From the NCBI GenBank assembly GCA_002256345.1, contig NKIY01000005.1, positions 252,485 through 316,484 on the forward strand: DNA of 64,000 nucleotides, read 5' to 3'. Under the pieces are notes generated by a model. The model was not told the DNA's origin. It searched no databases and was given only the letters and a program-made list of their open reading frames with translations. Both the position numbers and the translations under genes were made by a program. Shown here piece by piece: positions 1 through 64,000 of this stretch (within the stretch, counting starts at the first letter, position 1; every line of letters starts with the position of its first letter). This DNA comes from Bradyrhizobiaceae bacterium PARB1. Its GTDB lineage: Bacteria > Pseudomonadota > Alphaproteobacteria > Rhizobiales > Xanthobacteraceae.

Positions 1-2
1 GC

Positions 3-497
3 TTCTTCCCCGGCTCCACGCTCGGCAATTTCGATCCGCACGAAGCATGCGCCTTCCTCCGTTCGGCGGGAGACATCCTCGGCAAGGGCGCCCTGATGCT
101 GATCGGCATCGATCTCGAAAAGGACGAGCGCATTTTGCAGGCCGCCTATAACGATGCTGCGGGCGTTACGGGCGAGTTCAACAAGAACGTGCTGGTGCGC
201 ATCAATCGCGAACTCGGCGCCGACTTCGATCTCGGCGCATTCGTGCATCGCGCGATCTACAACAAGGAGCGCCACCGCATCGAGATGCACCTGATCGCCA
301 AGAAGCCGCAGACCGTGCATCTGCTCGGCCGCAGCTTCAACTTCCGCGCTGGCGAAAGCATTCATACCGAGAGCAGCTATAAATACAGTTTGGAGCGCTT
401 TGCAGCGCTGGCCCGCGGAGCCGGCTGGGAATCGAAATCGTCATGGACCGATGCGGAGGAGCAGTTTTCGGTGCATGCACTGAGGGCGGTGGAGTAA
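3..497 (+). CDS. egtD: L-histidine N(alpha)-methyltransferase EgtD, C-terminal part (5' truncated by window edge)
   Basis: Frame open from the window start (FFPGSTLGNFDPHEA...); C-terminus GAGWESKSSWTDAEEQFSVHAL typical of EgtD. Confidence 0.85.
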   Translation, partial: FFPGSTLGNFDPHEACAFLRSAGDILGKGALMLIGIDLEKDERILQAAYNDAAGVTGEFNKNVLVRINRELGADFDLGAFVHRAIYNKERHRIEMHLIAKKPQTVHLLGRSFNFRAGESIHTESSYKYSLERFAALARGAGWESKSSWTDAEEQFSVHALRAVE

Positions 498-516
498 GAG
501 GCCGCCACACTCACTC

Positions 517-632
517 CCCTCATCCTGAGGAGCCGCGCCATTGCGCGGCATCTCGAAGGATGGCGGCACGCTCAGGCGCGTTACATCTCATGGTTCGAGA
601 CGGCGCTACGCGCCTCCTCACCATGAGGGCAA
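517..632. repeat. Interspersed palindromic repeat (CCTCATCCTGAGGAGC...CTCCTCACCATGAGG type)
   Basis: Inverted ends in the convergent gap between egtD and bolA; resembles repeats common in Bradyrhizobium-type genomes. Confidence 0.5.
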
Positions 633-635
633 GTG

Positions 636-872
636 TTAGCTTTCCGGCACACCCGTCTGTAGCGCCAGGGCGTGCAATACCCCGCCCATCTGGCCCTTCA
701 GCGACTGATAGACGATCTGATGCTGGGCCACGCGGGACTTGCCGCGAAAACTCTCCGAAATCACCGTGGCCGCATAGTGATCGCCGTCGCCGGCGAGGTC
801 GCGGATCGTCACCTGCGCGTCGGGAATCGCGGCCTTGATCATGGTCTCGATATCGCGGGCGTCCATCGGCAT
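636..872 (-). CDS. bolA: BolA family protein
   Basis: MPMDARDIETMIKAAIPDAQVTIRDLAGDGDHYAATVISESFRGKSRVAQHQIVYQSLKGQMGG...LHALALQT matches the BolA fold signature. Confidence 0.88.
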   Translation of the reverse strand: MPMDARDIETMIKAAIPDAQVTIRDLAGDGDHYAATVISESFRGKSRVAQHQIVYQSLKGQMGGVLHALALQTGVPES

Positions 873-1045
873 TAATCGGGTCTCCAGAAGTCTCGAATCG
901 CGGGCTGATCGCGCCGCCGGATGGTCCACCCTATCGTGTGCAGCGCGGCATTCCCACCATGATAATCCGTGACGCGCCCCTTTTAAAGGCAGGCAGGGTG
1001 TCACATCTGAGGGGACAGGAATTTGACCGCCACGAGGATCAGCCC

Positions 1046-1408
1046 ATGAAAGTCCCCGGCCCGGACCACCCGATCTCCATCACGCCTTCCGGCAAGCATA
1101 TTCGCGTCACCGCTGGCGATATTGTGATCGCCGACACCACCAAGGCGGTGACGCTCAAGGAAGCGAGCTATCCCGCGGTGTTCTACATCCCCCGGGCCGA
1201 CGCCAATATGGATGTCGTTACACGCACCGAACGCGTGACCCACTGCCCCTACAAGGGCGATGCGAATTATTACAGCATCAAGACCGCAGACGAGCTGCTC
1301 GACAACGCGATCTGGACCTATGAGACGCCCTATCCGGCCATGGCCGAGATCAAGGACTATCTCGCCTTTTATCCGGACAAGGTGAAGATCGAGGTTCTTC
1401 CCACCTGA
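1046..1408 (+). CDS. DUF427 domain-containing protein
   Basis: HIRVTAGDIVIADTTKAV...YIPRADANMDVVTRTERVTHCPYKGDANYYSI is typical DUF427. Confidence 0.85.
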   Translation: MKVPGPDHPISITPSGKHIRVTAGDIVIADTTKAVTLKEASYPAVFYIPRADANMDVVTRTERVTHCPYKGDANYYSIKTADELLDNAIWTYETPYPAMAEIKDYLAFYPDKVKIEVLPT

Positions 1409-1511
1409 CGCACGGCGAATTGCCGGGACCGGTTCCGCCCCCTATTATGGCAGCACATCGATGATGCGATGGCCGCGCGTTGCGCGGCACAGCCGGGGCT
1501 CGCCGTACCAC

Positions 1512-2684
1512 ATGTCAGACCGTAACGCTGCGCTCGACCGCGCCCGCACCTTCGTCACGCTGCTCGTGCTCGCGAACCACGCGGTGGTCGCCTACACCGC
1601 TTTCGGCCGCTATTACCCGAACCACTATCTTTGGTCGACGGCGCCCATCGTCGACGACCAGCGCTGGATCGGCTTCAATTTCCTGACACTGTTCAACGAC
1701 ACATTCTTCATGTGTCTGATGTTCATGCTGTCCGGCCTGTTCGTATGGCCCAGCCTGAAGCGGAAGAGCGTCGGCCACTTCCTGCGCGACCGCGCACTGC
1801 GGCTCGGCTTGCCCTTTCTGGCCATGATCTTCGTGCTGATGCCGGTTGCCTATTACGCATCGTTCAGCCTCTCGACCCACAAGACCGGCTTCTTCGAGTT
1901 TTACGTCAATAATTTCAGACAGGGCCAATGGTTCGCCGGTCCGGGCTGGTTCATCTGGTATCTGCTGTTCCTCGATCTCGTGGCGATCCCGGTTTTCCTG
2001 TTCGCACCGAAACTTGTCGACGCCATCAATCGGCTGTCGATCCGCGCCTTTGAGCGCCCCTGGCTGTTCGTCGCCGCGCTCGCGGTCGTTGCCGTGATTT
2101 CCTATGTCCCGTTCCTGTTCACCGTCGGCGCCGTGCGCTGGTTCAGCCTGGGACCGCTGCAGGTGCAGTTCAGCCGCATGGCGATCTATGGCGTGTTCTT
2201 CTTCGCCGGCATGGGCATCGGCGCCGCCAATATCGACCAGGGCCTGCTCGCCCGCACCGGCGCGCTGGCGCGGCAATGGCTGTGGTGGACTATCGCTGCG
2301 GCCGTCGCTTTCGGCTCGCTGACCTATCTCATCAACTTTCGCCGCATGAAACTCACCAACCTCACGGGCGCACCGCCCTTCTGGTGGCAGTCGAGCTATG
2401 GCGTGATCTATGCCGTCGCCTGCACGCTGATCTGCGTCGCGGTGCTGGCGTTATTCCTGCGCTTCGGCCAGCGGGAGAAGAGCATCTTCGATCCGCTGCG
2501 CGCCGATGCCTATGGCATCTTCGTGATCCACTATCTGCCGGTGCTGTGGTTGCAATGGGCAATGCTCAAAATGCCCTGGGGCGCGCAGCCGAAGGCATTG
2601 ATCGCCTTTGCCGGGACACTCGCGGTGAGCTGGGCGGCGACGCGGGCGCTGCGGCAGATCCCGGGCGCCACGCGCGTGCTGTAG
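1512..2684 (+). CDS. Acyltransferase family 3 membrane protein
   Basis: RARTFVTLLVLANHAVVAY plus about 10 hydrophobic segments; acyltransferase_3 pattern. Confidence 0.75.
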   Translation: MSDRNAALDRARTFVTLLVLANHAVVAYTAFGRYYPNHYLWSTAPIVDDQRWIGFNFLTLFNDTFFMCLMFMLSGLFVWPSLKRKSVGHFLRDRALRLGLPFLAMIFVLMPVAYYASFSLSTHKTGFFEFYVNNFRQGQWFAGPGWFIWYLLFLDLVAIPVFLFAPKLVDAINRLSIRAFERPWLFVAALAVVAVISYVPFLFTVGAVRWFSLGPLQVQFSRMAIYGVFFFAGMGIGAANIDQGLLARTGALARQWLWWTIAAAVAFGSLTYLINFRRMKLTNLTGAPPFWWQSSYGVIYAVACTLICVAVLALFLRFGQREKSIFDPLRADAYGIFVIHYLPVLWLQWAMLKMPWGAQPKALIAFAGTLAVSWAATRALRQIPGATRVL

Positions 2685-2735
2685 CCTCGCTCCCGTCCCA
2701 CATTCAAACAAGAACGGCACTTGCAGGAGGCCACC

Positions 2736-3692
2736 ATGCGTGCGCGCAACGGCAACAAGATCAATCTTCTTTTCAACGTCACACCGGCCGTGCTCGAAGA
2801 ATATCGCGATCCCATTCTGGCGGCCCTTCAGCACAAAAACATCGACGCGCATACCGGCCTCCTCGGCGACATCGCGCCTGAAGATGTGGACTACATCATC
2901 CACGCGACCGGCGGCCCCATCACCGACTTCGCGCCTTTCAACCATACGCGTGCCGTCCTGAGCTTGTGGGCCGGAGTCGAGAAGATCGTCGGGAACACCA
3001 CGCTGACACAGCCGCTGTGTCGCATGGTCGATGACGGCCTCCGTCAGGGCATGGTCGAGTGGGTCGTCGGCCACGTCCTGCGCGCGCATCTCGGAATGGA
3101 CCGATATGTCTGCCAAAAGCCCCGAGCTTGGGAGCAGCATGTGCCACCGCTCGCGACGGATCGCTCGGTTACGGTGCTGGGCCTCGGCGAATTGGGATCG
3201 GCTGCAGCGACAGCGCTGGCGCAACTCGGCTTCCGCGTCACCGGCTGGAGCCGCAGCCCCCGTCATGTCGCAGGCGTGCACTGTCTCGCAGGACAGGAGA
3301 ACCTCCCGCATGCACTGGCTTCGGCGGAGATCGTCGTCGGGCTATTGCCGCAGACCCCGGAGACCATCGATCTCCTGAATGCCGAACGGCTGGCGCTATT
3401 GCCAAAGGGCAGCTTCATCGTGAATGCCGGGCGCGGCACGCTGATCGTCGATGAGGCGTTGGTCGCGGCACTCGATAGCGGACAGATCGCACAGGCGACG
3501 CTGGATGTGTTTCGTACCGAGCCGGTGCCGCCGGATCACCCGTTCTGGTCGCATCCGCGCGTGACAATCTCGCCGCATATCGCAGCGGCAACGCGCGCAT
3601 CGACGGCCGCGGAAAAGATCGCGGAGAATATCGCGCGCGCAGAGAGCGGACAGCCGCTGCACCATGTGGTGGATCGGACGCTGAGCTACTGA
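2736..3692 (+). CDS. Glyoxylate/hydroxypyruvate reductase A-like 2-hydroxyacid dehydrogenase
   Basis: VTVLGLGELGSAAATALAQLGFRVTGWSRSPR (Rossmann), NAGRGTLIVDEALVAALDSGQIAQATLDVFRTEPVPPDHPFW. Confidence 0.85.
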   Translation: MRARNGNKINLLFNVTPAVLEEYRDPILAALQHKNIDAHTGLLGDIAPEDVDYIIHATGGPITDFAPFNHTRAVLSLWAGVEKIVGNTTLTQPLCRMVDDGLRQGMVEWVVGHVLRAHLGMDRYVCQKPRAWEQHVPPLATDRSVTVLGLGELGSAAATALAQLGFRVTGWSRSPRHVAGVHCLAGQENLPHALASAEIVVGLLPQTPETIDLLNAERLALLPKGSFIVNAGRGTLIVDEALVAALDSGQIAQATLDVFRTEPVPPDHPFWSHPRVTISPHIAAATRASTAAEKIAENIARAESGQPLHHVVDRTLSY

Positions 3693-3927
3693 CGCATCGA
3701 CTGCTATCGCCCGCCTTGACGCAGCGATCCAATATGCGTCGCAGCCGGTGTATTGAATAGCCCCCGGCCACGCGGGCTGTCGTCGCCCGGCCATTACAGA
3801 AATTTAACCCGGTTTCGGAGGCAACACGGCGCGATTCAAGGGAACACGCATGTTGGCGGCGAGTTCCTTCACAAATCATGTGCTGCAATGTCGCATACTC
3901 ACATCGCAGCGTTTCGGAGGTACGTCT

Positions 3928-5262
3928 ATGGCCGCCACCGATACCGTCCTCACCAATCTCTCTCCTGCCGAACACCAGGTCCAGCTTCGTCGCGCGGTAC
4001 TTGCATCCACCGTCGGTACCGCGATCGAGTGGTACGATTTCTTCCTCTACAGCACCGTCACCGGTCTGGTCTTCGCCAAGCTGTTCTTCCCGCATTCCGA
4101 CCCATGGGTCGGTACCCTCGAAGCTTTCGCGATCTACGCGGTCGGCTTCATTGCCCGGCCCATCGGCGCTGCGATCTTCGGTCATTACGGCGACCGCATC
4201 GGCCGCAAATCGACACTGATCGCAACGCTTCTGCTGATGGGACTGGCGACCTTTGCCGTCGCGCTGGTCCCGACCTATGCCAGCATCGGCATCTGGGGCG
4301 CGGTGATTTTGACGGTGCTGCGCTTCATCCAGGGCATCGGCGTCGGCGGCGAATGGGGCGGCTCGGTGCTCATGTCGATGGAATGGGCCCGCTCCAATCA
4401 ATCGCGCGGGCTGATCGCCTCGTGGCCGCAATTCGGCGTGCCCTGCGGGCTGTTCCTAGCCAATCTCGCCGTCCTCGCATTCAGCCAGATGTCCGGCGAA
4501 CAGTTCCTGTCCTGGGGCTGGCGCGTGCCGTTCCTGCTCAGCCTGCTGCTTGTCGGCGTCGGTCTCTATATCCGTCTCGGCATTCTGGAAACGCCGGTGT
4601 TCACCAAGCTGCTCGCCGAACGGAAGATCGAGCGCACGCCGATCCTCGAGGTGATCAAGCGCCAGCCGAAGGAGATTCTGCTGTCCGCCTTCGCACGCAT
4701 GGGTGAACAAGCGCCGTTCTACATCTTCACCGCTTTCATCTTCTCCTACGGGATCGGCACGTTGCAGGTCTCGCGCGATTTCCTGCTCACGGCGGTGCTT
4801 GCCGCCTCCGTGGTCTCCTTCGCCTCGATCCCGTTCTTCGGCTATGTCTCCGACCGCATCGGACGCAAGGCCATGTACATGATTGGCGCTCTGGCAACCG
4901 GCGTGTTCGGGTTCATCTATTTCGGCATGGTGAATACCGGCATAGCGTGGGTCATCTTCTTCGCCATCGTGCTGTCGTTGATCCCGCATGACATGATGTA
5001 CGGCCCGCAAGCCGCATTGATCGCGGAAAGCTTCACCGGCAGGCTGCGCTACAGCGGAGCATCCCTCGGTTATCAGCTCGCATCGGTGATCGCCGGCGGC
5101 CCGGCCCCGCTGATCGCGACCTGGCTGTTCGGCAGGTACCATTCGTCCTACGCGATCGCTATCTATATCGCCGCTTGTGCGCTGCTCAGCCTGATCGCAA
5201 CCGCCATGATGACCGACTACACCGGCAAGGATATTAGCAGCGAATACAAGATCGCGGCATGA
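3928..5262 (+). CDS. MFS transporter, metabolite:H+ symporter (MHS) type
   Basis: GTAIEWYDFFLYSTVTGLVFAKLFFP...GHYGDRIGRKSTLI signature of MHS family. Confidence 0.88.
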   Translation: MAATDTVLTNLSPAEHQVQLRRAVLASTVGTAIEWYDFFLYSTVTGLVFAKLFFPHSDPWVGTLEAFAIYAVGFIARPIGAAIFGHYGDRIGRKSTLIATLLLMGLATFAVALVPTYASIGIWGAVILTVLRFIQGIGVGGEWGGSVLMSMEWARSNQSRGLIASWPQFGVPCGLFLANLAVLAFSQMSGEQFLSWGWRVPFLLSLLLVGVGLYIRLGILETPVFTKLLAERKIERTPILEVIKRQPKEILLSAFARMGEQAPFYIFTAFIFSYGIGTLQVSRDFLLTAVLAASVVSFASIPFFGYVSDRIGRKAMYMIGALATGVFGFIYFGMVNTGIAWVIFFAIVLSLIPHDMMYGPQAALIAESFTGRLRYSGASLGYQLASVIAGGPAPLIATWLFGRYHSSYAIAIYIAACALLSLIATAMMTDYTGKDISSEYKIAA

Positions 5263-5282
5263 TCGGTTGGGCGAAGACAAAA

Positions 5283-5311
5283 GGTCTGGTTCAGCTTTGC
5301 TGAGCCAGACC
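5283..5311. terminator. Hairpin between convergent MFS gene and purL
   Basis: GGTCTGGTTCAGC-TTT-GCTGAGCCAGACC, 13-bp stem with one G:T pair. Confidence 0.65.
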
Positions 5312-5369
5312 CTGAAATTTCTATCGGAGCACGATCTGAAAACCGGTCTCCGCCTTTCGAAATCGCGCG

Positions 5370-7574
5370 TTAGCCGCGACCTGCCATATAGTTCGGCAGC
5401 CAACTTTCATGCGCGTGAACCAGCGCCTTGATGTCCACCGCCCGCTCGCCGTCGATGGCAACCGCATGGCCGCCGGTCTTGCCGATCTGCACGCAGGGCA
5501 CGCCGACATTCTTCAGCTTCGACAGCACGGTGAGCAACTGATCTTCCGCCACGGTGACGACGTAGCGCGCCTGATCCTCGCCGAACCAGAACGCGTGCGG
5601 CACGATCGATGACGGTGCGGCATCGAGCTTGGCGCCGATGCCGGAGGCCATCGCCATTTCGGCAATCGCGACCAGCAGGCCACCATCGGCAACGTCATGC
5701 ACTGCGGTCGCGGTGCCGGCATGAATCATGCCGCGGACCACATCACCATTGCGCTTCTCGGTGGCAAGATCGACCGGCGGCGGAGCGCCCTCTTCCTTGC
5801 CACAGATATCGCGCAGATAGACGGACTGACCGAGCCAGCCTTCGGTGGCGCCGATCAGCAGGATGGCTTCACCCTCTTTTTTGAACGCCAGCGTCGCCGA
5901 CTTGGTGAAGTCATCGAGGACGCCAACGCCTCCGATCGACGGGGTCGGGAGAATGCCGCGGCCGTTGGTTTCGTTATAGAGCGAGACATTGCCGGACACG
6001 ATCGGGAAATCGAGCGCGATACAGGCTTCGCCGATGCCCTTTAGGCAGCCGACCAGTTGGCCCATGATCTCGGGCCGCTCGGGATTGCCAAAGTTCAGAT
6101 TATCGGTGACCGCCAGCGGCTTGCCGCCGACAGCCGTGATGTTGCGCCAGGCTTCTGCAACAGCCTGCTTGCCGCCCTCGACCGGATCGGCCTCGCAATA
6201 GCGCGGCGTCACGTCCACCGACATGGCGATGCCCTTCGGGCCGTCCTCGATGCGCACCACCGCGGCATCGCCGCCGGGGCGCTGCACGGTGTTGCCGCCA
6301 ATGACATGGTCATACTGCTCCCACACCCAGCGCTTCGAGCACAGGTCCGGCGTGCCGATCAGCTTGACCAGCGCATCGACCAGCGAGGTCGGCGCCTTGA
6401 CGTCGCGCGCAGCAATCACCGGCAGCACCGGCGACGGCACATGCGGGCGATCATAAAGCGGTGCCTCGTCGCCGAGCTCCTTGATCGGCAGGTCGGCCAT
6501 GGTCTTGCCGCCATGCTTGACGACGAAACGCAGGGTCGGCGTGGTGTGGCCGACAATCGCGAAGTCGAGGCCCCACTTCTTGAAGATGGCCTCGGCCTCT
6601 TGTTCCTTCTCGGGCTTCAGCACCATGAGCATGCGCTCCTGGCTTTCCGAGAGCATCATCTCATAGGCGGTCATGCCCTCTTCGCGCGTCGGCACCGCAT
6701 CGAGATTGAGTTCGACGCCGAGGTCGCCCTTGGCGCCCATTTCAACCGCCGAACAGGTAAGACCCGCTGCGCCCATGTCCTGGATCGCGATGACGCAATC
6801 GGCGGCCATGATTTCGAGGCAGGCTTCCAGCAGCAATTTTTCGGCGAAGGGATCGCCGACCTGTACGGTCGGGCGCTTCTCCTCCGACGCATCGTCGAAT
6901 TCGGCAGAGGCCATCGAGGCGCCATGGATGCCATCGCGGCCGGTCTTGGAGCCGAGATAGACGATCGGCATATTCACGCCCGACGCCGCGGCGAGGAAGA
7001 TTTTGTCCGCATCCGCAAGGCCGACGGCCATCGCATTGACGAGGTTGTTGCCGTCATACCGGGTGTGGAAGCGGGTCTGGCCGCCCACGGTGGGCACGCC
7101 GAACGAATTCCCGTAGCCGCCGATGCCGGCGACGACGCCCGACACGAGATGGCGCGTCTTCGGATGCTCCGGTGCCCCAAAGCTGATGGCGTTCAGGCAG
7201 GCGATTGGCCGCGCGCCCATGGTGAATACGTCGCGCAGGATGCCTCCGACACCCGTGGTCGCGCCCTGATAGGGCTCGATATAGCTGGGGTGGTTGTGGC
7301 TCTCCATCTTGAAGACGATGGCCTGATTGTCGCCGATATCGATCACGCCGGCGTTTTCGCCCGGTCCCTGCAGCACCCACGGCGCTTTGGTCGGCAGACC
7401 GCGCAGATGGATGCGCGAGGACTTGTACGAGCAGTGCTCGTTCCACATGGCCGAGAAGATGCCGAGTTCGGTGAAGGTCGGCTCGCGCCCGATCAGTTTC
7501 AGGATGCGCTCATACTCGTCGGGCTTGAGGCCGTGGGAAGCGACGAGTTCGGGAGTGATCTGAGGCTCGGTCAT
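5370..7574 (-). CDS. purL: Phosphoribosylformylglycinamidine synthase subunit PurL
   Basis: [54 protein letters not shown]...; full-length PurL. Confidence 0.97.
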
Positions 7575-7804
7575 GGGGTCCAGTCGTCGAAGTCTTGGGT
7601 CTGGGAAGGCACCTTCATAGAAAGATCGGACCAGCCGGAAAAGGCCCTTTTCAGGCCCGTTCCCTGCATGTCCCAAGCTTTGCCGGAATATTGCCTTTGA
7701 GGCCGTCGATCGGCCCGCATATCGCCCTGCGCGGAGGCTGGATTGCGCCCGCCGGACGGATCGGATTTAACACTTTTTGCCGACAATCCAAGGAGTTCCC
7801 CACC

Positions 7805-8290
7805 GTGAATGTGCCCGCCGACGCCGTCATCCCGTTCAGTTCCGACGTCTATACCGAAACCGAGGGGGAATTCGCGGGCTGGTCGACCTGGAAGCGGGAT
7901 TCCTTCGAATCGCTGTCCGGCCCGTTCTGGCACAAGGTCGAGGCCAACGGCTCCATCCGCTGCGCCTTCCGGGTCGAGCAGCGGCATCTCAACGGCATGA
8001 AGAATGTCCATGGTGGCTGCTTCATGACCTTTGCGGATTACTGCCTGTTCGCCCTCTCCTCGCGCGAACTGGCCGGCCCCGGCATCACCGTCTCCTTCGC
8101 CTGCGAATTCCTCGATGCCGGCCGTGTCGGCGATCTCATCGAATGCGACGGCGAAATGACCCGTATCGGTGGCTCGCTGATCTTCCTGCGCGGCGTCCTG
8201 CATACGGGCGGGCGAAAACTGTTCATGTTCTCGGGCACGATCAAGCGCGTGAAGAAGCGCGACAAGCCTGCGGCGCTGGCAGCGGAGTAA
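7805..8290 (+). CDS. PaaI-type hotdog-fold thioesterase
   Basis: GTG start; NGMKNVHGGCFMTFADYCLFALSSRELAG...CDGEMTRIGGSLIFLRGVL. Confidence 0.8.
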   Translation: MNVPADAVIPFSSDVYTETEGEFAGWSTWKRDSFESLSGPFWHKVEANGSIRCAFRVEQRHLNGMKNVHGGCFMTFADYCLFALSSRELAGPGITVSFACEFLDAGRVGDLIECDGEMTRIGGSLIFLRGVLHTGGRKLFMFSGTIKRVKKRDKPAALAAE

Positions 8291-8456
8291 AGCGAGGCAG
8301 TAACAACCATTAAACCGCTGCGGCCTACTGGTTGGTGCTTGCTATGAAGCGCCGATCTATCCCGACAAGGGACAGATTGAGCCGGAAAACACCGGAGTCT
8401 CGATGGTATTCTTGCGCCGAACACAATCGGCCGCGCATGCGTGAAAGAATGAGATC

Positions 8457-9383
8457 ATGCCTCTCCACCTCGACACACCGCTGATCCAGTCCCGCCAACT
8501 CAGTCTCCTCGCCGACCGGCGCATCTGGCTGAAATTTGATGCGCTTCAACCTTCGGGCTCCTTCAAGCTCAGAGGAATTGGCGCGGCCTGCGAAGAGTAT
8601 AAGCGACAAGGCAGGACACGCTTCGTTTCATCGTCCGGCGGCAATGCAGGGCTCGCTGTGGCCTATGCAGGGCGTGTCCTCGACATTCCCGTCACCGTGG
8701 TCATTCCGGAGTCGACACCTGTCCACGCCAGGAAATTGCTGGAACAGGAGGGCGCAACCGTCATCGTTCACGGCGCGGCATGGGTCCAGGCAAATGAACT
8801 CGCACAATCGCTGCTGGATGAAACGACAGCCTTTCTTCATCCTTTCGACAATCCGCTACTGTGGACCGGACACGCAACCGTCATTGATGAGGTGGTACGC
8901 GCCGGCACCGAATTCGACGCGGTGGTCCTCTCCGTGGGCGGCGGCGGCCTTCTCTCGGGCGTCGTCGAAGGACTGGAGCGCAATGGTCTGAGCCACGTTC
9001 CTGTCATCGCTATCGAGACCGAGGGCGCCGATTGCCTCGCGAGAGCCCTGGCGGCAGGCGAGAACATCCCACTTTCGGCGATCACCAGCGTGGCGACCTC
9101 GCTGGGCGCAAACAAGGTTGCCGAGCATGCCTTCAAGATCGCGCAAAGTCGTGACGTGCGTAGCGTGGTTGTCTCGGATCTGGAGGCGCTCGACGCCTGT
9201 GAGCAGTTTCTCCACGACCATCGTGTACTTGTCGAACCCGCCTGCGGGGCATCGTTGGCCACCATCTATAATCCACAACGTCGGACGGTTCTGGATGGCT
9301 TCCAATCGCCCCTGGTCATCGTCTGCGGCGGGGCAACAGCAACGATCGACAAAATACGCGAATGGCGGGCTGCGGCGGCATGA
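8457..9383 (+). CDS. PLP-dependent threonine/serine dehydratase-like enzyme
   Basis: KFDALQPSGSFKLRGIG (PLP lysine), SSSGGNAGLAVAYAGR, VLSVGGGGLLSGV. Confidence 0.85.
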   Translation: MPLHLDTPLIQSRQLSLLADRRIWLKFDALQPSGSFKLRGIGAACEEYKRQGRTRFVSSSGGNAGLAVAYAGRVLDIPVTVVIPESTPVHARKLLEQEGATVIVHGAAWVQANELAQSLLDETTAFLHPFDNPLLWTGHATVIDEVVRAGTEFDAVVLSVGGGGLLSGVVEGLERNGLSHVPVIAIETEGADCLARALAAGENIPLSAITSVATSLGANKVAEHAFKIAQSRDVRSVVVSDLEALDACEQFLHDHRVLVEPACGASLATIYNPQRRTVLDGFQSPLVIVCGGATATIDKIREWRAAAA

Positions 9384-9518
9384 AGAATGTCCTTCGCAGC
9401 TGCCTCATAATCTCGGCCGATTCTTGCTTCTTCGCTTTCGGCGCTGGCGGCGGAGTATCCCCGCACCAATTGCCGGGTGCAGGTGCATGCTGCTAGCCTC
9501 GCCCGCAACAGATTGGGC

Positions 9519-10400
9519 ATGGACATGCTGAGTTCATTCGAACGGCTACGCCATCCGGCGAATCCGGATCTTCTGATCGCTGCGGACGACGAACATGCGA
9601 GCATCGCCGGCAGCGGCGACTATGCCATGCCGTGGCATTGGCACGATTGCATGATGTTCATTCTGCCGAGCCGCGGGACCATCGAGCTCAAGCACGAAGC
9701 CCGGCGCGAAGGGACCTGGTTGTCGAAGGATCGGTTTGCGGTCGTTCCCGCGAACCAGGCTCACGAGACCCATGCGGGCATCGGCCGTCACAGCCATCTG
9801 GCGATCTACGCAACCGGCGCATTGCTCGACAGAGTTGAAAGGCAGAACGGATCGCTCACGGAATTTCGCCGGAAGACCTCGCGGACCACCATCTTCCGGC
9901 GGAAACCGGCGCTACGCGCACTGCACGAGGTCCTTGTGCGGAGCGACACAGGGTCATATGGCAACGCCCATATGCGGCAAGTGCTATCCTCCGCCTTTCT
10001 CATTCAATGCATCGCCGAAACCCTTGCCGGCGAAGCTGCATCGAGCGCATCCCCTCGTGAACACGGCATGGTGGTCGTCGAGGAGCTGAAGGATTACCTC
10101 ACCCTCAACGCCGATCGCGATGTCCCGCTCGATGCGCTGGAAGAGCGTTTCGGCATCTCGCGACGACACATCACGCGGTTGTTCCGTGCTGGTACCGGTG
10201 CTTCCATCGGCGATTTCCAGCAGCGCGTTCGCCTGACCAATGCGGCCGAGCTACTGGCGGGAACCGATCTTCAGGTCGGAGAGATCGCGCATCGTGTCGG
10301 CTTCGAGAGCGGAGCGGCGCTGGCGCGCGCGATGCGCCGGACCGACGGCCTGTCGCCGACCGAAATACGCAGGCGGGTGGCCCGATCGGCCAAGAAATAA
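9519..10400 (+). CDS. AraC family transcriptional regulator
   Basis: N-terminal cupin, C-terminal double HTH (LEERFGISRRHITRLFRAGTGASIGDFQQRVRLTNAAELLAGTDLQVGEIAHRVGFESGAALARAMRR). Confidence 0.88.
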   Translation: MDMLSSFERLRHPANPDLLIAADDEHASIAGSGDYAMPWHWHDCMMFILPSRGTIELKHEARREGTWLSKDRFAVVPANQAHETHAGIGRHSHLAIYATGALLDRVERQNGSLTEFRRKTSRTTIFRRKPALRALHEVLVRSDTGSYGNAHMRQVLSSAFLIQCIAETLAGEAASSASPREHGMVVVEELKDYLTLNADRDVPLDALEERFGISRRHITRLFRAGTGASIGDFQQRVRLTNAAELLAGTDLQVGEIAHRVGFESGAALARAMRRTDGLSPTEIRRRVARSAKK

Positions 10401-10543
10401 GGCCCGCCGGAACGCGCCCGAAAGCGGCGCTCGACCTAACCTCAGCCAATAAATTGCAGGCAACCCGGATTGTCCGGGTTGGCCCGGCCCGTGCGCGATC
10501 TCGCGCCGCCGGCTCGCGCGAAACCGACCGAGGGATAGACAAC

Positions 10544-11449
10544 ATGACGACGACGAATCGTGAGCCGGATGTTCAATTCGTCAGCGTCTTCGGCGCAGGC
10601 CCCAATGGCGGCAATCCGGCGCCCATCGTCATCGACGCTGCGGGCATGACCGATGCAGAGATGCAGAAGGTCGCGCAGACTTACGGCCATGAAAGCGGCT
10701 TCGTGTTGGCGCCTCCGGCTGGCTCGGATGACGATTTCGAGTTTCGCTTCTGGGTGCCCAATCACGAAATGTCCATGTGCGGGCATGCCACCGTCGGCAC
10801 GGTTTGGCTGCTCCAAGAACTCGGCAAGCTGCATAAGGATCGCTTTTCCATTCTGACCAAGAGCGGCCGCGTGCATGCGCGTATCGGAGTGTCGGCAAAC
10901 CGGGGCGTATCGGTGGAAGTGTCGCAGCCTGCCGGCATCGTCGAGCCCCTCCCCGACGCCGCGCGAAGCGCTGATGAAATTCTGGAGGTGCTTGGCATCG
11001 ACAAGGATGACCTTGCGCCCTTTCCGATCCAGAACGCCCGCACTAGCCGGATCAAGACGCTCATACCGCTGAAGAGCGCGGCCATTCTCGACGGCCTGAA
11101 ACCCGACTTCACGAAGATCGAGCAACTGTGCAATCGCATCGACTCGACCGGGCTCTATCCCTATGCCGTTGTCGACCGGGAAGCCCAGATTGTCGATGCC
11201 CGCCAGTTTCCGAGTTCGTCCGGATATCCGGAAGATGCCGCGACGGGCATCGCAGCATCCGCCCTCTCGTTCGGCCTTCTGGCGAACGGGATCGTCGAGG
11301 CATCGGAACGCCTTATCACCATTCGCCAGGGACGCGCGATGCAGCGCCCGTCCGCCATCCACGTACGCTTCAGCCTCGACGGCACGACCCCGAACGGCTG
11401 CTGGCTCGGCGGCGCCGTCCAGCGCACCGTATGCGAGAAGGTCGCGTGA
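10544..11449 (+). CDS. PhzF family isomerase/epimerase-like protein
   Basis: VQFVSVFGAGPNGGNPAPIVID...GHESGFVLAP...FWVPNHEMSMCGHATVG. Confidence 0.88.
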   Translation: MTTTNREPDVQFVSVFGAGPNGGNPAPIVIDAAGMTDAEMQKVAQTYGHESGFVLAPPAGSDDDFEFRFWVPNHEMSMCGHATVGTVWLLQELGKLHKDRFSILTKSGRVHARIGVSANRGVSVEVSQPAGIVEPLPDAARSADEILEVLGIDKDDLAPFPIQNARTSRIKTLIPLKSAAILDGLKPDFTKIEQLCNRIDSTGLYPYAVVDREAQIVDARQFPSSSGYPEDAATGIAASALSFGLLANGIVEASERLITIRQGRAMQRPSAIHVRFSLDGTTPNGCWLGGAVQRTVCEKVA

Positions 11450-12645
11450 TGACGAAGTCGGCGCACCCATCCGTTTTCGAATCCGACTACGGCTTTCCGA
11501 GAACCGACGTTCATCTCGGTAACTGGCGTCAGGCTCCATGGAATGTATGGGCCTTTCGCAATGTGTCCGAATTCATTCCGACCGCACGCATCGCGGCGAC
11601 ATCGGGACTGACGGAGGATCCCCTCGTCGATCCGTCCGATCTCATCGATCAGGCATTCCCGTTCGACGGGCAACGAATGACGCTCGCGGACGCCTTGCGC
11701 CTGACGTCGACCGACGCGCTTTTGGTGATGAAGTCCGGCCGCATCGTTGCCGACTGGCATGCACCCAATTTTACCCTGCAATCCCGGCACATCCTGTTCT
11801 CCGCCAGCAAGTCGGTCACCGCCATCGTTGCCGGGATCGTGCACGGCGACGGCCTGATCGATCTCGAGCGCACTGTCTCACACTACATTCCCGAGCTGGC
11901 GTCTTCCGCCTTTGCGGATGCGCGCGTTCGCGACGTCCTCGACATGCGCGTGAGCCTCGATTTCTCGGAGACCTATCAGGACCCGAAAGGCGATTTCGCA
12001 AGATATCGCCGCGCCGGACTGCTTGAGCCGCCGGCAGCCGGCGGGATAGCAGAACCGCTGATCTCGTTTCTTGCCTCGCTGGAGAAAGCTGCAGGCGATC
12101 ACGGCGGACCGTTTCACTATTGCTCGCCGAATTCGGATGTCCTCGGGCTCGTCGTCGAACGTGCCACCGGGCGACGTTTCGTCGACATCGTCACCGAGCG
12201 CCTGTGGCAACCGCTGGGCGCGCGGCAGGACGGCTACATCACCGTCGATGCCACGGGCATCGCCCGGACCGGCGGCGGCTTCTGCATGACGCCGCGCGAC
12301 CTTGCGCGCATCGGCGAGATGATGCGGCAGGGCGGCGTCGCGAACGACCGCCGCATCGTCCCGCAGGCCTGGGTCGAGGATACGATCATGAACGGCTCGG
12401 TCGAGGCGTGGCAGGCAGGACCAGCTGTCAGCTGGTTGCCCACCGGCCGCTATCGCAACAAATGGTACCAGACCGGCAAGCCCAGCAACGCATACTTCGC
12501 CCTCGGCATTCACGGCCAGTATCTCTATGTCGATCCCGTCGCCGAAATGGTCGTGGCAAAGTTCTCGTCGCAGCCCGAGCCCGTCAACAATGCATTGAAA
12601 GGCCTCAATCTCGCTCTGTTCGATGCACTCGCAAATCTGACCTGA
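11449..12645 (+). CDS. Serine hydrolase, beta-lactamase family (class C-like)
   Basis: FSASKSVTAIVAGIVHGDGLIDL (SxxK), YCSPNSD (YxN); start overlaps phzF-like stop (ATGA). Confidence 0.85.
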   Translation: MTKSAHPSVFESDYGFPRTDVHLGNWRQAPWNVWAFRNVSEFIPTARIAATSGLTEDPLVDPSDLIDQAFPFDGQRMTLADALRLTSTDALLVMKSGRIVADWHAPNFTLQSRHILFSASKSVTAIVAGIVHGDGLIDLERTVSHYIPELASSAFADARVRDVLDMRVSLDFSETYQDPKGDFARYRRAGLLEPPAAGGIAEPLISFLASLEKAAGDHGGPFHYCSPNSDVLGLVVERATGRRFVDIVTERLWQPLGARQDGYITVDATGIARTGGGFCMTPRDLARIGEMMRQGGVANDRRIVPQAWVEDTIMNGSVEAWQAGPAVSWLPTGRYRNKWYQTGKPSNAYFALGIHGQYLYVDPVAEMVVAKFSSQPEPVNNALKGLNLALFDALANLT

Positions 12646-12646
12646 A

Positions 12647-12674
12647 GCACGATCCCGAGGATCATGCTTCAGTA
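12647..12674. terminator. Hairpin between convergent hydrolase and amidase genes
   Basis: GAAGCACGATCCCGAGGATCATGCTTC imperfect palindrome. Confidence 0.4.
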
Positions 12675-12697
12675 GAGAGAACGCGAGCGCGCGGAAT

Positions 12698-14179
12698 TCA
12701 CTGACGGGTCACATGCACCGCCGGCACCTTGCCGGCATTCCATTTGCCGTCGATCGCGCCCTCGATCTGCGCCGCGAGCTGCAGCAGCAGGCCGTCATTC
12801 GCCTGACGCGCCTGCGCCTGGATGCCAAGCGGCAGGCCATGCTCCTGGCTCGCCAGCGGCAGCGAGATGCCGGGAATGCCGCACAGATTGGCAAGCGGCG
12901 TATAGGCGAAGAACTGCCAAAGATTGGCGAACCAGTCATGCACCGACGGATTGTCGCTCATGGTGAGATATTCGCGCGTGCCGATCTTCGGCGTGGGCTT
13001 GGCCGTGATCGGCGTCAGGATGATGTCCCACTGTTCGAAGAAGTTGCCGAAGGCGCGCGATGTCGTGTTGAATACCGCCTGCATTGCCGCACGTTCGGTG
13101 TAGGACGTGTTCAGACCGCTTTCCCAGATCTTGATGTTGATCGGCTCGAGCAGCTCGGTGGTCGGCTCCTTCAGCCCGAGCCGCGCCAGATGGCCGGCGA
13201 TCACCTGCGCGAAATTGCTGATATAGCAGGTCGTCTGCGCCGCGAAGGCAGCGTGGAAGTCGACCTGGGGCACCACCCACTCGACATGATGCCCGAGCCC
13301 TTCGAGCAATTTTCCGACGCGCTCCAGTTCGGCCACGAAATGCGCTGGCGCTTTGTAGTCACCCCATTCATGCGAGAGCGCGATGCGCAGCTTGCCCGGA
13401 TCGCGCTTGATCAGTTCGCTATAGGGCTCCGCCGGTGACCAGAACGGCATGAACTCGCCCGGCGCGCCGCCGCGGCAATTGTCCACGAACGCTGCGGTGT
13501 CGCGCACGCTGCGGCTGGTGCAGCCCTGGATCGATACCAGGCCGGAGAGATCGGACAGAGCCGGCGCCAGCGAATAGACGCCGCGCGACACTTTCAGGCC
13601 GATGGTGCCGCAGACGCCGGCAGGAATGCGGATCGATCCGCCGCCATCGGTCGCATGCGCGATCGGCAGCGCGCCTGCCCCGACCATCGCGGACGAGCCG
13701 GCAGATGAACCGCAGCTGGAATAATCCGCATTCCACGGATTACGCGTGACATAGAACTTGTTCTCGGCGGAGCTGCACACACCAAATTCCGGCGTGGTGC
13801 TGCGGCCGATGATGTTGAGGCCGGCATTGCGGATCTTGCCGGTGAGGAAGTTGTCCTGTGCGGGGCGATGCCCCTGCATGATCTGCGAGCCAAATTCCTG
13901 CAGGCGTCCCTTCAGCGTCGGCCCCAGGTCCTTCATCAGATAGGGCACACCACCGAACACGCCGTCCGGATTCATGCCGTCTTTCAGGGGATCGGCCACG
14001 ACATCGTCAAACACTTCGACGACAGCATCGAGGGCGGGATTGGTCTTGGCAATGCCGGCGGCAGCCTGCGCCGCCAGTTCCGACGGCTTGAGCTCGCCTT
14101 TGCGCACACGCTCGGCCAGTCCGACCGCATCGTGCTTCGCCCATTCATCCCAGCTCATCGCCAAAGTCATGCCGTGCAT
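12698..14179 (-). CDS. Amidase (amidase signature family)
   Basis: GGVPYLMKDLG, YSSCGSSAGSSAMVGAGALPIAHATDGGGSIRIPAGVCG amidase signature. Confidence 0.92.
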   Translation of the reverse strand: MHGMTLAMSWDEWAKHDAVGLAERVRKGELKPSELAAQAAAGIAKTNPALDAVVEVFDDVVADPLKDGMNPDGVFGGVPYLMKDLGPTLKGRLQEFGSQIMQGHRPAQDNFLTGKIRNAGLNIIGRSTTPEFGVCSSAENKFYVTRNPWNADYSSCGSSAGSSAMVGAGALPIAHATDGGGSIRIPAGVCGTIGLKVSRGVYSLAPALSDLSGLVSIQGCTSRSVRDTAAFVDNCRGGAPGEFMPFWSPAEPYSELIKRDPGKLRIALSHEWGDYKAPAHFVAELERVGKLLEGLGHHVEWVVPQVDFHAAFAAQTTCYISNFAQVIAGHLARLGLKEPTTELLEPINIKIWESGLNTSYTERAAMQAVFNTTSRAFGNFFEQWDIILTPITAKPTPKIGTREYLTMSDNPSVHDWFANLWQFFAYTPLANLCGIPGISLPLASQEHGLPLGIQAQARQANDGLLLQLAAQIEGAIDGKWNAGKVPAVHVTRQ

Positions 14180-14279
14180 CCGTTCAACAGGGTTGTTGTT
14201 GAACGAAGCCTAAGCCGCCGGCGTCGCCGCTGTAAACCTGCGGCGAGCAGCTGCATGGACAGTATGCGATGGCAACGCT

Positions 14280-15560
14280 CTAACGCGTCACCGGCTCGCT
14301 GGTCGGATTCAGGAAGGCCTTGATGTCGGCCGCCGCCTCGTTGAGCTGCGCATCCTGATCGTAGATGTCGTTGCGAAACTGGACGATGTGATCGCGCGAT
14401 TCCCAGGCCGTGAGATAGATCCAGGCCACCGGCACGCTCTTGCTCAGCTTGATGTCCTGGCGCAGCCCCGTCGCGATCCCGAGATCGATCTGGGTGCGAT
14501 CCCAATTCGCCGTATCCTTCAGCAGCCATGCCGCGAGATCGCGCACATTATCGACGCGCACGCAGCCATGGGAGTCGAAGCGGTAGTCATTGGCGAACAA
14601 ATTGCGCTGATTTGTATCGTGCATATAGACGGCGTAGGAATTCGGCATGTCGATGCGCAGACGACCGAGCGCATTCCACTCGCCGGGATCCTGGCGCACG
14701 GTGACATCCGGCACCTTGTCTTCGCTCCAGTCGATGCTGGCGGGATCGAGCGCGTTGCCCCGTCCGTCCAGCACCTGCATATGCATGCGCGTGAGATAAC
14801 CGGGGTCCTTGCGCATGCGCGCAGCGATCTCATGCTTGGTGATCGACGCCGGCACTGTCCAGGTCGGATTGAGATTGACGTTGTTGATCTGCGACGTCAC
14901 CGTCGGCGATGGTTTCTCGCTCTTGCCGACCACCACACGATAGCGTCGCACCACCTTGTCGCCTTCGATGGCTTCTGCGTAAGCGGCGGGAATGTTCACC
15001 ACCACATAGCGCTCGCCAAACTTGAAACCGATGGCCTGCATCCGCTGCAGCGAAGCTTCCAGCTGCTGGATACGCTTCTCGACCGGCACATTGAGCGCCG
15101 CCAGCGTGCGCGGGCCGACGAGGCCGGTGGCGAGCAGCCCGTTGCGCAGCTGATAACGCTTCACGCCAGCAATGAGTTCGTCGTTATACGGGCCACTGCT
15201 TTCCACCGTAAACAGATCGCCGGTAATCACCAGCCGCCGGCGCAGCAATTCGACATCCGGCCCTTCCGCGCCCGCTGCATATTTGGCGCTCGCGGGAATG
15301 AGCGGCCAGCCGCCTTTGGCGGCGATCGTCTTGTAGCGCTTGAGAGCTTCCTCGGTGCGTTGCGCGGATTCCGGATCGAACACCGGCTCGCCATATTGCG
15401 CGAGAATGGCGGCGGAGCGCTGCTCCGGCGTCATGGCCTTGGCATCGATGATCGCATTGGCACTCGGCGATCTGGCCGGCGCCTGCATGGGCGCCTGTGC
15501 AAATGCCGCCGACGCCCCCGCCGCCACGGCGACGATCATGGTGGTAAAGCGCAATGTCAT
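14280..15560 (-). CDS. L,D-transpeptidase (YcbB/LdtD-like) with PG-binding domain
   Basis: Signal peptide; PG_binding-like YNDELIAGVKRYQLRNGLLATGLVGPRTLAALN; YkuD DSHGCVRVDNVRDLAAWLL. Confidence 0.88.
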   Translation of the reverse strand: MTLRFTTMIVAVAAGASAAFAQAPMQAPARSPSANAIIDAKAMTPEQRSAAILAQYGEPVFDPESAQRTEEALKRYKTIAAKGGWPLIPASAKYAAGAEGPDVELLRRRLVITGDLFTVESSGPYNDELIAGVKRYQLRNGLLATGLVGPRTLAALNVPVEKRIQQLEASLQRMQAIGFKFGERYVVVNIPAAYAEAIEGDKVVRRYRVVVGKSEKPSPTVTSQINNVNLNPTWTVPASITKHEIAARMRKDPGYLTRMHMQVLDGRGNALDPASIDWSEDKVPDVTVRQDPGEWNALGRLRIDMPNSYAVYMHDTNQRNLFANDYRFDSHGCVRVDNVRDLAAWLLKDTANWDRTQIDLGIATGLRQDIKLSKSVPVAWIYLTAWESRDHIVQFRNDIYDQDAQLNEAAADIKAFLNPTSEPVTR

Positions 15561-15685
15561 TGTTCAAATCCGGTGTTGCCGCAGCAATAATCCGAGCATG
15601 AAAAGAAATGTTCACGCTTTGATTAAGATCTGAACAAATGCGGTTACCGGAAGGTTAACATCCGTAACGCTACGGGCGGCTGGCG

Positions 15686-17230
15686 TTATTCCCACCAGCC
15701 CCGCTGCATCCTCGGCACTTCATTCTGGCCGCTGCGACGACGTACGGCATTGCCCTGCGGGGCGCGCTCGCGCGGGAAGAACATGCTGAAGCCGTCGTCA
15801 TAACTATCATCGCCGCTGGCAACATCCACATCAGGCCGCGGCGTCGGCTTGCGCGTAACGAATCCGCCCTGCGGATGGTTATTGAGCACCGCGACGAACT
15901 CGGTGCGGTAATTGGTTTCGGCGCTCAGCGGCTCGTCGGAAATCACGATGGAAGACCGCGGCAACGCCGTCGGTCCGATCCGATCCAGCACTTCCTGCGG
16001 AATGGTGATGCGGTCGAGCGCTGCCTTCGCATCGTCGCCATCGTCGATGGTCACCGCGCTCCAGCGCAGGCCAGCACCATCGCGCGCCATCGCGGTGAAC
16101 ACATGCGTGCCGATCGGCTTGCCGGGATCGCGGATGGTGACCGGCACTTCGATGCTGAAGTCGAACACCTCGCCGCCGCCATCCGGCGCCGGCCTATGGG
16201 TGTTGCGGCGAACATAAAGCCTCTGCGTTTCACGGCTGATATAGATCGAGACGGGTTCGTTCGCGAGCTTGGCGTCAAGGGACGCAGTCGCCGTGGCGGC
16301 CTTCTTCGCTTCGGCAGCCTTCGCCGCGTCCTTCGCAGCGGCGGCCGCATCGAGCTTGGCAGCCGTATCGGCCCTGGCGGCTTCGAACTGTGTCGTGAGC
16401 TCTGCAGCTTTCGCAGCCGCCTTCTGCTGCACGGCCTCGGCTTTGGCTTTGCCATCATCCGTCGTCGCGGCGGCCAGCGCCTTGTCCGCGGATGCCAGTT
16501 CGGCGTCGGCGCGCTTCTTGGCCAGTTCCAGCTTGCGCAGCGCCGCCGGCATCGGCTTCGCCTCACGCGCCGTAGCCGTCGCCAGTTTCTTCGCCTCGGC
16601 CGCCGCTGTCGCAGCCTCCGCCGCCTCGCGGGTCAGCGTCTCGGCGCGCGCCGGTGCGGCCGCGATGATCTCAGGCTTCGGCACCAGCAGCGCCGGATGG
16701 GAGATATCGACCGGCGCCGCGTCGATCGGTGAAACGATCACCCGCATCCCGATCCGCGTCTTGTCGAACATCTTGTCTGCAAAGCCATAGGGCATGCGCA
16801 CGCAGCCATGGGACGCGGCATAGCCGGGCAGCGGTCCGCCATGGAGCGCGACCCCGTTCCAGGTGATGCGCTGCATGTTCGGCATGTGCGCATCGTCATA
16901 CATGTTAGAGCGGTGATCCTTGTTCTTCTCGAGGATCGCGAACACGCCGGCGGGCGTCTCGCGCCCTCCCACCCCGGTCGAGACAGGCGCGCGCACGATC
17001 CAGCCATCGGCATCGTAGAACGTCACCTGCTGACTCTTGATCGACACGATCGCCATGATCGGCTCGCCGGCCTCGCGCGGCGCCACGGCCTCGACCGTCC
17101 TCGCCGGCCGCCCCTGCTTGGCGGCCATTGCGGAAAACGGCATCGCCACCGCTGCGAGCGCCACGACGGCAGATGCCATCCAGCACCGCGTTGCCATGGA
17201 GGATCGCGCCGTCGCCAACCGAATTTTCAT
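15686..17230 (-). CDS. L,D-transpeptidase family protein with Ala/Lys-rich coiled-coil and a second, apparently degenerate YkuD-like domain
   Basis: First YkuD: LHGGPLPGYAASHGCVRMPYGFADKMF; then AAEAKKLATATA...AKAAEAKKAATATA; then EPVSIYISRETQRLYVRR...PVTIRDPGKPIGTHVFTAM. Confidence 0.82.
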   Translation of the reverse strand: MKIRLATARSSMATRCWMASAVVALAAVAMPFSAMAAKQGRPARTVEAVAPREAGEPIMAIVSIKSQQVTFYDADGWIVRAPVSTGVGGRETPAGVFAILEKNKDHRSNMYDDAHMPNMQRITWNGVALHGGPLPGYAASHGCVRMPYGFADKMFDKTRIGMRVIVSPIDAAPVDISHPALLVPKPEIIAAAPARAETLTREAAEAATAAAEAKKLATATAREAKPMPAALRKLELAKKRADAELASADKALAAATTDDGKAKAEAVQQKAAAKAAELTTQFEAARADTAAKLDAAAAAKDAAKAAEAKKAATATASLDAKLANEPVSIYISRETQRLYVRRNTHRPAPDGGGEVFDFSIEVPVTIRDPGKPIGTHVFTAMARDGAGLRWSAVTIDDGDDAKAALDRITIPQEVLDRIGPTALPRSSIVISDEPLSAETNYRTEFVAVLNNHPQGGFVTRKPTPRPDVDVASGDDSYDDGFSMFFPRERAPQGNAVRRRSGQNEVPRMQRGWWE

Positions 17231-17437
17231 GCAATGCCCCAAATCGAATCTCTGGCCGGATGCCAGTCTTGCAAATGTTGATTGCGATTTTATCAATTCG
17301 CGCCGACGCTCGAGGAAGACGGCCGGCACCAAATCACCTGCGAAACCTCTTATATGACCGGGCGCCCTGGAGGAAGATGGCCCACCGCCACACCCGGCGC
17401 CCGAAGCGCCGACAAAGATCGAAACGACGGCAGCCGC

Positions 17438-18412
17438 CTATTTCTCCTGCAGCAGCTTGTTGTATTTGGCGACGTCGCGCGTCACCAGTTGCTGCAAGAC
17501 ATCTGGCGCGTGCTCATTCGCACCCGGCGCCACCGTGGAGAGATCGCGGAACCGCTTCTTCACCGGCTCGCTTTCCACCGCCACGCGCGCCGCTGCATTC
17601 AGCTTCGCGATGATTTCCGTCGGCGTCCCCTTCGGCGCGAACAATCCGTTCCAGCCTTGCGCCTCGAATTCAGGCAGGCCTGCCTCTGCCGAGGTCGGCA
17701 GATCGGGCAGCGATCCGAGCCGTACATCGGAGCCGACCACGATCCCTCTCACCAGCTTGTCGTCGATGGCCTGCGACACGGACGCAGCGCTGTCGCAGAC
17801 GCCGTCGATCTGGCCGCCGATCGCATCGGTGAGCGCCGGCGCAGCGCCGCGATAACCGACCAGCGTGACATCGATCCCTGCCGCCTGCACGAAACTCTTG
17901 CAGATCAGGTAATTCGACGAGCCGACACCGGCATGGCCGAGATTGATTTTGCCGGGATTGGCCTTGGCGTAAGCGATGAACGCCTTGAGATCGGCCGCGG
18001 GAAAATCCTTGCGTAGCGCTACGATTCCGAACGTCTTGGCCACCATGCCGATGGTGACGAAGGAATCCGGCTTGAATGTCAGCTTCGGATAGATCGTATA
18101 GGTCGCCGCACTGGTACCGGCATTGCCGATGGCAATCGTATAGCCATCGGGCGCGGCATGCGCCGCGCGGGCCAATGCGGTTGAGCCGCCGGCACCGGTC
18201 ACGTTCTCGATAATGATCGTCTGGCCGAGCGGGATCGCCATCTGTTCGGCGACGACGCGGGCGATGACATCGGATGTGCCGCCAGCCGCGAACGGCACGA
18301 TCATGGTGATCGGGCGCGACGGATAAGTCTGCGCCTGAGCCACCGCAGCGGGTGACACCAAGATCAGCGAGACGGCCGCACGACCGATCCAGCGGTAAAT
18401 CACATTCCTCAC
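17438..18412 (-). CDS. Bug/TctC-type tripartite tricarboxylate transporter substrate-binding protein
   Basis: YPSRPITMIVPFAAGGTSDVIARVVAEQM...LGQTIIIENVTGAGG; GTG start. Confidence 0.92.
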   Translation of the reverse strand: MRNVIYRWIGRAAVSLILVSPAAVAQAQTYPSRPITMIVPFAAGGTSDVIARVVAEQMAIPLGQTIIIENVTGAGGSTALARAAHAAPDGYTIAIGNAGTSAATYTIYPKLTFKPDSFVTIGMVAKTFGIVALRKDFPAADLKAFIAYAKANPGKINLGHAGVGSSNYLICKSFVQAAGIDVTLVGYRGAAPALTDAIGGQIDGVCDSAASVSQAIDDKLVRGIVVGSDVRLGSLPDLPTSAEAGLPEFEAQGWNGLFAPKGTPTEIIAKLNAAARVAVESEPVKKRFRDLSTVAPGANEHAPDVLQQLVTRDVAKYNKLLQEK

Positions 18413-18473
18413 GTCGCACGCTCCGTATCGATCCCAACGGCCAAATGATCGTTCGAGACTGCGGTGACATCGC

Positions 18474-19211
18474 CTAGGTCGCAAGCGATTTCTCGGCGAT
18501 GGACAGCCATTCGGCCTGGGCCTTGCGGGCGAATTTCGGCGCGCGCTTCATCTGCACGACCAGTTCCGCAAACACCACTTTCGCTTCGGAAGGCCGCCCC
18601 ATGGCCTGCAGCAATTGGCCATAACGAACGCTGGCCTCGGCGCTCGACGCATAACCGAGCAGAGCTTGATATTCGCTCAGCGCATCCTCGCTGCGCCCCG
18701 CCTCTGCCAGCGCCCGCGCATAAAGCAGATGCGCTTCTGCGGACTCGAAGTCGGGCCATTGCTTCTGCAGTTCATCGAGCGTCACGATCGCGTCCAGCGG
18801 GCGCCCGGCGCCGAACTGCGCCCTGGCCTTGACCAGTGCATATTTCGCCTCCTTGCCGAGCGGCAGCGCCAGGATGTGATCGTAATGCTGTACGGCTTCG
18901 TCGAAGCGGCCGATCTCGAGGCACTCGGCCGCCAGCGCGGCGCGATTGGTGATGGTGTCGGTCGCTGCGAGCTGATCGACGAGCCCGCGATAGGTTTTTT
19001 CAGGATCGATGCGTTTGGCGACATTGCGGCGTGCCTGCTGCGCCGTGCGTCCGCCGATGATCTCCGGGAGCAGTTCGATCACCACATAGGCAACCGCACC
19101 GGCCACTGGAACCATCAGGATGATATAGGCCCATGGCTGCATCCGCCCGGTGCGGGCGGCGTGATAGACCAGCATGATATCAAGCAGAACAATGACCAGA
19201 GCCAGCGGCAT
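18474..19211 (-). CDS. Membrane-anchored tetratricopeptide-repeat protein
   Basis: Two N-terminal TM segments then TPR-like helices (EAHLLYARALAEAGRSEDALSEYQALLGYASSAEASVRYGQLLQAMGR). Confidence 0.7.
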   Translation of the reverse strand: MPLALVIVLLDIMLVYHAARTGRMQPWAYIILMVPVAGAVAYVVIELLPEIIGGRTAQQARRNVAKRIDPEKTYRGLVDQLAATDTITNRAALAAECLEIGRFDEAVQHYDHILALPLGKEAKYALVKARAQFGAGRPLDAIVTLDELQKQWPDFESAEAHLLYARALAEAGRSEDALSEYQALLGYASSAEASVRYGQLLQAMGRPSEAKVVFAELVVQMKRAPKFARKAQAEWLSIAEKSLAT

Positions 19212-19320
19212 GAGCGTCCCCTCAAGCAATGAGCTGCACGCGCCGGCGAGGCCGGCGACGTGTCATCCTATGCCGTTATGGACGCAGTGAAATGACGCTG
19301 GGTTCAAACGCGCGGTGCAG

Positions 19321-20022
19321 TTATGCAGCGCGCGCCAGATGGGCTGTGAGACCGACAAAGAGACCGCGGCCGTCGGTATTGCCCATGATGTCTTCGACGT
19401 GGTTTTCCGGATGCGGCATCATGCCGAGCACATTGCCGTTCTCGCTGACGATGCCGGCGATCGACGCGGCCGCGCCGTTGATATTGTGCAGATCGCCGAC
19501 CTCGCCCGACGGCGAGCAATAGCGATAGAGCACACGGCCATCGCCTTCGAGGCGCTTCAGCGTCTCTTCGTCCGCCGTGTAGTTGCCTTCGCCATGGGCG
19601 ACGGGCACGCGGATCACCTGCCCGGCATTGTAGCCGCGGGTGAACGGTGTGTCGGAACGCTCGACGCGCAGATGCACGTCCTGGCAGATGAATTTCAGTC
19701 TGTTATTGCGCATCAGGATGCCCGGCAGAAGACCGCTTTCGCACAGGATCTGGAAACCGTTGCAGACGCCAAGCACGAGCCCGCCATCAGCCGCGAACTT
19801 TCGCACGGCGTCCATGACAGGGGACCGCGCCGCGATGGCGCCACAGCGCAGATAGTCGCCATAGGAGAAGCCACCGGGGACAACGACAAGATCGGTGCCG
19901 GCGGGGAGCGATGTCTCGGCATGCCAGACCATTTTCGACTCGGTGCCCGAAGCAAGCTTCAGCGCCCGCGCCATGTCGCGCTCGCGATTGATTCCGGGGA
20001 AGACGAGAACAGCGGATTTCAT
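19321..20022 (-). CDS. purQ: Phosphoribosylformylglycinamidine synthase subunit PurQ
   Basis: [17 protein letters not shown]...[19 protein letters not shown]...[12 protein letters not shown]. Confidence 0.97.
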
Positions 20023-20031
20023 AGCAGCGAC

Positions 20032-20277
20032 CTAGCTCAGCACTTCGACACGGTAATTCTCGATCACCGTATTCGCCAGCAGCCTGTCCGCTGCGGCCTT
20101 CAGCGCTTCCTCGGCCTTCGCCTTGTCAGCGCCGGCAGCGAGTTCGATGTCGAACACCTTGCCCTGGCGGACCGAGGCGATGCCGTCGACGCCGAGTGAC
20201 TTCAGCGCGCCCTCGATCGCCTTGCCCTGCGGATCGAGGATGCCGTTCTTCAATGTGACTGTGACGCGGGCTTTCAT
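20032..20277 (-). CDS. purS: Phosphoribosylformylglycinamidine synthase subunit PurS
   Basis: MKARVTVTLKNGILDPQGKAIEGALKSLGVDGIASVRQGKVFDIEL. Confidence 0.97.
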   Translation of the reverse strand: MKARVTVTLKNGILDPQGKAIEGALKSLGVDGIASVRQGKVFDIELAAGADKAKAEEALKAAADRLLANTVIENYRVEVLS

Positions 20278-20285
20278 TTTGACTC

Positions 20286-20386
20286 CGTCATTCCGGACGA
20301 TCCGCCCCGCGGATCGATCCGGAATCTCGACATGTGACTATCAATTCCAGATCCCGGGTTCGCGAAGGCGCGCCCCGGGATGACCG
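20286..20386. repeat. Interspersed repeat family 3, copy 1 (CGTCATTCC...GGAATCTCGA...CCCCGGGATGACCG)
   Basis: Shares ends and GGAATCTCGA core with 50320-50439; in purC-purS gap. Confidence 0.55.
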
Positions 20387-20397
20387 CCTTACGGCGG

Positions 20398-21195
20398 TCA
20401 GCTCTTCACCAATACCGGACCGGTGCCCATCGGGCGCTCGTTCTCTGCCAGAATGCCGAGACGCTTGGCAACCTCGGTATAGGCCTCCAGCACGCCGCCG
20501 AGATCACGGCGGAAGCGATCCTTGTCCAGCTTCTCGTTCGACTTGATGTCCCACAGCCGGCACGAATCCGGCGAGATCTCGTCGGCGACGATGATGCGCA
20601 TCATGTCGTTCTCGAACAGGCGGCCGCATTCCATCTTGAAGTCGACCAGACGGATGCCGATGCCCAAAAACAGTCCGGTCAGGAAGTCGTTGACGCGGAT
20701 GGCCAGCGCCATGATGTCGTCGATCTCCTGGGGCGTCGCCCAGCCGAACGCCGTGATGTGCTCCTCGGAGACCATCGGATCGTTGAGCTGGTCGTTCTTG
20801 TAGTAGAATTCGATGATCGAGCGCGGCAGCTGGGTGCCTTCCTCGATGCCGAGGCGCTGCGACAGCGAGCCGGCGGCGACATTGCGCACCACCACTTCGA
20901 GCGGCACGATCTCGACCTCGCGAATCAACTGCTCGCGCATGTTGAGCCGGCGGATGAAATGGGTGGGCACGCCGATATCGTTCAGGTGCTGGAACAGGTA
21001 TTCCGAAATCCGGTTGTTGAGGACGCCCTTGCCCTCGATCACCTGATGCTTCTTCGCATTGAACGCAGTCGCGTCGTCCTTGAAGTGCTGAATCAAAGTG
21101 CCGGGCTCGGGGCCTTCATACAGAACCTTGGCCTTGCCTTCATAAATGCGACGTCGACGGCTCATGGGGATGTACCGTGTGTTGTTGAAATCCAT
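20398..21195 (-). CDS. purC: Phosphoribosylaminoimidazolesuccinocarboxamide synthase
   Basis: [37 protein letters not shown]...[21 protein letters not shown]; start may be 30 nt further in. Confidence 0.95.
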
Positions 21196-21539
21196 GGATT
21201 TGGTTGCTCCGGAGTAACGGGATTGACCCACGACGGAGCTGCCGTGAAGGCCGGGAAGCGATCTGCGAACCAGTCTTTGCACAGATTCTGAATACAGAAC
21301 TGTGTATCCGAAACAGAACGAGAACCCAGCCTCTCGGCAACCTAGCCGATCCCCCCCGCCGATACAATCGATCCGGCCGAAGATGGGCGTGTTTTACCCG
21401 GTCTCACTGTTGTCACGGGCGTGTCCTTAACCTGCGACCTTGCGGCCGATTGTCCGGCCGATTCAGCCCACTTATCTAAGCCCGGAACCGGCGGTTACAA
21501 CGTCGCCGGCCCACATGCCAACCAGACGGGAACTCGACC

Positions 21540-21863
21540 ATGTCATCGATGGACAAGCGCGGACAGGATTTTGAACGCAAATTCGCGCTCGACGAAGAGC
21601 AGAAGTTCAAGGCGATGAACCGCCGCAACAAGCTGCTCGGCCTGTGGGCCGCGGAAAAGATGGGCCAGAGCGGCGATGCGGCGGCCGCCTATGCCAAGGA
21701 AGTTGTCGCTGCGGACTTCGAGGAAGCCGGCGACGACGACGTGCTGCGCAAGGTGCTGACCGATCTGACCGCCAAGGGGGTGTCGATCACCGAAGCGGAA
21801 CTGCGCACCAAGATGGACGCGCTGATCGCGGAAGCCGTCGCCCAGGTGAAGGCCGGCGTCTAA
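21540..21863 (+). CDS. DUF1476 domain-containing protein
   Basis: MSSMDKRGQDFERKFALDEEQKFKAMNRRNKLLGLWAAEKMG typical DUF1476. Confidence 0.9.
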   Translation: MSSMDKRGQDFERKFALDEEQKFKAMNRRNKLLGLWAAEKMGQSGDAAAAYAKEVVAADFEEAGDDDVLRKVLTDLTAKGVSITEAELRTKMDALIAEAVAQVKAGV

Positions 21864-22103
21864 GCAGGAATCGCCACGACAACCGCGCAGCGCAGTTCGG
21901 AGAACGAACACGCGCTGCGCGTATTTCGTAGCTTTATCATAAAGCTGCCTGCGCAACTGTCCGGCACAAGTGCCCGGGTAGTGTGCAAAACGATGCCCCC
22001 GATGCCCGGTTAGAGTGATTCAATCCCGGGCGTTATTCTGTTCGGCGTTACGGCCTGATACAGCGCCACTTTCCGACCTTAATTCCGAAAGTGACGGGGC
22101 GAC

Positions 22104-24461
22104 GTGACGATCAGCATCCATTCCGGCTCCGGCAAGAGCCGAAGCAGCGCAGTCCAACGCAACGCATTCAATACACGCCGTGCGCGCTGGCTGATCGGCG
22201 CCGCATTCATCGTGGGCGACCTGATGGCCTGCGCCTCGATTGCCCAGGCGCAGACGTCACTGCCCGCCGTGACCGTGGAATCGTCGACACAGTCCCGCCG
22301 CCCGGCCCGCGCCAGCACGGCGCCGAGCCGCGCCCGTCCGGTCGCCGCCCGCCGCAACGCCACGCCGCCGCCTGCGCCGCCCACCGCCACCGAGCGGGCG
22401 ATTGCTGCCGCAGCCGTGCGCTACGAGCAGGTGCTCGGCTATCGCGCGATGCCGAGCGCCACGACGCTGCGCTCCGGCCAGCCACCGCTCAACTCGTCGC
22501 AGACGGTCAATGTCGTTCCCGAGCAGGTGCTCAAGGATCAGTTGCCGCGCAACCTCGACGATGCGCTCTCCAATATCAGCGGCATCACCCAGACCAATAC
22601 GCTCGCCGGCACACAGGATGCCGTGATGCGCCGCGGCTTTGGCGACAACCGCGACGGCTCGATCATGCGCAACGGCCTGCCGCTGGTGCAGGGCCGCAGC
22701 CTCAATCCCGCGGTCGAAAGCGTTGAAGTGCTCAAGGGCCCCGCCTCGCTGCTCTACGGCATCATCGATCCCGGCGGCATCGTCAACACGATCAGCAAGC
22801 GCCCCGATCTCTACCAGCACGGCTCCGTCAAGCTGCTCGGCTCGACCTTCGGCAATGGCAAGAACGGCATCGATGGCATTGTCGATGTCACCGGTCCGAT
22901 CGGCAAGGATGGCCTCGCCTATCGCTTCATCGCCTACGGCACCAACGAAGACTACTGGCGCAATTTCGGTACCCGCAAGGAAACGCTGATCGCGCCCTCG
23001 CTTTCCTGGTATGGCGACGACACCACGGTACACCTGAATTACGAGTATCGCGATTTCAACTATCCGTTCGATCGCGGCACTTCGTTCATTCCCAACACGT
23101 CGACTCCGCTGCAGATTCCGCGCGAGCGCCGGCTGGACGAGCCCTTCAACAACATGTGGGGCAAGTCCCACCTGATCCAGGCTTCCGTGGATCACCGCAT
23201 CAACGAGAACTGGAAGCTCTACGCGGCCTATAGCTACAACACCGAAATGTTCGATGCGAACCAGCTGCGCATCACGAGTTTCAATACGACCACGGGCGCG
23301 GTGGCCCGCCAGAATGACGGTACCAAGGGCTCGCTCAGCAATGTCAGCTCAGGCGTCGCCTATCTGCGCGGCGACCTCTCCATCGGCGGCTTCCGCAACG
23401 AAGTGGTGTTCGGCGGCGACGCACAGTATCGCACCATCTATCGCGAATATCTGATCCGCGGCGGCGCAACGCCCGCTTTCAACATGTACAATCCGATCTA
23501 TGACCGCATTCAGCCGGGCACGATCGTTGGAGCGCCGGATAGCGCCCAGACCGACCAATTGGCCATGAGCGGCCTGTTCTTCCAGGACACGTTCTATCTC
23601 ACCAATCAGTTACTGCTCGTGGGCGGCATACGCTGGATGGAGTTTGATCAATTCGCCGGCCGCGGCAGGTTGCCCGCCGGATTCACGGTCAACACTAATC
23701 TCTCCGGAGACAAGGTGCTGCCGCTCGGCGGCGTGATCTACAAATTCACCGACCAAGTGTCATGGTATCTCAGCTACACGGAATCGCTGAAGCCGACCTC
23801 GACCATCAACACGTTCGCTGGTGCGGGGGTCGGCTTCATCATCGGTTCGGATCTGGCACCGGAAGAAGGCGTACAGTGGGAAACGGGCATCAAGTTCGAC
23901 TTCAACAAGCGGCTATCCGGCAATATCGCAGTCTATGATATCGAGAAGAAGAACGTTCTGGTCGCCATTCCTGTCGCGGGCGGCGTCAATGCGATCCGCA
24001 CCGCCGGCAAGGTGCGCTCGCGCGGTGTCGAGCTCGACATCACGGGCCGCCTTACCGACAATATCAGCATGATCGGCAGCTACGGCTACACCGATGCCCG
24101 CGTCACCGAAGATCCGACGCTGATCGGCAAGTCATTGCAGAACGTCGCGCTGAATACGGCCTCGCTGTTCATGGTCTATGATTTCGGCACCGCGCTGCCC
24201 GGCCGTCTGCGTCTCGGCGGCGGCGCCCGCTATGTCGGTGACCGCGCCGGCGATGGTCCCAACAGCTTCTATCTGCCGTCCTATGTGGTCGCCGACGCTT
24301 TTGCCAGCTATGAGGTGAAACAGAATGGCTTCCCGGTGATTTACCAGTTCAACGTGAAGAACATGTTCGACAACATCTACTACCCGTCGGCGGTCAACAA
24401 TCTGAACGTGGCCATCGGCGATGCCCGTCGCTTCTCGCTGGAGGCGACGGTCAAGTTCTAA
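22104..24461 (+). CDS. TonB-dependent siderophore receptor
   Basis: Plug VPEQVLKDQLPRNLDDALSNISGITQTNTLAGTQDAVMRRGFGDNRDGSIMRNGLPL; C-terminal FSLEATVKF; GTG start. Confidence 0.92.
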   Translation: MTISIHSGSGKSRSSAVQRNAFNTRRARWLIGAAFIVGDLMACASIAQAQTSLPAVTVESSTQSRRPARASTAPSRARPVAARRNATPPPAPPTATERAIAAAAVRYEQVLGYRAMPSATTLRSGQPPLNSSQTVNVVPEQVLKDQLPRNLDDALSNISGITQTNTLAGTQDAVMRRGFGDNRDGSIMRNGLPLVQGRSLNPAVESVEVLKGPASLLYGIIDPGGIVNTISKRPDLYQHGSVKLLGSTFGNGKNGIDGIVDVTGPIGKDGLAYRFIAYGTNEDYWRNFGTRKETLIAPSLSWYGDDTTVHLNYEYRDFNYPFDRGTSFIPNTSTPLQIPRERRLDEPFNNMWGKSHLIQASVDHRINENWKLYAAYSYNTEMFDANQLRITSFNTTTGAVARQNDGTKGSLSNVSSGVAYLRGDLSIGGFRNEVVFGGDAQYRTIYREYLIRGGATPAFNMYNPIYDRIQPGTIVGAPDSAQTDQLAMSGLFFQDTFYLTNQLLLVGGIRWMEFDQFAGRGRLPAGFTVNTNLSGDKVLPLGGVIYKFTDQVSWYLSYTESLKPTSTINTFAGAGVGFIIGSDLAPEEGVQWETGIKFDFNKRLSGNIAVYDIEKKNVLVAIPVAGGVNAIRTAGKVRSRGVELDITGRLTDNISMIGSYGYTDARVTEDPTLIGKSLQNVALNTASLFMVYDFGTALPGRLRLGGGARYVGDRAGDGPNSFYLPSYVVADAFASYEVKQNGFPVIYQFNVKNMFDNIYYPSAVNNLNVAIGDARRFSLEATVKF

Positions 24462-24466
24462 AGGAT

Positions 24467-24499
24467 CTCTTCGAAAAGCGGCCTCCGCTTTTCGAGAGG
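24467..24499. terminator. Hairpin after TonB receptor gene
   Basis: CTCTTCGAAAAGCGG-CCT-CCGCTTTTCGAGAG. Confidence 0.6.
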
Positions 24500-24526
24500 G
24501 ATCATCCTCAACCAAATAAAAGCCAC

Positions 24527-24560
24527 TGGTTTCTGCTTCATCGAGATGAAGCAGAAACCA
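24527..24560. promoter_or_regulatory. Perfect 16-bp inverted repeat with 2-nt loop directly abutting the ribosome binding site of the Fe3+ binding protein gene
   Basis: TGGTTTCTGCTTCATC-GA-GATGAAGCAGAAACCA followed by AGGAG and ATG at 24572. Confidence 0.6.
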
Positions 24561-24571
24561 AGGAGCAAGAC

Positions 24572-25600
24572 ATGCGAGCACGAGATCGGAACAGACTTCT
24601 CTCCCTCCTGCTCGCAATTTCCGCAACGCTTTTCGTCTCGGCGGCTTCCGCGGAGGAGATCAATCTTTACTCGACGCGCGAAGCTGCTCTGGTCAAACCG
24701 GTCACCGACGCCTTTACCAAGGCGACCGGGATCGCAGTCAATACCACCTTCATCGAAGACAATCTCAGCAAGCGGGTGACTGGCGAAGGCAAAACCTCGC
24801 CGGCCGATGTGCTGCTGACCATCGGCCTCGACAAGACCTCGCAATTCGCGACGCTCGGCCTCACCCAGCCGATCAAATCCGCCGTGCTCGAAAAGGCGAT
24901 CCCGTTCGAGCTGCGCGACCGCGGCAATATGTGGTTCGGCATCGCCATGCGCCCGCGCGTGGTCGTCGCGCGGAATGAAAGTGCGTTATCCTCGATCACC
25001 TATGAGGATCTGGCCAAGCCGGAATGGCGCGGCAAGCTCTGCATGCGCACGGTGCTGCATCAGAACAATGTCGCACTGGTCGCCGCTTTCCTGCTGCACA
25101 ACGGCGCACCGGCGACGGAGGCGTGGCTCAGGGGGCTCAAGACCAATCTCGCAGGAGTTCCGGAAGGCAAGGACAACGATGTCATCCGCCGGATCGCGCA
25201 AGGCCACTGCGAGGTCGGCATCGCCAACACCGTGGCGCTGGCGCAATTGCGCGACGGCCGCGAGGGCGCCGACTGGAAGGCCAATGCGGACAGAGTGAAG
25301 GCCGTGCCGATCACCTTCCGCAATCGCGGCACGCATATGAACGTGACAGCGGTAGGAATCGCAAAATACGCGTCACACAAGTCGGCGGCATTGAAGTTCG
25401 TCGAATTCCTCGTCACCGACGAAGCGCAAAAACTCTTCGCTGCAGCCGAGCTGGAATATCCCGTGACGAAGACCGGCGAACGCGCCGCCATCGTCGCCGG
25501 CCTCGGCACCTTCCCCATCGACGACCGACCCGTCGATCAGATCGCCACCACGCAGAAGGCGGCGGTGGATCTGATCAGGAAGGCGGGGTTTACGAAATAG
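24572..25600 (+). CDS. Fe(3+) ABC transporter substrate-binding protein (FbpA/FutA-like)
   Basis: EEINLYSTREAALVKPVTDAFTKATGIAVNTTFIEDNLSKRVTGEGKTSPADVLLTIGLDK. Confidence 0.88.
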   Translation: MRARDRNRLLSLLLAISATLFVSAASAEEINLYSTREAALVKPVTDAFTKATGIAVNTTFIEDNLSKRVTGEGKTSPADVLLTIGLDKTSQFATLGLTQPIKSAVLEKAIPFELRDRGNMWFGIAMRPRVVVARNESALSSITYEDLAKPEWRGKLCMRTVLHQNNVALVAAFLLHNGAPATEAWLRGLKTNLAGVPEGKDNDVIRRIAQGHCEVGIANTVALAQLRDGREGADWKANADRVKAVPITFRNRGTHMNVTAVGIAKYASHKSAALKFVEFLVTDEAQKLFAAAELEYPVTKTGERAAIVAGLGTFPIDDRPVDQIATTQKAAVDLIRKAGFTK

Positions 25601-25608
25601 CTGCTGCC

Positions 25609-26004
25609 TCACTCCTTCTTCAGCTTGATGCTGAAGGTGAGCGTGCCATTGACCGTGTAGCCTTCCGGCTGGCTCGATTGATAGCGTGGGGTCGCATTGA
25701 GATTGTTGTTCACCTGCTCCAGCACGCATTCCTGCGCCAAAGTCTCGCGGAGGATGTCGCATTCGCGTGCGGCCGTGCTGTAGACGATGCGACGAGCGCG
25801 ATCGCGGAGCTTTTCAGCCTCTTCGCTGTCACCCGTGGGGCCTGGCACGAAGATGTTGAGGTTCGCGGTAACGCGCGTATAGCCCTCCGGCACGCCGTTC
25901 GGGCCGAGTACGCGGCGACTCTGCACCTGCGCATGCACTGCCGTGGCCGCAGAAGCCGCCAGCAGCAATGCGGCGGTCGCAGCGATATAGAGCTTCGATG
26001 GCAT
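25609..26004 (-). CDS. UrcA family protein (secreted)
   Basis: Signal peptide; DRARRIVYSTAARECDILRETLAQECVLEQVNNNL pattern. Confidence 0.65.
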   Translation of the reverse strand: MPSKLYIAATAALLLAASAATAVHAQVQSRRVLGPNGVPEGYTRVTANLNIFVPGPTGDSEEAEKLRDRARRIVYSTAARECDILRETLAQECVLEQVNNNLNATPRYQSSQPEGYTVNGTLTFSIKLKKE

Positions 26005-26114
26005 TTCGCACTTCTCCCTGTGAGAAGCGCATCATACCCACCTCAGATTGCAGCCATATAAATGCACGCGCCGGAATCCATCCGGCACGTTCATTCCGGG
26101 TTAACCGTGACGGC

Positions 26115-27134
26115 TCACCGCCAACCCATGCCCGGCGCGACATGCTTGAGGATCGCCTCGATCACATGGGCGTTGTAGTCGACGCCGAGCTGGTTCGGCA
26201 CCGTCAGCAGCAGCGTATCCGCCTCCGCAATCGCCTCGTCGCCCTTGAGCTGGTCGATGAGCTTGTCGGGCTCCGCAGCAAAACTGCGGCCGAAGATGGC
26301 GCGCTCGGTGGCGCTCAGCATGCCCACCTTGTCCTCGTCGCCGGAGCGGCCGAAATACATGCGGTCCTGATCGTTCACCAGCGCGAACATGCTGCGCGAC
26401 ACCGACACCCGCGGCGTGCCCGCATGACCCGCCGCCTTCCATGCGTCGCGATAGAGCCGGATCTGCTCGGCCTGCTGGACATGAAACGGCTTGCCGCTCT
26501 CGTCGATCTTCAGCGTCGACGACTGCAGGTTCATGCCCATCTTGGCCGCCCATTCCGCCGTCGCGTTGGTCGCCGCGCCCCACCAGATGCGCTCGCGCAG
26601 CCCCTCGCTATGCGGCTCAAGCCGCAGCAGGCCCGGCGGATTCGGAAACATCGGCGACGGATTCGGCTGCGCAAACCCCTTGCCCTTCAACACGTCGAGA
26701 AACACCTCGGTGTGCCTGCGCGCCATGTCGGCATCGGTCTGCCCTTCCGCAGGCGCGTAGCCGAAATAGCGATAGCCGTCGATCACCTGCTCCGGCGAGC
26801 CGCGCGAGATGCCGAGCTGCAACCGCCCGCCAGCGATGAGGTCTGCCGCGCCGGCATCCTCCGCCATATAAAGCGGGTTCTCATAGCGCATGTCGATCAC
26901 GGCAGTGCCGATCTCGATCTTCTTCGTCCGCGCGCCGATGGCGGCGAGCAGCGGAAACGGCGCCGCGAGCTGGCGCGCGAAATGATGCACGCGGACATAG
27001 GCGCCATCAGCGCCCAGCTCCTCGGCGGCGACCGCGAGATCGATGGATTGCAACAACGCATCGCCGGCCGAGCGCGTCTGCGACGACGCCGACGGCGTCC
27101 AGTGGCCGAAAGAGAGAAAGCCAATCTTTTTCAT
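26115..27134 (-). CDS. LLM class flavin-dependent oxidoreductase (luciferase-like)
   Basis: GFLSFGHWTP...ADGAYVRVHHFARQLAAPFPLLAAIGARTKKIEIGTAVIDMRYENPLYMAEDAGAADLIAGGRLQLGISRGSPEQV. Confidence 0.9.
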   Translation of the reverse strand: MKKIGFLSFGHWTPSASSQTRSAGDALLQSIDLAVAAEELGADGAYVRVHHFARQLAAPFPLLAAIGARTKKIEIGTAVIDMRYENPLYMAEDAGAADLIAGGRLQLGISRGSPEQVIDGYRYFGYAPAEGQTDADMARRHTEVFLDVLKGKGFAQPNPSPMFPNPPGLLRLEPHSEGLRERIWWGAATNATAEWAAKMGMNLQSSTLKIDESGKPFHVQQAEQIRLYRDAWKAAGHAGTPRVSVSRSMFALVNDQDRMYFGRSGDEDKVGMLSATERAIFGRSFAAEPDKLIDQLKGDEAIAEADTLLLTVPNQLGVDYNAHVIEAILKHVAPGMGWR

Positions 27135-27238
27135 GGGAGATACTCGGTGTGGATCTGTTGCGTCCAATCTAGGCACTTTCGGCGACGGGAACAGCACACG
27201 CATAGAAACGATGCGTTTCCGGGTGACACCTTACTGCA

Positions 27239-27324
27239 CGTCGTCCCCGGGCCCGACCCGGGGACCCAACTTTGCCCGGCGCTCGACCAACAGATGGATG
27301 GCCGGATCAAGTCCGGCCATGACG
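27239..27324. repeat. Interspersed palindromic repeat (GTCCCCGGGCCCGACCCGGGGAC ... TGGCCGGATCAAGTCCGGCCATGAC)
   Basis: Two nested inverted repeats in an intergenic gap. Confidence 0.5.
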
Positions 27325-27341
27325 TGGAGAGAGCAGAGCCA

Positions 27342-28214
27342 TCACACCACCACCGGCAGATAGAAATCGATCACCGCGCCCTTTATCGTCGGATCGAACT
27401 TGCCGTCATAACGCTCGAAATCCGGCCCTTCCGCCACCTGCAATCCAGCGGCCGGCACCAAATCGCCCCAGATCTTCGCCATCGCGCTTTTCAGTTGCGG
27501 ATGCACCGCGCCGCCATTCAGCGTGATGCGAAACACCGCGTAACTCCCGCCGGGAATCCGCAGCGCTGAAAATCCCGCCGGCAACGCCGCGCCCTCTTCA
27601 ACACCGACGCCCGCCATATAATCGAAATGCCCTTCCGCGCGATCGACATTCCAGACCACGCCATAGGTCGTCCAGGCCGGCGTCTGTCCGGGAAACGGCA
27701 GCGCGCCCAGCATCTGCGACCACAGCTTTGGAATCTCCGCCTTATTGCTCTCATCGAACCGCCGCTGCGCCCCTGCCACGGTGAACGCCTCCAGCGTCAC
27801 AAGCTGCGGCAGTTGCGTCACGGTGACTTCGGTCTCGGGCATGGTCATGGGATACTGTCCTTCGATGGGCGTGAGGTTGAAGCCGCGGCGAAACCGTCCG
27901 GGCGCGACGCCAAAGGTGCGCGAGAAAGCGCGGGTGAATGCCTCCTGCGAGTCGAAGCCGCAATCGGCCGCGAGATCGATCAGCCGCAGCGCGGGATCGG
28001 CGGCGAGCCGCTGCGCCGCGCGCACCAGCCGCCGCCCCCGCACATGCGCCATCACGCCCCGTCCCATGGCTGCGGAAAACAGACGCGAGAAATGATAGGG
28101 CGACAGCCCGGCCACCTCAGAGATCACTTCGACGCTGAGCGGCGCATCGAGATGATGTTCGATCCATTGCACGGTGGCGAGGAGATCAAGTGGCTTGGGG
28201 CGCGGCGTGGTCAT
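27342..28214 (-). CDS. AraC family regulator with GyrI-like effector domain
   Basis: N-terminal AraC HTH (PLSVEVISEVAGLSPYHFSRLFSAAMGRGVMAHVRGRRL) and C-terminal GyrI-like region. Confidence 0.87.
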   Translation of the reverse strand: MTTPRPKPLDLLATVQWIEHHLDAPLSVEVISEVAGLSPYHFSRLFSAAMGRGVMAHVRGRRLVRAAQRLAADPALRLIDLAADCGFDSQEAFTRAFSRTFGVAPGRFRRGFNLTPIEGQYPMTMPETEVTVTQLPQLVTLEAFTVAGAQRRFDESNKAEIPKLWSQMLGALPFPGQTPAWTTYGVVWNVDRAEGHFDYMAGVGVEEGAALPAGFSALRIPGGSYAVFRITLNGGAVHPQLKSAMAKIWGDLVPAAGLQVAEGPDFERYDGKFDPTIKGAVIDFYLPVVV

Positions 28215-28378
28215 GCCGGGTGTATGGCATGACGGGAGATGGGCGTCTTGATCGGTCTTGCTGCGTTACCGCACGAGTTTCAGCGGAACTCGGCCACGCT
28301 TTTTGAAGCCCGGCGTGTGCGATCCGCGTACGGGTGACGCCCGATCGCACAACGAGACCGGGCAACAGTCCACTCACC

Positions 28379-28888
28379 TCACCCGCAACAAGGCTCGCTC
28401 GTCTTCGATCCACAACACGATGACTGCTGCTGCTCCAGCCAGCGATCGCGCGGCTTGCAGCTGCTCGGGCGCGCCGACAGCGGCACGCGCACGATCTCGC
28501 CATCGATGCCGATCGCATCGGCCTTGTAGAGCTGCATCGGCACGACGCCATCGCTCACTTCGAAGGTCAGGCGGGCATCGTCCGGAAACGGCACGCTCTC
28601 GGCGACCTTGCCCATGATCGCGAGAAATTTCCGAACAGGCATATGGCCGCGGTGATCCTCGACGATATCCCAGAGCTGGATGAACGTTTCCTGCCAGCTC
28701 TCCGGATTGGCGCCGCAATCGAGCGCATGGAAGGCGCCGGTCTTGACCTCGGTCACATGATAGCTCGGCCGCACGTCCCGGCCGTCATAGTGAAACACGA
28801 GCGCCTTGTCCTCGTGACCGGCCAGGGCGCGAAACAGCGAGGCCATCGACAGCTCATCGGTTGAAAGGGGGTTGGCAGCAGCATCCAT
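28379..28888 (-). CDS. DUF6428-like protein, arsenic-locus associated, with Cys-rich C-terminal tail
   Basis: VFHYDGRDVRPSYHVTEVKTGAFHALDCGANPESWQETFIQLW; tail SSCCGSKTSEPCCG; divergent from arsR. Confidence 0.65.
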   Translation of the reverse strand: MDAAANPLSTDELSMASLFRALAGHEDKALVFHYDGRDVRPSYHVTEVKTGAFHALDCGANPESWQETFIQLWDIVEDHRGHMPVRKFLAIMGKVAESVPFPDDARLTFEVSDGVVPMQLYKADAIGIDGEIVRVPLSARPSSCKPRDRWLEQQQSSCCGSKTSEPCCG

Positions 28889-28907
28889 ATCGCCTATCCT
28901 CATTTTG

Positions 28908-28923
28908 ATATTTATTGAAATAT
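28908..28923. promoter_or_regulatory. Candidate ArsR operator in the 45-bp divergent gap
   Basis: ATATTT-ATTG-AAATAT inverted repeat between DUF6428-like gene and arsR. Confidence 0.5.
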
Positions 28924-28933
28924 AGGATCGTCG

Positions 28934-29305
28934 ATGGACGAACGTCAAGCCACCCTCGCCTTCGGCGCGCTCGCGCAGGAGACGCGCCTGAACATCGTGC
29001 GGATGCTGGTCATCGCCGGGCCGGCCGGCATGGCGGCCGGCGCCATTGCGGAGAAAGCGGGCGTCGCGCCTTCGAACGTCTCGTTTCACCTCAAGGACCT
29101 CGAACACGCCGGCATGGTCGGTTCGCGCCGCGAGGCCCGCTCGATCATCTATTCGGCGAACTACGACACGCTGTCCGGCCTGATCCAGTTTCTCATGAAG
29201 GACTGCTGCGCGGGCCACCCGGAGATCTGCACCCCGGCGCTCGCCGCCTCGTGCTGTCCGCCGGCGAAAACGACAAAGCGCAGGAAGGTTCTGCAACCGT
29301 CATGA
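28934..29305 (+). CDS. arsR: ArsR family metalloregulator
   Basis: ETRLNIVRMLVIAGPAGMAAGAIAEKAGVAPSNVSFHLKDLEHAGMV; C-terminal CC...C...CC. Confidence 0.9.
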   Translation: MDERQATLAFGALAQETRLNIVRMLVIAGPAGMAAGAIAEKAGVAPSNVSFHLKDLEHAGMVGSRREARSIIYSANYDTLSGLIQFLMKDCCAGHPEICTPALAASCCPPAKTTKRRKVLQPS

Positions 29306-30351
29306 CCACGTTCGAACGATATCTCTCCGTCTGGGTAGCTCTTTGCATCCTCGCCGGCATCGCGCTCGGCTATGTCATTCCCGGCGCGTTTCAGGTGATT
29401 GCCGCAGCTGAAATCGCCCGCGTGAACATCCCCGTCGCGCTGCTGATCTGGCTGATGATCATTCCGATGCTGCTGAAGATCGATTTCGCGGCGCTCGGCC
29501 AAGTCCGCGAACACTGGCGCGGCGTCGGCGTAACGGTCTTCATCAATTGGGCGGTCAAGCCGTTCTCGATGGCGCTGCTCGGCTCGTTCTTCATCGGGCA
29601 TCTTTTTGCCCCGCTGCTGCCAGCCGACCAGATTTCGAGCTACATCGCCGGCCTGATCCTGCTCGCCGCCGCGCCTTGCACGGCGATGGTCTTTGTATGG
29701 TCCAATCTGTGCGACGGCGAACCGCATTTCACGCTGTCGCAGGTTGCGCTGAACGACATCATCATGGTGTTTGCCTTCGCACCGCTGGTCGGATTGCTGC
29801 TTGGCGTCGCCGCGATCGCCGTTCCGTGGGGCACTCTGATGTTGTCGGTGGCCCTGTATATCGTCGTGCCCGTGGCCCTCGCACAATTGTGGCGCCGAAA
29901 ACTCGTCGCGGGCGATGCGCAGGCACTCCGCAGAACGCTCGATCTTCTGCAGCCGGTTTCGCTGATGGCGCTGCTTGCGACGCTGATCCTGCTGTTCGCA
30001 TTTCAGGGCGAACAGATTTTGGCGCAGCCGCTCGTCATCGCCCTGCTGGCGGTCCCCATCCTCATCCAGGTCTATTTCAACGCCGGCCTCGCTTACTGGC
30101 TCAGCCGCCGCTTCGGCGTCGCGTGGTGCGTCGCTGCGCCTGCCGCGCTGATCGGCGCCAGCAACTTCTTCGAACTCGCGGTGGCCGCCGCCATTTCCAT
30201 CTTCGGACTCAACTCCGGCGCCGCACTGGCGACCGTGGTCGGCGTTCTGGTCGAAGTGCCTGTCATGCTCTCTGTCGTCAGGATCGTCAAAGCCACGCGC
30301 GGCTGGTACGAAGCCGATCCGGCACAATCACCAAAGGCGGAGTTTCCCTGA
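29302..30351 (+). CDS. ACR3 family arsenite efflux transporter
   Basis: MTTFERYLSVWVALCILAGIALGYVIPG...NIPVALLIWLMIIPMLLKIDF...AAPCTAMVFVWSNL; ATGA overlap with arsR. Confidence 0.95.
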   Translation: MTTFERYLSVWVALCILAGIALGYVIPGAFQVIAAAEIARVNIPVALLIWLMIIPMLLKIDFAALGQVREHWRGVGVTVFINWAVKPFSMALLGSFFIGHLFAPLLPADQISSYIAGLILLAAAPCTAMVFVWSNLCDGEPHFTLSQVALNDIIMVFAFAPLVGLLLGVAAIAVPWGTLMLSVALYIVVPVALAQLWRRKLVAGDAQALRRTLDLLQPVSLMALLATLILLFAFQGEQILAQPLVIALLAVPILIQVYFNAGLAYWLSRRFGVAWCVAAPAALIGASNFFELAVAAAISIFGLNSGAALATVVGVLVEVPVMLSVVRIVKATRGWYEADPAQSPKAEFP

Positions 30352-30770
30352 TGCCTGTCACGATCTATCACAATCCCCAATGCGGAACGTCGCGCAATGT
30401 GCTGGCGATGATCCGGCAAAGCGGCGAGGAACCATCCGTCATCGCCTATCTGGAGACGCCGCCGTCGCGCGAAACGCTGGTGGCGCTCATCGCGGCGATG
30501 CAAATGACGCCGCGCGAGTTGCTGCGCGAGAAAGACACGCCCTATGCCGAACTCCGCCTGGGCGATCCCAAATGGAGCGACGACGAGATCATCGATTTCA
30601 TGATGCAGCATCCGATCCTGATCAACCGGCCCATCGTGGTCACGAACAAAGGCACCCGTCTGTGCCGGCCGTCGGAAGTCGTGCTCGAGATTCTGGATCG
30701 CCCGGTCGCGCATTTCGTGAAAGAGGACGGTGAAGTCGTCTCCTCCGCTCGGCCGTCCCCCAATTCATGA
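30351..30770 (+). CDS. arsC: Arsenate reductase, glutaredoxin-coupled type
   Basis: MPVTIYHNPQCGTSRNVLAMIRQSGEEPSVIAYLETPPSRETL...RPSEVVLEIL; overlaps acr3 stop. Confidence 0.95.
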   Translation: MPVTIYHNPQCGTSRNVLAMIRQSGEEPSVIAYLETPPSRETLVALIAAMQMTPRELLREKDTPYAELRLGDPKWSDDEIIDFMMQHPILINRPIVVTNKGTRLCRPSEVVLEILDRPVAHFVKEDGEVVSSARPSPNS

Positions 30771-31960
30771 CTGCTCCCCATCCGCGACAGATCGTATTCA
30801 CGCTGGGGACCCTGCAAATCCTCGCATGGGGATCGTCCTTCTACCTGCTCAGCGTGCTCGCTCCCGCCATCGCCAGGGATACGGCATGGCCGACCGCATT
30901 CGTGGTCGGCGGCATCTCGCTCGCTTTGCTCGTGGCCGGGATTGCATCCCCGCGTATCGGCCATCTCATTCAGGCGCATGGCGGACGGCGCGTGCTCGCC
31001 GCCAGCTCGCTGCTATTCGCGGCCGGGCTCGCCGTGCTGGCCTCGGCGACTTTATTGCCCGCCTATTTCGCAGCCTGGACCTTGATCGGCCTTGGCATGG
31101 CCTCCGGCCTTTACGATCCCGCCTTCGCGACGCTGGGCCGCCAGTTCGGCCACGAGGCGCGCCGCATGATCACCACAGTGACGTTGTTCGGCGGTTTTGC
31201 CAGCACGCTATGCTGGCCGCTGACGGCGTGGCTGCTCGAGCAACATGGCTGGCGCATCACCTGCGCGACTTATGCGGGACTTCACCTCTTCATCGGCTTG
31301 CCCGCCTATCTCCTGCTGCTGCCGCGGCGCCCGCCCGCGCTGACGCCTGCCGCCGGCCCCGCCAGCCCGCAGGTCCGCGAATTGCCCCGCGATGCCCAGA
31401 AGACCGCGCTGGTCCTGCTCGGCGTCATCCTCACCATCGGCGCCGTCACGATGTCGCTGCTCTCGGCGCATCTCCTGATTCTGCTGCAGCTGCGCGGCAT
31501 CGATCTCGCCGCGGCTGTCGGCCTCGGCGCCTTGATCGGCCCGTCGCAGGTCGCCGCGCGCATCGTCGAGATGGCGTTCGGCCGCCGCCTTCATCCGCTC
31601 TGGACAATGCTCGCCGGCGTCGTGCTGGTGGCATCCGGAATTGCACTGCTCGCCACCGGCTTTCCCATCGTCGCGGTGTCGCTGATCGCCTATGGCGCCG
31701 GCAATGGCATCAGCTCGATCGTGCGCGGCGCGGTGCCGCTCGTGCTGTTCGGCCCCACCCGCTACGCGGTGCTGATGGGACGGCTCGGCCTCCCCATCCT
31801 GATCGGCATGGCCGCCGCCCCGACCGCCGGCGCGCTATTGCTCGATGCCGGCGGCACAGGTCTGGTCTTCTCCCTGCTCAGCGCGCTGTCGATCCTCAAC
31901 GTTGCGATCGCGGCGTATCTTGGCTGGTTCTGCATGAAGGCGGAAAGCGTCTCGCCATGA
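30767..31960 (+). CDS. MFS transporter in the ars operon (ArsK-like by context)
   Basis: 12-TM MFS; ATGA overlap with arsC; ArsK assignment is inferred from operon context only. Confidence 0.75.
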   Translation: MTAPHPRQIVFTLGTLQILAWGSSFYLLSVLAPAIARDTAWPTAFVVGGISLALLVAGIASPRIGHLIQAHGGRRVLAASSLLFAAGLAVLASATLLPAYFAAWTLIGLGMASGLYDPAFATLGRQFGHEARRMITTVTLFGGFASTLCWPLTAWLLEQHGWRITCATYAGLHLFIGLPAYLLLLPRRPPALTPAAGPASPQVRELPRDAQKTALVLLGVILTIGAVTMSLLSAHLLILLQLRGIDLAAAVGLGALIGPSQVAARIVEMAFGRRLHPLWTMLAGVVLVASGIALLATGFPIVAVSLIAYGAGNGISSIVRGAVPLVLFGPTRYAVLMGRLGLPILIGMAAAPTAGALLLDAGGTGLVFSLLSALSILNVAIAAYLGWFCMKAESVSP

Positions 31961-31973
31961 CGACGCGCTGACC

Positions 31974-32061
31974 GTAGGGCGGATGAGGCGAAGCCGTCAT
32001 CCGCCGGCCGAGATCGTGGGGCGAAGGACGGCGGATGACGCTTCGCTGATCCGCCCTACGC
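31974..32061. repeat. 88-bp interspersed palindromic repeat family 1, copy 1
   Basis: GTAGGGCGGATGA...TCATCCGCCGGCCGA...GGCGGATGACGCTTCGCTGATCCGCCCTACGC; near-identical to 60887-60974. Confidence 0.8.
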
Positions 32062-32064
32062 GCC

Positions 32065-32553
32065 TCAGTCTTCCTTGTAGCCATATTCCGGCACATTCCC
32101 GCTGGCGCCGTAATACTTGTACGGCAGGAACTTGCCCGACATCGTGATCTTCACACGATCGCCCTTCGGATTCGCCACGCGTTCGAAGTCGAAGTCGAAA
32201 TCGATGGCCGACATGATGCCGTCGCCGAACTCTTCCTCGATCAGCATCTTCCAGGCCGGACCGTTCACCATCACCATCTCGTAGAAGCGATAGATCAAGG
32301 GGTCCTGCGGCGGCATCTGCATGGTTTCAGCCCGCATCGGGATCTCGTTGAGCATCGCGGTCTCGGCCTTGGAGAGCCCGAACAGCTCGCCGGCATTGGC
32401 CGCCTGCGGCTTCGTGAGCTTCATGTTGCCGAGAATGGCGCCGACGATCAGAACGTCGGAATAACCGCCGATCTTTTCGCAGATATATTTCCAGGTCCAT
32501 TCCTTCTCGCGCTTGATGTCGAGCAGCTTTTCGGTGAGGTCGGATCGCAGCAT
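32065..32553 (-). CDS. cynS: Cyanate hydratase (cyanase)
   Basis: LTEKLLDIKREKEWTWKYICEKIGGYSDVLIVGAILGNMKLTKPQAANAGELFGLSKAE...PKGDRVKITMSGKFLPYKYY. Confidence 0.97.
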   Translation of the reverse strand: MLRSDLTEKLLDIKREKEWTWKYICEKIGGYSDVLIVGAILGNMKLTKPQAANAGELFGLSKAETAMLNEIPMRAETMQMPPQDPLIYRFYEMVMVNGPAWKMLIEEEFGDGIMSAIDFDFDFERVANPKGDRVKITMSGKFLPYKYYGASGNVPEYGYKED

Positions 32554-32577
32554 GGTCTTCTCCTTCGTGCTGTTGCG

Positions 32578-33471
32578 TTAGCGCATGGCGCTTTGAAGAG
32601 ACGGCATCGTTGGCGCCTCGGTGAATACAGGCCGCACCACGGGCACATTGCGCGGGTCGTGGTTCGGCGTGTTGGCGGTGAAGGTCTTGCTGCGCGTCAC
32701 CAAGAAATCGATGATGTGGTTGCGCAGCGCGTAGTAGTGCGGATGTTTGTGCAGATCGATGCGGGCGCGGTCCTTCGGCAGTGGGTTCTCGACGATCTCC
32801 GCCAGCACGGCGCCGGGGCCGTTGGTCATGAGAAAAATCTTGTCGGCGAGATACATCGCCTCGTCCACGTCATGGGTGATCATGAAGGTGGTCTGGCCTG
32901 TCTCCAGCGTCACACGCCTCACCTCGTCCTGCAGCGTGCCGCGCGTCAGTGCATCCAGCGCCGAGAACGGCTCGTCCATCAGCATGATCTTTGGCGTGAT
33001 CGACAGCGCCCGCGCGATACCGACGCGCTGCTTCATGCCGCCGGAGAGTTCGGACGGCCGCTTGTGCTCGGAGCCGGTGAGACCGACCTTGTCGATAAAG
33101 GTCTGCGCATGGGCGCGGATCTTTGCCTTGTCCCATTTGCGCCATTTCGACGAGACCGCATAGGCGATGTTGCCCATGACCGTCATCCAGGGCAGCAGCG
33201 CGTGGCTCTGGAAGATTACCGCACGATCGAGGCTGGTGCCGGCGATCGCCTGGCCGTCGACGATCACGGTGCCCTCCGTGGGCTCGTCGAGCCCGGCGAG
33301 AATGTTCAGCACCGTGGTCTTGCCGCACCCGGAATGACCGATGATGCAGCCGAACTCGCCGGGTGCCAGCGACAGCCAGAGATTTTCGAAGATCGTGGTG
33401 GCACCGCCCGATGGCTGCGGATAGCGTTTTGCGATGCCTTCGATGGAGATGAATTTGTTGCTGCTCATCAC
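32578..33471 (-). CDS. Nitrate/cyanate-type ABC transporter ATP-binding protein
   Basis: GHSGCGKTTVLNILAG (Walker A), LSGGMKQRVGIARAL, LMDEPFSALDALTR; NrtD/CynD/TauB family. Confidence 0.93.
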   Translation of the reverse strand: MMSSNKFISIEGIAKRYPQPSGGATTIFENLWLSLAPGEFGCIIGHSGCGKTTVLNILAGLDEPTEGTVIVDGQAIAGTSLDRAVIFQSHALLPWMTVMGNIAYAVSSKWRKWDKAKIRAHAQTFIDKVGLTGSEHKRPSELSGGMKQRVGIARALSITPKIMLMDEPFSALDALTRGTLQDEVRRVTLETGQTTFMITHDVDEAMYLADKIFLMTNGPGAVLAEIVENPLPKDRARIDLHKHPHYYALRNHIIDFLVTRSKTFTANTPNHDPRNVPVVRPVFTEAPTMPSLQSAMR

Positions 33472-33483
33472 GCGTTTCTTTCG

Positions 33484-33626
33484 TGTCCCGGACGCGGTGC
33501 GGCCTGGCGATGCGAAGCATCGCTTGGAAGTGCCGCTCCGCTGAGCCGGGACCGCCCCAGGCGCCGGAGTTTTGTGCGGTCCCGGTTCTGCAAAGCAGCG
33601 CTACGCGCCGCATTGCGCCCGGGACA
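33484..33626. repeat. Interspersed repeat family 2, copy 1 (GTCCCGGRCGCG ... GCGCCCGGGAC)
   Basis: Inverted ends and CCGGGACC...GGTCCCGGTTCTGC core shared with 38100-38219 and 44465-44608. Confidence 0.7.
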
Positions 33627-33655
33627 AGAGATCTGAGTAACTTGCTTCATCGCAT

Positions 33656-34495
33656 TCACTCCGGAAACGTGACCATGCGGGTGAAGCGGGCAAGGATCTG
33701 GTCGAGCAGCATGCCGACCAGGCCGATCATCAAAATCGCGATGATCACATTGGTGATCGACAGGTTGTTCCATTCGTTCCAGACGAAGTAACCGATGCCG
33801 GTGCCCCCCACGAGCATCTCGGCAGCGACGATGACCAGCCAGGCGATGCCGATGGAGATGCGCATGCCGGTGAGAATGGTGGGCGCCGCCGCAGGCAGGA
33901 TCACGGTGAAGGCGCGGCGGAAGGTGCCGACTTCCAGCGTGCGCGCGACATTCACCCATTCCTTGCGCACGGACGCGACGCCAAACGCCGTATTCAGCAG
34001 CATCGGCCACACCGAGCAGATGAAGATCACGAAGATAGCGGAGAGCGAGGAATCCTTGATCGTGTAGAGCGCCAGCGGCATCCAGGCCAGCGGCGAGATC
34101 GGCTTCAGCACCTGGATGAAAGGATCGAGCGCCTTGTTCATCAGCGGTGACATGCCGATGAGAAAGCCGAGCGGGATCGCGACCAGGACGGCAATGAGAT
34201 AGCCGAGCCCGACGCGGCCGATGGAATAAGCGAGCTGGATGCCGAGGCCCTTGTCATTCGGCCCGTTGTCATAGAACGGCCGCTTGAGGTGCTCCCAGAG
34301 CTTTGCGCCGACATCGAGCGGACCGGGCATGGCGGATTTGCCCTGGGTCGCGGTGATGCCCATCAGCCGCGCATATTCCGGCGACATGGTCGTGGTAGCA
34401 GCGCTCTGGCGCGTGGCGAGATGCCAGGTGCCGAGGAATGCAAGGAACAGCGCGAGCGATACGACGGCAGCGCGGAAGCGGAGGGATTTTGTCAT
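33656..34495 (-). CDS. Nitrate/cyanate-type ABC transporter permease
   Basis: NrtB-like: PISPLAWMPLALYTIKDSSLSAIFVIFICSVWPMLLNTAFGV, AAAPTILTGMRISIGIAWLVIVAAEML. Confidence 0.92.
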   Translation of the reverse strand: MTKSLRFRAAVVSLALFLAFLGTWHLATRQSAATTTMSPEYARLMGITATQGKSAMPGPLDVGAKLWEHLKRPFYDNGPNDKGLGIQLAYSIGRVGLGYLIAVLVAIPLGFLIGMSPLMNKALDPFIQVLKPISPLAWMPLALYTIKDSSLSAIFVIFICSVWPMLLNTAFGVASVRKEWVNVARTLEVGTFRRAFTVILPAAAPTILTGMRISIGIAWLVIVAAEMLVGGTGIGYFVWNEWNNLSITNVIIAILMIGLVGMLLDQILARFTRMVTFPE

Positions 34496-34531
34496 CTAAT
34501 TGGGTCTCTTAACGTCACCGAGCATTCAGCC

Positions 34532-34641
34532 TGTCATCCCCGCGAAAGCGGGGATCCAGTAGACACTGCACTCTCCATTGGAGCGCAGGCCTCACCACCT
34601 GCGTGTACTGGGTCCCCGCTTTCGCGGGGACGACAAACGGA
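34532..34641. repeat. Interspersed repeat with long inverted ends (GTCATCCCCGCGAAAGCGGGGATCCAGTA ... TACTGGGTCCCCGCTTTCGCGGGGACGAC)
   Basis: Large inverted repeat in gap between SBP and permease genes. Confidence 0.7.
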
Positions 34642-34654
34642 ACGCGTGGCATCA

Positions 34655-36034
34655 TCACGACGCCTTCTTGATCTTGAAGCTCGCCACATAGTCCTCCGGC
34701 TTGGTCGGATCGAAGGTCTTGCCCATCACCGCGAACGACTTGTAGGCGGTCGCCGGCGGGCTCAAGCCCATCTCCTTCATCACCTTGCCGGTATCGGTCG
34801 CGAGATAGATCTGCTCCGCCACGGCCTTGTAATCCACATCGCCCTTGATCTGCCCCCAGCGCTTCATCTGGGTCATCATCCACACGGCAAAGCTCTGCCA
34901 GGGGAATGGATCGAAATCGACGCGCTTCGGATCGGTCTTGATGCCGCCGAGGCCGTCCGCATAGGTGCCGGTGAGCACCTGCTCCAGCACCACCGGCGGT
35001 GCATTGAGATAGGCCGCAGGCGCGATGGCTTCGGCGATCGACTTGCGGTTCTCCGCCTTCGACGCATAGGCCGTGGCATCGACGATGGCACGCGTCAGTG
35101 CGGCGAAAGAATTCGGCGAGTTTGTGATGAATTCGCGGCTGGCAGCAAAACTGCAGCACGGATGCCCGTCCCAGATTTCCTTCGACAGGATATGCATGAA
35201 GCCGACGCCGTCATAGATCGCGCGCTGGCAGATATTGTCGGGGGCGAGGAAGCCGTCGATATTGTCGGCGCGCAGATTGGCGACCATTTCCGGCGGCGGC
35301 ACCGAGCGGATCTGGATATCCGCATCGGGATCGATGCCGTGCTCGGCGAGATAATAGCGCAGCAGGTAGTTGTGCATCGAATAGTCGAACGGAACGGCGA
35401 TCTTGAAGCCTTTCCAGTCCTTCGGATCGCGCTTGTCCTTGTGCTTCATGGCGAGCGTGATGCCCTGCCCGTTGATATTCTCGATCGCCGGCACGGTGAA
35501 CGGGATCGGCTGCGAGCCGAGCCCGAGCGAAATCGCGATCGGCATCGGCGCCAGCATATGCGCGGCGTCGTATTCCTTGTTGATGGTCTTGTCGCGAATG
35601 ACGGCCCAGCCGGCGGTCTTCACCACTTCCACCTTCAGCCCCTGCTTCTGATAGAAGCCGAGCGGATCCGCCATGATGATCGGCGTCGCACAGGTGATCG
35701 GAATGAAGCCGACCTTGAGGTCGGTCTTTTCCAGCTTGCCCGCGCCTTGCGCGAACACTTCGGTCGCCGTCTTGATCGGGAAGAACTGCGACAGCGCCGC
35801 CAGCGCGCTGGAGGCACCGACCGACTGCAGGAAAGCGCGGCGGGTAGCCTGCTGCGGAAATAGCTGGCGCATCACGGCGGAGGCGACGACGCCCTCGTAG
35901 CGCTTCTCCGCGCTATCCGGGACATCGCACTGCAGGCGCAACGCGGCCTCGTGGGCGGACTGGCTGTCGTGCTGCCCGCAGTCACAGGCGCCGAGGCGCT
36001 TATTCGGGTCGAACGGATTGTCGAATGTGGACAT
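34655..36034 (-). CDS. CmpA/NrtA-type ABC transporter substrate-binding protein (cyanate/nitrate), Tat signal
   Basis: Internal Tat-like signal TRRAFLQSVGASSALAALSQF; LKVGFIPITCATPIIMADPLGFYQKQGLKVEVVKTAGWAVIRDK; upstream Cys-containing extension CDCGQH. Confidence 0.92.
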   Translation of the reverse strand: MSTFDNPFDPNKRLGACDCGQHDSQSAHEAALRLQCDVPDSAEKRYEGVVASAVMRQLFPQQATRRAFLQSVGASSALAALSQFFPIKTATEVFAQGAGKLEKTDLKVGFIPITCATPIIMADPLGFYQKQGLKVEVVKTAGWAVIRDKTINKEYDAAHMLAPMPIAISLGLGSQPIPFTVPAIENINGQGITLAMKHKDKRDPKDWKGFKIAVPFDYSMHNYLLRYYLAEHGIDPDADIQIRSVPPPEMVANLRADNIDGFLAPDNICQRAIYDGVGFMHILSKEIWDGHPCCSFAASREFITNSPNSFAALTRAIVDATAYASKAENRKSIAEAIAPAAYLNAPPVVLEQVLTGTYADGLGGIKTDPKRVDFDPFPWQSFAVWMMTQMKRWGQIKGDVDYKAVAEQIYLATDTGKVMKEMGLSPPATAYKSFAVMGKTFDPTKPEDYVASFKIKKAS

Positions 36035-36066
36035 TGTGACTCCTCCGGTGATGCTCCCGAGGAGTA

Positions 36067-36082
36067 TTCAAGGAGTGTGCCA
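36067..36082 (-). promoter_or_regulatory. Candidate sigma54 (-24/-12) promoter for the cyanate operon
   Basis: Minus strand TGGCAC-ACTCC-TTGAA; GG-N10-GA (consensus GC at -12); 33 bp upstream of SBP ATG. Confidence 0.5.
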
Positions 36083-36139
36083 GCCTCGGCCGGTGCGAGA
36101 AGTCCAAGTGCCGCAGGCGTTTTTCGGATTCGTTGGAAA

Positions 36140-36191
36140 CTACGAAATTTCGTGCTACACGAAATTTCGTAGCCAGATTACGAAATCTCGG
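36140..36191. promoter_or_regulatory. Operator cluster: two perfect ACGAAATTTCGT palindromes plus one degenerate copy
   Basis: CTACGAAATTTCGTG-CTA-CACGAAATTTCGTAG (15-bp arms), then ACGAAATCTCGG. Confidence 0.75.
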
Positions 36192-36199
36192 AGTCCGCC

Positions 36200-38092
<1,893 letters not shown>

Positions 38093-38099
38093 TCACTTT

Positions 38100-38219
38100 G
38101 TCCCGGGCGCGCTGCAGCACGAAATGCTGCCGCGCAGAACCGGGACCGCCACAAGCTCCGAGTCCGCTACGGTCCCGGTTCTGCGAAGCAGCGCAAGAGC
38201 GCCGCATCGCGCCCGGGAC
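38100..38219. repeat. Interspersed repeat family 2, copy 2
   Basis: GTCCCGGGCGCGCTGCAGCACG...CAGAACCGGGACC...GGTCCCGGTTCTGCG...GCGCCCGGGAC. Confidence 0.75.
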
Positions 38220-38231
38220 AAGTAGGCGCCC

Positions 38232-38717
38232 CTACTTCAGCGCCGCCTCCACCTTGGCGATGCCCGCCAGCGCGCACACCTCATCCTTCTCGCCGCCCGG
38301 CGCACCCGACACACCAACCGCGCCGATCACTTCATTCCCCGCCTTGATCGGCACGCCACCGCCGACGGCCACCACATGCGGGATCTGCTTCAGATAGGCA
38401 TTGGCCGGATCGGCCGTGAGCTTCATGAATTCCAGCGAGGTCTGGCCGCGGGTGCGCGAGGTGTAGGCCTTGAGCCGGCTGAATTCCATCGTATGCGGAT
38501 TGGTGCCGTCACCGCGGATCTGCGCGGCCACATTGCCGGCCTTGTCGACGATGGTGACCGACACCTTGTAGCCATCCTTGGTGCATTGATCGATCGTGCC
38601 CTGCATGATGGCCATGGCGAGGCCCATGGAGATGTTCTTCTCCATCTGCGGCGCCTGCGCGAAAGCCGGCATGGCAAATCCAGCGGCCAGGGCGGCCGCG
38701 AGTGTCAGTGAACGCAT
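38232..38717 (-). CDS. GlcG/HbpS family heme-binding-like protein, secreted
   Basis: Signal peptide; ISMGLAMAIMQGTIDQCTKDGYKVSVTIVDKAGNVAAQIRGDG...GGVPIKAGNEVIGAVGVSGAPGGEKDEVCALAGI. Confidence 0.9.
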   Translation of the reverse strand: MRSLTLAAALAAGFAMPAFAQAPQMEKNISMGLAMAIMQGTIDQCTKDGYKVSVTIVDKAGNVAAQIRGDGTNPHTMEFSRLKAYTSRTRGQTSLEFMKLTADPANAYLKQIPHVVAVGGGVPIKAGNEVIGAVGVSGAPGGEKDEVCALAGIAKVEAALK

Positions 38718-38859
38718 GTGTTTCCCCTCGGGTTTGTTGTTTTGTTGGAAACACTGAGTGTCGCGGTTTCATCCGCGCGCGTCTCGCAAATTCGTTGCTG
38801 CGATGCGGCCGTTTGCTCGTGCCGCTTGCAACCTTCGCGGATAGGCATATAATCCCCTC

Positions 38860-39561
38860 ATGGCGCATCCCCTCAATCCTCTCTTCAACAACAGGCCGTA
38901 CGTCCGCGACTCCTCGTCGGAGCCTGTGCTGCGGCTGCGGATCCAGCCCGATGTGGACGACGGACCGCCGCCCGTTCCCGGCCGTCCCAAAGGCTGCAAG
39001 CGGCTGCACACCAATGCCACGGTGGCCGCGACGCGCCGACTGATCGAGGAGACGACGCTGAGCTACAAGCAGATCGCGGCGCGGACCGGCGCGACCGCCG
39101 GCACCGTCGGCCGCTGGGCCCGCGAATTCGGCTGGCAGCGCCATCCCTTCGCGCCCCGTGCCTGCGACACGGTGCCGACCGCCCGCGCCGGCCGCCGGCT
39201 GAAGCTGCGCATGCTGGGCGTGAAGCTGCAGGAGGTGGCCGAGCGCTGCGTCAACGAGCTGTGGGCCAGCCCCACGGTGGACTACGACCGGCTGATCAAG
39301 GCCATGGAGGCATTCAAGGTGGCGCGCCTGATGGCCATGGGCAGCCGCCGCCCGCGCCGCCATCCCGAGCCCAAGGCGCACAGCGCCCAGGACTGGCTCG
39401 ACCGCAACGCCGCCATCGCGAAGGCGCTGAAGGACCTGCGCTGGGGCGGCGTCAATATCGAGCACATCCCCGAGGAAGCGATGGCCCTGCTGGAAGAGGC
39501 GCACACGCCGCCGGAGGATCATCCGGCTTTGAGGCCGAGGGGGAAAAGAAGAAGAAAGTAG
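38860..39561 (+). CDS. Hypothetical HTH-domain protein
   Basis: TLSYKQIAARTGATAGTVGRWAREFGWQRH resembles HTH of terminase small subunit/resolvase-like proteins; basic C-terminus RPRGKRRRK. Confidence 0.6.
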   Translation: MAHPLNPLFNNRPYVRDSSSEPVLRLRIQPDVDDGPPPVPGRPKGCKRLHTNATVAATRRLIEETTLSYKQIAARTGATAGTVGRWAREFGWQRHPFAPRACDTVPTARAGRRLKLRMLGVKLQEVAERCVNELWASPTVDYDRLIKAMEAFKVARLMAMGSRRPRRHPEPKAHSAQDWLDRNAAIAKALKDLRWGGVNIEHIPEEAMALLEEAHTPPEDHPALRPRGKRRRK

Positions 39562-39638
39562 GGCTTAAAGATCGCCATAACACTTGCTTCGAAGACGAAG
39601 ACAACGAGCGAGAACCGGTTCAGCTAGTCAAGTAGCCT

Positions 39639-40298
39639 TTACGCCACACAGCTTCCCACGGGCAGAAAAGCGTGGTTCAGCTCGATGCTCGTAAAATTCG
39701 TCCGCGGATGCTGACTTAGCCAAAACGCCTGACCGTTAAGACTCAGCTGCTCTGGTGTTCTTTTACTCTTCTTCAGAAAGGCGTTTATCTGTTCGACAAT
39801 AACGTTTGGTGCGCCAGCCAACACATATCCTGTCATAAATCCTCGGCTATGAGCAGCACCATATTTTCTTGAACAGAAGCGATCCATCCCTTCCTTCACG
39901 TACTCGCGAATAAGATTAGCGTCTCCCGCTGCGACCCTCTTACATTCGATAATCGCGTGAGGATCGTGCTGCCCAAGCTTCAGGAATATCTCGATGAACA
40001 GTATCGGAATATCGGTTCTTCCGTCAGGAACCGGAAACTCCGTAGATCTAGATTCTGTTCCTGGCAAAACGACCATTGACCTTCGCCAAGGAAGTTTCCG
40101 CGCTTTAAGCGCCTCTCTCATCCCATCGCGCAGGCGTTCTGTAATTACAATCTCTTTTGCATCCGAAGCCAAATCGTGATGTTTTCTAGCTATTTCCCAT
40201 CCAAATTCGACTGTCTGTAGAATGGCGGCCGCAATATCCGGCGCAAGATCGATAAGTGCCTCTCCTATTACTGCGGGCTTCTCAAACGGGATGCTCAC
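39639..40298 (-). CDS. PD-(D/E)XK nuclease-like protein, second gene of DNA-methyltransferase cassette
   Basis: ITERLRDGM...GRTDIPILFIEIFLKLGQHDPHAIIECKRV (E...D...ECK); ATGA overlap with upstream methyltransferase gene. Confidence 0.6.
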   Translation of the reverse strand: MSIPFEKPAVIGEALIDLAPDIAAAILQTVEFGWEIARKHHDLASDAKEIVITERLRDGMREALKARKLPWRRSMVVLPGTESRSTEFPVPDGRTDIPILFIEIFLKLGQHDPHAIIECKRVAAGDANLIREYVKEGMDRFCSRKYGAAHSRGFMTGYVLAGAPNVIVEQINAFLKKSKRTPEQLSLNGQAFWLSQHPRTNFTSIELNHAFLPVGSCVA

Positions 40299-43261
40299 CT
40301 CGAAGCTCCCGAGAAACTTTCTGCCACAATCGCGTCGGCATCTTCTAGCGCCGCGCTCCTCATCCAGAATCTTCGTGCCGCAGGTTTGATGAGAACAACC
40401 TCTGACCGAGAGTGAATCCGCAGCTCCCGCTCGCCGATTAATGAAGCCGCGAGGGGCACACGCAAACGATCACCGATAGCTTTGATTGTGCTACCGAGAC
40501 TTCCCTCAGGCTTTATAATGTCAACGCGAGATTTTCGAGCAGCATCCAAAAGGATGAAGCGGATAATGCGAAGGGGCGACTGCTGCGGCAGATCATAAAT
40601 TTCTGCCTTCATGCTGCGCTTATTGGAAACGCTGAACCACGGCTGGATACCAGCCAAAAAAGCGTCAGCATATGCGCGCAGATCACCGTCAACACTCGCC
40701 GGTTCTGCAGCTCTTTGACGACCTTCATCCCATTGCCATTCAGCCCGGAGAAAACCGTCTTGCACCACTAATCGATCAATCGCATCCAGATCGTAGATAT
40801 CGCAAACTAATCTATCTAGGTTAGACCAATCATCTGGGGTCACATCTTTTCGCTTTAGCTTTCGCTCTAAAGCGAGGAGCTCCTTTCCAGCCGGAGACGC
40901 AAGAGTCCTATCAAGGCGCGGAATAGGCAGAAGACCAACATCGTTGGTCAAAAGCCTTCTCTTCCACAGACCAAATTCAGATGCTGTCATCAAAAAAAAC
41001 CAAGTCGCAAACGAGGAACTAAGAATCATTGAGAGCAGACGGCCGCTCTCCTGATTTTTCACTCCCAACGCAGCGCCAAAGTACGCATCCGTATAGACAA
41101 GGTCGCGCGTAGACAAAGCTGTCATCGGCCGAGGACTTGCTTTTAGAAACTCCTTCACAAGCAGCAATGGCGCGCGATACGTTTCTCTGGATCGCGGCCA
41201 CTGAGCCTCGCCTTCTTCGAAGCTCTCAAGATTTGATGGCAGCTTAAAGTAATCAAGTGATTTGGTCGTCAGTATTTCAAGACCACGCAGATGGGACGCG
41301 GCCCGCGTCCGGCTTTCTGGCTTACCTAAGATCAGACCATCGCGCCAAACGGAGCCGATCGATTCCAACCATTTATTCAAGGACGAATACTCGGCTTTCA
41401 TTTCGTCGAGCAGAGCTATATCGCGAGATCGCCCGAATGCGACTGACTTAAGACGCTCTGGATCTTTCGCCCATTCATCAAGAGATAGTGTCGACACGTC
41501 GCTAGGGGATATCTCAAACGTTTGAGACCGCTCTCCTGCAGGAGACCAAGGAACGTTTACAACAGTTAGCTGCCCTTCACGCTGCTTTCTACAGTTAGCT
41601 AAAAGTATAACGGCTGGCATTTTTGCCGTTGGGAAAAGCCAACGAATAAGCGGCGCAAGATTTACGATTGTCGCAGGAGACAGCCGTTCAACGACGTTTC
41701 TAGCTGCCGCCGCTCCAGTCTTACTGCCGGAAAAGAAAGGCATAGCACTTAGCACAATACCATAGCGCGTCTTATCGTGCGCAAAGTCCATCGCGCGCAT
41801 CACGAAGTCGAGCCCTTCGCCGCGAGGCTGGAGGGGCACTGCTTTCGAAGCATGAGAATGTCGTTCGGCAGTTCCCCGCTTACCCTTAAAAGTCCACGGG
41901 GGATTACCCACGACCAAGTCGAATTGGCGCCTAGTGCCTTCGACTAGTAGGGCCGCCCCGGCAGGAGTTGTTTCTACGTCCCGAGCATTTCCAACGAACA
42001 AAGTCCGCCCTATCAGCTCTTGAAATTTGAGAGATTCTGGCGGCTGCGGCTCGGGATCGAGCTCAAGCGCCGCGAGATAAAGACTAAAAGCGGCAACGCG
42101 TACAGCAGCCTCGCTGATATCAACTCCGAATATCTGCTCGTACAACGTTGCTCTAATGACGGCTCGGGTCGGCTTTCCCTTACTTCGTATCAATACGAGC
42201 CGCCGAAACGACTCCACGAGAAAAATACCGGACCCGCACGTTAAGTCTAAGATAGTCTCTTTGCCACTTACGCCATCCAAAACTTCATCGAGCACAAGCG
42301 AGACAACGGGCAAACGTGTGTAATGCACACCAAGCTTCTTGGCGCTACCTTCTGAAGTGCCATCGGCGTCTTCATCAGACTTTGAATGAGCGAATTGCTC
42401 ATAAATCGAACTTATAAGCTCGACGGGAATAATATCAAACCGATACGGAAACAACGAATGTTGTCCCGTTTCAGGATCCACCGCCTCGAGAAAATCAGCC
42501 ACTCTCGCGAAATGTTTCTGGCGTAGTTGAGCCATCGGCATTGACGCAGGAAACATATCGCCATTGAAAGAATCGCGCAGCCACGAAAACAACGACTGCG
42601 CGGACGCCGAAACGCGCAATGCATCAGGCAGAGTTTCTTTACCGCAGTGTTGGACTAGCTTCTTAGTATCAACGATACCACGATCGACTAGGTACTGCGT
42701 AAAAATGGCACGCCCAATTAAACCTTGAGCGGCTCCCCGATCCACTCCCTCAGCGACCAAATCTCTTTCGAGAGCAGAAAGTTCGAGCAAGAGCTGCTGA
42801 TCGACTGTCGATTTACGATTGATAGTCTCGTTGTGCAGCCAAAATTGCCCGCTCTCCATAGCAAATCGGCCCGCCAGTTGATCGAGTTCAACGAGCTGAT
42901 TATCGATTGCTTGAAAGGTATGTAGGCGATGAAGATCGGCATCTCCCTCTGCTTGCGGACGGCCGAAACCGTTGTAAAGATCAATTCTATTTGGGCTCAC
43001 AACCCAAAGAAGCGGCGCAAAGCCCTCATTCCAAATTTCACGGCGCCATACACTTACCTCGTCTGCCGAAGGCGGTACTGATTTGTACTTGAAGTACACA
43101 GTTAGAGCAGACGGGCCCCGCCAAAGGGCATCTGGTGAAAAATATGAACCGCGGCGCCCGGCTCGCGCCTCTCGGGCCACTCGAACGCCGGGAGCGGGCC
43201 GCCCGTTGTTTAGGAAGCCCGTTGCCTCAAGAACTTTCCCGAGCGGGCCCGGTATTGCCAT
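40295..43261 (-). CDS. Large N6-adenine DNA methyltransferase (Eco57I/type IIG/PglX-like)
   Basis: LDLTCGSGIFLVESF (SAM motif I), FDLVVGNPPWTFKG (NPPW motif IV), C-terminal LLPIPRLD target-recognition-like region. Confidence 0.85.
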   Translation of the reverse strand: MAIPGPLGKVLEATGFLNNGRPAPGVRVAREARAGRRGSYFSPDALWRGPSALTVYFKYKSVPPSADEVSVWRREIWNEGFAPLLWVVSPNRIDLYNGFGRPQAEGDADLHRLHTFQAIDNQLVELDQLAGRFAMESGQFWLHNETINRKSTVDQQLLLELSALERDLVAEGVDRGAAQGLIGRAIFTQYLVDRGIVDTKKLVQHCGKETLPDALRVSASAQSLFSWLRDSFNGDMFPASMPMAQLRQKHFARVADFLEAVDPETGQHSLFPYRFDIIPVELISSIYEQFAHSKSDEDADGTSEGSAKKLGVHYTRLPVVSLVLDEVLDGVSGKETILDLTCGSGIFLVESFRRLVLIRSKGKPTRAVIRATLYEQIFGVDISEAAVRVAAFSLYLAALELDPEPQPPESLKFQELIGRTLFVGNARDVETTPAGAALLVEGTRRQFDLVVGNPPWTFKGKRGTAERHSHASKAVPLQPRGEGLDFVMRAMDFAHDKTRYGIVLSAMPFFSGSKTGAAAARNVVERLSPATIVNLAPLIRWLFPTAKMPAVILLANCRKQREGQLTVVNVPWSPAGERSQTFEISPSDVSTLSLDEWAKDPERLKSVAFGRSRDIALLDEMKAEYSSLNKWLESIGSVWRDGLILGKPESRTRAASHLRGLEILTTKSLDYFKLPSNLESFEEGEAQWPRSRETYRAPLLLVKEFLKASPRPMTALSTRDLVYTDAYFGAALGVKNQESGRLLSMILSSSFATWFFLMTASEFGLWKRRLLTNDVGLLPIPRLDRTLASPAGKELLALERKLKRKDVTPDDWSNLDRLVCDIYDLDAIDRLVVQDGFLRAEWQWDEGRQRAAEPASVDGDLRAYADAFLAGIQPWFSVSNKRSMKAEIYDLPQQSPLRIIRFILLDAARKSRVDIIKPEGSLGSTIKAIGDRLRVPLAASLIGERELRIHSRSEVVLIKPAARRFWMRSAALEDADAIVAESFSGASR

Positions 43262-43328
43262 TTTGTCTTTCGCATAAGCCTGGCCCGAGGGGGCCGATGA
43301 GCGGTCTTAGTTTCACGAAGCGAGTCCC

Positions 43329-43356
43329 AATATAGAACATATCGTGAACAAAACAA
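43329..43356 (-). promoter_or_regulatory. Candidate promoter with LexA-type box in the spacer
   Basis: Minus strand TTGTTT-N16-TATATT; spacer holds GTTC-ACGATAT-GTTC (GAACATATCGTGAAC on + strand, 43335-43349). Confidence 0.5.
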
Positions 43357-43385
43357 TTATCTCCGCGAACAACAGTGCCGCAATT

Positions 43386-43408
43386 ATGGTTAACATCTTA
43401 TTAACCAT
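43386..43408. promoter_or_regulatory. Candidate CtrA-type site TTAA-N7-TTAAC inside a perfect inverted repeat
   Basis: ATGGTTAA-CATCTTA-TTAACCAT; TTAACATCTTATTAAC at 43390-43405. Confidence 0.45.
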
Positions 43409-43469
43409 ATGATTTATAAGCATTAATTGAGACCAAGACTTCAGCGACAACGCGGCGAAATAAAAGGGC

Positions 43470-44288
43470 TCAGCTTCCAAACAACTTGTTCAACTCCCCG
43501 CCCTTCGCCCCATTCGCGAAGCTCGTGAATGTCCCCTGCCCGGCGATCTCCTGCGAGGCATGCATGAAGCCGGCCCAGGCCATGCGGGCCAGTGCGCCGC
43601 CGACGCTGATGCGGCGGACGCCGAGCGAGGCCAGATGCTGGACGGTCATGGTCGGCTGCACGGTGAGGACATTGAGCGGCTTGCCGCCCAGCGCCTTCAC
43701 CAGCGTGGTGATCTCCGCGTCCGAGGCAACGCCGGGCGCATAGAGGCAATCGGCGCCGGCCTCGGCAAAGGCGACCAGCCGCGCGGTGGTCTTCTTCAGG
43801 TCGCGCTCGCCATGCAGAAAGCCTTCGCAGCGCGCCACCAGCATGACGGCGGGATCGACGCCGTCGATGGCGGCGCGGGCGGCCTTGATGCGCTCCACCG
43901 CGAGCGTGTCGTCATAAAGCGGCTGGTCGGCGCGGCCGGTGGAATTCTCGATGGACAGGCCGGAGATGCCGCTCTTCGCCGCGCGGGCGACATGGGCGGC
44001 GACGCCTGCGGGGTCATCGGCAAAGCCGTTCTCGAAATCGGCATTCACGGGCAGATCGGTGGCGGCGGAGAGCAGCGCGAGATGCTCGATGACGTCGTCG
44101 GCCGTGACCTTGTTGTCGGGGCGGCCGGTGGACCAGGCATAGCCGGCGGAGGTCGAGGCCAGCGCCTTGAAGCCGAGATGGGCGAGATAACGCGCGGAGC
44201 CGACATCCCAGGGATTGGGGAGGACGAAACAGCCGGACGCGTGGAGCTTGCGGAAATTGGCGTGCTTCTCGGCGGGGGAAAGGGGCAT
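43470..44288 (-). CDS. Isocitrate lyase/PEP mutase family protein
   Basis: FRKLHASGCFVLPNPWDVGSARYLAHLGFKALASTSAGYAWSTGRPDN...LPVNADFENGFADDPAGV...GLSIEN. Confidence 0.92.
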   Translation of the reverse strand: MPLSPAEKHANFRKLHASGCFVLPNPWDVGSARYLAHLGFKALASTSAGYAWSTGRPDNKVTADDVIEHLALLSAATDLPVNADFENGFADDPAGVAAHVARAAKSGISGLSIENSTGRADQPLYDDTLAVERIKAARAAIDGVDPAVMLVARCEGFLHGERDLKKTTARLVAFAEAGADCLYAPGVASDAEITTLVKALGGKPLNVLTVQPTMTVQHLASLGVRRISVGGALARMAWAGFMHASQEIAGQGTFTSFANGAKGGELNKLFGS

Positions 44289-44311
44289 GAGCGGGTCTCC
44301 CGGTTTTGTTT

Positions 44312-44403
44312 TTGTAGCCTGGGTGGAGCGTAGCGTAACCCAGGGACCGGCGGTTCAACTATCTCGCCGGTCCCCGGATTGCGCTGCGCTCCATCCGGGC
44401 TAC
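44312..44403. repeat. Interspersed palindromic repeat (TAGCCTGGGTGGAGCGTAGCGTAACCCAGGG ... CCCGGATTGCGCTGCGCTCCATCCGGGCTA)
   Basis: Large imperfect inverted repeat. Confidence 0.55.
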
Positions 44404-44464
44404 GGACCGCCCGCGCGGCCCGCCACCCGATTTCCGATCAGCCCTGCCCTTGCATCATCACTGT

Positions 44465-44608
44465 GTCCCGGGCGCGATGCAGCACTCAGGCGAAGCGCAG
44501 CTTCGCCGCAAGTGCTGCTGCGCAGAACCGGGACCGTAGCGAACGCCGGTGCCCGTCACGGTCCCGGCTCTGCGAAGCGGCATAAGCATGCCGCATCGCG
44601 TCCGGGAC
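44465..44608. repeat. Interspersed repeat family 2, copy 3
   Basis: GTCCCGGGCGCGATGCAGCACT...CAGAACCGGGACC...GGTCCCGGCTCTGCG...GCGTCCGGGAC. Confidence 0.75.
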
Positions 44609-44615
44609 AAGAGAA

Positions 44616-45797
44616 TTACCCCCGTCCGGGCATTCCGCTGTCCAGCAGAACCGCCAGACGATCCAGCTCCGGCGCGATATCCCGCGTCACGTCATCGGCG
44701 CGGATCGCCAGCACGCGGTAGCCGCGCTCCTCCAGCCAGGCTTTTCGCGACGCGCGATCGGCCACGATCACCTCGGTCTCGCCGGGATTGACCAACTCCA
44801 CCGCGATGCGCTCGGGGAAACTGACGAAATCCGGGATGTGGCGGCCCACCGGGGTCTGGCGCTTGAACTGGCCGGCGAAGCGGCGGTCGGCGCGCAGATG
44901 CTCCCACAGGATCCGCTCGGCATCGGTGGGGTTGCGGCGGAGCATGCGGGCGAGGCCGCGGACGGTGCCGCTCTCATGCTCCTTCGCCTTGCCGCCGTGT
45001 TCGGCCAGCAGCGCGCGCAGGCGCGTGGCCTGTTCGCCATCGAGCACGCCGCCCTTGGCCGGGCCCTTGCGGCCCTCGGCGATGGCCATCACCACGCCGT
45101 GCAGCGTGTGCATGTCCTGCTTGGACGGCTCCATGCGGGTGAAGATGTTGCGCAGGTTCACCAGCATGGTGTCGCGTTTTTCCGGCGGGCGGAGGAATTC
45201 GACCTTGTCGAGCTCGGCGACCAGATTGTCGAAGAAGGCCGTCATCTGGTGCTGCGAGGCGCGCTCGGAGCGCTCGGGCATGGCGTATGGCAGCGCGTTG
45301 GAGGTCGCCTGCTTGAACCATTCATAGCCGCAGAGCAGCACCGCCTGGGCGAGGTTCAGCGAGGAAAAGCCGGGATTGACCGGGAAGGTCATGATCCGGT
45401 TGGCCAGCGCCACCTCCTCGTTCTGCAGGCCGTAGCGCTCGCGGCCGAACAGGATGCCGGCCGTGGCACCCGTCTTGATATGGGCGATGGTCTCGGCGGC
45501 GGCGGCCTCGGGGGCGACCACCGGCTTGGCCTGGTCATGGGCGCGGGCGGTGGTGGCGTAAAGGAGGGTGCAGTCGGCGACGGCCTCCTCGACCGTGTCG
45601 AAGATCTCGACGGCGTTCAGCACATGGTCGGCGCCGGAGGCGGCGCGCTGGGCATGGACATTGGGCCAGCCGTCGCGCGGCTTGACGAGGCGCAGGCGGG
45701 TCAGGCCGAAATTGCCCATGGCGCGCGCGGCGGTGCCGATATTCTCGCCGAGCTGCGGCTCGACCAGAATGACAACGGGGCCTGTCAGATCGCTCAT
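44616..45797 (-). CDS. TrmJ/TrmH-type RNA 2'-O-methyltransferase fused to a C-terminal DUF559 (Vsr-like) domain
   Basis: GPVVILVEPQLGENIGTAARAMGNFGLTRLRLVKPRDGWPN (SPOUT/TrmJ); C-terminal ARMLRRNPTDAERILWEHLRADRRFAGQFKRQTPVGRHIPDFVSFPERIAVELV (DUF559). Confidence 0.88.
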   Translation of the reverse strand: MSDLTGPVVILVEPQLGENIGTAARAMGNFGLTRLRLVKPRDGWPNVHAQRAASGADHVLNAVEIFDTVEEAVADCTLLYATTARAHDQAKPVVAPEAAAAETIAHIKTGATAGILFGRERYGLQNEEVALANRIMTFPVNPGFSSLNLAQAVLLCGYEWFKQATSNALPYAMPERSERASQHQMTAFFDNLVAELDKVEFLRPPEKRDTMLVNLRNIFTRMEPSKQDMHTLHGVVMAIAEGRKGPAKGGVLDGEQATRLRALLAEHGGKAKEHESGTVRGLARMLRRNPTDAERILWEHLRADRRFAGQFKRQTPVGRHIPDFVSFPERIAVELVNPGETEVIVADRASRKAWLEERGYRVLAIRADDVTRDIAPELDRLAVLLDSGMPGRG

Positions 45798-46209
45798 GGT
45801 CTTGCTGCGATCGGTGCCGGAGCCGGTCATGTCTTCACTTTCTGATTCAATCTCTGAAGAACTTGAATCAACCTGCGGAGGACTGGATTCAAGACTTTAA
45901 CCTGTGTTCGCGCGATGTCTCGCGGGGCGGCGTTTTCCCGAATGATATGAGGAACTTGGCCGGAACCGTGAATCCTTAAGCGGATGCCGCCGTGGGATCG
46001 GCGCAAATCGCCGCAGCGGGGCTTATGGGAGGATCGCCGGGAGCGCAAGACGGGCGTTTTCGGCCATGGATTCGGGCTGTTCTATCACATTGCATTCCGG
46101 CATGAATTTTGGGCCGAAACTGCATAGCGGCTGCGCTTTCACCGGATCATGCACGGTGCTATAGCCCCGGACATCCACCCTCCCGCAACGCGCTAAAGGC
46201 CCGAACCAC

Positions 46210-47424
46210 ATGGCAAAGATCAAGGTAGCCAACCCGGTCGTCGAACTCGACGGCGACGAGATGACCCGTATCATCTGGCAGTACATCAAGGACAAGCTGA
46301 TCAACCCGTTCCTTGACGTCAACCTGATGTATTACGACCTCGGGATGGAATACCGCGACAAGACCGACGATCAGGTCACCGTGGATGCGGCCAACGCGAT
46401 CAAGAAGTATGGCGTCGGCGTCAAGTGCGCCACCATCACTCCGGACGAAGCCCGCGTGAAGGAGTTCGGCCTCAAGCAGATGTGGAAGTCGCCGAACGGC
46501 ACCATCCGCAACATTCTCGGCGGTGTGATCTTCCGCGAGCCGATCATCTGCTCGAACGTGCCGCGCCTCGTGCCCGGCTGGACCAAGCCGATCATCATCG
46601 GCCGCCACGCCTTCGGCGACCAGTACCGCGCCACCGACATCAAGTTCCCGGGCAAGGGCACGCTGACGATGAAGTTCGTCGGTGAGGACGGCACCACCAT
46701 CGAGCGCGAAGTGTTCCAGGCTCCGGGCGCTGGCGTCGCGCTCAGCATGTACAATCTCGACGACTCGATCCGCGACTTCGCCCGCGCCTCGATGAATTAC
46801 GGCCTGACCCGCAAGGTCCCGGTCTACCTGTCGACCAAGAACACGATCCTCAAGGTCTATGACGGTCGCTTCAAGGACATCTTCCAGGAAATCTACGACA
46901 ACGAGTTCAAGACCAAGTTCGAAGCGGCCGGCCTCACCTATGAGCACCGCCTGATCGACGACATGGTCGCCGCGGCGATGAAGTGGTCGGGTGGCTATGT
47001 CTGGGCCTGTAAGAACTATGACGGCGACGTGCAGTCCGACACGGTTGCGCAGGGCTACGGCTCGCTCGGCCTGATGACCTCGGTGCTCCTGACGCCGGAT
47101 GGCCAGGTGGTGGAAGCCGAAGCCGCCCACGGCACGGTGACCCGTCACTACCGCGAGCACCAGAAGGGCAAGGAAACCTCGACCAACTCGATCGCGTCGA
47201 TCTTCGCCTGGACCCAGGGCCTCGCCCACCGCGCCAAGCTCGACAACAATGCCGAGCTGGCCAAGTTCGCCAAGACCCTCGAAAAGGTCTGCGTCGACAC
47301 CGTCGAAGCCGGCTTCATGACCAAGGATCTGGCCCTGCTGGTCGGCGCCGACCAGCGCTGGCTGTCGACCACGGGCTTCCTCGACAAGGTCGCCGAGAAC
47401 CTGACCAAGGAACTGGCGGCCTGA
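46210..47424 (+). CDS. icd: NADP-dependent isocitrate dehydrogenase
   Basis: [57 protein letters not shown]. Confidence 0.97.
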
Positions 47425-47453
47425 TTTTAGCCGCCAGCTGACTGCATGATCGG

Positions 47454-47491
47454 AAAGTCCGGGTCGCCCATGGCACCCGGGCTTTCTTTTT
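47454..47491 (+). terminator. Intrinsic terminator of icd
   Basis: AAAGTCCGGGT...ACCCGGGCTTTCTTTTT. Confidence 0.8.
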
Positions 47492-47515
47492 GCGACGATG
47501 CTTTCGAGGTGAGTG

Positions 47516-49579
47516 ATGACGGCACCAAATCCCGCTGACGGCCACGACGATCCCTATCTCTGGCTCGAAGAGATCGAGGGCGAAAAGGCGGTCGGCTGGG
47601 TCGAGGCGCAGAACGCCCGTACTGACGGCTTTCTGGTCGATGACGGGTACAAGCGCGATTTCGATGCGGTGCTGAAGATCCTCGATGCCGACGACCGCAT
47701 CCCCTTCGTGGGCAAATCCGGCGACTTCCTCTACAATTTCTGGAAGGACGCGAAGCATCCGCGCGGCCTGTGGCGACGGACGACACTGGAGAGCTATCGC
47801 ACCGACAAGCCGGACTGGGACGTGCTGCTCGATATCGACGCACTGAACGAAGCCGAGGGCGTGGCATGGGCCTTTGCCGGCGCGGCACGCTCGCCGGACA
47901 AGACGCGGGCGCTGGTGAGCCTGTCCTTCAACGGCACCGATGCCATCGAAGTGCGAGAATTCGACATCGCGGCGAAGAGCTTTGTCACGGATGGCTTCGT
48001 GATCCCGAAGGCGAAGACGCAGGTGGCGTGGGTCGACAACGACACGCTGCTGGTCGGCAGTGCGCAGACGCCCGATGACAGCACCGAGGCCGGCTATACC
48101 CGCAAGGTGCGGCGCTGGACGCGCGGCACCCCGCTGGCAGCCGCTGAAACCGTGTTCGAGGTCGAGCGGCAGGACGTCGCAGCCTGGTTCGGCGTCAATC
48201 GCCGGCCGGGCCATGAAGGCCTGATGTTCTGGCGCGCGCTGGATTTCACCCGCTCGCAGATTTTTGTCGAGCGCAAGCACGGCCCCCATGCGGGCAAGCG
48301 GTTGCGACTGGAATTGCCCGAGGAAGTCAGCGTTGGCGCCGAGGCCGAAGATCTGCTGATCAGCCCGAAGCAGGACTGGACGGTCGGCAAGCAGACGATC
48401 CCGGCCGGCGCGCTCGCCGTTATCGATCTCGATCGCTTCCTGTCCGGCGCCCGCGATTTCGACATCGTATTCGCGCCGGCGCCGACGCGCGCGCTGCAGT
48501 CATGGGCGGAAACGCGGCATGGCATCGTGCTCGAACTGCTCGACAATGTCCGCGGCCGCCTCGTGCTGATGCAGCGGAGCGAAGCCGGCTGGCAGGAGAC
48601 GCCCCTGCCCGGCCTGCCCGACAATGCCTCGATCTCGGCACAGAATTTTGGCGGCGAGGACGACCCCGATCTCGGCACCGAACTGCTGCTCACCGTCACC
48701 GGATTCGACCGGCCGACGACGACGGCGCTGTGGGACGGCCACGGCGCGCCGGAGCCGCTGAAGAGCGCGCCTGTCAATTTCGATCCCGCGGGAATCGAGG
48801 TGCAGCAGCGCCATGCGGTCGCGGAAGACGGCACCAGGATCCCGTATTTCCTGATCGGCAAGCACCTGTCGTCATCCACCGCGCCGCGGCCGACGATCCT
48901 TTATGGCTATGGCGGTTTCGAAGTATCGCTGACGCCATCCTATATGGCGATCGCCGGCAAGCTGTGGCTCGAACACGGCCATGTCTATGCCATTGCCAAT
49001 ATCCGCGGCGGCGGCGAATTCGGCCCGGGCTGGCACCTGGCGTCGCGCAAAAACACCAAGCATGTGGCCCATGATGATTTCGCAGCGGTCGCGCGCGATC
49101 TCGCGGCGTCGGGCGTAACGACGGCGGCGAAGCTCGCATGCCACGGCGGCAGCAATGGCGGGCTGCTCGTCGGCAACATGCTGACGCGCTATCCAAACCT
49201 GTTCGGCGCGATCTGGTGCAGCGTGCCGCTGCTCGACATGGCGCGCTACACAAAGCTGCTCGCGGGCCAGAGCTGGATCGCCGAATATGGCGATCCAGAG
49301 ATTCCGGATGAGTGGGCCTATCTGCAGAAATTCTCGCCCTATCATCTGGCGAAGGGCGGCCAGAACTATCCGCCGATCCTGATCACCACCAATCGCACCG
49401 ACGACCGCGTGCATCCCGGCCATGCCCGCAAGATGGTCGCGCGATTGCAGGAACTGGGCTGCCCGGCCTGGTTCAACGAGACCGTGGCCGGCGGCCATTC
49501 CGGCGCGGTGGATAACAGCAAGCAGGCACAGAGCCAGGCGCTGGGTTATGCCTTCCTGCGGCGAACGATCGCGAGCTAA
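47516..49579 (+). CDS. Prolyl oligopeptidase family serine peptidase (S9A)
   Basis: DPYLWLEEIEGEKAVGWVEAQN; ANIRGGGEFGPGWHLASRKNTKHVAHDDF; CHGGSNGGLLVGNMLTRYPNLF (GGSNGG). Confidence 0.95.
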   Translation: MTAPNPADGHDDPYLWLEEIEGEKAVGWVEAQNARTDGFLVDDGYKRDFDAVLKILDADDRIPFVGKSGDFLYNFWKDAKHPRGLWRRTTLESYRTDKPDWDVLLDIDALNEAEGVAWAFAGAARSPDKTRALVSLSFNGTDAIEVREFDIAAKSFVTDGFVIPKAKTQVAWVDNDTLLVGSAQTPDDSTEAGYTRKVRRWTRGTPLAAAETVFEVERQDVAAWFGVNRRPGHEGLMFWRALDFTRSQIFVERKHGPHAGKRLRLELPEEVSVGAEAEDLLISPKQDWTVGKQTIPAGALAVIDLDRFLSGARDFDIVFAPAPTRALQSWAETRHGIVLELLDNVRGRLVLMQRSEAGWQETPLPGLPDNASISAQNFGGEDDPDLGTELLLTVTGFDRPTTTALWDGHGAPEPLKSAPVNFDPAGIEVQQRHAVAEDGTRIPYFLIGKHLSSSTAPRPTILYGYGGFEVSLTPSYMAIAGKLWLEHGHVYAIANIRGGGEFGPGWHLASRKNTKHVAHDDFAAVARDLAASGVTTAAKLACHGGSNGGLLVGNMLTRYPNLFGAIWCSVPLLDMARYTKLLAGQSWIAEYGDPEIPDEWAYLQKFSPYHLAKGGQNYPPILITTNRTDDRVHPGHARKMVARLQELGCPAWFNETVAGGHSGAVDNSKQAQSQALGYAFLRRTIAS

Positions 49580-49608
49580 GCTCGGCGCATCGAAGAAGGA
49601 GCATCATA

Positions 49609-50313
49609 ATGTCAGCAGGAAAAGTCGCCGTCATCACCGCGGGCGGAAGTGGAATGGGCGCCGCCGCAGCGCGGCGGCTTGCAGCCGATGGTTTTCACGT
49701 CGCGATCCTGTCCTCGTCGGGCAAAGGCGAAACGCTCGCGCAGGAGCTAGGCGGCCTCGGCATCACCGGCTCGAACCAGTCGAATGACGACCTCAAGCGT
49801 CTTGTCGATGGCGCGATGGACAAGTGGGGCCGTATCGATGCGCTGGTGAACAGCGCCGGCCATGGCCCGCGCGCGCCGGTGCTCGAACTCACTGACGAGC
49901 AGTGGCATACCGGCATGAACGTCTATCTGATGAATGTGATCCGGCCGACCCGGCTGGTCGCACCGATCATGCAGGCGCAAAAGGCGGGCAGCATCATCAA
50001 TATCTCGACGGCCTGGGCATTCGAACCCTCGGCGATGTTTCCGACGTCAGCGGTGTTTCGCGCGGGGCTGGCGTCCTACACAAAACTGTTCGCGGATGCT
50101 TTTGCGGCTTCGAATGTGCGCATGAACAATGTGCTGCCGGGCTGGATCGACAGCCTGCCGGCGACGGAAGAGCGTCGCGCGAGCGTGCCGATGCAGCGCT
50201 ACGGCAAGAGCGAGGAGATTGCGGCGACGGTAGCTTTCCTGGCTTCGGAAGGCGCCGGCTACATCACCGGCCAGAACATCCGGGTCGACGGCGGCATGAC
50301 GCGCTCGGTATAG
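49609..50313 (+). CDS. SDR family oxidoreductase
   Basis: KVAVITAGGSGMGAAAARRLAADGFHVAILSSSG...GYITGQNIRVDGGMTRSV. Confidence 0.93.
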   Translation: MSAGKVAVITAGGSGMGAAAARRLAADGFHVAILSSSGKGETLAQELGGLGITGSNQSNDDLKRLVDGAMDKWGRIDALVNSAGHGPRAPVLELTDEQWHTGMNVYLMNVIRPTRLVAPIMQAQKAGSIINISTAWAFEPSAMFPTSAVFRAGLASYTKLFADAFAASNVRMNNVLPGWIDSLPATEERRASVPMQRYGKSEEIAATVAFLASEGAGYITGQNIRVDGGMTRSV

Positions 50314-50319
50314 CAAACT

Positions 50320-50439
50320 CGTCATTCCAGGGCGCTCACGCATCTTCGCGTGAGCGAATCCGGAATCTCGATAGATTCGAGCTCCATTCCCTCACACACC
50401 GGGATTCCGTGTTCGCGCTGCGCGCGCCCCGGAACGACA
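50320..50439. repeat. Interspersed repeat family 3, copy 2
   Basis: CGTCATTCCAGGGCG...GAATCCGGAATCTCGATAG...CCGGGATTCCGTGTTCGCGC...GCCCCGGAACGACAG; convergent gap. Confidence 0.6.
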
Positions 50440-50450
50440 GCGTAAGAGGC

Positions 50451-52124
50451 TCAAACCGCCATCGTCGCGCCGATCTTCAGCAGCATCGCTTTCGCAATTT
50501 CCTGCTCGCCCATGATCACGACATTGGCGCCGTGATACTTGAGATGCGCGACTTCCTCGTCGGAATGCGCGCGGGCGATGATCGGCAAAGTCGGATTGAG
50601 CGCACGCGCCTTGGCGACAATCTGCCCGCCCTCGAACGCATCGGGGATCGCGACCAAAAGCCCGCTGGCGTGACCAATATTCGCAGCCTGCAGCATGTCC
50701 GGCGCTGCGGCATTGCCGGTGATCACGTCCACATGGTTTTCACGCAGACGCTCGACGACGCCCGGCGTATCCTCGATGACGAGGAACGGCATCTTCGCCG
50801 CACGCAGCGCCGTGCTCACCACGCTTCCGACGCGACCGTGACCGACCAGAATGACGTGATTGACGAGTTCGGACACCGGCGGCGGATCGCGGGACACAAC
50901 CTTCGGATCGGCCGGCCCTGCCGGCTTCGGCGCGGCCTCTTCATTCTCGACCATGCGATCGAGAATGGCGAAGAACAGCGGATTGATCATGATCGAGATG
51001 ATCGCGCCGGCCAGCACCAGATCGCGGCCGCGATCGGGTAGCAGCCCGAGGCTGACTCCGAGGCCGACGAGGATGAAGGAGAATTCGCCGATCTGCGCGA
51101 GCGAAGCCGAGATCGTCAGTGCGGTGGATTGCGGATAGCCGAACAGGCGGACGATGCCGAAGGCGGCCACAGACTTGCCGACCAGAATGATGAACACCGT
51201 GGCCAGCAGCGGCAGCGGATCGCGCAGAATGATGGAGGGATCGACCAGCATGCCGACCGAGACGAAGAACAGCACCGCGAAGGCGTCGCGCAGCGGCAGC
51301 GTCTCATTGGCGGCGCGCTGGCTCAGCTCGGATTCACTGAGGATCATGCCGGCGAAGAAGGCGCCGAGCGCGAAGGAGACGTCGAACACGATGGCCGCAC
51401 CGAAGGCGACGCCGAGCGAGATGGCGAACACCGCAAGGCGGAACAGCTCCCGCGAGCCGGTATGCGCCACGTAGTGCAGCATCGCGGGAATCACACGGCG
51501 ACCGACCACCAGCATGAAGATGACGAAGCCGGCGACCTTGCCGAGCGTCACCAGCACCGGCATCGCCAGCGCCGACAGGTCGCCGCCGCCCTGCCCCAGC
51601 AGCAGCGGCGCGATGGCCGGCAGCAACACCAGCGTCAGCACCATCGCGAGATCTTCGACGATCAGCCAGCCGACGGCGATGCGCCCGCGTTCGCTATCGA
51701 TCAGACGGCGCTCCTGCAGCGCGCGCAGCAGCACGACGGTCGATGCAACGGAGAGTGCGAGGCCGAACACGAGGCCGCCGCCAAGACCCCAGCCCAGCGC
51801 CTCGCCGAGACCGATGCCGAGCAGCGTCGCTACCGCGATCTGCACAACCGCGCCGGGAATGGCGATGTTTTTGACAGAGAGCAGATCCTTCAGCGAGAAA
51901 TGCAGGCCGACACCGAACATCAGGAGAATGATGCCGATCTCGGCGAGTTCGTTGGCGAGCTTCTGATCCGCCACATAGCCCGGCGTGAACGGGCCCATCA
52001 GCACGCCAGCAAGCAGATAGCCCACCAGGGGCGAGACGCGAATACGCTGCGCAACTACACCGAGAATGAATGCCAGCACGAGGCCAACGACGACAGTCGA
52101 AATCAGAGGGGTATTGTGCTCCAT
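50451..52124 (-). CDS. Monovalent cation:proton antiporter-2 (KefB/YbaL-like) with TrkA-N domain
   Basis: GYLLAGVLMGPFTPGYVAD...EIGIILLMFGVGLHFSLKDLL; VNHVILVGHGRVGSVVSTAL (RCK). Confidence 0.93.
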   Translation of the reverse strand: MEHNTPLISTVVVGLVLAFILGVVAQRIRVSPLVGYLLAGVLMGPFTPGYVADQKLANELAEIGIILLMFGVGLHFSLKDLLSVKNIAIPGAVVQIAVATLLGIGLGEALGWGLGGGLVFGLALSVASTVVLLRALQERRLIDSERGRIAVGWLIVEDLAMVLTLVLLPAIAPLLLGQGGGDLSALAMPVLVTLGKVAGFVIFMLVVGRRVIPAMLHYVAHTGSRELFRLAVFAISLGVAFGAAIVFDVSFALGAFFAGMILSESELSQRAANETLPLRDAFAVLFFVSVGMLVDPSIILRDPLPLLATVFIILVGKSVAAFGIVRLFGYPQSTALTISASLAQIGEFSFILVGLGVSLGLLPDRGRDLVLAGAIISIMINPLFFAILDRMVENEEAAPKPAGPADPKVVSRDPPPVSELVNHVILVGHGRVGSVVSTALRAAKMPFLVIEDTPGVVERLRENHVDVITGNAAAPDMLQAANIGHASGLLVAIPDAFEGGQIVAKARALNPTLPIIARAHSDEEVAHLKYHGANVVIMGEQEIAKAMLLKIGATMAV

Positions 52125-52376
52125 GCCGCTTTTTGCCGCATGGGAGCCTGGGATGCCAGACTCATGTGAGGCTACTCATGGTCGCAGCCTCAAACGATGT
52201 CGTTATCGGGATGAGCGGTTGCGGCGAGGCGATACGGTTCCTACCTGTTGAGGTCAGCGGCCGATGAGCCAAAGAATCCCGGAAAACGTGCAATGACTGG
52301 AGCTGCTGCGCCCAACCGCCGCCTCTGATTGGCCGCAAAGGCCCTCGATGTGAGCACTGTGAGATCGGGGGTGGGG

Positions 52377-53348
52377 ATGCGACTGTTACGCTACGCTTTT
52401 GTGGTCTGTGTGGTTGTTTCTGCTGCGCTGTGGTTCAACAATACATCGCTATGGAGTCCGGGTGGACAACCCCTGCTGCTCGCCCATCGAGGTTTGGCGC
52501 AGACCTACCAAACCAGGGGGCTCGATGCGCAGACATGCACCGCCTCTCGTATTCACCCACCCGAGCATCGCTATATCGAGAATACGATCGCTTCGATGGC
52601 GGCTGCGTTCGAGGCCGGTGCCGACATTGTGGAATTCGACATTCACCCCACCACGGACAAGCAATTCGCCGTCTTCCACGACTGGACGCTGGACTGCCGA
52701 ACCGACGGCCATGGTGTCACCCGCCAAGCGAGCATGGCGGATTTGCGGAAACTCGATCTCGGCCATGGCTACACGTCCGATGGCGGCAAGACCTACCCTT
52801 TCCGCGGCGAGTTCGTTGGTCAGATGCCGACCATGGATGATGTCCTGACTCGCTTTCCGGACAAACGCTTTCTTATTCACGTGAAGAGCAACGATCCGAA
52901 GGAAGGAGAGCTGCTGGCAGACCGCCTGATGGCACTGCCGACGCCCCGATTGCGGCAATTGATCGTCTATGGCGGCAATGCTCCGATCAACGTGCTACGT
53001 CAGCGCATGCCGGGCCTGCGCACCGCCAGCCGCAACACGATGAAGCAGTGCGCCACCCAGTATCTGGCGCTGAGCTGGTCCGGCCACGTGCCGGCCGACT
53101 GTGCCAATAGCATGATCATGCTGCCGACAAACTATGGGCGCTGGGCATGGGGCTGGCCCAACCTGCTGGTTGCCCGGCTGAGATCAGTGAACACAGAAGT
53201 GTTCGTGATCGGCGCTAACGCGGGCGAAGATTTTTCCAGCGGCATCGACAGCCCCGTCGATGCCTTGCAGATCCCGCAAGGCTTTGCCGGCGGAATCTGG
53301 ACCAATCGCGTCGACCGCATTGCGCCGCTCTTCGCGGCGCGCAAATAG
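52377..53348 (+). CDS. Glycerophosphodiester phosphodiesterase family protein
   Basis: PLLLAHRGLAQTY...HRYIENTIASMAAAFEAGADIVEFDIHPTTDKQFAVFHDWTLDCRTDG. Confidence 0.9.
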   Translation: MRLLRYAFVVCVVVSAALWFNNTSLWSPGGQPLLLAHRGLAQTYQTRGLDAQTCTASRIHPPEHRYIENTIASMAAAFEAGADIVEFDIHPTTDKQFAVFHDWTLDCRTDGHGVTRQASMADLRKLDLGHGYTSDGGKTYPFRGEFVGQMPTMDDVLTRFPDKRFLIHVKSNDPKEGELLADRLMALPTPRLRQLIVYGGNAPINVLRQRMPGLRTASRNTMKQCATQYLALSWSGHVPADCANSMIMLPTNYGRWAWGWPNLLVARLRSVNTEVFVIGANAGEDFSSGIDSPVDALQIPQGFAGGIWTNRVDRIAPLFAARK

Positions 53349-53358
53349 CGATCACTGA

Positions 53359-56034
53359 TCAACCCGCAATCTTCGCTTCGATTGCCTTCAGCGCATCATC
53401 GGCCTTGCTGCCATCCGGACCACCGGCCTGCGCCATATCCGGCCGACCGCCGCCGCCCTTGCCGCCAAGGGCTTCGGAGGCAAGCTTGACGAGATCGACA
53501 GCGGAAAAGCGCGACGTCAGATCTTCGGTGACGCCGACCACTACGCCGGCCTTGCCATCCTCGCCGACATTGATGATCGCGACCACGCCAGAGCCGAGCT
53601 GCTTCTTGCCGGCGTCGGCAAGGCTCTTGAGATCCTTCATCTCGATGCCCGAGACCGACTTCGCCATCAGCTTGGTGCCACCGACATCGCGGACATCGCT
53701 GGCGCCTGCGCCAGCCGCAGCGCCGCTGCCACCGCCCATCGCAATGGTCTTCTTCGCTTCGGACAGTTCGCGCTCGAGCTTCTTGCGCTCTTCCATCAGC
53801 GCGGCAATGCGCGCCGGCATGTCGTCGATGGTCGTGCGCAACTCGTTGGCCGCAGACTTCGCGAGAGCCATCGTCTCATTGGCCTGGCGACGCGCCTGGT
53901 TTCCGGTCAGCGCCTCGATACGACGCACGCCGGACGCCACGGCGCTCTCGGCCGTGACCGAGATCATGCCGATATCGCCGGTGCGCTTCACATGGGTGCC
54001 GCCGCAGAGTTCGACCGACCAGCCAAGTGCATTGCTGCCGCTATCGCGCGGCATCTTGCCCATGGAGACGACGCGAACTTCGTCGCCATACTTCTCTCCG
54101 AACAAAGCACGGGCGCCAGCCTCGCGAGCATCATCCACTGCCATCAGGCGCGTGGTCACCTCGTCGTTCTCGAGCACGACATTGTTGGCGATGTCCTCGA
54201 CCTGGCGCAGCTCGTCCGCCGTGATCGGCTTCTGATGCACGAAATCGAAGCGCAGGCGCTTGTCGTCCACCGACGAGCCCTTCTGCGCGATGTGATCGCC
54301 GAGTACCTGACGCAGCGCTTCATGCAGCAGATGCGTCGCCGAGTGATTGGCGCGGATCGCTGAACGGCGGCCATGATCGACATCGAGCGCGAGCGCGGTG
54401 CCAAGCTTGAGTTCGCCGCTCTCGACGGTGCCGAGATGCACGAACAGATCGCCGGCGCGCTTCTGGGTGTCTGTCACGCGGAAGCTGACGCCCTCGCCTG
54501 TCAGCACCCCGAGATCGCCGACCTGACCGCCGGACTCCGCATAGAATGGAGTCTGGTTGAGAACGATGGCACCGGTCTCGCCGGCCTTGAGGCTCTCGAC
54601 CTCGTTGCCGTCTTTCACAAGCGCGGTCACAGCGCCTTCGGCGCTTTCGGTCTCGTAGCCGAGGAATTCAGTGGCGCCGAGCTTTTCGCGCAGGCCGAAC
54701 CACACGGTCTCGGTCGCGGCTTCGCCCGAACCGGACCACGAGGCGCGCGCCTTCTGCTTCTGCCGCTCCATCGCATCGGTGAAGGATGCGAGATCGACAG
54801 AGATGCCGCGATTACGCAGCGCGTCCTGCGTCAAATCGAGTGGGAAGCCGAACGTGTCGTACAGCGTGAATGCCGTCTCGCCGTCGAACATATCGCCCTT
54901 CTTGAGCGACGCGCTCTTGTCGTCGAGGATTGCGAGGCCGCGATCCAGCGTCTTGCGGAAGCGCGTCTCTTCGAGACGCAGCGTCTCTTCGATGAGCGAA
55001 CGCGCGCGCTGCAATTCCGGATAGGCCTCGCCCATCTCGCGCACCAGCACCGGGACGAGCTTCCACATCAAGGGCTCGCGGGCGCCGAGCAACTGACCGT
55101 GGCGCATGGCGCGGCGCATGATGCGGCGGAGCACATAGCCGCGGCCCTCATTCGACGGCAGCACACCATCGGCAATGAGGAACGACGACGCGCGCAGGTG
55201 ATCGGCGATTACGCGAAGCGAGGCCTTCATCGGGCCGTCAGGATCGGCGCCGGTGAGATCGGCGATGGCGCGGATCAGCGCGACGAACAGGTCGATGTCG
55301 TAATTGTCGTGCTTGCCCTGCAGCACCGCGGCGATGCGCTCGAGGCCCATGCCGGTGTCGATGGACGGTTTTGGCAGCGACAGCCGGTTGCCCGGTGCGA
55401 TCTGCTCGAACTGCATGAAGACGAGATTCCAGATCTCGATGAAACGGTCGCCGTCTTCATCGGGCGAGCCGGGAGGACCACCGGGAATCTTGTCGCCGTG
55501 GTCGAAGAAGATTTCCGAGCACGGACCGCAGGGGCCGGTATCACCCATCTGCCAGAAATTGTCCGAGGTCGGGATGCGGATGATCTTCGACTCGGAAAGG
55601 CCGGCGACCTTCTTCCACAGACCGAAGGCTTCGTCGTCTTCCGAATAGACGGTGACGAGCAGCTTGTCCTTCGGCAGGCCGTATTCCTTGGTGATCAGAT
55701 TCCAGGCGAGCTCGATGGCCCGTTCCTTGAAGTAATCGCCGAACGAGAAATTGCCGAGCATCTCGAAGAAGGTGTGGTGGCGCGCGGTATAGCCGACATT
55801 GTCGAGGTCGTTATGCTTGCCGCCGGCGCGCACACATTTCTGCGAGGTGGTGGCGCGCTGATAGGAACGTTTCTCGATACCGGTAAAAACATTCTTGAAT
55901 TGCACCATGCCGGCATTAGTGAACATCAGCGTGGGGTCGTTGCGCGGCACCAGCGGCGACGACGACACGATCTCGTGGCCGTTCTTGGCGAAGTAATTCA
56001 GAAATGCCGACCTGATCTCGTTAACGCCGCTCAT
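53359..56034 (-). CDS. alaS: Alanine--tRNA ligase
   Basis: [52 protein letters not shown]. Confidence 0.98.
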
Positions 56035-56248
56035 ACCCGTCCAATCGCGCTCAAAAAGCGGCCACGGCAAATCCCGCGGCCTGCAGCCACAACCGCTAGC
56101 TTTTAGACCGGGGGCCCCGCGCCTGTCCAGAAACTGTGCAGGTGAATCATGGGGTTGCCGCGCTCGCAAAGGTCTGGTGACAGATGCTGCAACCGCGTTG
56201 ACAGTTACAGGGAACGTGTGGTCTTTTGCCGGCGTTGAACGACGTCAC

Positions 56249-56425
56249 GTCGGGAGAGACCGGTCCCACCGTTTTCGGGATCGGCGCCGAAGGAGCAACC
56301 GCCCCGGAAACTCTCAGGCAAAAGGACCGTGTGACGGACTAAGCATCTGGAAAGAGGCGCTGCGGAGCATCCGCGAGCGTCCGCCGACGGGATAATACTC
56401 TCAGGCACAGCGACAGATGGGGCTT
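56249..56425 (+). ncRNA. Tandem glycine riboswitch upstream of gcvT
   Basis: Two aptamer halves: CGGGAGAGACCGG...GGCGCCGAAGGAGCAACCGCCCCGGAAACTCTCAGGCAAAAGGACCGTG and CTGGAAAGAGGC...CGCCGACGGGATAATACTCTCAGGCACAGCGACAGATGG. Confidence 0.93.
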
Positions 56426-56475
56426 TCGGCGACATCTCCGGGAATCGGCCCGGGGAACCGCGAGGGCTCCATGCG

Positions 56476-57624
56476 ATGCTTGCAAGCGACAAAACCTCAA
56501 TTTTGAAACAAACGCCGCTCCACGCGCTGCATGTTGCGCGCGGTGGCAAGATGGTGCCGTTCGCCGGCTATGACATGCCGGTGCAATATGCCACCGGCGT
56601 GCTGAAGGAGCATCTTCACACCCGCGCGGCAGCCGGCCTGTTCGATGTGTCCCACATGGGCCAGATCGTGCTGCGGGCGAAATCCGGCAGGATCGAGGAC
56701 GCAGCGCTGGCGCTCGAAAAGCTGGTGCCGATGGACATCCTGGCGCTCGCCCCTGGCCGCCAGCGCTACGCCCAGTTCACGAATGAGAGCGGCGGCATTC
56801 TCGACGACCTGATGGTGGCGAATTTCGGCGACCATCTCTTTCTGGTGGTCAACGCCGCCTGCAAGGACGAGGACGAGGCCCATCTGCGCCAGCATCTGTC
56901 GGATACCTGCATCACCGAGTCCCTCACCGACCGCGCGCTGATCGCGCTGCAGGGACCGAAGGCAGCGGATGTGTTGGCGAAATTCTGCCCGGAAGCGCCC
57001 GACATGAAGTTCATGGATGCCGGTCCGCATCGGGTGAATGGCGTCGCCTGCTTTGTCTCCCGCTCGGGCTACACCGGCGAGGATGGCTACGAAATCTCGA
57101 TCCCGAACGATCAGGCCGAAGCGCTCGCTACTGCCCTGCTCGAACATCCCGACGTGCTGCCGATCGGCCTTGGCGCCCGCGATAGCCTGCGTCTGGAAGC
57201 CGGCATGTGCCTTTACGGCCATGACATCGATACGACCACCACGCCCGTCGAAGGCAATCTGATCTGGTCAATCCAGAAGAGCCGTCGCACCGGCGGCGCG
57301 CGCGCCGGCGGGTTCTTCGGCAGCGACACGATTCTCGCCCAGCTCGATGGCGGCGCATCGCGCCAGCGCGTCGGGCTGAAGCCCGAAGGCCGCGCTCCGG
57401 TGCGCGAAGGCGTGCCACTGTTTGCCGACACGACCTCCACCGACGCCATCGGCACCGTCACCTCCGGCGGCTTCGGCCCCAGCATCTCGGCGCCGATTGC
57501 CATGGGCTACCTGCCCACGTCGCTCGCCAAAAATGGAACTACGGTGCTTGCCGAATTGCGCGGGCAACGTTTGCCGATGACCGTCGCCCCCATGCCTTTC
57601 GTCCCGAACAACTACAAGCGTTGA
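56476..57624 (+). CDS. gcvT: Glycine cleavage system aminomethyltransferase
   Basis: [38 protein letters not shown]...[11 protein letters not shown]. Confidence 0.96.
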
Positions 57625-57635
57625 GGAACTGCCCC

Positions 57636-58001
57636 ATGACGACCCTCTACACCGAAGACCACGAATGGCTTGCAATCGATGGCGACATCGTCACCGTCGG
57701 GATCACCGATTTTGCGCAGTCGCAGCTCGGCGACGTCGTCTTCGTCGAACTACCCAAAGTAGGCCGCGCCTTGAAGAAGGCCGAGGCCGCCGCTGTGGTG
57801 GAATCGGTGAAGGCCGCTTCCGATGTCTATGCGCCGATCTCCGGTGAGGTGGTCGAGATCAATGACGGCCTCGCCGCCGAGCCCGCGCTGGTGAACAGCG
57901 ATGCCGAGAGCAAGGCCTGGTTCTTCAAGCTGAAGCTCGCCGACAAGAGCGAACTCGACGGCCTGATGGATGCCGAGGCCTACAAAGCGCACAGCGCCTG
58001 A
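57636..58001 (+). CDS. gcvH: Glycine cleavage system H protein
   Basis: [38 protein letters not shown]...[26 protein letters not shown]. Confidence 0.98.
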
Positions 58002-58010
58002 GGACGTATC

Positions 58011-60872
<2,862 letters not shown>

Positions 60873-60886
60873 ACCGTCGTTGCGGC

Positions 60887-60974
60887 GTAGGGCGGATGAG
60901 CCGAAGGCCTCATCCGCCGGCCGACGTCATGTGGCGAAGAACGGCGGATGACGCTTTGCTCATCCGCCCTACGC
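60887..60974. repeat. 88-bp interspersed palindromic repeat family 1, copy 2
   Basis: GTAGGGCGGATGAGCCGAAGGCCTCATCCGCCGGCCGACG...GGCGGATGACGCTTTGCTCATCCGCCCTACGC; same length as 31974-32061. Confidence 0.8.
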
Positions 60975-60984
60975 TTGGCGGCTC

Positions 60985-62148
60985 TTACGCTGCCAGCGAC
61001 GTCTCCACCAGCTTCACCCAATAGGACGAGCCATAGACGATCGCATCGTCGTTGAAGTTGTAGGCGGGGTGATGCAGGCCGGCGCTGTCGCCGTTGCCCA
61101 TGAAAATGAAGGCGCCCGGCCGCGCCTCGAGCATATAGGCGAAGTCCTCGGCGCCCATCACCGGCTCCATGTCGGTGGCGACATTGGCCGCACCGCCGAC
61201 TTCGCCGGCGATCTTGGCCGCCAGCCTGGTTTCCTCGGGATGATTGACCACGACGGGATAACCGCGGTCGTAGTTCAGCGTGATACGCGCGCCGGTCTGC
61301 AACGCAACGCCGGCGCAGACCTCGTTCATGCGCTTCTCGACGAGATCGCGGACCTCCTTGCGGAGCGTGCGCACCGTGCCGCGCAGTTCGGCGCTAGCCG
61401 GAATGACGTTGCTCGCATGGCCCGCGTGAAACTCGCATATGGAAATGACGGCAGAATCGAGCGGGCTGACGGTGCGCGAAACGATCGACTGGAACGCCAT
61501 GATGAGTTGCGAGCCTGCCATCACCGGGTCGATGGTCTTGTGCGGATAGGCGGCGTGGCCACCGACGCCTTCGATCGTGATGCCGATGCGATCCATGGCG
61601 GCCATGATCGGGCCGGAGCGCATCGAGAACGACCCGATCGGCATGCCCGGGTTGTTGTGCATGCCATAGACCTTCTGGATGCCGAAGCGATCCATCAGTC
61701 CGTCCTTGATCATGGCATCGGCGCCGGCGCCGCCTTCTTCTGCCGGCTGGAAGATCACCACCGCATCGCCGGCGAAGTTGCGGGTCTCGGCGAGATATTG
61801 CGCGGCGCCCAGCAGCATCGAGGTGTGGCCGTCATGGCCGCAGGCATGCATCTTGCCGGGCGTCTTCGAGGCATAAGGCAGGTTGGTCTGCTCCTCTATC
61901 GGCAACGCGTCCATGTCGGCGCGCAGGCCGATGACACCGCCCGTGCCCTTCTTGCCTTTGATCACGCCGACCACGTCGGTGCGGCCCATGCCCTCCACAA
62001 CCTCGTCGCAGCCGAATGCCTTCAGTTTCTCCGCCACGAAGGCCGCGGTGCGGTGCACATCGTAGAGCAGCTCCGGATGCTGGTGCAAATCGCGGCGCCA
62101 GGCCGTGATCTCAGGCTGCAATTCGGCGATGCGGTCAATGATCGACAT
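60985..62148 (-). CDS. M20 family metallo-amidohydrolase (hippurate hydrolase-like)
   Basis: AWRRDLHQHPELLYDVHRTAAFVAEKLKAFGCDEV...LRADMDALPIEEQTNLPYAS...MHACGHDGHTSMLLGAA. Confidence 0.95.
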   Translation of the reverse strand: MSIIDRIAELQPEITAWRRDLHQHPELLYDVHRTAAFVAEKLKAFGCDEVVEGMGRTDVVGVIKGKKGTGGVIGLRADMDALPIEEQTNLPYASKTPGKMHACGHDGHTSMLLGAAQYLAETRNFAGDAVVIFQPAEEGGAGADAMIKDGLMDRFGIQKVYGMHNNPGMPIGSFSMRSGPIMAAMDRIGITIEGVGGHAAYPHKTIDPVMAGSQLIMAFQSIVSRTVSPLDSAVISICEFHAGHASNVIPASAELRGTVRTLRKEVRDLVEKRMNEVCAGVALQTGARITLNYDRGYPVVVNHPEETRLAAKIAGEVGGAANVATDMEPVMGAEDFAYMLEARPGAFIFMGNGDSAGLHHPAYNFNDDAIVYGSSYWVKLVETSLAA

Positions 62149-62313
62149 AGTTGGGCTCGCTGGCAATGAAATCTGCTGGCATCAGCCTAGCATGCGACGT
62201 GCCAACTGCCCAAGCCGGCTGGCTGTGCCCTCTATGCGATGGTCGTCTGTACATCGCAGCGCCCGGCCGCTAAGGCGTCATAATACGGCAATGAACCGTG
62301 ATGGCAGGGAACG

Positions 62314-63930
62314 ATGACGCGGCTCGAGGGCGATTTTGACTATATCGTGGTTGGCGCAGGCACCGCAGGTTGCATCGTCGCCAATCGTCTTTCTGTCGAT
62401 CCGCGCAAGCGCGTCCTGCTCCTGGAAGCCGGCGGCCGGGACAACTGGATCTGGTTTCACATCCCTGTCGGCTATCTCTTCGCCATCGGCAATCCCCGCT
62501 CCGACTGGATGTTTCGCACCGAGCCCGAGCCCGGCCTCAATGGGCGCTCCCTGGCCTATCCCCGCGGCAAGGTGATCGGCGGCTCATCCGCCATCAATGC
62601 GATGATCTCCATGCGCGGCCAGGCCGCGGACTACGACCACTGGCGTCAGCTCGGCCTCACCGGCTGGGGCTATGACGACGTGCTGAAATCCTTCCTCAGG
62701 CTGGAAGATCATTTCCTCGGTGCGAGCGAGCATCACGGCGTCGGCGGCGGCTGGCGCATCGAGGCGCCGCGGCTGTCATGGGCGGTGCTGGATGCGGTGG
62801 CGGATGCAGCGTCAGAGATGGGCATCCGCCGAACTGATGATTTCAACACCGGCGACAATGAAGGCATCGGCTATTTCCATGTCAATCAGAAGCGCGGCCG
62901 GCGCTGGTCGTCAGCGCGTGGCTTTCTCAAGCCGGTGCTGAACCGCCCTAACCTCCGTCTCGAAACCAATGTGATGGTCGATCGGCTCATCGTTGAGAAC
63001 GGCCGTGCCGTCGGCGTGCGCTTCCGACAGAACGGCCGGGAGATCGAGGCGCGTGCCAAGGGCGAAGTCGTGCTCTGCGCCGGCGCTGTCGGCTCGCCGC
63101 ATCTGTTGCAGCGCTCCGGCATCGGTCCGGCCGAATGGCTTGCCGATGCGGGCGTCGATGTCGTGCTCGACAAGCCCGGCGTCGGCCGCAATCTGCAGGA
63201 CCATCTGCAACAGCGCGCGATCTACAAGGTCTCCGGCGTGCGCACGCTGAACGAGACCTACTACAATCTGTTCCGCCGCGGCTGGATGGGCATTGACTAT
63301 GCGCTGCGCCGTCGCGGGCCACTGACCATGGCGCCATCGCAGCTCGGTATCTTCACCCGCTCCGATTCCCATCGCGAGCGCGCCAATATCCAGTTTCACG
63401 TCCAGCCGCTGTCGCTCGACAAGTTCGGCGATCCACTGCACCGCTTCCCCGCGATCACCGTCAGTGCCTGCAATCTGCGACCGACCTCGCGCGGCGAGAT
63501 CAAGCTGCGCTCAAGCAAGCCTGATGAGGCACCGGCCATCGCGCCACACTATCTCTCGACGGACGAAGACCGTCAGGTCGCAGCCGATGCGATCCGCGTG
63601 ACGCGAAAACTGATGAAGCAGAAAGCGCTGAGCGCCTATCGGCCGGAAGAATATTTGCCGGGGCCGTCTGTGGGCGACGATGCGGAAGCCCTGGCCAAGG
63701 CGGCCGGCGATATCGGTACCACGATCTTCCACCCCGTCGGCACCGCGAAGATGGGCACGGCATCCGATCCGAATGCCGTCGTCGATGAGCGCTTGCGCTT
63801 CCACGGGATCGATGGATTGCGTGTGGTGGACGCCTCGGTGATGCCGACCATCACATCGGGCAACACAAACACCCCAACGGCGATGATCGCGGAAAAAGGC
63901 GCCGGGATGATCATCACGGATTCGCGATAA
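62314..63930 (+). CDS. GMC family oxidoreductase (choline dehydrogenase-like)
   Basis: FDYIVVGAGTAGCIVANRLSVDPRKRVLLLEAGGRDNW...YPRGKVIGGSSAINAMISMRGQAADYDHW. Confidence 0.95.
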   Translation: MTRLEGDFDYIVVGAGTAGCIVANRLSVDPRKRVLLLEAGGRDNWIWFHIPVGYLFAIGNPRSDWMFRTEPEPGLNGRSLAYPRGKVIGGSSAINAMISMRGQAADYDHWRQLGLTGWGYDDVLKSFLRLEDHFLGASEHHGVGGGWRIEAPRLSWAVLDAVADAASEMGIRRTDDFNTGDNEGIGYFHVNQKRGRRWSSARGFLKPVLNRPNLRLETNVMVDRLIVENGRAVGVRFRQNGREIEARAKGEVVLCAGAVGSPHLLQRSGIGPAEWLADAGVDVVLDKPGVGRNLQDHLQQRAIYKVSGVRTLNETYYNLFRRGWMGIDYALRRRGPLTMAPSQLGIFTRSDSHRERANIQFHVQPLSLDKFGDPLHRFPAITVSACNLRPTSRGEIKLRSSKPDEAPAIAPHYLSTDEDRQVAADAIRVTRKLMKQKALSAYRPEEYLPGPSVGDDAEALAKAAGDIGTTIFHPVGTAKMGTASDPNAVVDERLRFHGIDGLRVVDASVMPTITSGNTNTPTAMIAEKGAGMIITDSR

Positions 63931-64000
63931 ACGCCGAATTCCGGGAATAAAGATCGCGCTCCCCCGATCCAGTCCCCGTTACCCAATCAAGGGTACAGGG

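Follow-up and report, generated by a model that had tools for sequence, protein, structure and literature searches.

We find that a restriction-modification cassette of Bradyrhizobiaceae bacterium PARB1 very probably carries a functional LexA operator in its promoter and is, on sequence evidence, predicted to be SOS-inducible. The predicted operator, GTTCACGATATGTTC, lies on the minus strand at 43335..43349 of the 64,000-nt stretch of DNA analysed (the window), 88 nt from the ATG of the methyltransferase gene. The earlier note had read GAAC-N7-GAAC at 43335-43349, and the plus strand has GAACATATCGTGAAC exactly there. In Caulobacter, the alphaproteobacterial LexA/SOS operator is GTTCN7GTTC (PMC9578287, PMC12700426). 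The quality of the box, its conservation in Bradyrhizobium sp. DOA9 and the recurrence of such boxes in the family together mean that the predicted SOS control is well supported in silico.

The box is flanked on the minus strand by a putative -35 element, TTGTTT (43351..43356), and a putative -10 element, TATATT (43329..43334); the 16-nt spacer between them is T plus GTTCACGATATGTTC (43350-43335). The placement of the box in this putative -35/-10 spacer is exact, and it is repeated in two homologous cassettes (DOA9 and G313), where TTG-N16-TA also surrounds the box. In both, the -35 element is at the same position and the -10 element has equal spacing, reading TAATAT in DOA9 and TATCCT in G313. 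The -35/-10 pair itself, however, matches the consensus weakly (3/6 and 5/6) and was not called in a promoter scan.

The cassette and its promoter form a low-G+C islet (39560..43470, approximate ends) with about 48-55% G+C, against about 60-72% in the surroundings. Its first gene (40295..43261, minus strand) encodes a type IIG-like N6-adenine DNA methyltransferase of 988 aa, and overlaps by 4 bp with the gene for a 219-aa partner protein (39639..40298, minus strand). The methyltransferase has N6_Mtase/Eco57I matches in Pfam, a REase_MTase_IIG match in PADLOC (E=2.7e-53) and the motifs DLTCGSGIF and NPPW, and its structural model, of moderate confidence, has BpuSI as the best solved fold match (E=1.4e-13). 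Identity as BREX PglX was rejected (32.7 bits against a curated cut-off of 400, and lower elsewhere). At the N-terminus, in a low-confidence region of the model, PD44...Y56-F-K58 can be picked out by eye with the acidic residue missing, and looks like a degenerate nuclease motif. The partner protein has a PD-(D/E)XK-like signature, GRTDI...IECKR, of which D96, E118 and K120 are invariant in 11 orthologs; the same type of signature is found in the equivalent gene of distant cassettes. A fold search with the partner model (pLDDT 82.6) gave no significant match to a solved fold and was uninformative. The small partner may supply the nuclease for the cassette.

This arrangement resembles BpuSI-type IIG systems in its N6-methyltransferase motifs, PADLOC match and best solved fold, but differs in that the N-terminal nuclease motif looks degenerate and is followed by a separate small PD-(D/E)XK-like protein. 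A split type IIG system has been proposed for Haloferax HVO_A0006/HVO_A0237, in which a PD-(D/E)XK protein would partner a methyltransferase lacking that domain (PMC4389544). The likeness, drawn by description only, is in the separate PD-(D/E)XK protein proposed as partner; the Haloferax genes are apart and are seen as fragments, whereas here they form an overlapping, conserved operon.

An alternative that we regard as very improbable is that the window motif is a chance match without function. The bare consensus does occur at background frequency: the window holds two GAACN7GAAC matches against 1.58 expected, bearing out the caution that about two should occur in 64 kb, and the 6.95-Mb genome holds 196 (about 100 of them listed individually) against 166 for the reversed pattern. 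The consensus by itself is thus no evidence, and the second window match (45952), which scores 3.2 bits on the matrix described below, was set aside as chance. The spacer of the box, on the other hand, resembles those of the genome's own SOS boxes. As a yardstick, reference boxes were gathered upstream of recA, lexA and imuA in genomes from the family to which the window belongs. The recA box, GAACATATTGCGAAC, hardly varies among them; the lexA box is GAACACATATGGAAC in most, with a second site AAACAAATCATGAAC; and the imuA box of PARB1 is GAACATATCATGAAC. The window box has one mismatch to its own genome's imuA box and two to the recA box, and differs by one base from an extra site, GAACATATCGTGTAC, in the recA promoter of five relatives.

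With a scoring matrix built from these three box classes, the window box scores 24.98 bits, between the recA (24.08) and imuA (26.0) boxes of its own genome. In 8 Mb of Markov-1 sequence modelled on promoter, islet or window, no match reached 24.98 bits, so that sequence with the promoter's dinucleotide make-up did not equal the score, which again argues against chance. In 332 kb of control loci, matches of at least 15 bits numbered 37 in recA loci and 57 in lexA loci, with none in the 30 Y-family polymerase loci; in recA loci, every match besides the main box differs from a box by one base. A spacer-aware pattern, GAACAWANNNNGAAC, has 33 matches in the genome compared with 0 for its reversed control, some of them within a dispersed repeat and others upstream of recA, imuA, uvrA and a probable radical-SAM gene, among others (names read from translations). 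Copies of this repeat with LexA-box lookalikes, for example GAACAAAAATAGAAC and GAACAAAATAAGAAC, are found at several places in the PARB1 genome (G000; L021, L015, L218, L222, L228 and L004), and AT-rich lookalikes of the GAACAAAAATAGAAC kind were left out of the tally of SOS genes. The genome encodes a canonical LexA of 236 aa, whose gene carries its own boxes. The window box shares with the alphaproteobacterial SOS regulon the operator type, the spacer bases of its own recA and imuA boxes and the placement in a promoter, here a putative one; the difference is in the target, which is a restriction-modification cassette on a low-G+C islet and no repair gene.

Conservation of the box in DOA9 also weighs against chance. 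The nearest ortholog, from DOA9, is plasmid-borne and 69% identical in amino acids. Its box, GTTCATGATTTGTTC, is in the same place, 87 nt from the start codon, whilst the flanks have diverged. The other 17 close orthologs have no convincing LexA box upstream, so among close orthologs the box is restricted to the window and DOA9, and the conservation sought by the earlier note holds in the latter and fails in the rest. Most of these 17 have an HTH gene directly upstream, MerR-like by sub-threshold Pfam matches; in the window, unlike many relatives, the 208-bp gap that precedes the methyltransferase gene contains no regulator ORF. Two candidate sites near orthologs were discarded: the one exact match to the gamma-type CTGTN8ACAG (CTGTCCGCCAAGACAG in L054), which is 356 bp upstream and not AT-rich, and a GAACN7GAAC near L052 (GAACAGGTCTCGAAC), whose spacer is unlike those of SOS boxes.

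Across the window's family, we called a box at a score of at least 15 bits within 1.5 kb upstream. LexA boxes were present in 12/26 related type IIG-like cassettes, the window included, compared with 0/30 type I hsdM genes from that family (Fisher p=1.7e-5); the idea for this comparison came from these very data, and partial relatedness among the cassettes makes the effective numbers lower than these counts. The reversed matrix called none (0/26). Without the matrix, and with near-copies dropped, GAACN7GAAC was found in 10/23 cassettes and 1/30 hsdM genes (p=4.7e-4), and patterns with a spacer of 6 or 8 did not distinguish cassettes from hsdM genes. Counting DOA9 and the window, there are 13 carriers; in 11 of them, 32-147 bp separate the box from the start of the methyltransferase or HTH gene that it precedes, and in the other two, G081 and G349, the box is 396 and 448 bp from the gene. 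Carriers occur in at least five separate lineages, with only about 24-35% identity between them, and the tree needs at least six changes of box state. Recurrence in related cassettes with clean controls is not what a chance match would give. It also alters the suggestion that SOS control would be unusual for a restriction-modification module: within the family it is no one-off, although 14/26 cassettes, and the close orthologs beyond DOA9, are without a convincing box. Own-box quality, DOA9 and this recurrence together support the earlier prediction that the cassette is SOS-controlled. The family-wide boxes suggest that bacteria switch such defence genes on upon DNA damage. A broader reading, which we put just short of an even chance, is the repeated recruitment of host LexA by at least five type IIG-like lineages, which would make restriction-modification a standard component of the SOS response and a damage-triggered immunity, with the window type of promoter possibly also gated by CtrA.

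The possible CtrA input comes from a palindrome, ATGGTTAA-TAAGATG-TTAACCAT (43386..43408), which fits the CtrA motif TTAA-N7-TTAA (PMC9437464) and is a candidate CtrA site. The full palindrome is present in the window and its TTAACCA half is conserved in DOA9 and G313; TTAACCA...GCAC, 43-44 nt before the box, is common to all three. In the genome, TTAAN7TTAACCAT has six matches, two of which are the window palindrome counted once in each direction; the reversed control has none. Another copy is found upstream of a probable flgB. In other carriers (G184, G310, G265 and G338), the box lies some 90 bp upstream of an HTH gene; after the box come TTGAC and an inverted repeat around GGGGTTTACCCC, which the HTH protein may use as its operator. 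An inverted repeat, GGGGTTtACCCC in L302, L303, L305 and L306 and GGGGTTAACCCC in L304, lies just 5' of the HTH gene and, beside the LexA box, is a candidate operator of the cassette's HTH protein.

We infer LexA binding, induction and benefit, the first two from established LexA biology. Sitting between the -35 and -10 elements, LexA would occlude the promoter and keep expression of the two-gene cassette low. Upon DNA damage, phage attack or the arrival of single-stranded DNA, RecA on ssDNA would trigger self-cleavage of LexA, whose loss would derepress the operon along with recA, imuA and uvrA, the methyltransferase gene being first. The likeliest benefit would be that restriction-modification is raised solely in the presence of foreign or damaged DNA, and we regard a purpose in defence as about an even call. 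A different purpose, which we hold to be rather doubtful, would be self-protection, in which a real operator and SOS induction would supply extra methylation of new or repaired host DNA and so prevent self-cutting. It is known that the host genome suffers damage and SOS is induced when restriction-modification is unbalanced (PMC3874152), and a methyltransferase gene that comes first and overlaps its partner would suit such a role; yet expression of the probable nuclease would be expected to increase as well, since its gene shares the operon, and no sequence feature favours self-protection over defence.

Defence is also preferred to a role in mobility, in which the LexA site would serve a mobile cassette that is silent in a settled host and turned on for establishment by the SOS signal of ssDNA transfer; we judge this unlikely. 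The islet is low in G+C, the distribution is patchy and there are known cases of mobile elements making use of host LexA (PMC9437464). Relatives are plasmid-borne in DOA9 and in Bradyrhizobium guangxiense, where plasmid p53363 (L262) has a related methyltransferase remnant of about 27% length and 54.5% identity; further peanut strains of Bradyrhizobium have such remnants on plasmids too. Plasmid records held ten methyltransferase homologs, partial or distant and all of <60% identity, and phage records held no methyltransferase homolog. A second, distant cassette in the PARB1 genome (L264, G000:C12:153000-162936) comprises an HTH gene, a methyltransferase 37% identical to that of the window and a PD-(D/E)XK-like protein; it has no LexA box, and a probable tyrosine integrase gene adjoins it. 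Beside the window copy, however, no integrase or transposase was recognised, and a role in establishment would look the same in sequence as one in defence.

Restriction-modification is usually regarded as constitutive or under its own small regulators. Defence-type operons under a repressor include those with WYL-type BrxR or control proteins (PMC9122601, PMC3874152), but for the window cassette the global LexA of the host is the predicted repressor and there is no adjacent regulator gene. The closest precedents for LexA are two. In the gut SOS meta-regulon, a LexA site is predicted for a type I hsdS (PMC3998124), likewise a restriction-modification gene; those sites are of Gram-positive type and in silico only, whereas the boxes here are alphaproteobacterial and the cassettes type IIG-like. 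In symE/symR, the symE toxin is repressed by LexA and its family is found near restriction-modification operons (PMC1891008), so that LexA again controls a gene of restriction-modification islands, although its target there is the toxin and the predicted target here is the methyltransferase/nuclease operon. In the open-licence literature we found no LexA-controlled type IIG cassette described, and provisionally consider such a cassette new. A repeated LexA link, if true, would tie restriction-modification to DNA damage and phage attack and would go some way to explaining why bacteria can tolerate type IIG-like cassettes that are costly or self-damaging; it is directly testable in Bradyrhizobium-type strains. 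Among the related loci, Gabija genes follow cassettes of two different methyltransferase lineages (L052 and L304), with gajA present in both and gajB confirmed in L052.
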